A stretch of 64,000 nucleotides of DNA from positions 221,154,172 through 221,218,171 of the forward strand of contig CM056997.1 of assembly GCA_029891345.1 (NCBI GenBank), given 5' to 3'. Source of the DNA: Dryococelus australis (Eukaryota; Arthropoda; Insecta; Phasmatodea; Phasmatidae). The notes under the pieces are model-generated. The model did no database searches, had not been told where the DNA came from, and saw only the letters and a list, made by a program, of their open reading frames with translations. Below, one piece after another: positions 1-64,000 of the stretch (position 1 is its first letter; each line of letters opens with the position of its first letter). The position numbers and the translations under genes are program-made.

Positions 1-1315
1 ACGTTCGTCGGAAGGCAGTATGGTGTTTACTCGGCCAATGACGTTCGTCGGAAGGCAGTATGGTGTTTACAGGGCCAATGACGTTGTCGGAAGGCAGTAT
101 GGTGTTTACAGGGCCAATGACGTTGTCGGAAGGCAGTATGGTGTTTACTGGGCCAATGACGTTCGTCGGAAGGCAGTATGGTGTTTACTCGGCCAATGAC
201 GTTCGTCGGAAGGCAGTATGGGATTTACTGGGCCAATGACGTTCGTCGGAAGGCAGTATGGTGTTTACAGGGCCAATGACGTTGTCGGAAGGCAGTATGG
301 TGTTTACTGGGCCAATGACGTTCGTCGGAAGGCAGTATGGTGTTTACTCGGAAAATGACGTTCGTCGGAAGGCAGTATGGTGTTTACTGGGCCAATGACG
401 TTCGTCGGAAGGCAGTATGGTGTTTACTCGGCCAATGACGTTCGTCGGAAGGCAGTATGGGATTTACTGGGCCAATGACGTTCGTCGGAAGGCAGTATGG
501 TGTTTACTGGGCCAATGACGTTCGTCGGAAGGCAGTATGGTGTTTACTGGGCCAATGACGTTCGTCGGAAGGCAGTATGGTGTTTACTGGGCCAATGACG
601 TTCGTCGGAAGGTAGTATGGTGTTTACTGGGCCAATGACGTTCGTCGGAAGGCAGTATGGTGTTTACTGGGCCAATGACGTTCGTCGGAAGGCAGTATGG
701 TGTTTACTGGGCCAATGACGTTCGTCGGAAGGCAGTATGGTGTTTACAGGGCCAATGACGTTGTCGGAAGGCAGTATGGTGTTTACAGGGCCAATGACGT
801 TGTCGGAAGGCAGTATGGTGTTTACTCGGCCAATGACGTTCGTCGGAAGGCAGTATGGTGTTTACAGGGCCAATGACGTTGTCGGAAGGCAGTATGGTGT
901 TTACTGGGCCAATGACGTTCGTCGGAAGGCAGTATGGTGTTTACTGGGCCAATGACGTTCGTCGGAAGGCAGTATGGTGTTTACTGGGCCAATGACGTTC
1001 GTCGGAAGGTAGTATGGTGTTTACTGGGCCAATGACGTTCGTCGGAAGGCAGTATGGTGTTTACTGGGCCAATGACGTTCGTCGGAAGGCAGTATGGTGT
1101 TTACTGGGCCAATGACGTTCGTCGGAAGGTAGTATGGTGTTTACTGGGCCAATGACGTTCGTCGGAAGGCAGTATGGTGTTTACTGGGCCAATGACGTTT
1201 CGTCGGAAGGCAGTATGGTGTTTACTGGGCCAATGACGTTCGTCGGAAGGCAGTATGGTGTTTACTGGGCCAACGACGTTCGTCGGAAGGTAGTATGGTG
1301 TTTACTGGGCCAATG
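1..1315. repeat. 40-bp minisatellite, about 33 copies, open at the left edge
   Basis: Head-to-tail copies of a 40-bp unit fill this stretch; a 39-bp form lacks one C (GTTGTCGG instead of GTTCGTCGG). Every unit carries a CCAAT box followed directly by a CRE-like half site (CCAATGACGTT). Variants are linked: the six units with ACAGG before GCCAAT are each followed by the 39-bp form, so both changes belong to one true unit, and both GGATTTAC variants follow a CTCGG variant. The last unit decays at about 1310-1330. Short open frames here are by-products of the repeat. Confidence 0.97.
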
Positions 1316-1362
1316 GCATTTAGGTTAGTATGGTAGTGAACGTTTGTGATTCGCGGGTAGTT

Positions 1363-1448
1363 ACATAAGACGAGCAGCAGCTGAAAATATCCGATCACGA
1401 AAGCAGCTCTGAGTTTAAGTGTTTTGGTTTTGGAAACACAGCTTGGCA
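1363..1448 (+). repeat. Dispersed repeat D, copy 1
   Basis: About 80 bp, roughly 80 percent identical by eye to 11253-11332, including the shared stretch GTGTTTTGGTTTT and a following AAACACAGCTT. The right half of the 11.3-kb copy is partly repeated near 26112. Family unknown. It lies directly beside the 40-bp minisatellite. Confidence 0.7.
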
Positions 1449-3408
1449 GTATTTATTTTTGCTAAAATTGAGTGTCCTTACTTGCAAAATTCGCGTTATA
1501 TTTCGGTGGCATGATGGACTCCACTGAGTTATAAACAAGCGACCACAATTCGTTGTTTCGTTAGCCGCTACACTGTAACTAACGTCACGTATCTGTTTGA
1601 TCTCCTCGAGATGACTGGCCACTCCACCGCTGAACATACATTATTGGATCGAGAGTTCCCCGAGGCGTGACAAACATATTTTTGGCCAATGGCTTAAGTT
1701 GATCCAACGCACAGTAACTTGGAATTCAGTCTGTTGTTAAATAACGACGCGAATCCTTCAGTTTTCTAATAATAACTGAAATAAAACACTAGCGATAAAC
1801 TAGGTTAAAATAATCGAAAACAAAAGCACAATTCCTGTTAGTACATTATATTTTTAACAATAGATTTTTACTAGTCAGCACATCCTAGTTATATATGGTG
1901 TTGTTTTTTTTCCAGCCAATACTTTCCATCTAATGTAAACATCAAGTTTCGTTGTTATAATTTGTACGAAGCAACGATTAATTTTATCAGTGACCATGCA
2001 CTATTATTCTTCAGGAAGGGAAATCACTTTCTCTAGCAGGGACATAATTTTTTTCTTACATGAGCCAAGGAATACAAATATGAAACGGGGAATTCCCTGG
2101 TATTCCTCCCCCCCCCCCCCCATCAAGTTTATTTGCACACTGGCTGTTAGTGCCTGTCTCAGCTACGATGGTAAGAGTTTGGCACCCGAAAGTAGCGCCA
2201 AGTGTTCAACTTTCGCTCATATATCCTACCGCCATCAGCTGTGGGGTAGAGACGGTGAATTTCGAGGAGATAATTCGTGCCAAGGTAGTCTGCAAACCTC
2301 TACGGATTCCTATTACACTTGCGACTGATAATATCTTCGCAGGTGTATCAAGTTCGTTCAGTGTGAGAGCAACACAAGTCACATTGGTAATGGCTCCTGA
2401 TTATCGTGAGAACATTTCAGTACAAGTCGTGTTTAGTCCAGAATCACTTTGATGACTGGGTAATTTGAATTGTTAAACAAACGGTCAATAGCCAAATTAA
2501 GACAGAAAGTGTGCACTTACAATATTGAAGTCTAGCCTCCACGCAAATCTTTTCGAGAAAACAAGTTGCGCCAGCCAAACATACATCACACGTATGTTCT
2601 GCAGCCAGTAACGAGAAAACTGTTGCATATTACGTTGACACATAACGTGCTGTAAGACAGTTTCTCGATCTGTCACCGTCTCTACTGGTGGATCAAGTAG
2701 CAGGAGTATTGTTTATTTACATGTTGCTGTTTCATTTTCACCTGATTCATTTTTCATTGTACTATTATGTAGACGTTTACTTCTACACTAATTCTAGGGT
2801 CTTTATAGGTGGACTTCTGTCTAAAAAATTGCTATATTATGTATGAAATTAAATATAGGAAAGCATGCAAAAAATGAAATACTTGTAGGACATTATAATG
2901 TAAAGGTATATAAAAGTAGAAAAAGGAAATAAGCTTAAATTTAGGCAAAACTAAAAAAAAAATGTATGTCCTTGTTGGAAATACCCCCGCTGTTAGAAAA
3001 ATGTCCGTAAAATTACGGAAAGTACCGGTTACAAATGATCCGGACATGTTCCTGAAATTAATGACTCTTGATTTTCTTTTAATAACGTTCTCTCCATAAA
3101 TTTCACATAAATCTCCATGAACTCACGGAACGTGTCCATAAACTTGCAATTTTGCTTTTTTAATCTGTTATTTATAAAATGGGATAGCGAAAAGGGTTGC
3201 ACTTTCTTTATGTGGCTGTTTCACTGTGTATAAAAATGGCTACAAAAATTTTCAAAATTTTGTCCGGTAGCGGAATTTGAACTCGGAAAAAAGAAATCGC
3301 CGTCCAATTCCTTGTCCACTCACAAGGTACCACGGTTTTACAGAAGTGATGTTGTGAATATGAGATTGACACAGAATGATGTTCAATACATAGCATATAA
3401 TGTGAGTG
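1449..3408. other. AT-rich stretch without a recognised gene
   Basis: Several frames of 60-112 codons exist but none resembles a known family or shows coding texture. A poly(C) run sits near 2108-2120. The minus strand of about 3267-3335 has a B-box-like GAGTTCAAATTCC and could be an old tRNA-derived fragment, but there is no cloverleaf. Confidence 0.5.
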
Positions 3409-3640
3409 CGGCGTGTGTGCGGCGGGCCAGGGTACAAGTGCTCTGCAGTTAGAAGAGACGCGGGGTGGGGAATGTGGGTCAGCGGAGCTCGGTCTCGGGT
3501 GCCGCTGAGGAGGCGGAAGTGACGTCGACTCAGCCCTCGCGTCTTATTGGCTGCTGCGCCCGCCGTGCCGCTCATCTCCGATTACCCCCTTGCGCCCAGC
3601 CACTGGATCCCAACCCACCCCCCTTCCCCTCCGGTAACTG
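3409..3640. promoter_or_regulatory. GC-rich, CpG-containing island with CRE-like and CCAAT motifs
   Basis: An abrupt GC-rich segment in AT-rich DNA holds TGACGTCG (about 3520) and an inverted CCAAT box (ATTGG, about 3546) about 20 bp apart. It could be a promoter, a repeat-borne promoter or just a GC-rich repeat. No credible first exon follows; the overlapping 104- and 71-codon plus-strand frames are proline-rich and unrecognised. Confidence 0.2.
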
Positions 3641-3765
3641 GAGCCACCTACTGTCCTCATACCTGCAGCCACTCTCTTCCTTCTCACTTATATTGCACTG
3701 TCCAAACTTATTCCAACTCGCATATACTCTACTCACTACTTCAAACTATTCTGAAGCCCTAATGA

Positions 3766-4165
3766 AGCTATACTTCTAGGATATACCTCCGCCTCATGCA
3801 AACTAAGCTTAACTGAGTCTAGATAATTACGTTGAAAAGAACAGTGCATAGCATTCCTGCACAATCACTTCAGTACTATTTTCCATGAGAACTATTTCTT
3901 AGTAGTCATCACCAACATACTTATTTTTTTTACTGTTTTTAGTCATGGTAGTTATAAATTATATAGTATAACGTATAGGTCAAATGTATGTAAAAATTCA
4001 ATTTAATGAAAAATAAGATATTTTTATGTTCACACAAGTATAGAATCGCTCGTGATACATAGGCAGCACATGTAGTAACCAGCCAAGCACGTCATACATG
4101 GAGTGATTTTTTAAATGTCTCATTCGAAAAGTGTGAAGAAAGCGTGGATAGACTAGGCCCAACAC
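3766..4165 (+). repeat. Dispersed repeat R-B, copy 1
   Basis: Shares with four other sites an ordered series of blocks: CCTCATGCAAAC plus AAGCTTAA, then GAGTCTAGA-AATTAC, ACTATTTCTTA, ATGTTCACACAAGT, GTGATTTTTTAAATGTC and GTGGATAGAC. The order is kept over about 400 bp, which argues for one ancestral element. No coding potential or terminal repeat seen; family unknown. Confidence 0.7.
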
Positions 4166-4462
4166 AAATATTCGTAAGTTGTTTCCTGCGACGAAAAATT
4201 TCTTGAATACATATCCGGAAACACAATTCCTTCGTCTTACATTCATGGTCGCTATGGGGAACTGTGCAAGAAATCATTATATTTACCAAACTTTATCATA
4301 ATTTTATTTTCAGAGGGCCTAAAAAAAAATGTTTAGCGCAAGACATAAATAGTTTGCGGCTCTCGCCACTGTGAGCACTTAGTGTGGGACGCGGGAGTTC
4401 TTCTTTGGAAAATCCTTTGTATTTGTGTGATTCATCATCATAGTTACTATATATAAATAAAA

Positions 4463-4855
4463 ACCCATGTTTAAATTCTACTTCCAGGAAATTCCTCCAC
4501 CACATGCAAGCAAAGCTAAACTAAGTCTAGAAAATTACATCAGAAGGAGAAAACGTCGCATTCGTGTGCACTCAGTTAAATAATATATTGCATGAGAACT
4601 ACTTCGAACTACGCATCACCAGCACACCTATTGTATATCAGTTTATATTAAAAAATAAAATATTATTTAATATACATAAATATAGGCCAAGTAAACATGT
4701 TTGTTAAACGAAAAATAAGTTGCTTTCATGTTCACACAAGTGTAAGACGCTTGTGTCACGTGGTATATTTAGGAAACATTTAAGCACGTCTTACATAGGG
4801 TGATTTTTCAAATGTCTGATTCAAAAAGAGTGAACTCGCCGCCAATAGAGTATAT
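4463..4855 (+). repeat. Dispersed repeat R-B, copy 2
   Basis: Same block order as the copy 700 bp upstream: TTCCAGGAAATTCCTCC, CACATGCAAGCAAAGC, GTCTAGAAAATTAC, CGCATTCGTGTGCACTC, ATGTTCACACAAGTGT and GGGTGATTTTTCAAATGTC. It has blocks in common with the 15.5-kb copy that copy 1 lacks, so the copies are diverged independently. Confidence 0.7.
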
Positions 4856-6030
4856 ACAAGCCTAATGTAATTACTGGAAGTATGTGATTAGTCTGTAAAC
4901 AGCGTTCCAAAGTCCATTACAGAAAACATATGTCGACTTATTTGACACGCCTTGCTGTTTGAATACTTATGATTGACATTTAGTGTTGGCCTGGAAAAAA
5001 CGGAAATTTTTTCTTCATTACAGACGGAAATACTTATAATGTGTACATAGAACTTTGAAAGACATTATACACACACACGTTATTGCATGACAAATCTCTT
5101 ATGCTAAAATACGACTATCAGACATCCTTCATTCCGTATTGTGATTAAGCAGCAATTTTGACTTTTGACAGTTCTTTACGTATACTGGACAAGCGGTTAG
5201 AGCTGTTTATTGATTGACTCTGATTGCCTTCGTCAGATCTCCTGTGTGTTCGACTACGCCATCAGAATACAAAAACAATGTTCAGCGACATAGCTGGAAC
5301 AAAAATTAAATTCTGTAACCATTTATAACACGAAATCGCTGGGCCCTTAACGGGTATCAAGTAGTTTATTAACTCGAATTTCTCAATTTGCTTTTTATAA
5401 ATAAGATAAAGACGGTCGTTCCATTCTGTCATTTTGGTTTATTCTTGCTATTCAGTTTGTATGGACCATAAATTATATTTTACAATTAAACATGACGTAT
5501 TAATTCCTGTAAATAAATGTTGCATAATGGTGCTAGTAAAACAATACGGCCAGCATACGTGGGCTACACCATATAAAATATTTATAGAATCGGTGCTAAA
5601 CTCAGGAAGAGAAAATGATGCAACATGTGTCCTAATTATAATGATAACTGAGAAATTCTTTGATTAACAAATGACTACTGAATGTAAGTAACGTATTCCT
5701 ACTTTTTTCTAATAACCTTTATATCTTCTTCAAAATTGGTATTTGTTTTTTTTTCTGTATCATTATTTTATTTTTTTTTTAATATTCTGCAAGGACATTT
5801 AAAACTACTGTATTACAAAACTTCACACTCGCTCTTGTGCTTAATAACACAGCATGAAATTGTTGGGTTAAATTACGAAATACTGCTGTGTGCATTTTTC
5901 GCGACGGCACGTGAATTTCGCGCAATAATCACTCACAACGAAGAGTGTGTGATACTGGGGAAGGTCGACTTACCGCGTGAGACAGTTCATAAGCACACAG
6001 AGGCCAAGTTCATTTTATGTGGGCGTATCC
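4856..6030. other. AT-rich stretch without a recognised feature
   Basis: Low-complexity AT-rich sequence with short unrecognised frames (the longest about 105 codons and T-rich). No repeat family, RNA gene or motif cluster seen. Confidence 0.5.
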
Positions 6031-6034
6031 TTTC

Positions 6035-6110
6035 TTTGATTGGCTGCGCGTAACTTTGGTTTGTCTGATTGGTTACTGTGTCCTGAAAAAATGACCGTAT
6101 TGGCTGAACG
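6035..6110. promoter_or_regulatory. Cluster of three inverted CCAAT boxes
   Basis: ATTGG occurs three times (about 6040, 6069 and 6099) at 29-30 bp spacing: GATTGGCTGCG, GATTGGTTAC, TATTGGCTGAAC. Evenly spaced CCAAT boxes are typical of NF-Y-bound promoters in general; here the cluster may belong to dispersed family R-A, whose other copies also have ATTGG motifs. No transcript can be assigned. Confidence 0.25.
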
Positions 6111-6127
6111 GTGCGCAGTGCGAGTAG

Positions 6128-6304
6128 AATGGAGAGATTTGGGTGGCTTTTAACATCGAGGTATTGAAAGCCTCTGAGGGTGAAGTGACGTATGGAGCAG
6201 TGCCGGGATGCAAAGGGCAGGTTCGGCACGACTCCCACATGCGAAAATCTGTTTCGCCTAGGTGAGAGGCGAGTAGTCGAATCACTACACCACCACGACC
6301 CCAC
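6128..6304 (-). mobile_element. tRNA-derived SINE (family S1), internally deleted
   Basis: On the minus strand: a tRNA-like head (TGGTGTAGTGATTCGACTAC with the clover-like CTCTCACCT), then GATTTTCGCATGTGGGAGTCG, the CGGCACTGCTCCATACG block and the tail with a rearranged GGCTTTCAATACC and CCACCCAAATCTCTCCATTC. The middle CGGGTTTTCTCGG block is missing. S1 is the commonest interspersed repeat in this window. Confidence 0.85.
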
Positions 6305-6744
6305 CGACAGACTAGACTTGGATAAAGTACAGCCCTGTAGAGGGAGGAGATGGGAGATGTATACAGCTGAACAAGCTGTGCTTGCATGTGGACTTGTGCC
6401 CGTCTTACACGGACAGCTGGAGGCAGCAGTAAGTCCAGCAGTCGAACTCCAGATCGTCTGTCTGGCCGACTCTAGCGGCTCCACGCGAACAGCGCACAGT
6501 ATAGTCTGGTCCGGCGACAAGAGGATACAAAAAAGAGAGCACCTGTCCATAGTTTCTAATAACCATGGAAACGCTCGCAATAAGAAAAACAATCCAAAAG
6601 AGCATGGCTGTAACACGATTTTGGGACCCCCAAAAAAACTCAGGCCCCACGTCCGTTTATAATAAAAATAAAATGTATTTAATCTGTTAGAATATATCAA
6701 TTTGATATTTTAAAAATGGAAAATAAATCGTTATGATACACTTC
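6305..6744. other. Unrecognised moderately GC-rich stretch with open frames on both strands
   Basis: The plus strand has a 156-codon frame (6192-6662) and the minus strand a 237-codon frame (5987-6700), but both run through the adjoining SINE. A smaller minus frame (6405-6650) encodes a hydrophobic stretch. None resembles a family I know; probably fortuitous. Confidence 0.3.
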
Positions 6745-6840
6745 CCCTAGTAAGTGTTCCGTAGTGACGTGATATTACTGGCGTGTGCGACTGCAGTTAG
6801 CAGTTTCACGTCTTGATTATTTAGTTCTCTGTGGTGGAGT
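6745..6840 (+). repeat. Dispersed repeat R-A, copy 1 (partial)
   Basis: GTGACGTGATATTACTGGC plus GTGTGCGACTG and TTTAGTTCTCTG match blocks at 26765-26850, 43030-43120 and 62430-62500 in the same order. The minus strand just after it (about 6845-6860) has CGGTTCGACTCC, a B-box-like string that may be a tRNA-derived remnant. Confidence 0.6.
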
Positions 6841-6841
6841 C

Positions 6842-8079
6842 GAACCGGAGACTGCAGTAATGGAAATGCGACTGCTTGAGTATGCGTGTGTCTAGCTTGG
6901 TGTCGTTTTGTAAGGCGAAATAATAGTGTCTCTATTTGTACGGAATTAAGTAGACAAGTATATCTCGTGTGCTCTGCGCGTCTTAGAACTGGCATGGATG
7001 TAACGTATCCATGTTTCTACCAACTTCGTGGTCATTTGATCTTTGCATGAACAAAGTATACGGACTTGTGGCACACATCAAGTCAATTTTTTACTCTTCA
7101 GACAATTTCTACGGGAAATAGTTGCCGCCAATTTTCTTGTAATCCTACAACTGAAAAATTGTATTCTTACAACGCATCTATTCATGAGAAATACAAAAAG
7201 GTTTTTACGCAGCTCCATTTTTATAATAAACCTAAATTCTAAAGTGCCTACTTGTTAAAATTCATTATTAGTTTTACACATTCCACATTAACATTTAAAA
7301 AAATTTCCTATAAGTTTTTTGTAATATTACAAAAGTATTGTTGGGAATTAGTTTCCAAAGAATTGTTCATGGGGAAACACATGACATTTTTACAGTGTAG
7401 GTAGTGTTAGTTTTACAACCGGCAGATATATATATATATGAAATTGGCAGGCTTTCAGCAGCTCTCGGCGATATTGAGAAGCAGATGGTGCCGAGAGCAC
7501 GCAGCCAGCAGCGTTCGACTGAAGAGGACTCTAGAACTAGAAACAGAAAACACTCCATGTCCTTCCATGATGCAAAGTGAATTTGCGCAATCGCCTGGCA
7601 AGGGGAAAAAAGACGTTTTCAATAGTTTCGATTGCCCATTAACAGGCGTACATGACAAACACTTCCCGCTAGTGCATTCCTGAAAACTGGAGCTGGCAGC
7701 AGTACATTTCCGAGAAGTGAGGCTCGATCGCATAGTTGTATAGTTGCGAGATTCCACCCGCGCGACACAATCGTTGCGTTGTGTTGCTCCTACTGGCTTT
7801 CTCCGGTTACGTTGCACAGCAACTACTATAACTACTGCCGTACGTGTGCACGAGAGTACTCTGACTGAATATCACGCGTTGTTTCTAGGGGGATAACAAT
7901 CCACGGTTTGTTTGTTGACAACTTGAACTGCGAAGGCGTGCTAGCTGACTGATCTAGCCCACTCTCAACATATCCGTATTCTGTGAATTTCACTATAGAT
8001 CTGGTGAAGTTGCATTACTGGGATCAGTGAAAATTCATAGCCTACTAATTAGTGGTTATCTTAGTTGCTGCTTTGAGAG
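6842..8079. other. No recognised gene
   Basis: AT-rich to mixed sequence. A short hairpin with 8-bp arms CTCTCGGC/GCCGAGAG sits at about 7461-7499 and a (TA)n run at about 7428-7438. The 120-codon minus frame at 7455-7817 is not recognisable. Confidence 0.45.
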
Positions 8080-8350
8080 AAATTTTTGTTTCTGGCAACA
8101 AAAATATTGTTTGTATACAGTAGACAAACGAATATATAGTTGCTCCAACAAAATATTTTGTTGAGTAGACAAAACTTAGAAAGCAGCAAAAATTGCTGGG
8201 TTCATCTAACAAAATACGTAATTGAGTTGACCAAACATGTGTAATGGGTCAACAAAATTTCCCAGTTATGAAGATATTCAGTTGAATCAACTGTATTTAC
8301 ATGTTTGGCCATATGCAAATAAGTATGTTGTCTACTCAAATAAACCTTCC
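8080..8350. repeat. Cluster of CAACAAAAT motifs including a perfect 18-bp palindrome
   Basis: CAACAAAATATTTTGTTG at 8146-8163 is its own reverse complement. Related strings (GGCAACAAAAATATTG, GTCAACAAAATTTCCC, CTAACAAAATACG, GTTGACCAAAC, GTAGACAAA) recur in both orientations over about 250 bp. This resembles subterminal motif clusters of CACTA-type transposons, but no terminal repeat was found. Confidence 0.4.
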
Positions 8351-8509
8351 TTTCGTCGTTGTATTCGCCTGGAGATAACATACTGATTCCTAGTGAATTA
8401 CACTGTCCTGACATAAAAAAAAAAACTAACTGCATTCCGCTCATTCGCCCATCTACTAAATAAAGTTTCAGCAAGAATAATTTCACATATTGAAATAGGC
8501 CTATATGAT

Positions 8510-8700
8510 TCAAAATTAATCCGTTTGGTGAGGCATAATCTGTGAGTCGAAGTGTTGCAATCGTGTAAAAATTGATGTGAGCTGTACTTGCAACCAGTGC
8601 AGAACGTGATGATAGACTTTACTATCAGCCATTCACAAACCATAGATGTGGTAACGTTCATATATCTCATTACCCATAGGGAAGATTGCCACAGTATTGG
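8510..8700 (+). repeat. Dispersed repeat R-C, copy 1
   Basis: Matches 21975-22195 in order: TGTGAGTCGAAGTGTT, AATCGTGTAA, GATGTGAGCTGTACTTG, CAACCAG, CATTCAC and GTGGTAACGTT. The 120-bp tandem array beginning at 8641 starts inside this repeat, so the array was seeded from it. Confidence 0.7.
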
Positions 8701-9000
8701 GTACTGATGTCTCGTTATGCATGTACAGCACTGGTTCTTTACGTGCATCATGCCCACGACCATAGATGTGGTAACGTTCATATATCTCATTACCCATAGG
8801 GAAGATTGCCACAGTATTGGGTACTGATGTCTCGTTATGCATGTACAGCACTGGTTCTTTACGTGCATCATGCCCACGACCATAGATGTGGTAACGTTCA
8901 TATATCTCATTACCCATAGGGAAGATTGCCACAGTATTGGGTACTGATGTCTCGTTATGCATGTACAGCACTGGTTCTTTACGTGCATCATGCCCACGAC
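8641..9000. repeat. Three identical 120-bp tandem units
   Basis: Units begin at 8641, 8761 and 8881 and read as identical, which implies very recent duplication (or an assembly artefact). Because 120 is divisible by three, frames stay open across the array and give a 205-codon minus frame with three 40-residue repeats; nothing else supports coding. Confidence 0.97.
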
Positions 9001-9638
9001 CATGGAGACTATCACTGAATGGGTAATAGCGTGAACTTTTGTCCTATGTTTATGGCTGGACCGGAGGCTGGCGCTCCGATAGACTCTGTGTCAGTAATTA
9101 AACAGCAGAAAACAAATTATCGAATAACATGCAACCCAGTAAAAGAGTGGAATATTATCCAACACAAATAACAACTAGCTTACATTTTCTGTCGAAACAA
9201 AAATATTGCACTGCGGAGTCTTGGAAACAAGTGACTAAACTGCAAATATATCCTCTTCGTCAAATTCCTACTCTCACCGGAATATAATTTGGTTAATTTG
9301 TTAAAATTGTTCATATATTTACAAAATAAAAAACTTTGCTAGAGGGTTTTAGCTCTTACTGTAAGAAGCTACATTACTTCAAGCTAACTTAGAGCGATGA
9401 TGTGCTGTGTATAACAATAGCGGAACTTCCCGAAGAGAAATTTTCGCCTTCTGACCTAACAAAAAGAGTAATGTATAATTTCCGTTTTATTCGGTTTATA
9501 TGTCTACGAAATGCCATAGGTTTATATAAAACTGAAAATCTTTTATGTTGTATATTTTAACCTCCCCATAGCAAATGTATGTAGCAATGTCATCACGAGA
9601 TGAAACGGCAACAATTAACGTGCCGTAGTAACACATGT
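9001..9638. other. AT-rich stretch, nothing recognised
   Basis: No repeat family, motif cluster or credible coding region is visible here. Confidence 0.45.
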
Positions 9639-10529
9639 CACTTTAATTATGGATCAGTGAGAGTTCCACAGTTTCTATCAGTTAACAGTACCCCACTGAT
9701 TATACAGCCACTTCAGTGAATCTAACTGATGAATCAGTAAGTAAATGCCAGGTTTCCTTCACTTACTGATTCACTGATATTTTCCACTGATTTCAATGTT
9801 TTTCAGTGATTTGTTTTTTTACTGATGGATCAGTTAAACAGTGTTTACAAATGGCTGTTAAATAAAGTGGATCAAGTGAAATAACAACTAATTAACATAT
9901 AAAACCAATAGAAATCTTAATAAAATATGTCTTGCCTTTCAAAACACCATTTTACGAAGTAATATGAACATTCAGCCTTTCATTCCAGTTTTACGTCTTT
10001 CATTCCGTTTTCATGCAATCATCACAGCGCTGTGTTTGAAGGTCCAAACTGCATATAATGTGAGGGATATAATGCACTCATATGTAACATTCGTTTCAAT
10101 AATCCTAGCAGTACCAATTAAACCAAAAACGAAAAGTAATAGCATACAATTTAAAACTACTCTCTTTCGATCAAGAAGTATAAGTCGAAGATTTTCCTCT
10201 TATCTACGAAATTGACCTGGTAGCGCAGATGGTAAGTTAACGGCCTAATGGCGTTGTGGAAGGATGCATGAGTTCAATCCCAGCCATCTCTGAAACTATT
10301 TTACTTTTTTAAATTACGGTAAATTTTGCGATATTAAGAGTAAACTATCGAAAATATATTTTTATTTCCTAATTATTTGGCTAAAATTTAATAAAAACAA
10401 TATTTAATTCGCCACTGCAGTTGGCCATCACTTATCCAATCACTGAAATTTTTTCACATCACTAATTCAGTCAGTTAAATTTTTTCACTGAAACAATCAG
10501 TGGTTTTCCACTGATTATAATTTAGAGTG
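9639..10529. mobile_element. Candidate non-autonomous CACTA-like element with ATCAGTG subterminal motifs
   Basis: The left end reads CACTTTAATTATGGATCAGTG and the reverse complement of the right end CACTCTAAATTATAATCAGTG, an imperfect inverted terminal repeat. ATCAGT/ACTGAT occurs about a dozen times, in both orientations, at 9651-9840, and again at 10435-10515. A 12-bp perfect stem GAATCAGTAAGT/ACTTACTGATTC lies at 9731-9775. CACTA/EnSpm elements have CACT ends and such subterminal arrays; no transposase is present and no target duplication is clear. A 21-bp direct duplication at the right edge (to 10550) blurs that boundary. Confidence 0.5.
10212..10290 (+). other. tRNA-like sequence (SINE head or tRNA relic)
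   Basis: A-box-like TGGTAGCGCAGATGGTA is followed 45 bp later by B-box-like GAGTTCAATCCC, the spacing of an internal Pol III promoter. Acceptor arms do not pair convincingly, so it is more likely a SINE head or pseudogene than a working tRNA. It lies inside the CACTA-like element. Confidence 0.4.
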
Positions 10530-10664
10530 CATTCATTCTAAATTAGAGTGCATTCATTCTAAATTCACTGTCCCTACGTTCTGTAGCCTTAGAGTCACTA
10601 GTTTTAAATTCACTAGTTCTGATGTCAGAGCTATTAAGTCAATTGCCAAAGAGTTAGTTAGTAA

Positions 10665-10740
10665 CTTTAGGGCTATTGGCGTGTATCCCGCTAGCTCATG
10701 GTGTGACAGGTTCCCGGTTTAAATTCCACGGTAAACTTGA
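10665..10740 (+). other. Second, weaker tRNA-like sequence
   Basis: TGGCGTGTATCCCGCTAGC and CGGTTTAAATTCC resemble A and B boxes at tRNA spacing. No cloverleaf could be drawn. It may be a decayed SINE. Confidence 0.25.
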
Positions 10741-11172
10741 ATTTGGGCGCTATTTTCACATTCAATCTTAAATCAATTAATTAGCAAGGCTTCCCTCCGT
10801 AATTGAGTTTGCCGCGAGAAGGAGAGAGGGAAGCAACAATTAAAGTAATTCTTCTCAATGCCCGGCATGGCCACTGCCATAAGCCATATATTATGGCACT
10901 ATTATAGCCAAAGACGTTCTTGTCATATAATTACAAATGTCATTCTTGTCATCGGCGGTCGCCGAGATAATAACCTCCGCAGGAATGACATGTCCTCCAC
11001 TATAAACCCAAATCAGTGATATAAGTAAGCAAAATACTAGTCACTGAATGCCAGTTAAGACACTGTTAGACTGACCAATCATATGAATGAACGGGGTATC
11101 AGTATAACGACGTCATGTTCAATGTCACGACTGCAGATACGACGTAAGAAGTTTATTTTTCGCGCTCACTCG
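10741..11172. other. Unremarkable stretch
   Basis: Mixed-composition DNA with no recognised gene or repeat. Confidence 0.4.
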
Positions 11173-11250
11173 TGGAGTGGAGAGATCTGAGCTGCTCCTA
11201 ACAATGGGGTCTTGAGAGCCGGCGAGGATGAGGCGAACTGAGTACAGAGA
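11173..11250 (-). mobile_element. SINE S1 tail fragment
   Basis: On the minus strand it carries the S1 3' region: a CTCAGTTCGCCTCATCC block, CCGGCTCTCAAGACCCC and GAGCAGCTCAGATCTCTCCA. A separate S1 head lies at 11497-11597 in the same orientation; the two may be halves of one SINE split by about 245 bp. Confidence 0.65.
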
Positions 11251-11252
11251 CG

Positions 11253-11362
11253 AGTAGCAGCTGAAACAATTCAATCACGAAAGTGAACCTGAGTTTATGT
11301 GTTTTGGTTTTGAAACACAGCTTAACAGATGGGTTATGAGAGACATTTCTGCACAAGTTTTA
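11253..11362 (+). repeat. Dispersed repeat D, copy 2
   Basis: Matches 1363-1448 over about 80 bp. Its right part (AGATGGGTTATGAGA, then TTCTGCACAAGTT) also matches 26112-26147. It lies between two fragments of a SINE S1, so it may have inserted into that SINE. Confidence 0.65.
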
Positions 11363-11496
11363 AATAACCCAAATAACATTAAACTTTAAAGAGATACTTA
11401 CAAAATGATGGCGGGGAACCCCTCAAAAAATATAAATAAAATAATTACATTAGCTATATTATATTATATTAAACGTTGCAGGGGCTGGAAACATTC

Positions 11497-11597
11497 CGCT
11501 GACTGGCACGATTGTTTCACGAAAATCCGGGAACGACCCCGCCGGGAAACGAACCCGGCCGGAGGTGAGGACTCTGTCCGGTACACCACCACGGCCC
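11497..11597 (-). mobile_element. SINE S1 head fragment
   Basis: Minus strand begins GGGGCCGTGGTGGTGTACC, includes a B box CGGGTTCGTTTCCC and continues through CGGATTTTCGTGAAACA and ATCGTGCCAGTC. It ends where the SINE middle would begin. Confidence 0.8.
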
Positions 11598-12739
11598 CAA
11601 CTTTTTATAGGTACACATATTATATATTCCATGTAGCCTAAGATTTGAACATGTTAATGCTACTGGGAAGTATAAATTTGCTACTCCCTAACCAGGGCAG
11701 CACAAAGGGGCATAACAACAAGCCCAAAAACACAGAGTAAACAAACCGCAGAAAAAACAGGAATGTTAATTTTTCTGGCATCAAAGAACTACGTAAGAAA
11801 AAGACGAGTTGCTCTGCAATACACTGTATTTAATATTTCAAATTATTGTCCATAACTTTCATACAAGAAACTGGGTGATTCATAAAAGCATGCAATGTAA
11901 AACACCCACAATTGGAATAATAAACCTTCTAACACTTTTTCAAAACCAATCTGAATACTGAATAATACTGATTTTATACTTTGGCTATTAGCACAAAGTC
12001 ACATCAAAATATTACCAGCCATAAAACTCGACATACATTCCGGATAAATATAATTCATTCTTGGTAGATTCTTTATAAAACATAAATATAATTTAAAATC
12101 TCTCATTTGACTATTGTAGATAATCTATGTCACAAACAACTTTAATTCCTTTCACAATTCTAGAATATTCTGACTTTGACTTTTACAACAGTTTAAAGTA
12201 TCTTGAACCGCCATGACACGTCGAGAACTCTTTTCTTTTACCGATACAAAGTTTAAGTATTATGACGTCTTAAAACATTTACAGTCGAAAAATCTGGACT
12301 TCAACGTTTTCTAGACTGACTACTGTTTATTTTCAAATCGTCTCAAATCACCTGGCTTACGTGAAAAACCACACAAATATATAAGTCATTTGCTAGTTGT
12401 CTTATCAGAAAATTGCAAGTTGCCTCGGCTGAAAAAAATTATCAACAGCTTATAATTTAAACAGCCGTTTAGAGATATTCTATCCAGTTCCATAAAATTA
12501 CAACATGTGACTTTATACTGCTAAGGGACTTCCAAAATTCCCTTCTATCCATCATGACCTGATGGGTCTTAACAATATTTAAGGCGAAGTTAACTCGTGT
12601 TGAGGCCCAGGAGTCGCTTCTCCCCGAGCTAGCAAAACCCCTAGGTTTAAGTGCCCAAAATTCTGGCTGGAACCCCTCCACAACTCGGGGTACAAAAATA
12701 TTCGCAAATCGGAAAACACTTATATTAATTTGCAAAGTT
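11598..12739. other. AT-rich stretch without recognised features
   Basis: Only short frames, the longest an 88-codon minus-strand frame with no recognisable similarity. Confidence 0.45.
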
Positions 12740-14320
12740 TATTTCCTGTGTTAATTTCACTTCCGTGAGGCTGCATTACATTCAAGCGTTCCACCATGCG
12801 CTACCAGCGATGCCAACACACACCGCGGCGCTCGCTGTATCACAAGCCACCATGCTCAGTTATTGAGCTACCCGAAATGTAAGCCGAGTAGTCCCTCACA
12901 TTCCATAATGTTCCGTCAGGTGATTGCCGTGCGTGCACCGCCTGTCTTGCACGAGGCAGGGTCACGATCTAGAATTTCTAGTGAATGCAGAATAAGGTAG
13001 GAATACTCTTCCCTCACACAATAACCGGTATTGTCTCATTGGATCTTCTTGGCCAATCGGCACTTCCAGATCTTCTTATATACATTGACCTGTCTGCTGT
13101 TAATTGATCTACGCTTGCATCGTTCATAGGGAGTCATAGCTCCCCTACATCTAGTCTTGATGCCATTTACTCCAGTGTTGTCAGCATGGCTATCTACCAG
13201 TAGTTGGCTACTTCTCACCATTCTCAATATCCTTATGCTTGGCCACTCTTTTAGCTATACTGGGTGCGAATGAAACTAGTCATTTCCCTCCGTGACCTGG
13301 TGTCAGGAAAACCACTGACATCGGCTCAGAGGTCACTCCGTTCTCCTCCTTCATTTCCATCGCACTTGTGGGTTTTGCCGAGATTCGGCCAGCCAATATC
13401 CGTGCGCGCCAAACTTGGGCCGAAAGATCGGCCCATACATGCACTAACCCGTCTCACCTTTCGTCCATTATCATATCTTATGGGTTCTTCACTAGAACCC
13501 AGACTTACGGGCCCAGCAGCATGACTGTAAAGGAGTCGACCAGCCCACCTCCATTCGAGGCTTTTGCTATCTGCAGCGACAAACCTTTACTGACGGCAGA
13601 TACCTCTCTCCGCCCGCGTGACCAAGGCGTGGTATAGGGAACGCCCGAGTTACCCACATTTGCTAAACCCTCACGAGGAGGGCTTTCCAGCGATACCGTG
13701 TGGAGGTGTGGGTCTCCATGAGTCAGTAGACGCTACGGTCTTGCACATATCTGACGCTTTGCATAACCATGTTGCATATGGGGACTTGTCAGTAGTCCCG
13801 ACACTTCATTGTCCATATACTCTCTCCTCAGCTGGTCCACTGTTTTGCATCAGCAGGGGTAGGTCCTATCCCGTAGTCTCATGACACTCCCACCGAGTGA
13901 GCCCTATTACGGGTGAACACCTTAGGCTCATCACATGCCGGTTCTACTGTGCTAATCCAATCAACCACACCACACTAGGGGGTTTACAATTTCCCTTTCG
14001 GCCACGACTACACTACCGGGCACTTGCCACATGGTGCCTCCAGACTCCATAGACAGCCTTACGTCCATTTCACGCTGGTCCTAGCTCCAGTATAAAACCT
14101 TCCATACTCGGACATGTCACCCTAGGAACCACAACTAAGTCCTCCTAGTACCTTCCGCCAGAGAGGTAACTGCCGTAGTGATTGCCTATAACAGCCCCTA
14201 CCGGGTGTCTCGGAGCTGCACCCCTCGCATCTTACAGCCTTTCTAGCCCGGCCCCTCGGCATCCTGCGACTGGCTTTGGCACCTTGAGAGAGTCATAGTT
14301 ACTCCCTCAACTATTCACAC
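12740..14320. other. Unidentified GC-richer block of about 1.6 kb
   Basis: Composition changes sharply from AT-rich flanks to about half GC and back. Frames on both strands are broken every 60-90 codons. The minus frame 13227-13036 ends in a lysine/arginine-rich 63-residue stretch (MTPYERCKRRSINSRQ segment) that looks coding-like but is not recognised. Likely a decayed retroelement or a high-GC transposon body; no ends, LTRs or target duplication were found. Confidence 0.35.
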
Positions 14321-15154
14321 ACAGTAAACACGCAATATTTATGCGGGATTTTAGCAAAAATTTTGCTGTGCAGAACTGCGTAGTTTCAGCGCACTGGATG
14401 GGAACATGGCTCTTCGATAGTTCTGGCAGGTCAGGTACGGCGGTGGAAAATTTCCAAAAATGAGACGCCCCGTTTCAGATTAACCACAATGCCAAATAGT
14501 ATTTTCCATAAACAAGGAGTAAAACAGAGGCGATAAGTATGCCTATCTTTGAATTATAAAGTAAAGGAGTATTTTGAAGAGAACGACACTCACTAAGCTC
14601 AATTGTATGTCGAAATATAAACCAAAAACAAGTTCACTTGTGAATCTGTGAGTATGAGACTGACAAACACATCACACTTGCCAAAGCATGTTAGGATTTC
14701 TGTCGGAAAATCACTCGGATACATACATTATATTCAGAAGTACTTGTTTTTCGCAAGAGGATTACAACACTACCTGTTCTACAAAACACCTAAGTCCAGA
14801 ACCAGTTTCTGGTTTGGATGTAGCTAACTGTTACGCTTCATAATGGTCTAATATCAAATAATGGACGTGAAGTGTTGAAGTAACTCAACTCTGACTGTGC
14901 CAGTGAGGTAAGCAATGTCTTCTCACACATGGCCAATAGCACAAGGAAATTTGCAAGTGTGCACGTTGTATGTTGAAGTAAAGCCTGCGTGTAGTTCTTT
15001 TCGCGTAAAACAGGTGCTCCTAACTACATTTAAATGAACATTGTTCCTGTTTTCTTGTTTAAATAAGAGTTTGAAACTAAATTTAAAACCATTCCGTAAA
15101 GGGAAAGCTAGGGAGGGGGAGGCAGTCAACTACCTCCCTGCCTTTTCCTTGTCT
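14321..15154. other. No recognised feature
   Basis: AT-rich sequence with a 68-codon minus frame at 14923-15129 that is not recognisable. Confidence 0.4.
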
Positions 15155-15605
15155 TACACTTCATTTATTTGAATCAGGCCTTTAAAAAATCACCCTATGC
15201 ATACCGTGTTTGGTTCTTTCCTAAACATGACATATAGACGTGTATAACAACCGTTTTATGCTTATGTTAACACAAAATTACATTATTTTTTGTGGAATTG
15301 AGTTTTTATTTATACAATATCTATAACTTACAATATTTCATTTATAATTAATACGGATAAATAAGCGATAAAATAGGTGTGTAGGTAATGCCTAGTAAGA
15401 AAAAGTTCTTAAGTCGAATATTATTAGACAGAGTGCACACGAATGAGGTGCGTAGTCCCTTTGGTGTAATTTTCTAGACTCCCTTAAGCTTTGTTTGCAT
15501 GAGGCGTAGTAATATCCTGGAATTACAACTTTAGCAGGGCTCATAAATGTAGGAAGTAACCGCGAATGGACTATACATGTTTGGATTGACTCTATTCCCT
15601 GATTG
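15155..15605 (-). repeat. Dispersed repeat R-B, copy 3 (longest)
   Basis: Read on the minus strand it gives the same block order as the 3.8- and 4.5-kb copies: CCTCATGCAAACAAAGC, GAGTCTAGAAAATTACACC, CATTCGTGTGCACTC and, at its end, GGGTGATTTTTTAAA. Upstream it adds CGGTTACTTC and GCCCTGCTAAAG, which are also found in the 43.1-kb copy and partly in the 36.9-kb copy. Confidence 0.75.
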
Positions 15606-15789
15606 CAGGGAACAATATTCGAATCGGATAGCACCCTTCCCCAGAAACACTGAGCCAGAAAGATGTGTGGGGATCGTTCACCTGGACCAGACATTACTTC
15701 AACAATGGCTGTCTCAAGGATTACAGCTACGGTAGACCGACTGTCGTCTTCAGCGCCGGTACGACGGCCAAGGTCACGTGGTCAGCACC

Positions 15790-15855
15790 GATAAGCGCCT
15801 ACGTTTACGTTTGGATTTTCAACACACCCGCCCTTTTGCATGATTAAAATATTTT
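15790..15855. repeat. Short dispersed motif shared with 44970-45035
   Basis: ATTTTCAACACACCC, preceded by an ACGTTTACGTTT-like string and followed by a CATGA-TAAAATA-like string, recurs next to the DDE_3 transposase relic. It could be a transposon terminus (GGGTGTGTTGAAAAT read outward in), left as a solo end here. The partner terminus was not found. Confidence 0.35.
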
Positions 15856-15954
15856 GACCAACTTGAATATAACCTAGCTGCATAGAAATTATGTTAGAGG
15901 AAGTGTACAAACATTGAGAGCTCTTCCTCCCATGTTACACGCGGACTCACGCTG

Positions 15955-16870
15955 GATGCGGTCCAACCTCGATCCTCCCCTCTCCCCATTCAGACTTGCT
16001 CTCTGCAACGTCGGAGGAATGACTGACAGTCTCACTGGCTGACGTCACATCCCCTCCTCCCTGCTGCCAGAAGAGTAGACGACTTGAGAGGATGAGTAAA
16101 AATTTTCTGATAATACTTTGGTAGGTGTAATGTGACATTTGGAAAAGATTCCGTACCACAGAAAATAACTCTACAAATACCCGCCTCTGCCGGAGAGAAG
16201 AGTGGCGATCAGACAAAGTGTGGTGCTGTGAGGGACATCAGCGTAGAGGACGGATGACGGCAGGCAGAGGTTTGCAGACGACAGAAGAATTATTTTTGCG
16301 GTGTGGACGGACAAGAGAGCGCGTTACCCAACAAGCAGAGGACTACTGTCGATGGAGGCGCTCGGAATGCTCTAGAACATTCCGCACTGATACTGATGAA
16401 TGCGGATTGAATGGAGGTTTGACTGTATGAATGTGCGATACGGACTTTATTATAAATGTTGAAACTGTCAAACATCGACATGTAGTTAAGATGGGTTGAC
16501 AGATTTGGGCGGCTCTTAACAACGAGGTATTGAGAACCGAAGCTGGTGCAATGTGATAATGGAGCAGCGCCGGAATGCAAGGGCGGGGGAAACGGGAGAT
16601 CTGCGAGATAACCCACCGTCTAGTGCATCGTCCAGCACGATTCCCTCTTGTGAAAATCCAGAGTGAATAGACATATCATTTGTAAATTAATTCAATAGGT
16701 TTCGAAACACTGTTTATTGTTCAGATGTTAGTAAGGTAATTGCATTATGTTCTATGAGGTGATTGTTAATTGTGAAATTTAGATCAATTGTCAATAGAAT
16801 TTGTGAGATATTACATCGAGCATATTTTCCTTGTAGTAGTGATAGCAATTATTATTAATTCTTATATTTG
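15955..16870 (-). repeat. Dispersed repeat R-D, copy X, interrupted by a SINE
   Basis: Two modules on the minus strand. Module A (16860 down to about 16230) matches 18930-19250 on plus and 46500-46080 on minus, with blocks such as GAAACTG-CAAA, ACTTTACTGTAAATATTGA-like and GACGGACAAGAGAGCG. Module B (16095-15955) matches 19310-19430 and 45755-45860 (CCTCTCAAGTCGTCTACTC, GTCAGTCATTCCTCCGACG). The A-then-B order matches copy Z. The family could be an LTR, but this is unproven. Confidence 0.6.
16496..16668 (-). mobile_element. SINE S1, 5'-truncated, inserted in repeat R-D
   Basis: Minus strand carries ATTTTCACAAGAGGGAATCG, CGTGCTGGACGATGC, CCCCGCCCTTGCATTCC, GGCGCTGCTCCAT and GTTAAGAGCCGCCCAAATCT. 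The tRNA-like head is missing. Homology to the 46.3-kb R-D copy resumes on the far side, so the SINE came later. Confidence 0.85.
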
Positions 16871-17228
16871 GTTAAGACCTCCATTCCTTAGAGATCCTGG
16901 CAAAGTCCACAGACTTTGATCAATTGTAACACACAAATAGTGTTCTAACCTGAAGTCTGATCCACTATAGTCAGAAAAGTAGTCCAAGGTTGTAAGACGG
17001 AGAGTGGCTAGTTACATTACACAGCTTCCGTTCTGCACAAGCCTGGTGGTGTCCCTAGCTAGCGTCCCGTCGGCCTGCCTTGGGGATATGAGTGTCGACG
17101 GCGGATCCCGTGGCCTCGCGTTCCAAGGAGCCCGCCCCTCACCCCGGCCTCCTTCCCGCCGCAGTCACCTTCAAGACCCGCCGAGACCGTGGGCTCACCA
17201 ACTCGCCGCGGACGCGCGAAACATCTAA

Positions 17229-17552
17229 GGCCGGTGTCATACTGTGCGTTTGTGCCGCTGCGGCTAAACGGGGTGCCGTTTGACGGGATTGGCACAACAC
17301 ATTGTTGTAATGCGAGGTGTCACACTAGGGTGGCGTTCACTAACGTGACACCTCGCATTTACAACAATGTGTTGTGCCGCTGCGGCTAAACGGGGTGCCG
17401 TTTGACGGGATTGGCACAACACATTGTTGTAATGCGAGGTGTCACACTAGGGTGGCGTTCACTAACGTGACACCTCGCATTTACAACAATGTGTTGAGCA
17501 CGTCTCGTCAAACCGCAGCGTAGCGACAAAAACGCATAGTGTGACACAGGCC
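17229..17552. mobile_element. Harbinger-type MITE with TAA target duplication and internal tandem duplication
   Basis: Ends are inverted (GGCCGGTGTCA and, reversed, GGCCTGTGTCA, continuing through a TGCGTTT-containing stretch) and flanked by TAA at 17226-17228 and 17553-17555, the TWA duplication expected of PIF/Harbinger. Inside, a 122-bp segment is duplicated exactly (17252-17373, 17374-17495). Each copy contains a 26-bp inverted repeat (ACACATTGTTGT with GCGAGGTGTCA arms, one-base bulge), so the whole folds into nested hairpins. No transposase. Confidence 0.8.
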
Positions 17553-17555
17553 TAA

Positions 17556-18229
17556 CACATCGCCGCGCCTCTCCGGTTCAAACTGCTTATCAGGAAGACA
17601 ATTTGAGGTGATGGAAAGTTAAGGAGAATTCCCGGGGGATGAGTTTTGTTCATTCTAACAGAGCAATATTAAATTTCCATTTCAATAACTAACAGCACCA
17701 GTGTTAAATGCTACTGTTGAACACGGCTTTCTTTGTTGTTGGCCGTCTAAACCAAGTACAGGAAAAAATTATCATTGCAACGCACAAAATCTTTGTTGGT
17801 AACTAGCTATTACTTAGAAAATGTATGTTGTCATCAGTTTTATTACCCCCCGGGAAGTAAGAAATTTCATGTTTCTATTAATGACCACAAAGAACCACAG
17901 CTCTGTACCGACGACGAATCCGATCTAGAGAAACAATAATATACAAATATAAATCTAATTTAGCTACATTCTGTTGGGTGCAAGGATAATGGGATGAATA
18001 ATGTAAGTAAGTGTACGTTATGCAATTACAAAATTTACTTTTACCTTAGCTATATTTTGTATAAAACATTGTAGGTACATTGTTTCTACAGTGAGAATTT
18101 CCTGTGAATTTGAGCCATGTGTTAAATTACGTAGTAAAATTGCATCTCAAACAGCTGTATTTTTTTTATATTAATTCTGGAGATTTTTCTTACGAAACTT
18201 AGGGGGATTTTAGTTATGATCTAAGGAGA
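17556..18229. other. AT-rich stretch without recognised features
   Basis: No family, motif cluster or credible coding frame. Confidence 0.4.
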
Positions 18230-18440
18230 TGCGTCGACGCCAGGTTGGCAACACTGCGGTCCCTCCCGAGACACCACCATCTGCTCGGTCGCACAACAAA
18301 CCCTCGTAAATATCACGCGCGCGCACTTCATGCTAATGCCTACCCGCGCCTAGTTACCGTTTATTGCTGCATCGTGCTCCTCTCAGAGTGCTGTTGGCAA
18401 TATTTACATTTCACTGTGTCAAATATCTGTTTTCCGAGGG
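18230..18440. other. GC-richer segment of unknown nature
   Basis: Contains GTTGGCAACACTGCGG and a CGCGCGCGC run, in contrast to AT-rich flanks. An 83-codon plus frame (18245-18496) is unrecognised. Could be regulatory or repeat-derived. Confidence 0.2.
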
Positions 18441-18929
18441 CGGCTTCGTCCCGCGTACGTATTGTCTTGTCTTTTTTTCTCCTACGATTTTTTTAATGAA
18501 ACTTCCTTAGAATAACAGTACGCCACAAATTGAGAAACATTGTTATCGTGTAATTTAATATTCACTTATGTTTAACTTATGTTTGCTGTGACGTGCATGA
18601 CTCCCACACCAGGCCATTTTCAATTATTTATGCCCCAGCGGTATAGCTATGACACTCGAAGTAACACAATGAATCAAGCATCAAAACACTTGCAACTAAC
18701 TGGCAATTGCGACAAAAATACTGTTGCCAGGTTCTTTAAGAGATGGAAGTTTTATTCAAATAAAATATCTAATAACCATTTCCTAATTTATTTACAAACA
18801 CTACATTGAAAATACTCTTTACTTAATATCTAATAAAAATGGCAATTGCATACAATTTACAATCACTGTTTACCTAATCGTCCATTAAATCAAATAAATT
18901 TTATTAATACAATCAAGTAACTAAAATCA

Positions 18930-19450
18930 ATCCCAATAAACAGTGTATAGTAAACTGCTGAATTAATTAAAAATGATATGGCCATGTTTCACAGCTCCAA
19001 TATTTATAATGAAGTACACGTTCATACAGCCCCACCTTAATTCAGTCCTCATTCGATGAGTCCGGATTGTTGAAGAGCGTATCGAGTGCCCCCATGTAAG
19101 GTAGCCCTCTAAACGTTGATCACCAAGCTCTCACGTACGTCCATACCACACACTCTCATCTGACGTCGTCTGTCACATTGTCTTCTCTGCTGATGGCCCT
19201 CGCTGCGCCACATTTCGCCCGATGTTCGCACTTCACCCAGATGGCTATCACAGCGCCGGCTCTTGTCGAGAACATTCTCCGCATGCCGCGTTGCGCCGAG
19301 GAAATTTCTTGTTATCGTCTCAAAGTCGTCGACTCTTCCGGCAGGGAGGACGCCAGCCAGATTGGCAACCGATCATTCCTTCGACCGCCAGGCAACCGTA
19401 CAAGCTCCAATGCAGAGCGTTACATCAAACTCCTCAGACAATCAAGTAAC
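18930..19450 (+). repeat. Dispersed repeat R-D, copy Z
   Basis: Module A (GCTCCAATATTTATAATGAA, GTTCATACAGCCCCAC, TTCAGTCC) aligns with the reverse complement of 46.2-46.3 kb, and module B (GCGTTGCGCCGAGG, CTCAAAGTCGTCGACTC, ATCATTC) with 45715-45860. The 148-codon plus frame 19178-19624 crosses module B and is therefore probably not a gene. Confidence 0.6.
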
Positions 19451-19969
19451 GAATTACTTTCAATGATTATTCCACTAACAAATTACTGGGGAAATTCCAT
19501 TAAAGTTCCTAAATATTACCGTGCAAATACACAAAATACGAATTTTTATTTCATGCTGTCGGACCCACGACCTCACAGCAGAATATGTACAGAACTAGAT
19601 TTCTACCAAAGGATACATTCCTAAACTACTGCTCGTCTCTTCGTTCGAATTGTAGGACTGGAAGCAAACGGCTCTCAGAGTAGTATTCATAGAACCTAGC
19701 GTGTGTCAGATTCAATCAGCAAACTCCCAGCGCTGTAAAGTGATCCTCTTAATCGTCATCATATTACTTCAAGTGTTTTGACTATGGAATGATATCATGT
19801 TGGCCTTGAAAATATGTATATATTCTACATGAAGACGAAAATGCATGGAGGTATTAGTCCATGGAGTGGAAACCGAGACACGAAAGTGAAGCCGATAATG
19901 AAAGACAAGGACAGGGCTAGTAGTGGCAAAAAGGCGCATGTTCTACATTGCTTACTATGTAACTTTTGC

Positions 19970-20060
19970 CACTCATAATATGGCGGCTGACGTAAACGAT
20001 CGTACTGCGCATGCGCAGTTGAAAGAAGCCAGACAAGGCATCTGCTTCTCTTGATAAACG
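19970..20060. promoter_or_regulatory. Candidate promoter-type motif pair: ATGGCGGC plus NRF1-like palindrome
   Basis: AATATGGCGGCTGACG (about 19978) resembles a YY1-type start-site element, and 28 bp on CTGCGCATGCGCAG (20005-20018) is a perfect 14-bp palindrome matching the NRF1 consensus GCGCATGCGC. A plus-strand frame opens at the ATG with MAADVNDRTAHAQ and stops after 24 codons. The combination is typical of housekeeping promoters in animals generally; no transcript evidence is available. Confidence 0.3.
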
Positions 20061-20286
20061 TGGAGAAGATAGGAAGTTGCCACTCCATCGTCTATTACCT
20101 CCATGCGAGAATGTAGTTAAATTCACAATTTGATCGAAGGATGTTTGAAGTACTCAGCCATGAAAGTTTAAGAATTTTAGATTTTTTTTCTCAAGAATAA
20201 TTAACGCAGCTCCATAATGTAAACGTACATTTAATTTATGACATGGTTAACTGATTCAAGGACCCTTTTGCCGAAATAACTGAGCC

Positions 20287-20372
20287 ATTTTATAACAATA
20301 GGGGCGCGCTTAAAAGAATTTAGGTTCCTTTTATAAAAATAGGCGTGTGCTTATAAGAATTTAGGTTCCTGC
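20287..20372. repeat. Two-copy 43-bp tandem duplication
   Basis: TTTTATAACAATAGG and TTTTATAAAAATAGG each precede GCTTA-AAGAATTTAGG and GTTCCT; the copies differ at several positions, so this is an old duplication. Confidence 0.7.
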
Positions 20373-20689
20373 TTTCTTGATCGACCATATGTGAAACAGA
20401 AGTATTTTTTAATTTGTATCAAAATGTAAGTACACTATGCTAAGAAGCACATCATATGATATGACACTTTAATCTGAGTAATCTAAGTTTGTTTAAAAAT
20501 GGTTGATATTTACTAGTGGGATTAGTTAACGGACAGCATTTATACGTTTTCCCGTAGTGAATTATCTACTTAACGTAACAAAAGTTGATATTAAAGTTTG
20601 ATTTGAACTAATCGGTACAAAGAAGGTGTTCGCAAAATAAATTTCGCTAAATATAATAATCTCTGCAGTGCAAACAAATTTTTGGAGTA

Positions 20690-21792
20690 AAATTATTACA
20701 TGTAAGGGAAACTACATACCTATACACGTAAGGTAAAATAACTTCTGAAATGTAGAGCAAATTTACATAACAAGTAAAGTATTAATCCCTAATCGCACGG
20801 AAAAATTACCTGACAAAAGTTGGGGAAAATCCCATACAAGTACAGGAATAACTATATTGTATAATAAAACTATATTTAAAAATATCCTGGGTTAATAGTA
20901 CTGTTAATTTGTTTGATTATTATATCCTCTGACAAAGAATAATAGAAACCCCGACTTTAAAATCCTCGACACTTGTTGATGCGTGGTGGGGGGGGGGGGG
21001 GACCATGGTCCTCTATCACGAAAGGCCGTTACGCCATAAGAAATAAATAATTTAAGTTGCCAGCAACATTTTTAATTAAAACAATTACACAAAATTTCCC
21101 TGAAATATTTTTATTTCATTAGATTGAACATTCCGCTGTTCTAAGAGCCACTTTACAAATTATTTATTCCTGGAACTGGTTATAACAATTATTTTTTGTA
21201 ACACATTGATCAGTTACTTTTGTGCGATACAAAGCAAAGATTGTGTAGAATTCCTTTAATGGCTTTATTAGTGCTTTGAAGTCAATAACTTTCAAAGTGT
21301 TTTAATAATTCCCTTGGCATGAAAATTATACGAGTGAAAATAACTGCGTACATTGAAATTTGACACGGGAACAAAAATTTATCCGTTTTACACAGTCTCT
21401 TACGAATTTTCTTATTTCATTTTTTTTAACATTATTTTAATTTGTAACTATTTGATAATATTGTATATTACAGATTTTCTCTCCCTTAAAATAATTTTTA
21501 TTCCTTAGTATTATGCCTTCCGTAACGAATATACAGTAAGTCCGATCATCTGTCCAACATTGCGTCTGGACCTCCCGTCCTCCCACTTAGTTGTTGAGAC
21601 AATACTGTGAGATACACGAGTCGTAAGGTAATTTTCCCATCCATGTTAGGGATTTTCCTCCACCGTGTACATGAATGTAATTCCGTAGTGCGGTAATTTT
21701 ACCCTACAGATAAGGAAAACTATGTTTCCCACACAAGTCTGCGAATATTACCTTACACATGTCAGGTAATTATCCCATTATTTTTCACAGTG
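20690..21792. mobile_element. Candidate CACTA-like element with GGTAATTTTACC subterminal motifs
   Basis: The right end, reversed, reads CACTGTGAAAAATAATGGG followed by ATAATTACCTGAC. Inverted copies of that motif occur at the left (AAAAATTACCTGAC about 20801, AAGGTAAAATAAC about 20731) and right (AGGTAATTTTCCC about 21628, CGGTAATTTTACCC about 21691, ATATTACCTTAC about 21747, GTCAGGTAATTATCCC about 21761). The left terminus is not sharply visible. A poly(G) run lies at 20988-21001 inside. Confidence 0.4.
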
Positions 21793-21974
21793 TGGAACTT
21801 CCAAATTTGCGATATGCGCACCTGATAACAGAGCAACTTGCATGTAGGAGTTATGAGTAGGGATGTGACTATTTCGTATTGTATTCTCACCACAAGTTGA
21901 GAATTGACAGTCTTGTCCATACTCAAGAAGACGCCAACCTACGCTATCATTAGCTGTCGTGTCTGTGAGAAACA

Positions 21975-22195
21975 ATTTTCATATTTAACCCGGTCGGTCA
22001 CGTATTCATTTGTGAGCCGAAGTGTTAGAATCGTGTAATATTTCGATGTGCGCTGTACTTGTGTAGTGTACTTCTCGCAACCAGCCAACAATGTGGATGC
22101 GTGTTCGAAGACATCATCATCAGTAGCATTCACGTACGAAAGTTGTGGTAACTTTTACAAATCTGATTACCAGTCTGGAAGAATCTCAAGACATT
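21975..22195 (+). repeat. Dispersed repeat R-C, copy 2
   Basis: Same ordered blocks as 8510-8700 (TGTGAGCCGAAGTGTT, AATCGTGTAA, TGCGCTGTACTTG, GTGGTAACTTT, GATTACC). It adjoins a SINE S1 on the right and is not tandemly amplified here. Confidence 0.65.
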
Positions 22196-22198
22196 CGG

Positions 22199-22413
22199 CT
22201 GAGCGAGTGACGAGATTTGGACGGCTTTTAATATCGAGGTCATGAGAGCCGACGCGGGTGAAGCGAAGTGAGTATGGAGCAGAGCCGGATTGCAAGGGTT
22301 AATGAAACCGAGATCCCCGAGAAAACTCACCAACCAGCGGCGTCGTCTGGCACGATATCCACGGTTCGCCTTGGTAGGAGGCGAGTAGTCTAACCACTAC
22401 ACCACCGTGATCC
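22199..22413 (-). mobile_element. tRNA-derived SINE S1
   Basis: Minus strand: CGGTGGTGTAGTGGTTAGAC, CGCCTCCTACCAAGGCG, a shortened B-box region, CGTGCCAGACGACGCCG, GGTGAGTTTTCTCGGGG, CATACTCACTTCGCTTCACC and CCGTCCAAATCTCGTC. The stretch between the B-box start and CGTGGATATCGTG is deleted. Confidence 0.9.
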
Positions 22414-22804
22414 CTCTAGGCATTTGGCACTGATTTATTAAAGGGCACATTATGACTCATGCACAGCACGAAAATAATTGGTTAAACTACAACAAATTTT
22501 CTTCATTTCATTATAATCAACAAATTACTTATTCTTATTTTGTAACAACTTTTAAATGTATGCACACAGCTATATTATTATTATTAAATAACTTCCATTA
22601 ATGCTCCTAGAAAAGCTGTGATAACCGATTTAAATTTTGGATTCCAGAAAATACAGAACATGTTCAAAACGAAGATCTTGACTAAAAAGGGAAATTCAAG
22701 AAATTGAAAGATAAAATAACCGCGATTCTGACCTTACTATGACGTCACATAGCATTCAAGGAATTAAATTCGATAAAAAACTGAAAAAAAAAAGAAAAAA
22801 AATT

Positions 22805-25800
22805 GATGGTATGAAGGGGTGCAACATGTGAGAGCCGAGGGACATGGCGTAAAGGGCACGGGTATGTGAGCCCGGGTTACCGTGCGCTAACCGACCAGTG
22901 CAGCGGTCGCCGACGTGGCATGCTCACGCCACTACGAACGTGATGGTATGAAGGGGTGCAACATGTGAGAGCCGAGGGACATGGCGTAAAGGGCACGGGT
23001 ATGTGAGCCCGGGTTACCGTGCGCTAACCGACCAGTGCTGCGGTCGCCGACGTGTAGTGCCCATGCCACTACGAACGTGATGGTATGAAGGGGTGCAACA
23101 TGTGAGAGCCGAGGAACATGGCGTAAAGGGCACCGGTATGTGAGCCCGGGTTACAGTGCGCTAACCGACCAGTGCTGCGGTCGCCGACTTGGCATGCTCA
23201 CGCCACTACGAACGTGATGGTATGAAGGGGTGCAACATGTGAGAGCCGAGGGATATGGCGTAAAGGGCACGGGTATGTGAGCCCGGGTTACAGTGCGCTA
23301 ACCGACCAGTGCAGCGGTCGCCGACTTGGCATGCTCACACCACTACGAACGTGATGGTATGAAGAGGTGCAACATGTGAGAGCCGAGGGACATGGCGTAA
23401 AGGGCACGGGTATGTGAGCCCGGGTTACCGTGCGCTAACCGACCAGTGCTGCGGTCGCCGACGTGGTAGTGCTCACGCCACTACGAACGTGATGGTATGA
23501 AGGGGTGCAACATGTGAGAGCCGAGGAACATGGCGTAAAGGGCACGGGTATGTGAGCCCGGGTTACAGTGCGCTAACCGACCAGTGCAGCGGTCGCCGAC
23601 TTGGCATGCTCACGCCACTACGAACGTGATGGTATGAAGAGGTGCAACATGTGAGAGCCGAGGACATGGCGTAAAGGGCACGGGTATGTGAGCCCGGGTT
23701 ACAGTGCGCTCACCGACCAGTGCAGCGGTCACCGACTTGGCATGCTCACCCACTACGAACGTGATGGTATGAAGGGGTGCAACATGTGAGAGCCGAGGGA
23801 CATGGCGTAAAGGGCACGGGTATGTGAGCCCGGGTTACAGTGCGCTAACCGACCAGTGCAGCGGTCGCCGACTTGGCATGCTCACACCACTACGAACGTG
23901 ATGGTATGAAGAGGTGCAACATGTGAGAGCCGAGGGACATGGCGTAAAGGGCACGGGTATGTGAGCCCGGGTTACAGTGCGCTAACCGACCAGTGCAGCG
24001 GTCGCCGACTTGGCATGCTCACCCACTACGAACGTGATGGTATGAAGAGGTGCAACATGTGAGAGCCGAGGGATATGGCGTAAAGGGCACGGGTATGTGA
24101 GCCCGGGTTACCGTGCGCTAACCGACCAGTGCAGCGGTCGCCGACTTGGCATGCTCACGCCACTACGAACGTGATGGTATGAAGGGTGCAACATGTGAGA
24201 GCCGAGGGACATGGCGTAAAGGGCACGGGTATGTGAGCCCGGGTTACAGTGCGCTAAACCGACCAGTGCAGCGGTCGCCGACTAGGCATGCTCCAGCCCA
24301 CCTACGAACGTGATGGTATGAAGGGGTGCAACATGTGAGAGCCGAGGGACATGGCGTAAAGGGCACGGGTATGTGAGCCCGGGTTACCGTGCGCTAACCG
24401 ACCAGTGCTGCGGTCGCCGACGTGTAGTGCTCACGCCACTACGAACGTGATGGTAATGAAGGGGTGCAACATGTGAGAGCCGAGGGATATGGCGTAAAGG
24501 GCACGGGTATGTGAGCCCGGGTTACAGTGCGCTAACCGACCAGTGCAGCGGTCGCCGACTTGGCATGCTCACAACCACTACGAACGTGATGGTATGAAGG
24601 GGTGCAACATGTGAGAGCCGAGGGACATGGCGTAAAGGGCACGGGTATGTGAGCCCGGGTTACAGTGCGCTAACCGACCAGTGCTGCGGTCGCCGACGTG
24701 TAGTGCTCACGCCACTACGAACGTGATGGTATGAAGGGGTGCAACATGTGAGAGCCGAGGAACATGGCGTAAAGGGCACGGGTATGTGAGCCCGAGTTAC
24801 CGTGCGCTCACCGACCAGTGCAGCGGTCGCCGACGTGTAGTGCTCACACCACTACGAACGTGATGGTATGAAGAGGTGCATCATGTGAGAGCCGAGGGAC
24901 ATGGCGTAAAGGGCACGGGTATGTGAGCCCGGGTTACCGTGCGCTCACCGACCAGTGCAGCGGTCGCCGACTTGGCATGCTCACACCACTACGAACGTGA
25001 TGGTATGAAGGGGTGCAACATGTGAGAGCCGAGGGACATGGCGTAAAGGGCACGGGTATGTGAGCCCGGGTTACAGTGCGCTAACCGACCAGTGCAGCGG
25101 TCGCCGACTTGGCATGCTCACGCCACTACGAACGTGATGGTATGAAGAGGTGCAACATGTGAGAGCCGAGGGATATGGCGTAAAGGGCACGGGTATGTGA
25201 GCCCGGGTTACCGTGCGCTAACCGACCAGTGCAGCGGTCGCCGACTTGGCATGCTCACGCCACTACGAACGTGATGGTATGAAGGGGTGCAACATGTGAG
25301 AGCCGAGGGATATGGCGTAAAGGGCACGGGTATGTGAGCCCGGGTTACCGTGCGCTAACCGACCAGTGCTGCGGTCGCCGACGTGTAGTGCTCACGCCAC
25401 TACGAACGTGATGGTATGAAGGGGTGCATCATGTGAGAGCCGAGGGACATGAAGTAAAGTGCACGCGTATGTGAGCCCGGGTTACCGTGCGCTCACCGAC
25501 CAGTGCAGCGGTCGCCGACTTGGCATGCTCACGCCACTACGAACGTGATGGTATGAAGAGGTGCAACATGTGAGAGCCGAGGGATATGGCGTAAAGGGCA
25601 CGGGTATGTGAGCCCGGGTTTCCGGTTCGCTAACCGACCAGTGCAGCGGTCGCCGACTTGGCATGCTCACGCCACTACGAACGTGATGGTATGAAGGGGT
25701 GCAACATGTGAGAGCCGAGGGATATGGCGTAAAGGGCACGGGTATGTGAGCCCGAGTTACCGTGCGCTCACCGACCAGTGCAGCGGTCACCGACTTGGCA

Positions 25801-25956
25801 TGATCACGCCACTACGAACGTGATGGTATGAAGAGGTGCAACATGTGAGAGCCGAGGGACATGGAGTAAAGGGCACTGGTTTGTCAGCCCGGGTTACCGT
25901 GCGTTCACAGACCAGTGCAGTGGTCGCCGACGTGTAGTGCTCACGCCACTACGAAC
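22805..25956. repeat. 137-bp GC-rich satellite, about 23 copies
   Basis: Unit landmarks: GATGGTATGAAGG, CAACATGTGAGAGCCGAGG, CACGGGTATGTGAGCCCGGG, CGACCAGTGC-GCGGTCGCCG and CACTACGAACGT. Units fall in two main forms: CTTGGCATGCTCACGCCA (majority) and CGTGTAGTGCTCACGCCACTAC (about seven). Each form can still make a small hairpin (TGGC/GCCA or GTAGTG/CACTAC). GC content is far above the flanks. It starts right after an A-rich tract (22781-22803). The 102-codon minus frame is a repeat by-product. Confidence 0.97.
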
Positions 25957-26423
25957 ATTGTGCAAGTGTTCCAATTGGAAAAGCTCATGCCTGTGTCTGG
26001 AGGTTGTCGTGCAGCTACGACGCTCACTAAATAGACATTTGTGAGAACAGACTGGGAGAGAAACGAGGACTTACCTTGGGAGAGATCTTCATTCATAACA
26101 ATTGGTAAGGGGAGATGGGTTATGAGACAATTTTGCACAAATTAAGTTCTAATATTGTTAATATAATTATTTTATTTATATTTTTTAAAGGGTTTTTCAG
26201 GATATTTTTAAAATATCTTTTTAAAGAGTCAAAAGAGAATATTTAAAATGTTTCCATGTTCCTTGTAATTAAATGACAAAGTAAAGTTTGTATTTGATTG
26301 GAATGTTTTGCATAAAGAGTGAAAATATTTCCACTTTGGGTATTTCCTTAACAAACCTCGCACAATAAAACTTTTTTTTTGTATCTATGCTGTTTTCTGA
26401 CGATAGTGCTGAGTGTGAGGAGG
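25957..26423. other. Satellite right flank with a fragment of repeat D
   Basis: GAGATGGGTTATGAGACAAT and TTGCACAAATT at 26112-26147 match 11326-11362. The rest is AT-rich with no recognised feature. Confidence 0.45.
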
Positions 26424-26668
26424 GCAGAGATTTGGGTGGCTCTTTACAGCGAGGTGTTGAGAAGCGATTAGGGTGATTGAAGTGCGTATGGAGCAGTGCC
26501 GAAGGGAAGGGGCGGGGGAACGGGAGATCCCCGAGAAGACCCTCCGACCAGCGATATCGTCCAGCACGATTGCCACCTAAGAGAATCCGGAGTGAACCGG
26601 CCAGGGATTGAGCCCGGTTCGCCTTGGTGCTAGGTTGGGAATCTAACCGTTCAGCCACCGCGGCCCCG
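26424..26668 (-). mobile_element. tRNA-derived SINE S1, near full length
   Basis: Minus strand starts CCGGGGCCGCGGTGGCTGAA, has B-box CCGGGCTCAATCCCTGG, then CTCCGGATTCTC, CGTGCTGGACGATATCGC, TCTCGGGGATCTCCCG, CCTTCGGCACTGCTCCATAC and GAGCCACCCAAATCTCTGC. A 319-codon minus frame (27228-26269) runs through it and is therefore not credible as a gene over this part. Confidence 0.92.
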
Positions 26669-26674
26669 GCTGCC

Positions 26675-26850
26675 TGCTGAAAAAAGTTCCCTATTGGCTG
26701 GGTGGTCGGTTGATAATTAGGTAACCGTTTGCTGGTTGGAGAACGGCGTTCAAAAAATTTGGTGTTCAGCGACTGCATTTCGCTGACGTGTGCGACGTAG
26801 AGTTCGTGATGTAAACGGCTGTTTCTACTCTCTATTTTTAAGTACTCTGT
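26675..26850 (+). repeat. Dispersed repeat R-A, copy 2
   Basis: GTTCCCTATTGGCTGG, GAACGGCGTTC, GCTGACGTGTGCGA, GTAAACGGCTGTTTC and TTAAGTACTCTGTG match the 62.3-62.5-kb copy and the 43.0-kb copy in order. It includes an inverted CCAAT box. It directly abuts the head of a SINE. Confidence 0.65.
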
Positions 26851-26869
26851 GATTCGGTCACACTGCAGC

Positions 26870-27340
26870 GTTCCAGTACCGCTGGCATGCCTCGCTGCGA
26901 CACACAGGGACTCTCCGTGAGTGGCCGAGGCGGGGCATGAAGGCACGACCTCGCGTGCTGGGGGGTCACCGAAAACGCCCCCCGCTGGGGCCGCTAACTC
27001 GTCGTCATTACAGAGTAAACACGTGGCGCTTGGCCGCGCTGTAATGACAGCCCGCGAGCTGCCCGGAGACACCTCGATGACAGGGATGGTTGTTGTCGCG
27101 TCGAGGGGAAATGGAATGGCACTTGAGGCCCATAGTCCCGCGGCCTGTAATCTCCGGCCCACTGTGACCGATGGGAAAGCACACACCCACGTGGGAAAAT
27201 CACGGCCAAGCCTCATATTACCCAGCACCCAGCGTGTTATTACTCGTCAGCGATTCCGGGCTCTTCGGGAATCAAGTAAGTTATGAAGACGCGCGGCGAG
27301 GTCGCCAGCCAGCACGCACGGATCTGCGATACTGATCTAC
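26870..27340 (+). other. GC-rich, CpG-containing segment with a 121-codon open frame
   Basis: A plus frame (26921-27286) starts MAEAGHEGTTSRAGG and remains open until a splice-donor-like A-GTAAGT at about 27273. GTCATTACAG (27004) followed by an inverted CTGTAATGAC (27040) forms a 10-bp stem; the first copy also resembles a splice acceptor. The protein matches no family I know, and the opposite strand is open too, as expected of GC-rich DNA. It could be a first exon, a CpG island or a chance frame. Confidence 0.2.
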
Positions 27341-28612
27341 CGCGGTCTGCCCTTCACACATCTCTACACGTTTATTTTAGGGACCCGCCACTTTGCCCAG
27401 CCGTACAATCAATTCTCTCCCCGAAATACGTTTTTAAAAATTACAGCTTCGTAGTAATAACTGCAATCTTCACACTCCGTTATAAAATACTTGGTCCTCT
27501 ACGTGTGTTTTTCCCTAACACCCCTCTTTTTTTTTTAATTATTGTGTCCAAAAAAAATTAAACTTTGAATTCATCAAATAAAACAACTCCACTGCAACAT
27601 CTGTTGAAAGAGGTTGAAAAATGTCACACATGAAGCTCGTACCCTACAAACTTCCCATCATACGCAAATGGCATTGTCATGATGTTAACGATATTTTTGT
27701 AATTTTTATTTTTTAAGTATTCTGCTTTATCGCTACACGCTGAGTGCACGTTCTCTACAGCAACCAGTAGTTTTTTTTTTCCTGCAGATATTAGCAAAAC
27801 TATTTCTGCACATTTTTTATTTAAAAACGACGTTTTGGTACACTACAGACTGTGTAGCACAAATGTTCGTTTAGCCCACTTTACACGTCACAGGTAAACT
27901 GTGTGAGATTTTTTTTTTACTAAGTTATTTGTCACTTTAGCTATGTAGCAGTGTATATCACGAGGAAATTTTGCAGATGTGTACAAATTATTATACTATA
28001 ACAAACTTATTACGGTTAATTAACATGAGATACGTAATTTTTATGGGGGGTGTGCAAAAATTTTGATGAAATCCTAAAGTGCCCCCCAAAACGGACCCAT
28101 GTTCAGATAATACAGCGAAACTCGACACAATCTAATCGCAGTCAAACGACATGTTGGTCCGACCGAGTACTCAAATATTGGATTCTGCAGCCATACTTGG
28201 CGCCCTGTTTAGGCTATTTACAAGCCAGGCGGTTTGTTGCTTAATTGTGATGTTACATCAGCACATGAATAGTGATGTACTTCAAACCATTCGTTCATTG
28301 TTGGTAATGAACGATTATTTGCGACCCTTCCCCGAGCACAGTTTGTGTTACGAAATGGATGATTTTCATATAAGTGTTGTTTCATAACGAAAAATTGCGT
28401 TTTTGAAAATAAGAATGGCGGTGACACCGAAGGAGGGCGAGTGTGTGTAAGCGTGAAACATAAGTTTTTTTATCTTGGACAGGAATCCTGTATAAAAAGT
28501 ATGTTATTTTTAAGAAAGGCGATCAATTTTCTTTCCCTAATAACAACTGCAAGAATAAAAGAATAATAAAATTAATCACATTGTAATAAAGTATACAAAC
28601 AAAATCCTGAAA
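27341..28612. other. AT-rich stretch without recognised gene
   Basis: Several poly(T) runs and short frames; no repeat family or RNA gene seen. Confidence 0.4.
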
Positions 28613-28866
28613 GGGGCCACAGTGACTAAGCAGTTAGTCTGCTCGCCTCCCACCAAGGCGATCCGGGTTCCATCCCCGGCCGGGTCACTACGGATTTTCG
28701 CATGTGGGTATCGTGCCATACGATGCCGTTGGTTGGCGGGTTTTTTCGGGGATTTCCCGTTCCCCCGCCCTTTCATTCCGGCGCTGCTCCATACTCACCT
28801 TAATCACCCGCATCGCCTCTGAAGACCCCGTTGTTAAGAGCCGTCCAAATCTCTTCATTCATTCAA
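28613..28866 (+). mobile_element. tRNA-derived SINE S1, full length with ATTC tail
   Basis: Starts GGGGCCACAGTGACTAAGC, with the clover-like CGCCTCCCACCAAGGCG stem-loop, B box CCGGGTTCCATCCCCGG, GGATTTTCGCATGTGGG, CCGTTGGTTGGCGGG, CCCCCGCCCTTTCATTCC, GGCGCTGCTCCATACTCACC and GTTAAGAGCCGTCCAAATCT. It ends in a short ATTC repeat. The anticodon-like stem (CGCCT/AGGCG, 7-nt loop) shows descent from a tRNA, possibly Val-, Asp- or Gly-like. Confidence 0.95.
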
Positions 28867-28949
28867 AATTATGAAAGTTTGAGGAAATTATATAAAACTA
28901 ACTCTCATTCACTCTAAATGCCAAAGCAAAAATATACGTTCAGGAAAAC

Positions 28950-29157
28950 ATTCGAACTCGCACTGCCCGCTCTGTAACCTGATGTATCAGAAAAATGAAA
29001 CACATTTTCACACAATATACCGTGCTTACAGCCTCTCATGTTCATCGCTATCATTCGAACTCGCACTGCCCGCTCTGTAACCTGATGTATCAGCAAAATG
29101 AAACACATTTTCACACAATATACCGTGCTTACAGCCTCTCATGTTCATCGCTATCAT
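28950..29157. repeat. 103-bp tandem duplication, two copies
   Basis: ATTCGAACTCGCACTGCCCG recurs 103 bp apart, and the copies are almost identical (one A/C difference after GTATCAG noticed). The second copy ends at about 29157 before ATTCCAATG. Confidence 0.9.
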
Positions 29158-29570
29158 TCCAATGTACCAGTCAGACACTCACATGCAAATTAGACATTCA
29201 AAAGTGGTGAAAATTTAACCATCGCAATTATTGAAAAACAATGTAACTGAAAATAGCAGTATTGAAGACTGTGAAAGGATAAATTAAATGCCTCAATTTC
29301 AGGATTTCATATGTGATTGATAACGACTTCCTTTAATTTATACTGCCTAAGCTCACCGAGTGTTAGTGAATTCAGCCGGTTGAAGCCATGGGAAACAAAA
29401 TGCCTCAATTAAAAATAACTCCACGACCACCGATGCATATTACTTGCTATGGTAAACGTTAGGAGAGGACAATTTCACGCACGATAACTGAAAATCATGT
29501 ATAAGTAGAGCATGAAAATTACTCTAAATTGCACCATTACGTGCACAGCTTATTTTCTTCTCACAAAATA
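29158..29570. other. AT-rich stretch, nothing recognised
   Basis: No feature seen between the 103-bp duplication and the CACTG-type terminus at 29571. Confidence 0.4.
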
Positions 29571-32500
29571 CACTGTAAAAAATAGGCGAAAATTTACACA
29601 TACAAATTTTTTAGTAATTTCAAATTTTTTATATTTATTTGGTAAAAATCACAGTACGTGTAATTAGAGACAACTTCAATAAAACAACGTGTTTCGTTGG
29701 CTCCCTCGTCTCCCGCCCCATTCAACACGACACCGTCCAAAGTTACGTTCTGCGAGGAGAAAAACATTGAAGTCCGTTGATTGAAAATTATAGTTGGGAC
29801 ATATTTAAGACACATAAAACTGACTTACATTCATACCTGGTTGCTGCATGCTGTGTCTGTGTTTGGTGATGGCCCGACCGCGGTTGAAGCGTAGTTACGG
29901 AACTTTCATAAAATGGAGTCACGCACACCTCACGCGCAACAGGTGTGGGTTATGGCTCACTTGCTACTGTGAAAGCTAGTTCCGGCAGTCGCATATGAGC
30001 ACCTTGGAGCGCTGGTGTTCCTTCCCCTCTGGCTGTGACGTCACGAGGCGCGCTGGGTCGCCGCACATTTTTCAAAGGGTTTTGTGTAACGCAGTGGACT
30101 CCTTATTTGGACAAAGACAAGGATAGGTTGGGGAATTGAAGACCCCTCTACAGCCTAATTGAACTTTGCAACATCTCACAAACAAGAAAATATCTGTCGC
30201 CGTATTAGGTAACGAACGCCCCTATTGTTGGATTCAATTAAAAAAAGTACTACTGTTCTGCTATTGGGGAGTGAATTGTTTCACCACTCTATCATTTAAT
30301 TGTGATTTATATGTAAATGTACAGGCGAGATAAGATGATCGGCCTCGAAAGAGCGTTCCCCTACAGTTATGTGTTGGTAAACAAATATTTTTAAAATCCA
30401 TCTTTAAAATGGCAGGCTCTTAAAGCAAGGAAAGGTTATGACGTCACTTTGACGTGAGAGTAGTTGCCAAAAATGGCTTAAGTTAAAATGCATTAATATT
30501 TGCAAATACTATTTACTAAAGGAACCTGAGAGCAACGTCGCTTTGAGCAGGAACCTTGTAGTGTTCAAACATTAATTTTCCTCGGAGGTTAAGGTTTGCT
30601 AGTTGCGAGCAGTTGACTCGTGTCATTGTGGACTCGAAGAAAATTTATAAAAATGCATTTTTGTGTAGGTAAGTTTTGGAAGCAGGCATGTCAACTTAGC
30701 CTGTGGTTATAATTTTAAATACGGGGCATTGCTCTTGCAATGTACAAATCACCTAACAGTAACAACTTAAGGAATGGCAAAACATAATTTTCAAAAGATT
30801 TGTGAATGACCTCTATATGTCTTGTACGCCAGGAATTTGTGCTAATTCAAAAGCATACTACAATTTTGAATGTTTTTATAAAAGTATTGAATATATTTTT
30901 GAGAAGTTTCAAAATGTGATTGAAGAAAATAATGTATAGTAGTAAACTTAGCTGCGTTTCAGATTTGCTTATAGTATTTTACTTGACTTTGTTTCCTTTT
31001 GAGAAATGATACTACTATGGAGAAAAAAATATGTATATGTTATGATTATCCTTTGATAATGTATAGTGGATGGAAAATTACATAAAGCAATTGTGTTTTC
31101 TGAACAAAATTATTAATCAAATGCAAACAAAACAAAACTAACAGAAAAATGTAAAGAAATGGTTACATATACTTCATGAGTTTTTGTGTTAGTTTGAACT
31201 TTTACTTTTCAATTATCTTTAACTTGCTAAAATATATTTTTTTACTGCTGGCATTTTGTGCCCTATTCAGACACTTTTGCTGGGATTTAGTGTTAATTCC
31301 AGCCTTGCTGCATCCTTCGGTTCAAGGGCTTAGCAAGGTCTAAAATTTTGCACAGATATTCTTAATAACACCCAAAAGTACTATATATCTTTGTTGAAAA
31401 TATATCGATGTTTGGCTTAATAAACACAATATTGGTGTTAATTAGCATATTTTGAAGTATGTGTAAAAATACACACTCTCGCTGTTATGCATAATCTTAA
31501 GTTATGCATTTTTACTTCTGCATAGTCGTATGATCATTCAATGTCAGTATAGTTGTACATAATCAATTGTGTAATTTTACTATCATTGTGTGTGTAAACT
31601 TGCATTACATTCTGGAGTATCTGCGTGAGCGTATATTTACACATACACATTTTTGGTAATTTTACGTTCTTATTTGAAATTTGCTCGAACGAGTACTGTA
31701 GTTGTAATTTTAGACTAATGTTCCTTGAAGTCAAAGACAATTACAAGTATTTGTTTAAAACATACGATCTAACAGTAGGGAGTAGAATTCAAAATGCTTT
31801 TGTGTGTTCAAAAGGAAATCCTAACTCCCGCTGATGGAATATGACGGCTTTTGTATAGAACTACCTACTCTATATCTAAAGTAAATTGTTACCCACATTT
31901 TGGAGATAACTTTTATAACTCTGTTAAAATACCCAGTTGCAAAACGGAGTGAAATAACATGAGAATTATAAAAACACACATACAAAATATGTGAATTAAC
32001 ATGACGAAGTTGTAAAGGAACATATGCTGACGGTAAATTGCTTTGTAAAATAATGAAAAATGTACAGAAATGGTGTAATTACAATTAGAGTTAATCTGCG
32101 ATTCTACTTGTTTGTTAGCTAGAAAATACACATACACAGTAGTGAAATCACAATTGTGATGTCTGTGTACATTTACTTGCTATGGAGAGAAAATACATGA
32201 ATATTGCAGTTTATATCCTGCTACATACTAATAAGGTGGTTGACCCAAATAAGGTCGCCACCATAAGATTTAATAATTTTTTTTATTCAAAATAATTATA
32301 GGAGCTACACAATTTTATCAAAACTTACTCGATCCATTCAGCTCATGTTGAAAAATTCATTACTCCAATGTGTACACAGTTAGCCATATATTAATTTTTT
32401 CCAAAATAAATACCAAGTGGCCTTGTTAGGAGCGAGGTGCTTCAAATAAGCCACACAACTATATTTACATGGACAAGTTATAAATAAAATTCGGAACATG

Positions 32501-32742
32501 TTTGAATGGTACTAAATTATTAAAATAGAACATAATAGAAGCTCAACAACCTCTGAAGGTATTATACACTTTAAAATCACCTTATATAAAGAGCACAAAA
32601 AAATTTTTAGCCACACTGGAGACAGTATAAAATCCCTCAATCTGATTAGTCAGTCCAACACTTCCTTCGCATGTTTGAATGGTACGTAATTATCGAAATA
32701 GAACACATTAGAAGCTGAACAACCTATGAAGTTATTATAAAC

Positions 32743-34496
32743 TCAAGAATCGCCTTGTGCCAGGGACACAGAAACATTTTTAGGCATACTGGGACAATAT
32801 AAGATCTCTTTGTCTGATTTTGACAGCCCAACACACTCCTCGTGCACATACGTCTTGCAACTTGCACAGAGCCGCATATCAGCAAGAAAATCTTGGTCGC
32901 AAAGGAAGCAGTACCAGCTCTCAGGTGTCTTGAGTTTTCTGCTATGTTGAGTTCCTCTGGTGCTTGGCTTTGACAGAGTTCCACTAGTGTTTGGCTCCGA
33001 CAAATTTCCTAAAGTCAGCCTCCCTACCTGGTTGCGTGGATTATTGGGCACTTTATTCCTAGGAGCTTTAGGCACGGTTCTTGAATTGTTTTCTTCAAAT
33101 AAAGATTTAACGACTTTCTGAGCCCTCAAATTGATGCATTTACATCGCTGGGTTCTTTGTGTTTTCAACTTTGGTGTGGCCAGGATTGCTGAAAGTGTTT
33201 GACCAGAAGTGTTGATAGAGTCGATGGTATTCTGGACGAGGGTGTTTGTTGGAGTAGAAATAAGGGTTTCAGTCGGTGCACGAACTGCAATAAACACATT
33301 TGTAACAGGAGGTTCTGACACAGCTGACTGAGAAGAAACATTCTGCAAAAGCACATTTGATATGGGAACTGAGTGTTCATCTTCTGATTCTGAGTTTGAT
33401 GATACAGACAGAAGAATCTATCTGTCTCTCATCCACTTGTGAAGTGTCTACTGAGACACTGACTGGATCTGGAGCACCATATGTGCACTGAGTGTCGGTC
33501 AAAGAGGCAGGAGCAAATGTAACTTCAGGGAAAATATCAGGATTATAAGGGTAAATCCATATTGCTTTAATCCATGAGATTACGTTTTTCGAGCCATAGA
33601 CCTGAGCCACATTGTGGAAAATATTTTTTCAAATGTGCTGCGATTTATTTTTCTATCTGGATGAATCATCCAAAATTTCATGACTTTGTCACCCCAAAAT
33701 TATTCGAAAGACTTGAACACTGATTTGTCTAAGGGCAGCAGCTCGTGGGTAGTGTTGATAGGCAAACAAAACAGTGTTATGTTATGTCTGTCCGCTGCTG
33801 AAACAATATTCGCATCCAGATGCGAGGAAGCGCCATCAAAGAGGAGCAGTGTTCTATCACCACTGGTTTTGTACTTAGCAAAGTGGTCAATCCACTGTGA
33901 GAAAGTTTCACATGTCATGCTCCCTTTAGGTGCCATTACAGCATTGGATCCTGGTGGCAAGTTCTCTTCCCATTCAGGTTTCAGTCGTTTGCCTCTGAAT
34001 AAAATCATTGGTGGCACAAACTGTCCCATAGCATTCCTACATGTTACAACAGTAACATTTTCTGTATGCTCCGAGGCTATAATGTGAACTCTTTCAACGC
34101 CTTTACGACCAGAAACCTGTTGTTGATGGTGTAGAGTCAGTCTACAACCTTTTTCCTCTACATTGTATATCAAATTAGGTTTATCAGCTACATCACATTC
34201 TAGCATTACATCTCTGAGTTTAGCAAAGTAATCTTAGACAATGTAACGATTAAGTTTCGAAGCTCTTCCGGGATTGAGATGTTGCGTTGTTCGCTTTGCT
34301 ACATCCGTTGTTATATAGTCAAGACAGGAGATCTGTCTGTCCTACCTGATATTATGATTACGTAATGTCCTTCGAGGATACCGAATTCAGATGCCATACC
34401 TTTGACGGAACGCCCACTGCGGACGGCTAATACGGCTGCATTCATTTGCTCACTTTTCCACTGAGCTCTCCGCATTTTTGACAGCACGGGGGGCAT
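32743..34496 (-). pseudogene. Tigger/pogo-type transposase pseudogene with C-terminal PHD-like finger
   Basis: The product would cut and paste the surrounding transposon in the nucleus. Reading down the minus strand from MPPVLSKMRR at 34496: a pipsqueak-type helix-turn-helix, then a DDE_1 domain (about 34245-33610) with YNVEEKGCRLTLHHQQ, PPMILF, LLLFDGASSHLD and THELLPLDKSVF, then a GIYPYNP-like segment and a serine-rich linker, and finally a Cys-rich PHD-like finger (WYCFLC to VHEEC, about 32900-32800) as in many animal Tigger proteins. Damage: a Glu replaces the expected first catalytic Asp; in-frame stops before the DDE core (about 34244) and at 33700; frameshifts near 34390, 33610 and 33400. 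The distance from HTH to DDE is only about 84 codons, so the second DNA-binding domain (CENP-B type) seems deleted. Confidence 0.9.
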
Positions 34497-34990
34497 ATTT
34501 ATCTGTAATAAGAACGTTACAGAATCATATAATGTTTCGTGGGATTTCACAAATTGGTTATTATCATGTGCTACGTTAACAATATTGGCACTGGTCAAAT
34601 TAAAGTTGTATTAAGTTGACATTAATTTATCTTTAAAATATCAACAATAAAATAAGTGACAATAGGAAATCTTTATAAAAAATATTAACACAATGCTAAA
34701 TACACCACAGCTAATAAAAGCTCTTTGACATTAGCCAAAAGTTTAAAAGTGTAAATAGTTTGGATGTATTTAATAAGAGTAAACTGTGCCCCTAACAAGG
34801 CCATCAAAGGCCATACATGGTCTTATTCGTGGCAACTACATGATAACTTATTATTTTTACAGCATTATATTATTACATTTATGAAATACTTTCCCATATG
34901 CTTGAAGAGCACTAATTATAGTTTAAGAACATATATAAATAAGTATTTTTAAATTCTACTTACCGCCAATATTCACACAGATGTGGATAC

Positions 34991-35220
34991 AAAACATTAT
35001 ACATCGCTCTCAAGATGGTCTACAAGGAGCAATAGCAAAACATTATACATCGCTCTCAAGATGGTCTACAAGGAGCAATAGCAAAACATTATACATCGCT
35101 CTCAAGATGGTCTACAAGGAGCAATAGCAAAACATTATACATCGCTCTCAAGATGGTCTACAAGGAGCAATAGCAAGACATTATACATCGCTCTCAAGAT
35201 GGTCTACAAGGAGCAATAGC
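34991..35220. repeat. 46-bp tandem array, five copies, inside the pogo element
   Basis: Five units (AAAACATTATACATCGCTC, AAGATGGTCTACAAGGAGC, AATAGC) are nearly identical; only an A-to-G change in the last unit was noticed. They lie between the transposase relic and the element's right terminal repeat. Confidence 0.97.
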
Positions 35221-35548
35221 AAGACGTTCAACACACAGCCACCAGATACTGCTCTATTGCGGATCAAGTAAGTGCTGCCATATCTGGCATTTTCCATGTA
35301 CTTTTCAAGATATCGATAGGTGGCCTTATTAAAGAATGGAATTATTTGGATCAACTACCTTAGTAATTTTACGCCATTCTATATAAAGTTAGTTGTAAAT
35401 AGTATATGTCATTTGACTAATTTGTAAGATAAATTTTCTTGGACGTAGAGTAAATAAACATTGGCATATGTAGGTGTAAAATTACATCGATGTCAGTGGA
35501 GACACTGCTGTCACATTTAGCGTAAAACTATACCATTTTTTTACAGTG

Positions 35549-36770
35549 TATGCACACAGTAGTATATGTTACTGAACCGACGGCTATCAGTTACCTACGG
35601 CAGAAAACGTACAGTAGAATATCACAAACGTCGTATAATACTAGCGACAAACAAATGAATTAACTATACAAAGTTTGGTACAAACGTTTCATTAACATAT
35701 ATAGAACGTGCAGAGATTATATTTACATTAATAATAAATATTAACTTTTATCAGTTTCCTTGGCTGTTTTATGAAGCAATCAATCTAATATTAAATAACC
35801 ACGAAGAGAATTTACACAAACTATTTCTTCACTGCAAAGTGAAAGACACGCTACTAAACTGCTAAATAATATTTGTCAAGGAAGTCAAAGGCCTACGTGT
35901 TAATGTCTACGCTTGTTTCCTAAAAGTTTATCTTGATGAGTGTGGATAGAGAGAATGTTTTGTAAAGTTGTATTTATTCGGTAATCGTAACATTTAAGCA
36001 TAACATTCAAGCCAAGGTATTTCTTGCGTTCTATTATATCGCAACACTCACAATAATAAAGCAATATAACACGGTTTTCTCATAGATTTTGGCAAATGAC
36101 AGTGTGTTACAAGCTTCTTCTTTTTTGAGATAATTTATTTTAGTGTACAGAAAGATTTGGCTTCAAGGCTTATTGGATGTGTTACATTCTTTCAAATAGA
36201 TTGCAGATAATCGAATCACGCGGGGAATGCTTTTGAAAGACATTTCAGATCTCTAAACATACTTAATAACCAGAAATATGACGGATACGCGAATGTATTT
36301 CATTTACACACGAAGGCAAAACGTATTGTCGCCCTTCACTTGCGGCCGTGACTGTAAAGTATATTCATGGGATTTTTACATTTTTCAAGCAAACGTTTGA
36401 AAAAGACCACACTTGTAACATGTTAGTTTTCTAAATACAAAAAAAAAAAATACATATAACGTTTAATTCTTCCGTTTACTGTAAAATACGTCTTTTTTTT
36501 TTTTTTTTTTTTTTTTTTTTGTTATATAGTAATTTTACTTGACGTTTGTTTATAAATTATAAGTTTTGAGAAATACTGAATATGCAGTTAAACAGAGATA
36601 AAAATACAGATGTTGGCAACGGCTAGCGAGAAATGGTAGGCCTACTTATATACAATATTATTAAACTGAGTTCTGGTGCATTATTTGTTGAGTAAATGTG
36701 TCTTGCTGGTAGCCATTTTGAAGTAAAACTGTAGGAGATACATTTAAATTTTACGTATAAAATATATATA
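35549..36770. other. AT-rich stretch with a long poly(T) tract
   Basis: A run of about 28 T lies at 36493-36520; on the minus strand it is a poly(A) tract that could mark a retroposed end. No gene seen. Confidence 0.5.
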
Positions 36771-36779
36771 TACTCTTTA

Positions 36780-36962
36780 TTGTCGAGCGCATGAATACGG
36801 CATATTTTCTACTGTAGTTTGAATTTTTTTCTAGATCCATGTATGGCTTGCTTACATGTGGCGGATGGATACTAAGTGAAGACAGAAAACAGAACTTTAG
36901 CAGGCCTTCAGAGAGGTTGCAAGTAACTGTGAATAGATCATGACTAGATATCCTGTACATTT
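36780..36962 (-). repeat. Dispersed repeat R-B, copy 5 (partial, diverged)
   Basis: Minus strand gives CAGTTACTTGC, CCTGCTAAAGTT and CCGCCACATGTAAGCAAG in the order seen in the 15.6- and 43.1-kb copies, then loses similarity after GATCTAGAAAAAA. Confidence 0.5.
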
Positions 36963-38583
36963 TCGAGTTGTAATTCGGTGTAGCAAGGTATACAAGTAAG
37001 AAGATAGTTTGACAGGAGTCGCTGGTCCTTCGCTCCCCCTACTGACATGTCCTGCAGGACTTGGACATTCTGCACTCTGCGACGTGCCCGCCTAACTTGA
37101 CATTTTATTTGCTGCCAAGGCCGACAAGCGTGGGACCGATAAGGGCTACACTGCCACACCAATCAATTGCACCATCGACGCTGAGCGCAACGCTGTGAAC
37201 TTGCCATCGCACTGCATGTACCTGTACGACTTTCACCTGTGACCCTATTATTTTATCGGTGGAAAGTCTGTAGGAAGGTTCGAATGCAGGCTCCTTGAGT
37301 AGTTTCGTATCACTTGCAGTGTGTATTCCGTTCATAGATCAATACATTGGATACACGTTAAATAGTTTCTTAAAATAAAACGTGGTTATATTTCAACAGC
37401 CTTTAGGGCTCTGCCTGGCTGGCGTATGAAGTGCGTTGGAGAGGTTCTGTAGAAAACTCGCGACACGAGAAAGGTTGAGTATTTTGCAGTGGTACCTAAA
37501 GCCGAAAGAAAATTAAGAAACATTTAACGCCTAAATACAAGTTTCAAGTCCCCATTTCAAAGCCAAGGTATTATTTTAGGGGTATGAAAATGGCTGAGAC
37601 TGGTGTTTTCATATTCAGTTTTTAACTGCTAAATTTTCTGTACAGAAATTTCATAGTTGTCTTCAGACGCGCATCATATATTTGTATTTTTCAGCGTGCC
37701 ATATAAATATAGGAGACTCTTGTCCGGCCGAGTCTCTGACGGGAAGACTGCGCCCCAGTTGGGTGCTATCTTGCACGTAGAGGCGATGAGACAAGAGGCG
37801 AGTGAACAAGAGTCGGCCTTAGAGCTCACGCGTTTAGAGGCCTCGAACGCATCTCGGATGTATGGAATTCTCGCCACAACTTGCTTCACAGATTAAGCGT
37901 TATATTTTTCTGGTAGGTAGAGAGGCTTTACCAAATCAACAAAGCTTGGGAAGCTACGGTTTGTTATATGTCGTGGGAAAAATGTGGTAAAACCCGTTGA
38001 AATGGAACATGGATAAGAAACTTAATGACTCTAGTATGTTGGCCTCTAATACCATTAACCCTTTAATGTCCTTTGCGGACAAATATTGTCTACGCACTAA
38101 ACATGAATCAGTGATTTCAATCAGTAGAATAATGTTAATTAATCTTCAGACGATGAACTCTTATTTATTGGTAGAAGTGTGGAAATGCACAGAGGTTTTA
38201 CTGCCAGGCCATGACATTTTACTAGCTTTCAATCAAAATTGTTGTTTAATCAGTGAATAGATACAACTAAAATGATATGTATTCAAGAGGGGGCAGATTC
38301 AAGAGATCTAAAGCCAAACTCGCTGATTTGGAGCTGTTCCAATTATTTCGATTTTAGAGTGAGTGCCCAATGATCTTCCCTGTGATGAACATATCCGTAA
38401 ACAACACTAATGCTATATGTTGTGACAGGTTCGTCCCACTACTCATCACCGAACATAAGGCCTACGGTTGCTGGTTGCGATAAGAGGACAAGTACTTTGC
38501 CAGCTTCAGAAGAGCACGGATATAAACGACCTAATTGTAACATCAAGAATCATAAATTAATTACGTAAGAGCGGCTGGTGTGG
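36963..38583. other. No recognised gene
   Basis: Mixed composition with short frames only, such as a 79-codon plus frame at 37657-37896 and an 87-codon plus frame at 37997-38260. None is recognised. Confidence 0.4.
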
Positions 38584-38790
38584 AACCGCGGTGGTGTAGC
38601 GGTTAGACTACTCGCCTCCCACCAAGGTTAACAGGGTTAGATTAACGGCAGGGGTCGCCCCCGGATTGTCGCTTGGTGTAATCGTGCCGTTGGTGGTGGG
38701 CTTTCGTGCCCCCCGCCCTTGCATTGCGGCGCTGCTTCATACACACGCAGCTTCATCCTCATCGGCTCTCAGGACCACCAAGTGTGTCGA
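38584..38790 (+). mobile_element. tRNA-derived SINE S1, rearranged
   Basis: ACCGCGGTGGTGTAGCGGTT and AGACTACTCGCCTCCCACC start a typical head. The B-box region is disturbed (a TTAACAGGGTTAG duplication-like block). GTGCCGTTGGTGGTGGG, CCCGCCCTTGCATTGCGGCG and TCATCGGCTCTCAGGACC follow; the final tail is missing. Confidence 0.88.
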
Positions 38791-39060
38791 CTCAAGCGAG
38801 CGGAAACGTGAGAGAGTCGCGGGGCGAGGTGTGAATGGAGTGAGCTGGTCGAGGGGCTGAGACCTCGGCCCACCCACTCCGGGCTCCATTCATGAGGCGA
38901 CGGGCGGTGAGAGATGCGCCAGCCGTGTAATTTCCGCGACACAGCCAGCTCATCCCCTCTCCTCGATCCATGCACGTGCTTATTACCCGTGGCTCTGCCC
39001 TCCCTCAATCGGCCACAATTATCCCGGCGGACCCTGGCCCCTCGTCTGCTCTAGCTTCAT
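38791..39060. other. GC-rich segment of unknown nature
   Basis: GC-rich with an inverted pair GAATGGAG near 38831 and CTCCATTC near 38884. Frames on both strands are uninformative. It may be part of a repeat downstream of the SINE. Confidence 0.25.
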
Positions 39061-39232
39061 CAGTATGGAGTTCACTGTCGCCGAACTTATCGTCGCCGTC
39101 CTCCCAGAGACCTTTGTTCCTCCTCCACTCACTTCCGTTCTAATGCAGACACTCTCTTCCTGCTGCACGCTATCGACGCATATCGACTTTCTTCCTAGCG
39201 GATAGTTATTGTGTTGTCATTGCTACCTATAG

Positions 39233-39410
39233 ACTCGACGAGGCGGCACAGTGCTAAACCACAGGACTCTAATTCGGAAGGAGACGTGTTCAATTCTCGG
39301 TCCTGCCATCCTGTTTTCGGTTTTCTATGATTTCCCGATATCACTCCGGGCGAATGTTGTAACTGTTCCTTACTCCACGTCATGGCCGATTTCTTCCCCG
39401 TTCCTGCTAT
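39233..39410 (+). mobile_element. Second tRNA-derived SINE family, SgRP1-like
   Basis: GAGGCGGCACAGTGCTAAAC, a B-box region GTGTTCAATTCTCGGTCC, GCCATCCTG, TTTTCTATGATTTCCC, GGGCGAATGTTG and GGCCGATTTCTTCCCCGTTCC follow the plan of a SINE I recall from grasshoppers and other insects (head, then a CCGTGATTTCCC-like block, then TTCCTTCCCC). It differs from S1 in head and body. The 3' end is unclear. The assignment is from memory. Confidence 0.65.
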
Positions 39411-40194
39411 GTCGGCCGTTAGTTTAAGGGATTACGTACTAAGCATACTGAATTTATTAACATCTCTACGTCTGATTCGGCGCCGTCCTATAATTTTTCT
39501 CCAATTTATTAATGGACACAGCTCACTGTTACGCAATCGAAGTGAATTTCCTAACATAGTATCACTCCAGTTCGTTTCGGCACATTCCATCTACACGAGT
39601 ATTTCCATATAGCAATTTCATACGAAGACAATGTTTTTTTCTTTTTAAGAATGAATTTGGGTGGGCAATGAATGCCAGAATTCTGCCACAACGTGTGTTT
39701 TGAAGTGAACACGAATAAGACCGACAAATGCAGTAGCAAGACAGAAACGATGATGCAACGTTCGCAGGGTGATCCATTCCGACACGATAACTCCATGTAA
39801 TAAATATGGTTTCGTTCGACCGCATTTACGACTGCGATGGAGCATGACCTTGAATTGGCGCAGTGCATACGTGGGGTGTGGGTGAGCTCCTGCGGAGAGC
39901 GGCAGCGAGCGAAGAACTTCGGGTAGTGTGTCTCGTGACTGCGATGTGCTACGACGCTGAGTTTCGAACCAAAAGAAATATCTCTTCTAGATCTGTCGAT
40001 TTACGTCATAACAAGTTAAGTATATATTTCGTTACTTTCATTGCATTACCATATACCAAAGAAAAAATTACCCTATAACGTAGGCGTTGCCATGTAAAAC
40101 CCACACTTCTGTCCCAGCCACAGCCACACGTCAATTGTTTTGTTTTGTTCACCGGAGGTGTCGGTGGGTGACTTAGAAGACAGAAGTGAGCGAA
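39411..40194. other. No recognised gene
   Basis: Several overlapping minus frames of 66-105 codons in different frames at 39551-39868 show no family resemblance and no consistent coding signal. Confidence 0.4.
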
Positions 40195-40400
40195 TGGAGA
40201 GATTCGGGTGGCTCTTAACGTCGAGGTCTTGAGAACCGATGAGGGTGAAGCGAGGTGAGTATGTAACAGAGCCAGAATACAAACCCGCCGACCAGTTGTA
40301 ACTTCCAGCACGATTACCACATCCAAAAATCCGGTTTGCAATTCCGCCGGTTTGCATTGGTGGAGGCGAGTAGTCTGGCTACCACAACACCGCAGCCCCC
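40195..40400 (-). mobile_element. tRNA-derived SINE S1, parent of the adjoining minisatellite
   Basis: Minus strand reads GGGGCTGCGGTGTTGTGG, TAGCCAGACTACTCGCC, CGGATTTTTGGATGTGG, CTGGTCGGCGGG, TACTCACCTCGCTTCACCC, TCATCGGTTCTCAAGACC and GTTAAGAGCCACCCGAATC. Its first 33 bases plus about 15 bp of flank are what the neighbouring 48-bp array repeats. The body between GGCGGG and TGTATTCTGGCTC is shortened. Confidence 0.9.
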
Positions 40401-41568
40401 AATCGTCGGAGATAGGAGTAGTCTGGCTACCACAACACCGCAGCCCCCAATCGTCGGAGATAGGAGTAGTCTGGCTACCACAACACCGCAGCCCCCAATC
40501 GTCGGAGATAGGAGTAGTCTGGCTACCACAACACCGCAGCCCCCAATCGTCGGAGATAGGAGTAGTCTGGCTACCACAACACCGCAGCCCCCAATCGTCG
40601 GAGATAGGAGTAGTCTGGCTACCGAACACCGCAGCCCCCAATCGTCGGAGATAGGAGTAGTCTGGCTACCACAACACCGCAGCCTCCAATCGTCGGAGAT
40701 AGGAGTAGTCTGGCTACCACAACACCGCAGCCCCCAATCGTCGGAGATAGGAGTAGTCTGGCTACCACAACACCGCAGCCCCCAATCGTCGGAGATAGGA
40801 GTAGTCTGGCTACCACAACACCGCAGCCCCCAATCGTCGGAGATAGGAGTAGTCTGGCTACCGAACACCGCAGCCCCCAATCGTCGGAGATAGGAGTAGT
40901 CTGGCTACCACAACACCGCAGCCTCCAATCGTCGGAGATAGGAGTAGTCTGGCTACCACAACACCGCAGCCCCCAATCGTCGGAGATAGGAGTAGTCTGG
41001 CTACCACAACACCGCAGCCTCCAATCGTCGGAGATAGGAGTAGTCTGGCTACCACAACACCGCAGCCCCCAATCGTCGGAGATAGGAGTAGTCTGGCTAC
41101 CACAACACCGCAGCCTCCAATCGTCGGAGATAGGAGTAGTCTGGCTACCACAACACCGCAGCCCCCAATCGTCGGAGATAGGAGTAGTCTGGCTACCACA
41201 ACACCGCAGCCCCCAATCGTCGGAGATAGGAGTAGTCTGGCTACCACAACACCGCAGCCCCCAATCGTCGGAGATAGGAGTAGTCTGGCTACCGAACACC
41301 GCAGCCCCCAATCGTCGGAGATAGGAGTAGTCTGGCTACCACAACACCGCAGCCCCCAATCGTCGGAGATAGGAGTAGTCTGGCTACCACAACACCGCAG
41401 CCTCCAATCGTCGGAGATAGGAGTAGTCTGGCTACCACAACACCGCAGCCCCCAATCGTTGGAGATAGGAGTAGTCTGGCTACCACAACACCGCAGCCTC
41501 CAATCGTCGGAGATAGGAGTAGTCTGGCTACCACAACACCGCAGCCCCCAATCGTCGGAGATAGGAGT
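40368..41568. repeat. 48-bp minisatellite, about 25 copies, built from a SINE head
   Basis: Unit: GAGTAGTCTGGCTACC, ACAACACCGCAGCCCCC, AATCGTCGGAGATAG. The first two pieces are the inverted head of the adjoining SINE, including its Pol III A-box region; the third is flank. Variants: 46-bp units with CCGAACACC at about 40621, 40861 and 41291, and CAGCCTCC units. A CCGAACACC unit followed by a CAGCCTCC unit occurs twice 240 bp apart, pointing to five-unit block duplication. Long frames on both strands (up to 257 codons) exist only because 48 is a multiple of three. Confidence 0.97.
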
Positions 41569-41859
41569 TGTCACCCACGAAAGTAAGCGCGCAGTACAGT
41601 TGTCTGTCCCCCCCCCCCCGAACCCTTCCATCCCTTTTTCCCCTCACAATCTGGACTAGAGTGTCGTCACTTAGTACCTACATAGAGTAGAGACGGAATG
41701 GCAAGGCGGACGAGTTAATCTGTCGTGGGATGAACATCATGCTCGTGGAGGCTCACTCTCTGAGATCTTCCCGCGACTTGAGGACCAGCCAGAGGGAGGT
41801 GCGTCTGAGAGTGCGATGGGATAATGATAGCTGAGGTGCGGCGACTATCCGCAACTCGT
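41569..41859. other. Spacer with poly(C)
   Basis: A CCCCCCCCCC run at about 41607-41617; nothing else recognised. Confidence 0.4.
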
Positions 41860-42480
41860 CACGTCCCTAGGTGATAGATAAGGGATCCTTAGGTTCTGGG
41901 GGTGGCTGGGAATATTCAAATACCACCCCACGAACTACCTGGCTGGTGGGAGAGCGTCGTCGTTGCGGATGTCGGGAACCTGGGCAACTCAGTACGAGAA
42001 GGCGAAGCGCATCTGCTGGAGGTGGCCCAACGATCAAGGCGGGGATGGAGACCTCCAGATGCTGAAAAATGCGAAGTGTAGCGATCCTCACTGCTGGATT
42101 CTGCGGGCTACCGACTGCGGGTAAGTGATGAATGGATTGGAATGCATCGGTCCTTGGAAGCATCCCGATGTCGACCTTAACTCCTGGGCCAGCGGATTCA
42201 CCACCACCACCACTGGTAGGTCCGGGATGTCTCGCGCTCTTCCAGAAAGACGGACTATTCTGGAGAATGGGGAGGGGGTGGCTCCCCCGATTGCTGGTCC
42301 CCGCCTTCACCCACGGAGTGTAGATCCTGATGTCGGCATAGAAGAAGGAAGATGGCGTCGGTACCATGGCTGAACTGTCCGGTTTTCCGACGCACACGAG
42401 AAGCAGGGATGGTCCTGCATCCAATTGCTGCTGTCGATGATGCAGTGCTGGTTACCTGTATGGCAGTGTTGAAAGTAGTT
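41860..42480. other. GC-rich block with open frames on both strands, unidentified
   Basis: A 185-codon minus frame (42424-41867) and several plus frames of 62-82 codons overlap. Proline/glycine-rich products on both strands are expected from composition alone. It could be the 5' part of a decayed retroelement, but no motif identifies it. Confidence 0.25.
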
Positions 42481-42999
42481 CAACTTCAGATACCCTACTT
42501 TATCCAGCCATAATCAAGTCAAAAGGAATCATTTTTATCCTCCGCGACTATCGAATAGATTTTCCACGGCCCTCTCCGCTTTGTCTGGTTTGTTATGCCC
42601 TTCCATCTAGACCCTTCTTCTTTCGGGGTGTACACATGGCTTCTTTTGTGGCCATGGTACTACAACCCTGCTCGGCCGCGATGCATGCGCCCATTATAAT
42701 AATTAAACCCGACCTAAGGCGTATAGGGCTTGCCCTGAGACGCATCCCACTGTCCAACCGCCTTAGCTACTAACACGCATGCCGGAGGACACACAGAACT
42801 GTGAAGGTGCTCACGTTGTCTTAGCGGGATTTCGGGGCTCGCCAGTAAAAACAAATGGCCAGGCGGCTCTTTCGATGTGGTCGTACCCGTTCATGATTGC
42901 CCGCGAGATGATCTGGAAATGTGTTGAGAGTCTTAGTGCTTACTGCACGCTGCGTAACATTCACTATTGTTTGGACTGCTTCCTGGCCAGAAGGATACC

Positions 43000-43125
43000 A
43001 CGATATGATTGGCGAACGCCGTTCCCATACGCGTCTGGCATGTGACGCAGTTTTGGTGGCTTGTGCGGCTGGAATTCGTGGTATAAACGGCTGCTTCATT
43101 TCTTTAATACTAAGTTCTCTTTTAT
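43000..43125 (+). repeat. Dispersed repeat R-A, copy 3
   Basis: GATTGGCGAACGCCGTTCCC, CTTGTGCGGCTGG, ATTCGTGGTATAAACGGCTG and TTTCTTTAATACTAAGTTCTC match the 26.7- and 62.4-kb copies. It is followed within about 20 bp by repeat R-B copy 4, so both may be parts of one longer element. Confidence 0.65.
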
Positions 43126-43139
43126 TTCGCCTTTGTATG

Positions 43140-43430
43140 ATTAAGCCATTCTCGGTTACTTCACACTTTGCCAAAGCCCTGCTCTTGTTCTACTTTCAGG
43201 ATAATAATTCGCCTCATGTAAACAAAGCTTGACCGAGTCTACAAAGGGACCTCGCAGCACAGTCGTGCGCCCTGCTCACACAGTGTAATAACTACTATTT
43301 CTTGCTAGGCATTGCCAACGCGCCAAGTATAAAACGCTTGTAATACATGAGGTACTTAGGAAACAAGTAAAGACGTGATGCATGGGGTGATTTATCACAG
43401 GTTCGGTCCAAAAAGTAGCGTGAATAGACT
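43140..43430 (+). repeat. Dispersed repeat R-B, copy 4 (internally shortened)
   Basis: CATTCTCGGTTACTTC, GCCCTGCTC, TTTCAGGATAAT, GCCTCATGTAAACAAAGC, GAGTCTACAAAGGGAC, TTTCTTGCTAGGCATTGCC, TAAAACGCTTGTAATAC, TAGGAAACAAGTAAAGACG, GGGGTGATTTATC and GTGAATAGAC are in the R-B order, with AT-rich spacers missing. Confidence 0.7.
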
Positions 43431-43892
43431 ATGAGTCACGTGAGTGTAACGACGCGCTCCGTGGGCTGTCGTCGTGTACAGTAGTTACGGGATCACAGGC
43501 GGAGCTGGAAAAGTACAAGAGTAAGGTCGCAGATTGTCGACTTTCGCCCCGGCAGGCTAGTCGTTGGGACAGGGGTGAGGTCGTGCGCCGTGGTGCCTGA
43601 GGGGGGACGCTGGCAAAAGCACGTACTGTCCGCGTGCCAGCTCTGAAGCCCTAGCAGGAATGCGACCTTGGAACGATAAGCCGGCCACGCTATAAGACTG
43701 TACTATCGTACAAAGAAAACATTCACTCACCTCAAGGCAATGGGGTAGCATTGGAGGAATCACTACTGTCGTCAAGACGTACAACGATACTGCCAATTAC
43801 ATCTGATACAACACCGTCCCTTTCCCCAGTATCCAGTCTCAAGCTTCTGTACGTGGCCACAGTACTCTTCCTAGTCGGTCTTGGTTACACTG

Positions 43893-44651
43893 TCCTACAG
43901 ATGACTGCGGGAGGTTAGGAGCAAGCTTCTCGGTAACCCACTTTATGTAATTAACACTGTTCATTTGGCCGTGATAGTCGCCACTGGCAATGCCGGCTTT
44001 ATAGACAAGGAGAGCATTTTCGATATATCCGTCAATACCCCCAGCGCGTACTACAACTAATCGGTTACCCGAATTCACATTAGCTTGTATGCCAAACACT
44101 TGTTCGAATTGCCAATATTTACCAAACGTTAAATTACCGTCTATCCATGTCACGTCTATGTAGATAATTTGTTTCCCGCCTTGTCTATGCCGTTTCAACT
44201 AGATAGTCGTGACGCAAGATATGATGTGAGGTCTCTCAATTAGTATCTTCCTGTGACTTTAAGATTTTTTTCACCTAGTTGTTTTACCACCTTACGCAAC
44301 GTAGTATGTGACCTCGGAAATTATATTTTCTCCTTTACCATGAGCAGTAATTTTTGCAATGGTAAGGACACGTTTCTACTGAATATAAAAATCCTGAATC
44401 GTCCGCCGAATTACGTCATCAGTATTGACGACAGTATATTCCGGCCTAGTTTTCAGTCGTTTACCCAGTGTGAGCAAGCTACCGCTCTCCCCACTGTTAT
44501 CTAGTTCCTTCTGTTCCTTCCGTATCCTTTTAACTAACGCCTGCGACACTCCAGCGTAGTCTGCAGCTCTTGCTGTCGCCTGGTTTACTGTGAAACCATA
44601 ACCTATCTGTTTCGCCTCTTCACCATACTTTGCAACTATCTTACGATTCTC
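43893..44651 (-). pseudogene. DDE_3 (Tc1/mariner-IS630-like) transposase pseudogene, truncated
   Basis: The relic reads in one minus-strand frame from RKIVAKYGEEAKQIG near 44651 to about 43893. It has an N-terminal helix-turn-helix with VSQALVKRIRKEQ, a DDVIRRTIQDFYIQ segment, an RKILIERPHI segment (about 44250) and the DDE core start IYIDVTWIDG (about 44160), with GYIENALLVYK and GDYHGQMNSVNYIKW. Five or so in-frame stops, the first at 44376, break it. The core Asp of IYID is present, but the following Glu is Val. Homology ends after LPQSSV, where the second Asp motif (usually DNAPYH) should be, so the catalytic half is gone. It would have been an insect DNA-transposon transposase. Confidence 0.85.
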
Positions 44652-45112
44652 CGGCCCTCGAATGCATGACGGTGTTTTTCTTCTGGACAGACATAACACT
44701 CCGCAGCTAAATGTGTTACTGCGGATCGTACATGCGTGACAATGCTCGCCCGCTGTCACTCGCTGTCTTGCCTTCTCCTTTCCTCATGCCCCGCGGTTTC
44801 AGAGGTGGCACGCGGACAGTAGCTCGGCCGGCGAGCGACTAGTGGCTACGCTCGCATCCAAACACCAGTCGCCGTTACATAAACTAAACACGAGTGAGAC
44901 GTATTCCCGCGGTATTGACTCGCTCATGGGGAGTACAACTGTCAAGTCAAGTGGCCTGTGGTAATGGACGTGTTTGTTCACATTCGAATTTTCAACACAC
45001 CCACCAATCTACATGAATACAATACTTCAAAGGCTGTTGACGATTAACTGAGCATTCTGAAAAAGCCTGTTTAACATTTACTTTCATTCTCATTTCGTAT
45101 ATTTCCGCAGTA
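44652..45112. other. Flank of the transposase relic with possible transposon terminus
   Basis: ATTCGAATTTTCAACACACC (about 44983) matches 15813 and could be the upstream terminus of the DDE_3 element. No matching inverted end was found beyond 43.8 kb, consistent with the truncation. Confidence 0.3.
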
Positions 45113-45699
45113 TGGTAAATGTGGGAGAGATGCCCCCCCCCCCCCTAAAGAAAAATTCGTTACAAAAGCTCAAAATAACTTAACAGGACTGTTCTTTTTT
45201 TTTTTATACATTCAACATACCTTAAAGACTGAAAGAAAAATATTCAGTGTCATGTTACACTTGTTACAATATATAATAATACAAATGGAAACATACATAT
45301 TTTGGCCATCTATCCCGTGCTGTAGGTGATATGCCCCATCCAATATAGGAGAGATACCTCATGTCGGAGAGATGCCCCACAAAGAAAGATTTGTGAAAAA
45401 TACGCTGTATGATAAGAAAACAGTGCTGTTGAATCAACTAAGTGTAATTACTCATAAGAACAAATCAAAAGTTTTTAAATTTTTCTAATGTACTGCAACT
45501 CCATTTTTTGGCGTTTTGCTTCCCGGCCGTAAATGTTATACTGAGAGCCATATAAGATGCAGTTTTCGTGCAACCACTTTTTACCTTAAACACACAGAAT
45601 CCAGTCTACCCCCTATTTTGTTTGATAATAGTTTCCCTGCACTCAGTACAAATTTCGTTTCCTTCTTCATCTAAGTCACTCGTCATAAGTTCTGCCCAA

Positions 45700-46500
45700 G
45701 AAATGCGTCAAAATAGCGCGTTGCGCCGAGGGCCTTAGTTCCCAGAATATTCTTGCGTATCCTCTCAAGTAGTCGGCTTTTCCAGAAGGAAGAAGAAAGG
45801 ACTGTGACATCAGCCAGGTCAGCTGTCAATCATTCTTGGCCGTCCGCGAGAGGGTCGGTTTTTGGGGAGGGAGGGGAAGGTCAACCCCCACAGAGCCGGA
45901 TCGCGTCTAGAGCGAGCGTCTGAGGGTAACACTGCCCCTTCCTTACTCTATGTCTGTTCGTCCCGAACAGACTCTCCAACATCTGGACAGTCGTAGAGCG
46001 ATCGCGACACTATAAATTTCAGCCGTTCTGCACGGCCGGCAGTCTGTTGGTAGAAATGTTTTGCTGATTGCGGTAACCGGGCTGCGGCGAGAGACATCGG
46101 CGAAGAGGGCGGACGACGATGGGAGGTTACTAGACGACGGCGGACGAGGTGTTAGTGGTGTGAACGGACGAGAGGGCGTGATACACATCGAGTAATAGCT
46201 ACTGTGGAGAACTCTGGAGCATTGCCGACTGGTGGGACCTGGACTAAACTGAAGTGGGACTGTACGAACATGTCATACGGACTTTACTGTAAATATTGAA
46301 ACTGGCAAATATTAATATATAATTTATAAAGTAATTCATAGGTTTTGATACATTGTCTATTCTGACTTCTTTCAGTGATTCAACTACATGAATATCATTG
46401 AGATAACTGTTAATTGTGATGATTTTAACTTCTTCATTGTTAATACCTAGAATTATCAGTTTATTTTGAGATGTTGGGTCGAGAGAATTTTGTTTGGAGT
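45700..46500. repeat. Dispersed repeat R-D, copy Y (modules in opposite orientation)
   Basis: Module B (45715-45860, plus orientation as in copy Z) and module A (46500-46080, minus orientation) are both present, so one is inverted relative to copies X and Z, where A and B share orientation. A TATA-like CACTATAAATTTC lies at about 46008. No coding frame. Confidence 0.55.
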
Positions 46501-46619
46501 TATTGTAAATAAAATGAGGAAATTATAATTAATTGTTTTATTTAATTGGGACATCCATATCTTAACGATCCTAGTTTAGCCCACTTACTTGGAGAGAAAT
46601 TGTGACAATATTTACAATA

Positions 46620-46913
46620 AACTTGCTGGAAGTGATATTCGAACCCACGACCTTTGTGATAATAGTTCACACTAGTGATTTTTTTTAAGTTGACGTCATT
46701 GACATAGTGACCGATACATTTGCTGTTAGACAGAGCGTGGGTGAAGTTTGACACTGTGAGTTTTGTTGAGGTTTGACGAGCTCAAGATAGAATGACCTGT
46801 TGAAAAATTCACAGTAAACATGTGCCCGACATGCGAGCTCCCGATCCGGCGACTGCAAGTTGACCACTCGACCCCTGAACTACGAGGGCAGAGCTAACCA
46901 CTACTCCACCTTG
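46620..46913 (-). mobile_element. Dimeric tRNA-derived SINE, copy A
   Basis: On the minus strand: GGAGTAGTGGTTAGCTCTGC (A-box-like), CCCTCGTAGTTCAGGGGTCG, a linker with CAACAGGTC and CAACAAAACTCACAGTGTC, and a second tRNA-like end with GGTCGTGGGTTCGAATATC (B box). Copy B at 50.8 kb has the same order and length. Two tRNA-like parts in one unit is unusual. Confidence 0.55.
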
Positions 46914-47653
46914 CCTTCAGATTACGTCAGTTATTTTAAAGGACAAGTCGTACTATGTGCAACTACTAACAATTATACCAACTTGCCTTACGTTCGCAAG
47001 TGTTATTTTATACGGCCTAATCAGAAATATGACATGTGCATGCGTTCAACAAATTATTATCCACTCGTTCAAATTACAACACAACACTGAAATAATTACC
47101 CAGCCTAGGCTTATCTTAAAAAAGTTTGTATTAAATTCCATTTATAATTTTTAATAAGCTTTCGTAATTTAAAGTTTCTCGATAACAACACAATTGCCGT
47201 GACACTCTTCTATTGGTGTATATTGCCGAATAGCTTGGCGTATATATTTCGGGGCGTCTCCCCATATTCTAGTGGGGCATCTGTTCTGTTGTGTGGGGGA
47301 GATGCCCCAAGGAAATTTAAAACATGTATCTAGAGCAATATGGCTGCGGCAGAGGTTACGTTCACTGCAATGAGCGTAGTTTGACCTCACGTTTACAAAA
47401 CGCAGTATTTACTAATCTTGCGTACGAGAAATACGTCCATCATACACATATTGTTACAACACAATACAAGTAACATGTTTGAAGATCATTTTGGAGAGAA
47501 TTTTGCTAACAAACGCAAAACTTGTACGTAACTTCGTTTTGCTCGACAGGTAGATACACATGCTACTATTCAGATCGCGCACCTGGTGGAAACTGTGAAT
47601 TAGACAGCCCGGGGCATCTCTTCCACTGAGGCCTCTCTCCCACATTTACCCTA

Positions 47654-47879
47654 TGTAAGATTAACATCTTTACGAACCGTGTAACTTTATTCATGCGTTA
47701 TCCAAGTGCAAACCAAGGAACTTTTAGGAAGTGAATGCACTGATAATATTCAAAATCGTGCTGTAATATATATAAACAAAAAAAAACTACACTTCAGAAG
47801 TAGAGGACGCGTAGGCTTACTGACTCCTAATGACCTTAAGTAACCTTTGACCTTTGACCCGGGTAGATGTGATGGTGTC
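47654..47879. other. Short spacer
   Basis: AT-rich, nothing recognised. Confidence 0.4.
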
Positions 47880-48962
47880 TGACTTTATATTTGGCTATAT
47901 TGGATTTTTAATATAGCTCTGCTTGATCCGACTGTTCATTTGTAAGTGTAAGATTAATGTTGCTGAAAGTGTTGATTGTCCACAGTCTTTTTGAAGTGTG
48001 TTTCTGATGTCTGGACATGTAAAATTTTCTTAAGTGGCTGAAATAATGCTAGACATGTAGGGCATATATGTGCTTAGAATAAGTATAATTTTTATCTGGA
48101 CTATGGTAGATTAGGTTATGTTATTGCTAATTTTTCCTGGCCTTTGGTATGTTAATGTAGGATAGATTTTTTTGGGCTTTAGTAGGTTAAGATATGTTAT
48201 TTTGACAGATGGTAAGAATGTTTGTGTTGCGGGTTGGCTTGGACTATACATTTGATTGGTACACTTGGGTTAGCATAGGTGGTATGTTAAGCCATATGTT
48301 TTCCAGTATATCTGTATTGTGATTGTTGAAGTATGTCGAATGATGTGGACAGTAGAATGTGTGTCAGCAAGTCCTGTAATTCTAATGTATGCTTGAGTTA
48401 AAGTGTTTGGTATGTTTGGTCAGTGTATTTTGACTGGTGTCAGTCGGCATAGCGGATAATATGAGAAGAAGTTGATTTTGTAACTGATATGGGCTGTATG
48501 TTTGCTTTGTATAGCCTATGTGGACGAATGGTTGAGGTATTCTAGAGTTATAGCCTGTGGTATGGTTGGTAGGAATAAATGGTGTTGCTTGGTAGAACAA
48601 GTAGACTGGTTATTAGGTTATGGGCTGGCCTCAGCTGTATAGTTGCTTAGTACACTTGAGTTATGATGGATATTGTGCTTGGTGTAAGTGGGTGGTGCGG
48701 TTGATTAGTAGGACTGAATTTTTCTTTGGTTATAGGAGATGGGGTGTTGGGTGGTGTGGTATGACTTGGGTCATAATGGATGGTTGGTATGGTGGTATGG
48801 TGGTCAGTATATATTTGGCTGGTGTCGATCAGTAGAGCAGAAAGTATGAACAATGAGTAAATTTTTTGGCAAGGTCAGTGTGGACTGAATGGTTGAGGTA
48901 TGCCTGAGTTATAGTAAGGGGTGTGAACGATGATTATATATCGTCTGGTATTTGGTTGGTAT
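47880..48962. repeat. C-poor, T/G-rich stretch with a degenerate 360-bp repeat
   Basis: The plus strand is strikingly poor in C over about 1 kb. GGACGAATGGTTGAGGTAT with following GAGTTATAG at about 48522, and GGACTGAATGGTTGAGGTAT at 48882, show a degenerate duplication of about 360 bp; GACTGGTGTCAGTCGGCATA (48432) and GGCTGGTGTCGATCAG (48819) support it. No gene. Confidence 0.6.
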
Positions 48963-48964
48963 AG

Positions 48965-49524
48965 CAGATGGCATGCATGAATTATAATGGCTGGTGTGGT
49001 ACCTGTGTGAGGGAATATAACAGATGGCATGCATGAGTTACAATGGCTGGTGTGGTACCTGTGTGAGGGAATATAACAGATGGCATGCATGAGTTACAAT
49101 GGCTGGTGTGGTACCTGTGTGAGGGAATATAACAGATGGCATGCATGAGTTACAATGGCTGGTGTGGTACCTGTGTGAGGGAATATAACAGATGGCATGC
49201 ATGAATTACAATGGCTGGTGTGGTACCTGTGTGAGGGAATATAACAGATGGCATGCATGAGTTACAATGGCTGGTGTGGTACCTGTGTGAGGGAATATAA
49301 CAGATGGCATGCATGAGTTACAATGGCTGGTGTGGTACCTGTGTGAGGGAATATAACAGATGGCATGCATGAGTTACAATGGCTGGTGTGGTACCTGTGT
49401 GAGGGAATATAACAGAAGGCATGCATGAGTTACAATGGCTGGTGTGGTACCTGTGTGAGGGAATATAACAGATGGCATGCATGAATTACAATGGCTGGTG
49501 TGGTACCTGTGTGAGGGAATATAA
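48965..49524. repeat. 56-bp minisatellite, ten copies
   Basis: Unit landmarks: AGATGGCATGCATGA, GTTACAATGGCTGG, TGTGGTACCTGTGTGAGGG, AATATAAC. Units are nearly identical (GAGTT/GAATT variants, one AGAAGG). GCATGC and GGTACC palindromes lie in each unit. The open minus frames (67-97 codons) are by-products. Confidence 0.97.
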
Positions 49525-49639
49525 GAAGCCGGGTTCCAGTTACGAAGCTTAGTTTGACAGTGGCAGTCCTGAAACTTTGTCGTGAAGAAGAAGTATACAT
49601 GGCCAAGGGTTCTGGTTGGACGCTTGCTAGCACATACTG

Positions 49640-49968
49640 TTATATATTTATATACACACACACACACACATGCATTTATTATTACACGATGTCTGTGTGT
49701 GTTATATAATTAATTATATATATACATACATTTATTATTACACGATGTCTGTATGTGTTATATATATATATATAATTTCAATAAAAAAGTCTTTAATTTC
49801 CCGCTAGTGTTGTATCTTGCCTACTTCCACTGATATAGAAAATATGATGGTGCTTGGTTTAGTCACATAAACATACATTTAAAAAACCGAGTATCTTACC
49901 TTTATTTTTACAAAACCTTCGAGATAATGAATAATTAACATATACAGACATCGTGTAATAATTAGACA
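49640..49968. repeat. (CA)n/(TA)n microsatellites with a three-fold ATTACACGATGTCTGT motif
   Basis: TTATTATTACACGATGTCTG occurs directly at about 49676 and 49733 and inverted at about 49943-49963. The inverted pair spans about 235 bp and could be the ends of a MITE. CA and TA runs separate the copies. Confidence 0.6.
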
Positions 49969-50796
49969 AGAGAGGAGACCAGAAATGATGCTGAGGCAAA
50001 TTTTTGCATTGTTCGGCTGTACTCTATGTAGAACTTAATTACAATTTAAAAAATTTATAGTTAAAATACATTTTAAAATCGAATAGTAAATATGGATTTT
50101 TTATTTGCCATACCCTATGCCTATAAAAAGTAATATGGTTACCAGAAAAAATGCAGGGGTAACATTAACATTTGTAGGTATGTAAGTAAATGGGTTTATT
50201 TTTTATCTTTTTGTAGTAATATATTTTATTAAATTTTAAACAATTTAAATGTAATATTTCTTTTTAGTAAACCTATATCGTAACCATTCCATTATAAACT
50301 GTTTTCCTTTAAAAACATCACCATGAAGCAAATACATATGCTAATGACTTTGGTTATAAATGGATTAAACATAATTCCTGGAGCTAGTAATGAGACTTGC
50401 AAACTGAATATCACGAGCCTGCCTTCCAATATTTCACAAATTGCAATCGCATATGCCTACAAAAATTCGCTTGCCTTCGAGTCGACTTGCGAATAATTGT
50501 AATCTACTACACAATTATTTAAAAAGAATGTATAAAAACAATCAATGTGAGCACAGACACATACGATTATGAGAGTAAGGTTTTTAATACAACATCTGCC
50601 TTTAAAAAGTTTTCAAAATGGTAAATACGATAAATTTAAACTGAGAAAAAAAAACTCCAATAAATGTGTTTAAGAGCCATGTATGTATTGATTGAAAAAA
50701 AATATGTACCAAATATTAATATAACTGTACGAGGGAATGGCAGCCGCTTTGTTTTGTGATTATTGTACCACCTTAAAGAAAGCCGCCCTATCGTTG
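49969..50796. other. AT-rich stretch without features
   Basis: No recognised gene, repeat or RNA. Confidence 0.4.
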
Positions 50797-51061
50797 GATA
50801 AGTAGTCCCAAGCCCTGCCCTCATAGCTCAGGGGTAGGGTGGCCGACCAGTAGTCGGAGGGTAGAGGGTTCGCGCCCCGGTGCCTCCGACGTGGCGGATG
50901 CTCAGCTCGATTGTCACACTGGGAATTCGTCAACAAGTCGGACTCACTAGAGCTTCGTCTACGTCAAAAAATGTCACAACAACGTCAAATGAAGGTTATA
51001 AAAAGTGGTTAGCATTTCAGCCTCTGGTTCGAGAGGTCATTGGTTCGAATCCCTGTCTCCA
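50797..51061 (+). mobile_element. Dimeric tRNA-derived SINE, copy B
   Basis: First tRNA-like part: CCTGCCCTCATAGCTCAGGG, CCGACCAGTAGTCGG (perfect 5-bp anticodon-like stem) and GAGGGTTCGCGCCCCGG (T-arm-like). Linker: CGTCAACAAGTCGG, GTCACAACAACGTCAAATG. Second part: AGTGGTTAGCATTTCAGCC, CCTCTGGTTCGAGAGG (stem-loop) and TTGGTTCGAATCCCTG (B box). The blocks match copy A in order. Neither half makes a full cloverleaf, so these are not tRNA genes. Confidence 0.6.
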
Positions 51062-51600
51062 AGAGAATTTTTTCAGTTTTTTAAATTTACCAGCTGTCAT
51101 GGGAAAGTGTAAGATTTATATCATTAAAATTTTTTTAAACCGACTTTGCATTAAAGATACATTTTCGATAAATTTTACTTTTTTTTTTTTTTTTTTTTTT
51201 TTGGCATTTTCAAATTAGAAGGTCAGACAGCTGCCTGGCCCGCGAGATGGCGCTGGACAGCGGGTGGGGGCGTACCTTTTAAATCCAAAATGGAGGTCCT
51301 GACATTGGGTTACATAATCGATAAAACATGAGATAGTATGCGCCTTGAAAAAACAAGTCCGCTGATATATAATAATAGTAAATACTTTCGCCTTTAAAAA
51401 TTTTAATTATGAAAATAAACATAAATTGCATTTTTTTTCTTTCAAATTTTTGTGTCATATCAGCGCCCATAGCAGGCGGTGAAGGAACTACTGGAAACAA
51501 GATGGGGGGTCAAATGAAGGTGAGTTACAGGGTGTCACACACCAGCGCACCTAGCAGGCGATGAAGGAACTATGTAGACGGTGGACGAAGAAGGCGACAT
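51062..51600. repeat. Poly(T) tract and an 81-bp-spaced direct duplication
   Basis: About 24 T at 51179-51202. TAGCAGGCG-TGAAGGAACTA-type blocks preceded by AGCGC occur at about 51463 and 51543. AAAATGGAGG and AAGATGGGGG strings lie nearby. No gene. Confidence 0.55.
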
Positions 51601-51920
51601 GAGAGGAAGATATGGAATGAGAGAGGGGCAAGATGGAATGACAGAGAATGAAAAAACAACACGGAATGATAGAGCACGAAAATACAAAACGGGATGATAG
51701 TCTACGATTACCAAATGAGCCCTACAAATCGTAAAAATGGCTCGTTTTCTGCAAAAAAAAAGGGGCTCGCTACTGCATATTCTAGCACATAGCTTTTTTG
51801 AGGGAAAAACGGAACAATTTTAGGGAAAAATTTTAACTTTAAGGGAAAAAGGGAAACATTGAGTATTTTTAAGGGAAAAATGTCTTATTATTAGGGATAA
51901 AGGGGAATGTTGAGGCAGAA
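51601..51920. repeat. Purine-rich degenerate repeats
   Basis: GGAATGA-AGAG strings at 51615-51710 and AGGGAAAAA strings at 51790-51910 recur irregularly; simple-sequence-like. Confidence 0.6.
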
Positions 51921-51929
51921 ACGAGAAAT

Positions 51930-52010
51930 TACAAAATGGCGGCCGGCGTCACGTTCCACTCCTCGATTCCGTTTGTTCTGGAGTCTACCACAACCTACTA
52001 GTTGCTTGGT
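51930..52010 (+). promoter_or_regulatory. YY1-like ATGGCGGCCGGC element with a short frame
   Basis: ACAAAATGGCGGCCGGCGTC (51931) matches the AAATGGCGGC start-site element. A frame from its ATG runs 21 codons (MAAGVTFHSS...) to TAG. This could be a first exon, a leader ORF or a chance match. Confidence 0.2.
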
Positions 52011-53081
52011 ATAAGGAAAAATATTCGCAGTGATATTTCCTGCGTTTCCAACGTATACATAAAAGTAGACAACGCTTGAGTGACTTCTGGAAAGTGTCTG
52101 CATATTTATCAAATCAAAACAAGTTTTTTGAAATTACAGACAAACGAATAGTCTATAAATCAAACGTAAGTTGTGAGCATAGAAAGGCTGTGACTGAGTG
52201 AAAACTGCGTACATTTATCGTGACTTCAGTGTGTATCTAGTACTGTCCGAATCCTTAGTGAACTGCAAAAGTTTTCTACTGCCGATCAATCGAAAATGAC
52301 CCTTCCTAATTGCAAGTATGCTGTTCACACTTAATTTAGTACTTTCGAAATCAACATTTGAAAAATGTAATTTATCTTAGCTGCATATGTTTTAACGAAC
52401 ACGCTGTCCAGTATGCCATAAGTAAAGTAGTTAGCGATTGAGAGAAAGTAACGTCATGACTTAACGTTGACTTAAGTGAGTTAGATAAACATTTGTGAAT
52501 ATTGAAATGAGTTACTTTGTTTCATTTCTTTTTAGTGCAGATAAGTGTAAGAATTATACAAATCTGTAAAATATTTATTCTGATAGTTTCATAGTCTGAT
52601 CCCACCATTTTCAGCTTATCCTTCGTCACTCTCTGAATCAATGTGTGTAGAAGTTTTACTGTGGCAAGATGCTGCAGTTTTGGGACAGCCAGAGAGAAGT
52701 TGACGGAATGTGCGCCGCCCTGGAAGGAAGGCAGGCAGAGAGCAAGGAGACGCGTTGTGACGTAAACAGCTAGCAGGCCGGGCGATGACGCGCTGTCCAG
52801 ACACGCGCGCTGTCGTCTTTTGTTGTGTTGCCGTTAATAACAGCGTGTAGCGAGTGTGTATGCCTTGGAAGGGGGTGGAGGGAGGGGGCAGGAAGGGTGG
52901 CGGCCCGGCACGCCCTCGGATTGGGGACAGCCGACGCAGCGGAACAGCCTCTCGTCAAGGTAGAGAGGTGGCTGTGGGCTGGAGCGATCAGCCAGATCTC
53001 TGCGACGTGCCAGTTCCAGTATACCTGGACACGACATATACACTGCCTTCCTTCAACACTGCTCAGTGCTTGCACAGACCC
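52011..53081. other. No recognised gene; GC-rich right half
   Basis: Sequence from about 52620 to 53080 is GC-rich with overlapping frames on both strands (up to 143 codons plus, 101 codons minus) that run into the following SINE or lack similarity. Confidence 0.35.
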
Positions 53082-53293
53082 GGGGCCGCCGTGGTGCAGT
53101 GACTATAGCTATCGCCTACCATTAAGGCGAACTGGGTTCGATTCCCGGGTGGAGGGGGAGAGGGGGCGCTCCCGGATTTTCACTCATGGGAATCGTGCCG
53201 GAAGGCGGAGTTCCGCTGGAATCTCCCATTTTCACGTCTTTGCCATTGCTCCATAATCACCTCGCTTCACACTCAACGGCTCTCAAGGCCCCC
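53082..53293 (+). mobile_element. tRNA-derived SINE S1
   Basis: GGGGCCGCCGTGGTGCAGTG, CGCCTACCATTAAGGCG (anticodon-like stem), CTGGGTTCGATTCCCGGG, CTCCCGGATTTTCACTCATG, GGAATCGTGCCGG, CATTGCTCCATAATCACC and CAACGGCTCTCAAGGCCCC. The tail is cut and followed by T/C-rich sequence with a long poly(C) at about 53333-53349. Confidence 0.92.
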
Positions 53294-53690
53294 TCCCCCT
53301 TTTTTCAATGTTAGACACCAAACCTCTAAATAACCCCCCCCCCCCCCCCAAGTCAAACAGCAAAATATATCACAATGACGATAGAAAACGCAAGTTGCAA
53401 GAAGGAGATTGAAGTTTCTTCCGTATGATATTTTTACAAGACACCCGAGGGGCGTATCCAAGTTCATGAGGAATGGAGGTCTTCAGAAAAATAAAAGAAC
53501 TAAATTTGGTTTCTAATTTATTCACACAGCTTTTATTTACAGCATTAATCTGACTGTCTCCACTATTGCTCTTTTTATTTCTAAGTGAGCCCAATATTTA
53601 GTATCCATATCAACTCCAAATTACGTCCTTCTTTATGTCTCTGTTTGGTTACAGTTAACAAACTCATACTCATCATTAACACACATTGAG
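53294..53690. other. AT-rich spacer
   Basis: Nothing recognised besides poly(C). Confidence 0.4.
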
Positions 53691-54230
53691 TCTGTCTGTT
53701 GCCATCAACTGTAATGTTTTTCACTCACGCATCAAGTCCAATAGTCCAACCTACCAGTCGCACTCTTCGCTGCGCCGATGCTCGCAGTCGTAGATTTCCT
53801 TCCCGCTGGTCACTTCTTTCGCCGCTCGTTTCTCTTCTCGCTCGTCGTCTATCGCTAAAACTCAAGCCACTCATTCACTCTAGGCTCAAAGGACCGTCGC
53901 ATTTTTATACACGCCGGTCTTGGCACGGAAGGTTCGACGCACCCCGAGTCATGCTGGGAGAAACTAGGGCAGTAAACCACTATAAAAGTTTTCAGATAAC
54001 TTGAAAATTGAAACAGCTGAAGGTCAGGACCACGCGCCGCATGAGGATTAATCTGGTGGCTCGCTTCTCGAAACAAAGTGGCCTATTTGCTTCTTGGATT
54101 ATCGTAAGCCTCATCTTACTTAATTCCTCTGTCCTCCACACCTTCTTCGCTCGCTCGCGCGTTGAAAAGGAACGACACCTAACACTATACAACGGGAGAT
54201 GACCAGCTAATGGGCTGCAGGTTGAAGCCA
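53691..54230. other. CT-rich/GC-richer segment, possible LTR-like repeat
   Basis: Composition and layout (CT-rich, TTTTTATACAC TATA-like near 53904, then CTATAAAAG near 53979) recall a promoter-bearing repeat, and faintly the R-D family. No inverted or direct long repeats were found to prove an LTR. Confidence 0.2.
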
Positions 54231-56319
54231 GGGGACAGAGCTTACTCGCTGACTTAGTACTATAAGAGGAGCTGACGAGAGGAAAATGACGCTCGTTGTG
54301 ACCAAAACCCTATAAACTTATCATGCTGTTTCTCTTAAACACCCATTCCAACGATTTCATATTTTGGGTACTGACGCACAGTTTCTTCCTTGCTATCACT
54401 GAGCAATTACTTTTTAGAAATAACGTAAAACAATTGAAGAAAAAATATTTACTAAACTTTTGCGTGAAATTCCAGAAAAGATGAAGCGTGAAAAGTAAGA
54501 CGCTATAAATTTTAATACTGTTAAAAAATAAAAATGTTATGATTTTGCTGCAAGAACACTGAAACATCTTACGAAAATGTTGGGTGATCCCATTCTACTG
54601 ATAGTTAGTTATTTCAAAATTTGGTAATTGCCATTATCTCGCCATAAAATAACTATGTTAAATTAGAATAATTGATGATTTAAAAAAATATATTTTATAA
54701 AATAGTTAAAAGACTACATCCAGCCATCGGGGGTGTGGCCCCCTGCTTTAGATGATAGAGTGGGGCAGACAAGGTCAGCGAGGGACGAGAAAACAGAAAT
54801 GAAGTGACCGGTTAAGTTTCATGTAGTACCACTTAAATTAGACGACAAGCATAAGTTTTAGAGCGTATATTGGTCTATATGAGCTGCACTAGTAATGGTG
54901 TTCAGGCTTACTGACACTCAGGTGTAATGTTACCCATATGCGTGAAAAATGGTTGTGTAATGCTATAATAACTGATTGTGCTTTATCATCTGATAATTTT
55001 CTGAGAAATATAGCAAATTTGTTATGGAAAACCTTAATCCATTAAACAGGAATTTAATATGCAGATGAGTATTGTACCGTTATTTTATGTTTTTAAACAC
55101 ACCCTCTTACCTTTTAAATATACAATAAAGAAAAGAACTGAAAGTGTAGACGTGTTAATTCTGACTAAGCAACTCCCACTAAAACCTCTCGTATGGAAGC
55201 CAAGAACGTAAGAAATGGTATAGAGAATGCTTTGGGTGCATGAGGCACCTGCCTTCCAGATAGGTTTATCTATCATTTGAGCTGAAAAGAGAAAACGCCC
55301 CTACCCCTGTATGTTACGTGAGTGGAATATCGGAATGATTAGGGGAAGCAGGCTGCATCGTGAAAATATTTAATAAAGAGGCGTAAATATAGCATAACTT
55401 AATAACTAATTCTCACTACGTAACTAAATTAGATGATGCAAAACCAGTTGTATTAATATTCCTAGCAGCACAATTGCAAATCGAAAATAATTCATTTACA
55501 TATAATTATAATAGTTTTTATACATGAATCTATTAATATAGCTTTAATGCAATATTGGTATAAAATCAACAAATAAAACTGGATATATAATGTTTTTCTG
55601 TTCAATGCACTTTTCCCTATTTAGTGTGTGAGTTACGTCAGTACGAGTCTGTTACATTCTGGTGATTTTTTTACCACTTTAGGCCGACTACAGAAGAGTC
55701 GCAATATTGCAATTTAATATAACTCTTAAATTCGAATTTCCACTGAAAAGGCAGTCAATAAGGTGAGGGTTGACACACAGAAACACACAGGTTCACACAC
55801 AAACACCAATTAGGTATATATATACATATACTGTATATATATACAGACATGAAGATAATTGCATACGGCTTTATTTCCTAAGGAAAGTAAACTAATAAAA
55901 GGCACACACTGCGTGCGCCGGCCTGACGTAGCGGCGGCTGGGTAGTGGTGGGTAATCGCCCGCGCTGTGACTGGCCGCGCGTAAATATATCTGTGTAGTT
56001 GTACCAGATGACGTTGTATTGAGAATATAGGACATAGTACTGATACTGAAAAGCGTGCATAACTCTGCACAGGTCTCATGAAGACATCAAATTTCCTACA
56101 AATGCCTCGGATCGTGTGTAGACGAGAGCCGACTGGCGTCGAAGGCATTCCCCATTCCCGGCGGCCGCTCACTCAAAACGTCAGCACGTACGCGGACGGC
56201 AACAGGAAACCCCTGAACAGGATATTTACGTGCCACGTGCCAGCAACTTCCTCGATCTATAGTCGCCGACGGCACGCGCTAGCTGGCTGGCTGTGAACAC
56301 TGCCACCATACAACAGGTA
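54231..56319. other. Mostly AT-rich stretch, no recognised gene
   Basis: Microsatellite-like ACACAC and TATATA tracts near 55775-55850. A GC-richer part at 55910-56290 has a 120-codon minus frame without similarity. Confidence 0.4.
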
Positions 56320-57463
56320 TGTACGCACTGCTCCTACCTTGTGCCCACTCAGCCTCGTAGTGTACAGTACCTGCCAAAGATAACCTCTCATGTACACACT
56401 ACCCCTACCTTGTGCCCACTCAGCCTCGTAGTGTACAGTACCTGCCAAAGATAACCTCTCATGTACACACTGCCCCTACCTTGTGCCCACTCAGCCTCGT
56501 AGTGTACAGTACCTGCCAAAGATAACCTCTCATGTACACACTGCTCCTACCTTGTGCCCACTCAGCCTCGTAGTGTACAGTACCTGCCAAAGATAACCTC
56601 TCATGTACACACTGCCCCTACCTTGTGCCCACTCAGCCTCGTAGTGTACAGTACCTGCCAAAGATAACCTCTCATGTACGCACTGCCCCTACCTTGTGCC
56701 CACTCAGCCTCGTAGTGTACAGTATCTGCCAAAGATAACCTCTCATGTACACACTGCCCCTACCTTGTGCCCACTCAGCCTCGTAGTGTACAGTATCTGC
56801 CAAAGATAACCTCTCATGTACACACTGCCCCTACCTTGTGCCCACTCAGCCTCGTAGTGTACAGTACCTGCCAAAGATAACCTCTCATGCACGCACTGCC
56901 CCTACCTTGTGCCCACTCAGCCTCGTCGTGTACAGTACCTGCCAAAGATAACCTCTCATGTACACACTGCCCCTACCTTGTGCCCACTCAGCCTCGTAGT
57001 GTTCAGTACCTGCCAAAGATAACCTCTCATGTACACACTGCCCCTACCTTGTGCCCACTAAGCCTCGTAGTGTACAGTACCTGCCAAAGATAACCTCTCA
57101 TGTACACACTGCCCCTACCTTGAGCCCACTCAGCCTCGTAGTGTACAGTACCTGCCAAAGATAACCTCTCATGTACACACTGCCCCTACCTTGTGCCCAC
57201 TCAGCCTCGTAGTGTACAGTACCTGCCAAAGATAACCTCTCATGTACACACTGCCCCTACCTTGTGCCCACTCAGCCTCATAGTGTACAGTACCTGCCAA
57301 AGATAACCTCTCATGTACACACTGCCCCTACCTTGTGCCCACTCAGCCTCGTAATGTACAGTACCTGCCAAAGATAACCTCTCATGTACACACTGCCCCT
57401 ACCTTGTGCCCACTCAGCCTCGTAGTGTACAGTACCTGCCAAAGATAACCTCTCATGTACACA
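56320..57463. repeat. 71-bp minisatellite, about 16 copies
   Basis: Unit landmarks: TGTACACACTGCCCCTACC, TTGTGCCCACTCAGCC, TCGTAGTGTACAGTACC, TGCCAAAGATAACCTCTCA. GTACAC and GTGTAC form short inverted arms within each unit. Units differ by single bases (TGCTCC/TGCCCC, GTACGC/GTACAC, AGTATC/AGTACC). Confidence 0.97.
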
Positions 57464-58348
57464 GTTCGTACACTCGGTCTGCATAGCTTAAAATTATAAA
57501 CTTATCCGTAACGGTAAGAGTTCTTATGCTGTCGTATTGGGTTAATGGTTTTTCTAGCTTGTTTGTATTTTTTAAAAATAAAATTCCTAAAGTTCCTCTA
57601 TACCCAGCTAGCTATTGCCCACACACAGCAGTACAGACATAACGACTGAACGACAAACACATAATTACATTACGTCACAGTTATAGTTATTCAAAAATGT
57701 GGCTGTATGTATATATATATGAATGTATGTATGTACTTATGTATGTATGTATTGCTGCGAGTTCGAGGTTCAGTCGTTATATACGATTGTCTGGTGTGAG
57801 AGGTGAGCTGGTCGTGTGCAGGAGCTCTCTGGGAAAGGTAAACAAACTATAAAATCCAGTCTGGGACTCTCTTTACAGGCTGGCGTAGTTGCACGTTAAT
57901 GCAGCGAGGCTCGGCAACGACCACGGACGACTAGGCGAAGCCGGCTGGCAGAAAGGCATCAGGAAGGGCGGTGTCCCTCGCGTGTGAAGCGGCCTGGAAA
58001 ATGACTGGGAGGGCCGCTTCCTAGCCCCTTCCTCGGCTGTGATGGGCCGGAAGACGGGACATAGGGGCACCCGCGAGGGACGATCCAGAGAGCAGCACTC
58101 TGTAGGCCTACTGGACAGTGCAGAGGTGAACCCGCAACTTGTTCCTCCAACTCCTGACGCACGCGCCAGCGATGAGACCAAAGGCAGAAGACAACTTGAC
58201 TTCAGTGGACAAGGGAAAGGCTATGGAAATACATACACACCGAACAATATCAGAGCTTACCACCATAAAACTGAGTTCGAGTACTTTTGTTGTCTACAAG
58301 TTTAATTTCATTGAGAGGTTTTAATCAGCGCTTAAAAGTTGCGTTTTG
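57464..58348. other. Spacer with a TATG microsatellite
   Basis: GTATGTATGTA-type run at about 57722-57752. Frames of 60-100 codons at 57873-58305 on both strands are unrecognised. Confidence 0.4.
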
Positions 58349-58560
58349 AGCGTCGATGAGGGTGACAAAGGTGGAACAACGGCATCAATGACGGAATGCG
58401 AGGGCGGGCGAAACGGGATATCCCTGAGAAAACCCACCGACCAACGGTACCGTCTGGTACGAGACCCACGTGCGAAAATCTGGGAGCGACCCCGCCTGGA
58501 AACGAACCCAGTTCGCCTTGGTGGGAGGCAAGCGCTCTAGCCGCTTCGGCACTGTGGCCC
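58349..58560 (-). mobile_element. tRNA-derived SINE S1
   Basis: Minus strand: GGGGCCACAGTGCCGAAGC, CGCTTGCCTCCCACCAAGG, CGAACTGGGTTCGTTTCC, GGGGTCGCTCCCAGATTTTC, GCACGTGGGTCTCGTACC, GTTGGTCGGTGGG, CGTTTCGCCCGCCCTCG and a tail with CACCCTCATCGACGCTC. The final AAATCT part is lost. Confidence 0.92.
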
Positions 58561-59147
58561 CTCGGAATGGAATGTGGCGACGCCCACAGTGGACAAGTGG
58601 AAAATCCTGGCTACGACCCCCTCTCATGGTTCGACTGCCACGGAAGCCACTCTAACATCAAGGCAAGCCAGCAACTTAGTTAACACCATTATATTTATTT
58701 AATGTGATATTCTGGTTACTCGGGATCTTCGCACCTAATGAGCGGCGGAAAGGACAGTATAGAAAAAGGGAACGGAAAAATTGTGGAAAAAACCGGTGTC
58801 TTTTGGCACTGAATTTTGCATTGGATAATCAGATAGTCCTACTGAATTGTATTCTACTTCGCCGTAGGGTGGAAACAAAACTGTACCTCGGTAATTCGAG
58901 TTAGGTTCGGTAGCGCGATATAAGCGACAGTGGCACGCGGAAACCGGATACTGTGCGAAATATCGACGTAGGAAGAAATTACAATATGACCCCACACTTT
59001 AATGAAACAAATGGATAGCATATGTATAATGCAATATCTTTGATCTAAACTACAGGCTGTGAAAATTAAGCTTTTTTGAAATTAACTCTCAATGAAAATC
59101 CCTTCTGGCATTCTCATATATTGTTATGTGCGTGCATATTTACTATA
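58561..59147. other. No recognised feature
   Basis: AT-rich with short frames only. Confidence 0.4.
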
Positions 59148-59380
59148 CGCTGTTCACGGTAAAGTGAGCACTTTTTAATGCCCTTCCAACAGCTATTAAC
59201 CACTACTAAATATATCTTATTTCAGCTTCACGCATCGAATTTTGATGGTGGTAAGATGTACACACTGTGTTTATTGGTCACATTGCAATGTTTATATTAA
59301 AAAGCAGCAGTAAGATAGAAATTGAACGAAAGAAAAAATTTAGAAGGGCCTTACAAAGTGCTCACTTTGCCGTGAAAAGC
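59148..59380. mobile_element. MITE with 39-bp inverted ends
   Basis: Left arm from 59149 (TTCACGGTAAAGTGAGCAC core) and right arm ending 59380 (reversed TTCACGGCAAAGTGAGCAC) agree at about 34 of 39 positions. CTATA borders both sides (59143-59147 and 59381-59385) and may be the target duplication. The 233-bp interior is AT-rich without coding. Superfamily undetermined. Confidence 0.75.
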
Positions 59381-59527
59381 CTATAAAGTGTTGGTAACGC
59401 ATTAGGAAAATTAATTCAAAGAGTCGAGTCTTATTTTAAATGCAGTTCGTAGAAGCGAGAAGAATTTACACATTTATCTGGCTACTCGACAATCTCCAAA
59501 AACCTGAACATCGTGCTGCTTCTGCAA

Positions 59528-59829
59528 TTGAACCATTATATGACACACCTTGATTGATTATAAGCCATTATTTGACACACTTGATTGACAATGAACCATT
59601 ATATGAGACACCTTGATTGACTATGAACCATTATTACGACACACCTTGATTGACTATGAACCATTATTACGACACACCTTGATTGACTATGAATCATTAT
59701 ATGACACACCTTGATTGACTATGAACCAATATATGACACACCATGACTGACTATGAACCATTTGATGACACACCTTTATTGACTATGAATCATTATGTGA
59801 CTCCCTTTGATTGACTATGAAGCAATAAC
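59528..59829. repeat. Degenerate 32-bp tandem array, nine to ten copies
   Basis: TTGATTGACTATGAACC, ATTATATGACACACC units with frequent substitutions and 1-2-bp indels; older than the other arrays in the window. Confidence 0.93.
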
Positions 59830-60077
59830 AAAACTATAATAAGAGAGGAAACAAATTATTTGCAATTATTTCAGAAAATATAGCGGAATCCCGCAAAGGA
59901 AGAAGGAGAATAATTGCATGGCTTCAGTCCAACTTAACAAAATAATCAAAATAATACTGTGAATTCCAACTTACACTGAGCTCACGAATTTGTCGAGTCT
60001 GTAAGAAATTAGAAACAATTAAAATGAGTTCTCTCTTGCTTTGTCGTCTGCAAGTTGCAACAAGTACTGGCGTTATA

Positions 60078-60078
<1 letters not shown>

Positions 60079-60111
<33 letters not shown>
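60079..60111. repeat. (TA)n microsatellite
   Basis: About 16 TA dinucleotides lie directly beside the 86-bp palindrome. Confidence 0.95.
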
Positions 60112-60115
<4 letters not shown>

Positions 60116-60197
60116 TCTATAAACTAGGGGCATAGGTGAATGTGGGAACCATATATATGGTTCCCACATTCACCTATGCCCCTAGTTTATCGACGCA
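60112..60197. repeat. 86-bp near-perfect palindrome
   Basis: Two 43-bp arms with a single mismatch (TGCGTCT versus TGCGTCG in the reversed arm) meet at a TATATATA centre with essentially no spacer. Arms contain AACTAGGGGCATAGG and TGAATGTGGGAACC. It could extrude as a cruciform or fold as a long hairpin RNA. It could be a foldback MITE, a recent inverted duplication or an assembly artefact. Confidence 0.97.
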
Positions 60198-61333
60198 TGG
60201 ACATGTGCTGTTTGCAGGTAAACTGTTCACTCTTGAAAGCCCGACTTAGGATCTTTACTTCCCATTTGTATTCTCGCACCATATGTAAGAACTGACTCTA
60301 CCACGGGTCCGATGCCTTTTTTCATGTGAAGTTGAAATTAAGCAGTGAAACATTACGAACGTAAGCGTGTAACTCGTCCAAATATCCTCCACCGCTTTAC
60401 TAGCAGCAGAGGTCAATTCTTTGACAGGGTGGAGTGACTTTGTCATACAGCTAATTCAACTTGTGCAATGTCACAAAGCCAAAAAGTTTGTTGCAATACG
60501 AGTCCTGCTTACGGTATGCCCGTGTGTGTATTTGTACTAAATTACCCCGTACAGCCCCGAATTAATTTACGAGCTCAAGAAATGCAATCGTTTAATTTTC
60601 TGATGGTCGCTGAGCCTGTGTAGAGCATGTTTCTGCTAACCAGTGAAGTGTTTGCTGATGTGCAATATGTCCTCGATTATTGACACGTGTCTTGGACGAG
60701 TTAATGTGGAACCAGCTATGCAATTTATTATGTTGGTGATAGTACCAGTATCTCTGTGTGTGTTGAAGGCAAGAGGGAAGGCTTTGGCTCCCAGCAGAGC
60801 TCGTGTGTTCCACATTAGCCAAGCGGGGGTGAGGGGCGCGTGCTGCTTTAATATTCATGAGGCCGGGGGTGTGGCACCCACTACAACCAAATATTGTCCG
60901 ACAAGTGTTGGGGTCGACAAGACTGAGGTGTGGGAGAGGGCCACCACGACAGGCCCAGCGAGCGCGCCTCTTTATCACGCACGTAGACATTTATTAGCGC
61001 GACGGACACTCGCTTCACCTGTACGCCTCAAACCCGCCGACGAGAACAACAAAACACAGTGACATTGTCAACTGTATTTGGTTACAACTGCGCACTTAGC
61101 AGTTCCCGTGTTTGTAAACGAGAAGCGCGGGAGCGATAAGACCGACACTGCATGTACATCAAGCGTGTCGTCGCCTCAACAGGCGTGCAGTGTTGTAGTG
61201 CTGCGTCTTCCTACATGACTTTCAGCGGCCACCCTACAATTTCATTGGCGGGTAGGCTGTAAAAAGGTTCCGTTAGGACACTTGAATAAGTTTGTTTGTA
61301 TCTGACGCGCAGGCCTATATTTTTTAATACGGT
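60198..61333. other. No recognised gene; GC-rich central part
   Basis: The 60770-61070 segment is GC-rich with overlapping frames on both strands (139 codons plus, 132 codons minus) and no similarity. Confidence 0.35.
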
Positions 61334-61750
61334 GCTTTGAAAGAACCGTTGTTACCTATGTAGGAGTACTTTGAAAGAACCGCTGTTACCTATGTAGGAG
61401 TACTTTGAAAGAACCGTTGTTACCTATGTAGGAGTACTTTGAAAGAACCGTTGTTACCTATGTAGGAGTACTTTGAAAGAACCGTTGTTTCATATGTAGG
61501 AGTACTCTGAAAGAACCGTTGTTACCTATGTAGGAGTACTTTGAAAGAACCGTTGTTACCTATGTAGGAGTACTTTGAAAGAACCGTTGTTACCTATGTA
61601 GGAGTACTCTGAAAGAACCGTTGTTACCTATGTAGGAGTACTCTGAAAGAACCGTTGTTGCCTATGTAGGATTACTTTGAAAGAACCGTTGTTACCTATG
61701 TAGGAGTACTTTGAAAGAACCGTTGTTACCTATGTAGGAGTACTCTGAAA
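61334..61750. repeat. 34-bp minisatellite, about 12 copies
   Basis: Unit TACTTTGAAAGAACCG, TTGTTACCTATGTAGGAG; nearly identical copies with T/C changes in ACTTTG and one TTTCATATG variant. Confidence 0.97.
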
Positions 61751-61904
61751 CGGTGTTTCTAATATGCGTAACGTCTTGAAAGCCCCGAACAGTCCTCGTT
61801 CCAAAATACGTACCCCAAACGAGGACGGAATGATACTTTCAAATTCCCACGAATGCCGTAAACATTATTTTGGAGCTATTGAATATAGTTGAAAACCGCT
61901 TTTC

Positions 61905-61956
61905 CGACCGGCTCTCCAGACATCGTTGTGAAGAGCCGATCTAATCTCCCCACTCC
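61905..61956 (+). mobile_element. Possible SINE S1 tail fragment
   Basis: CCGGCTCTCCAGACATCG, TTGTGAAGAGCCGATC and AATCTCCCCACTC resemble the S1 tail (CGGCTCTCAAGACCTCG, TTAAGAGCCGCCC, AAATCTCTCCATTC). Short and diverged. Confidence 0.4.
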
Positions 61957-62279
61957 AGCTTTTCCAGAATGCCGTGTCTTAAAACATACAAGCCGAACAC
62001 TGCACGCCAGTTCAGTGCCTTGCGCGTAGCGGCGAAGTCGCTCTTGTAGCGTGTGCCAGTGTAGCCCTTATAGCTCGTGCGCTTTAAGTCTAAGAAAAGG
62101 AGAAAAGCGATGCAGACACGCGGGATACACGTGGCAACTGTGTGTATACCGCGCGCAACCAGTGAGTTTGAACACTCCTTCCTTGCCTGGAGGAGAACTA
62201 CTCGCTGCAACTGGCTGTGTAACGGCAACACACAAGCGAAATGGCGTAGTGTATCCTTAGATGTTGACGTAAGCACTCG

Positions 62280-62505
62280 TTGATTGGCTACGAGGAGCTC
62301 TGGGAACGGTCCTGGTGAGTGATTGGGTACTAAATGCTGTGGAAAGCTCCCTACTGGCTGAGCTAACGATTGGCAAGAAAGTTACAAGGCGCAGTTTGGC
62401 GAACGGCATTCCGATGTGTTGCTGCCTAGTGACGTCATATTGCTGACGTGTGCGATTGGAGTTGGCGGAATAAGCGGTTTTTTCATTTCTGTATTGTAAA
62501 CTACT
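62280..62505 (+). repeat. Dispersed repeat R-A, copy 4, with ATTGG cluster
   Basis: GATTGGCTACG, GATTGGGTAC, CTCCCTACTGGCTGAGC and GATTGGCAAG precede GCGAACGGCATTCC, CCTAGTGACGTCATATTGC, TGACGTGTGCGATTGGAG and TTTCATTTCTGTATTGTAAA. The order matches the other R-A copies. It has several inverted CCAAT boxes and a CRE (TGACGTCA). Confidence 0.65.
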
Positions 62506-62877
62506 CCGCAGCACTACACGATATAACAGCTTCTATTTACACACTTTTATAGATGGAAAGTATCTTTCTCGGGGTTCGAAGAAAACGAGGTACAATAATC
62601 CCCTATTTCAGTTATTATTAGTCCAGATTTGTTTTCCAAAATGCGATAGAGTTACTGAATCGCATTCCGAAGATCGAGGGTTCAGTCTCAGCTGTTTGTA
62701 CTAGAGGAGGTTCTACCCTTATGAATTTATATATCCATTGCAGAACATGTGACGGCTGAATCTGTTTCTTATGAGCCTTCATAAATCCTCTTCAAGTGAG
62801 ATCCTGGTTATTTTCTGTATACAAAAATAAACTGAGATTAATAACAACAATTGTATATTTGATTAACACACCAGGGA
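62506..62877. other. No recognised feature
   Basis: AT-rich spacer ahead of the last SINE. Confidence 0.4.
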
Positions 62878-63108
62878 GCCGCGGTGGTGTAGTGGTTAGA
62901 CTACTCGCCTCCCACCTAGGTGAACCGGGTTCAATTCCCGGCGGGAATCGTGGAGGACGATGCCGCTCGTTGGCGGGTTTTCTCGGATATTTCCCATTTT
63001 CCCCGCACTTTCATTCCGGCGCTGCTCCATACTCACCTTGCTTCACCCTTATCGGCTCTCAAGAACTCCAGACTAAGAGCCGCCCAAATCTATTCACTCA
63101 CTCACTAA
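62878..63108 (+). mobile_element. tRNA-derived SINE S1, well preserved with TCAC tail
   Basis: GCCGCGGTGGTGTAGTGGTT, AGACTACTCGCCTCCCACC, GAACCGGGTTCAATTCCCGG, GCCGCTCGTTGGCGGG, TTTTCTCGGATATTTCCC, TTTCATTCCGGCGCTGCTCC, CTTATCGGCTCTCAAGAAC, AAGAGCCGCCCAAATCT and a TCAC tail. The stretch between the B box and GGAATCGTG is shortened. The best reference here for A-box and B-box positions. Confidence 0.95.
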
Positions 63109-64000
63109 AAGACTAGATCTCATCGTCCTGTATACGCTCTTGATAGCCGATAATGACTTCATGGTCTGCCGGTTCAGTTATGTATTGTTTCCATCTTTTG
63201 TGGTGATCGCAGGGGTTCGGCTACACAAACAGCGAGCAACTGATCACCATGAGGTAAGGAGCGGATAGTTCTCTTCAACCATGGTACAAACATGCCGGAG
63301 AAATTAGTTTAACTCCTTATTAACCAGTAACGCGAAATTAAACGGGAACTGAAAGCAGGTGATTGGGAAAACTCGTGCATTAATTTCGTGACAGTATAAT
63401 CTTGGAAAACCTTTCTATTTTGTCAGGAGAGCCAGTTTTTAACTGACACAACGTGACTAACCCTACTTATATAAACAACTCACAACTAGAGAAGGGACAA
63501 ATTACTTTTGAGCCAGTCTAGAACAACTTTCAGAATTATAATCGCTAGAAACACTGGGAAACATGGAACAATTTTGAGCCAAAGTACATACAATGACTAT
63601 AGCTAGATTATTTTTTTATGAATGGATGATGATAGTATAGCATTTGCGGAGACTTATAAGCACGATTAGAGAAATTGAGCGCGGCCGGCGTCTGGCAGGC
63701 AAATGAGGACAGTCAAGGAATTACTTATAGATGTGGAGCTTGCGGCCGAACTGAATTTACGGGAAAGAGAGTTGGACACGTCTCGCATACTTGAATTTTC
63801 AAACTAATTAATATTTCCCTAGAAAACTCGTTTACCTCCCATTCTGATAACTTCAAGATGGAATAAAGCACACATTAAAAATACCCTAACTTACTAACGA
63901 ACTGTTTGAATACACTACAACAGACAATGAAACGATTTACACATAACTCATATGCATCCTGAATTATATGTAAAAAAAAGGATCCCTAGCAAGCTACTAT
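63109..64000. other. AT-rich end of window, nothing recognised
   Basis: No gene, repeat family or RNA is visible. Confidence 0.4.

Follow-up and report, generated by a model that had tools for sequence, protein, structure and literature searches.

The model of Haber and Louis (Haber and Louis, 1998), as it is described in PMC3389668 and PMC6947457, holds that minisatellites are born between direct repeats of 5-10 bp. Mobile elements are one source of such arrays. In the human genome, 7,276 of 31,472 minisatellites are counted as derived from mobile elements in PMC3389668; in the same account, direct repeats of 5-20 bp flank only 300 of the mobile-element-derived arrays, and no more than about 6% may be explained by the two established models of minisatellite birth. 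Minisatellites derived from Alu with flanking short repeats are among those described there (PMC3389668; Jurka and Gentles, 2006, as described in that source and in PMC6947457), and VNTRs derived from Alu and from mouse B1 (Bois et al., 1998) are listed in PMC6947457. Squamate reptiles are described as carrying satellites derived from SINEs, one gecko variant of which includes ~30 nt of unknown origin (PMC10702118).

Here, we characterized a minisatellite that adjoins a tRNA-derived SINE, termed S1, in a 64,000-nucleotide stretch (the window) of the genome of the stick insect Dryococelus australis. A narrow search confined to open papers found no published description of the locus. We put at roughly 85% the probability that the array arose in situ from the SINE head and its flank, by way of a short direct repeat common to both, and subsequently expanded to 25 units. 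The locus is of interest because it records cleanly, at a single site, the start of a minisatellite, with a mismatch in the seed repeat that marks the probable first junction.

Composition of the unit and the 5′ boundary of the SINE

TRF describes the array at 40368-41572 as having a period of 48, 25.2 copies and 97% matches. Direct parsing resolved it into 25 units followed by 8 terminal nucleotides, beyond which the sequence is no longer that of the array (Table 1). An earlier, sequence-only reading of this DNA had described a 25-copy minisatellite with a 48-bp unit made of the first 33 bases of the SINE plus about 15 bp of flank, and both statements were borne out, the 33 bases proving to be 32 SINE bases and one extra G. 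Of the 32 SINE bases, 26 are identical to the head of the S1 consensus. The D. australis assembly was built from error-prone long reads, and its authors note that short-read polishing might correct indel errors (PMC10268593); errors are therefore possible in the copy number and in the 47-bp units.

Table 1. Features of the array and the adjoining SINE (positions within the window; a dot indicates that no strand is assigned).
Feature	Position	Strand	Basis or remark
Minisatellite, 25 head-to-tail units (22 x 48 bp, 3 x 47 bp)	40368..41564	.	TRF and direct parsing
47-bp units of the array	starts 40608, 40847, 41278		Direct parsing
S1, tRNA-derived SINE, profile 1-249 of 250	40194..40399	-	Profile alignment
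SINE head (first 32 bp and one extra G), also within unit 1	40368..40400	-	
Non-SINE 15 bp of unit 1 (presumed former 5′ flank of the SINE), present in every unit	40401..40415	.	
GAGTTGTC, outer flank copy of the putative seeding direct repeat, at the outer edge of the array	41565..41572	.	7/8 to unit start GAGTAGTC
Five-unit block, units 3-7, identical to next block	40464..40702	.	
Five-unit block, units 8-12, identical to preceding block	40703..40941	.	

As in SINE-derived satellites, the SINE continues at one end of the array, which passes into the SINE body at 40367. Such satellites also share one unit among many loci, and this was not seen here: a whole-genome DNA search with two units, in which very common words were skipped and only the best candidates were scored, listed 13 matches, 12 of them in the focal array and one, a short match, on C2. 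Among these listed matches there was thus no array lying elsewhere without a SINE.

Self-comparison of the window showed that the sequence adjoining the array belongs to a set of dispersed copies. An iterated profile of these, run on the window together with 30 further stretches of the genome that were mostly fetched for likeness to the focal SINE rather than at random, yielded a 250-bp consensus with 58 matches. The 84 kb made up of the window and its neighboring sequence hold 16 matches. The consensus head carries A and B boxes matching at 11/11 positions each, as judged with motifs that are nearly identical to those in PMC9191728. When the focal copy is set against the consensus, 173 of 205 aligned positions are identical, for a K2P distance of 0.18, and 47 columns are gaps; both the B-box region and another internal stretch are missing from it. 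Because the S1 consensus contains the head bases of the unit, the idea that the head is unrelated to the SINE was rejected. Insertion of the SINE into a pre-existing array was likewise rejected, since SINE sequence is present in every unit.

Two observations locate the 5′ end of S1. The 30 bases upstream of the head show no conservation among 41 placed copies (39 of which are neither focal nor from C2), and target-site duplications were found at 13 of 30 near full-length copies at p<0.05 and at 9 of 30 at p<0.01, using a test in which the 5′ copy had to end 0-3 nt before SINE base 1. These duplications measure 8-16 bp, mostly 11-13, and one of the p<0.01 set is a T run. These results fix the 5′ end of S1 with good confidence, which leaves the 15 bp of the unit beyond the SINE. 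Dispersed copies with a consensus and defined ends, A and B boxes and target-site duplications together make S1 a tRNA-derived SINE. A target-site duplication was also sought at the focal copy, and none was detectable (p = 0.25).

The 15 bp might instead belong to the element, as a transduced leader that extends a minor S1 subfamily at its 5′ end, which would make the unit mobile-element sequence throughout. What speaks for this is a SINE on C2 in which AACTCCTATTTCAGACGA precedes the GGGGCTGCGG head and agrees at 16 of 18 positions with the focal leader, AACTCCTATYTCMGACGA. However, the SINE-bearing stretch is present there as six same-strand copies between C2 208520760 and 208668026, spaced by ~26-31 kb, in what looks like a large tandem segmental duplication. 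The three of these loci that were fetched (L039, L055, and L056) are 86-90% alike over ~1.6 kb and thus look like a single insertion, duplicated, and are counted as one. Furthermore, leader and 3′ flank agree at 8 of 9 positions in the C2 SINE, as expected of a target-site duplication (p = 0.04, for one locus with a hand-chosen SINE end), and no leader is conserved among the 39 other placed S1 heads, where unanchored comparison with the 20-nt focal leader gave at best 12/20 (L022 and L030). We accordingly regard a transduced leader as unlikely. Alignment of the C2 and focal flanks revealed no evident likeness beyond the leader stretch. The resemblance is probably due to chance, for which a hand estimate gives a few per cent if S1 has hundreds of thousands of copies, a number itself extrapolated by hand from the window; it may nevertheless be a small hint that the 15 bp are not purely random flank.

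The first junction and growth of the array

The two edges of the array carry related octamers. The unit start, GAGTAGTC, and the flank copy, GAGTTGTC, agree at 7 of 8 positions, with four nucleotides (GAGT) before the mismatch and three after it. Read along the SINE strand, GACAACTC stands at the outer edge and is followed by the 15 bp of flank and by the SINE head, whose last bases are GACTACTC; the octamers are thus one unit apart. GACTACTC corresponds to SINE bases 25-32 and differs from the flank octamer at a single base. The locus therefore has the arrangement of the Haber-Louis model, a segment between direct repeats of 5-10 bp, albeit with an imperfect repeat. The earlier reading had supposed a sequence common to the junction; a short repeat does stand at both edges, but only GAGT is unbroken within it. 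All 25 units begin with the SINE version of the octamer, and the flank version occurs only at the outer edge. This distribution points to a first junction within the common GAGT (plus strand), although later homogenization could blur the picture. The edge octamers and the unit versions also support the proposal, likewise made in the earlier reading, of slippage or unequal crossing-over between the SINE and its flank.

The most likely course of events would begin with an old S1 insertion adjoining a flank that carried, by chance, a 7/8 match to the octamer at SINE bases 25-32. The two octamers would then have mediated a slippage, template switch or unequal exchange that doubled the intervening 48 bp, made up of the 15 bp of flank and the SINE head. 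Whole-unit slippage or unequal exchange could subsequently have raised this duplication to 25 units, including at least one copying event that involved a block of five.

The units bear on the later part of this history. They fall into four types, namely 15 majority units, six with one C-to-T change, three with a 1-bp deletion and a substitution, and one with another C-to-T change, and together show 13 differences from the majority unit over 1200 positions. Compared with the K2P distance of the adjoining SINE, this low divergence indicates that the expansion of the array, or its last homogenization, is much later than the SINE insertion. A young or recently homogenized minisatellite is the best explanation of the array. 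Units 3-7 and units 8-12 are exactly the same over 239 bp each, so the earlier claim of a five-unit block duplication stands as far as the exact copy is concerned. Its significance against shuffled unit order is modest (p = 0.025 from 20,000 shuffles, in a test whose definition was settled on once the data had been inspected), and the longest repeated run of units gave p = 0.23. The 47-bp unit type is preceded by three majority units at each of its occurrences.

Neighboring arrays and their edges

Arrays were scored in the window, in 29 SINE-containing stretches, in one stretch from C2 and in the adjacent 20 kb, using a period of at least 20 and a match of at least 93%; arrays below these cut-offs (e.g., 59529-59821) were left unscored. 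Twenty array rows were reduced to 14 scored rows by removal of five that touch a sequence end and of a 287-bp duplicate row of the focal array, and then to 12 by removal of two indel-rich rows from L058, to the right of the window (remainders 63 and 0). Ten of the 12 lie in the window. The terminal remainder of the focal array was set by hand to 8 according to the parsed units, as opposed to 5 by length modulo period.

The 12 arrays have a mean terminal remainder of 5.8 nt, whereas 560 blunt duplications generated by simulation have a mean of 1.25 (Mann-Whitney p = 2.7e-8); the ten window arrays alone gave p = 3.2e-7, and all 14 scored rows gave p = 7.4e-8. By eye, 11 of the 12 have repeats at their edges that measure 3-10 nt, three of them only 3 nt, and some of these repeats contain one mismatch or two; ACCAT, CATTC, ATGTACRCA, and CGTAGAARG are examples. 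One of the 12, with 2.5 copies of 21 bp at 10514-10565, may simply hold a half unit. The sole scored array in which no edge repeat was found lies at 22804-25956; with 23 units of 137 bp spanning 3.2 kb, it exceeds all others of the window in length.

These data bear on a second alternative, in which the first duplication was blunt or random, as by end joining or homology-free template switching, and the near-match of the octamers is a coincidence. By itself, the focal octamer is suggestive of a repeat-mediated duplication: its two versions share just four nucleotides before the mismatch, and 2.5% of the simulated blunt duplications gave a remainder of at least 8, both of which leave some room for a blunt event. 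The edge repeats of the scored arrays argue against one, for the focal array fits a local tendency, an argument weakened by the three 3-nt repeats, a length reached in 14% of the simulations. On balance, we consider a blunt first duplication quite unlikely and prefer seeding through the shared octamer.

Several individual arrays deserve mention. Those at 8639-9003, 17250-17496, 28949-29159, 34990-35222, 48960-49524, 56319-57463, and 61335-61750 of the window, and at 4454-4627 of L057, have edges that share a direct repeat of 3-9 nt, in some cases with one mismatch, and would fit a shared mode of origin in which short repeats mediate duplication. Two of them, at 8639-9003 (three 120-bp copies) and 17250-17496 (two 122-bp copies), match at 100%, an identity that could reflect either very recent duplication or assembly error. 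A 40-bp array spans the left edge of the window as one array of 47.9 copies and 1908 bp (window 1-1315 together with L057 9408-10000). It contains a nearly whole extra unit, so that its ends break the rule of short remainders, and TRF also reads it with a higher-order period of 357 bp. Just to the right of the window, an array rich in indels extends over 3.2 kb (L058 5198-8363), with units of ~80 bp and higher-order periods of 160 and 240; most of its TRF rows lack a near-whole copy number, which likewise goes against the rule.

Most of the scored nearby arrays end in short direct repeats, which suggests a general and testable mutation process in the large genome of this stick insect. It is a tentative extension, and one that we would not favor at present, that duplication between direct repeats of 3-10 nt seeds a large share of the dense minisatellites of the genome; SINE edges would then add partner repeats, and the focal octamer would fix one first junction.

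The SINE does not appear to have a special part in this process. The window and its neighboring sequence, 84 kb in all, contain 16 merged arrays. Only the focal one touches an S1 match, compared with a mean of 2.8 when S1 positions were shifted at random (P(>=1) = 0.98). Four of the 16 lie within 200 bp of S1 vs. a mean of 3.9 under shifts (P = 0.59), so clustering of arrays at SINEs was rejected, and five lie within 500 bp vs. 5.4. In view of this lack of enrichment, S1 looks like one target or bystander among many rather than a cause, within what is a small sample. The unit does include a SINE head, but there is no sign that the element contributed more to the array than a single short repeat.

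Function and relation to known systems

A Pol III-active array would be expected to hold an A box and a B box in each unit. The unit scores at most 9/11 against the A box, and 3702 of 5000 shuffled units do at least as well. Against the B box, the top scores are 6/11 in the units and 8/11 in the focal SINE. With the A box at chance level and the B box absent, the earlier description of an array of A-box-like sites is not supported. No Rfam family reached its gathering score in the window, and no tRNA was called there by a scan run at the bacterial setting. Eight ORFs around the array contained no Pfam match above the cut-off; one of them, over the array, gave a sub-threshold match of 17.1 bits vs. 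a cut-off of 22.3. Several frames stay open over the array because the 48-bp unit is a multiple of three; given this and the Pfam result, the open frames were rejected as a gene. The array is probably without function. That it is retained for some function, be it as clustered binding sites for Pol III factors or as a source of small RNA, would agree with the derivation of the units from the A-box region of a tRNA-derived SINE, but is made very improbable by the box scores and by the Rfam, tRNA, and Pfam results given above. Elsewhere in the window, open frames at 43839-44783 on the minus strand resemble what we take to be pieces of a decayed DNA-transposon transposase; a Pfam search with two of these frames found no match at E 0.01.

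Among described systems, the route proposed by Haber and Louis is the closest. In their model, as in the focal array, a segment flanked by short direct repeats is duplicated and then expanded. The focal repeat differs in being imperfect, so that the first junction may be placed to within 4 nt. The minisatellites derived from Alu and mouse B1 likewise use a fragment of a SINE as the tandem unit, in the case of Alu through short direct repeats, whereas the focal unit spans the edge of the SINE together with its flank and comes from an insect tRNA-derived SINE. The satellites described in squamates resemble the locus in that part of a tRNA-derived SINE stands in tandem, with a longer terminal unit reaching the SINE end, but they form families of loci with up to 1000 units (PMC10702118), in contrast to the one locus of 25 units found here. 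The focal array thus represents the already known Haber-Louis route of minisatellite birth, to which it adds an insect tRNA-derived SINE and a mismatch that serves to place the junction.
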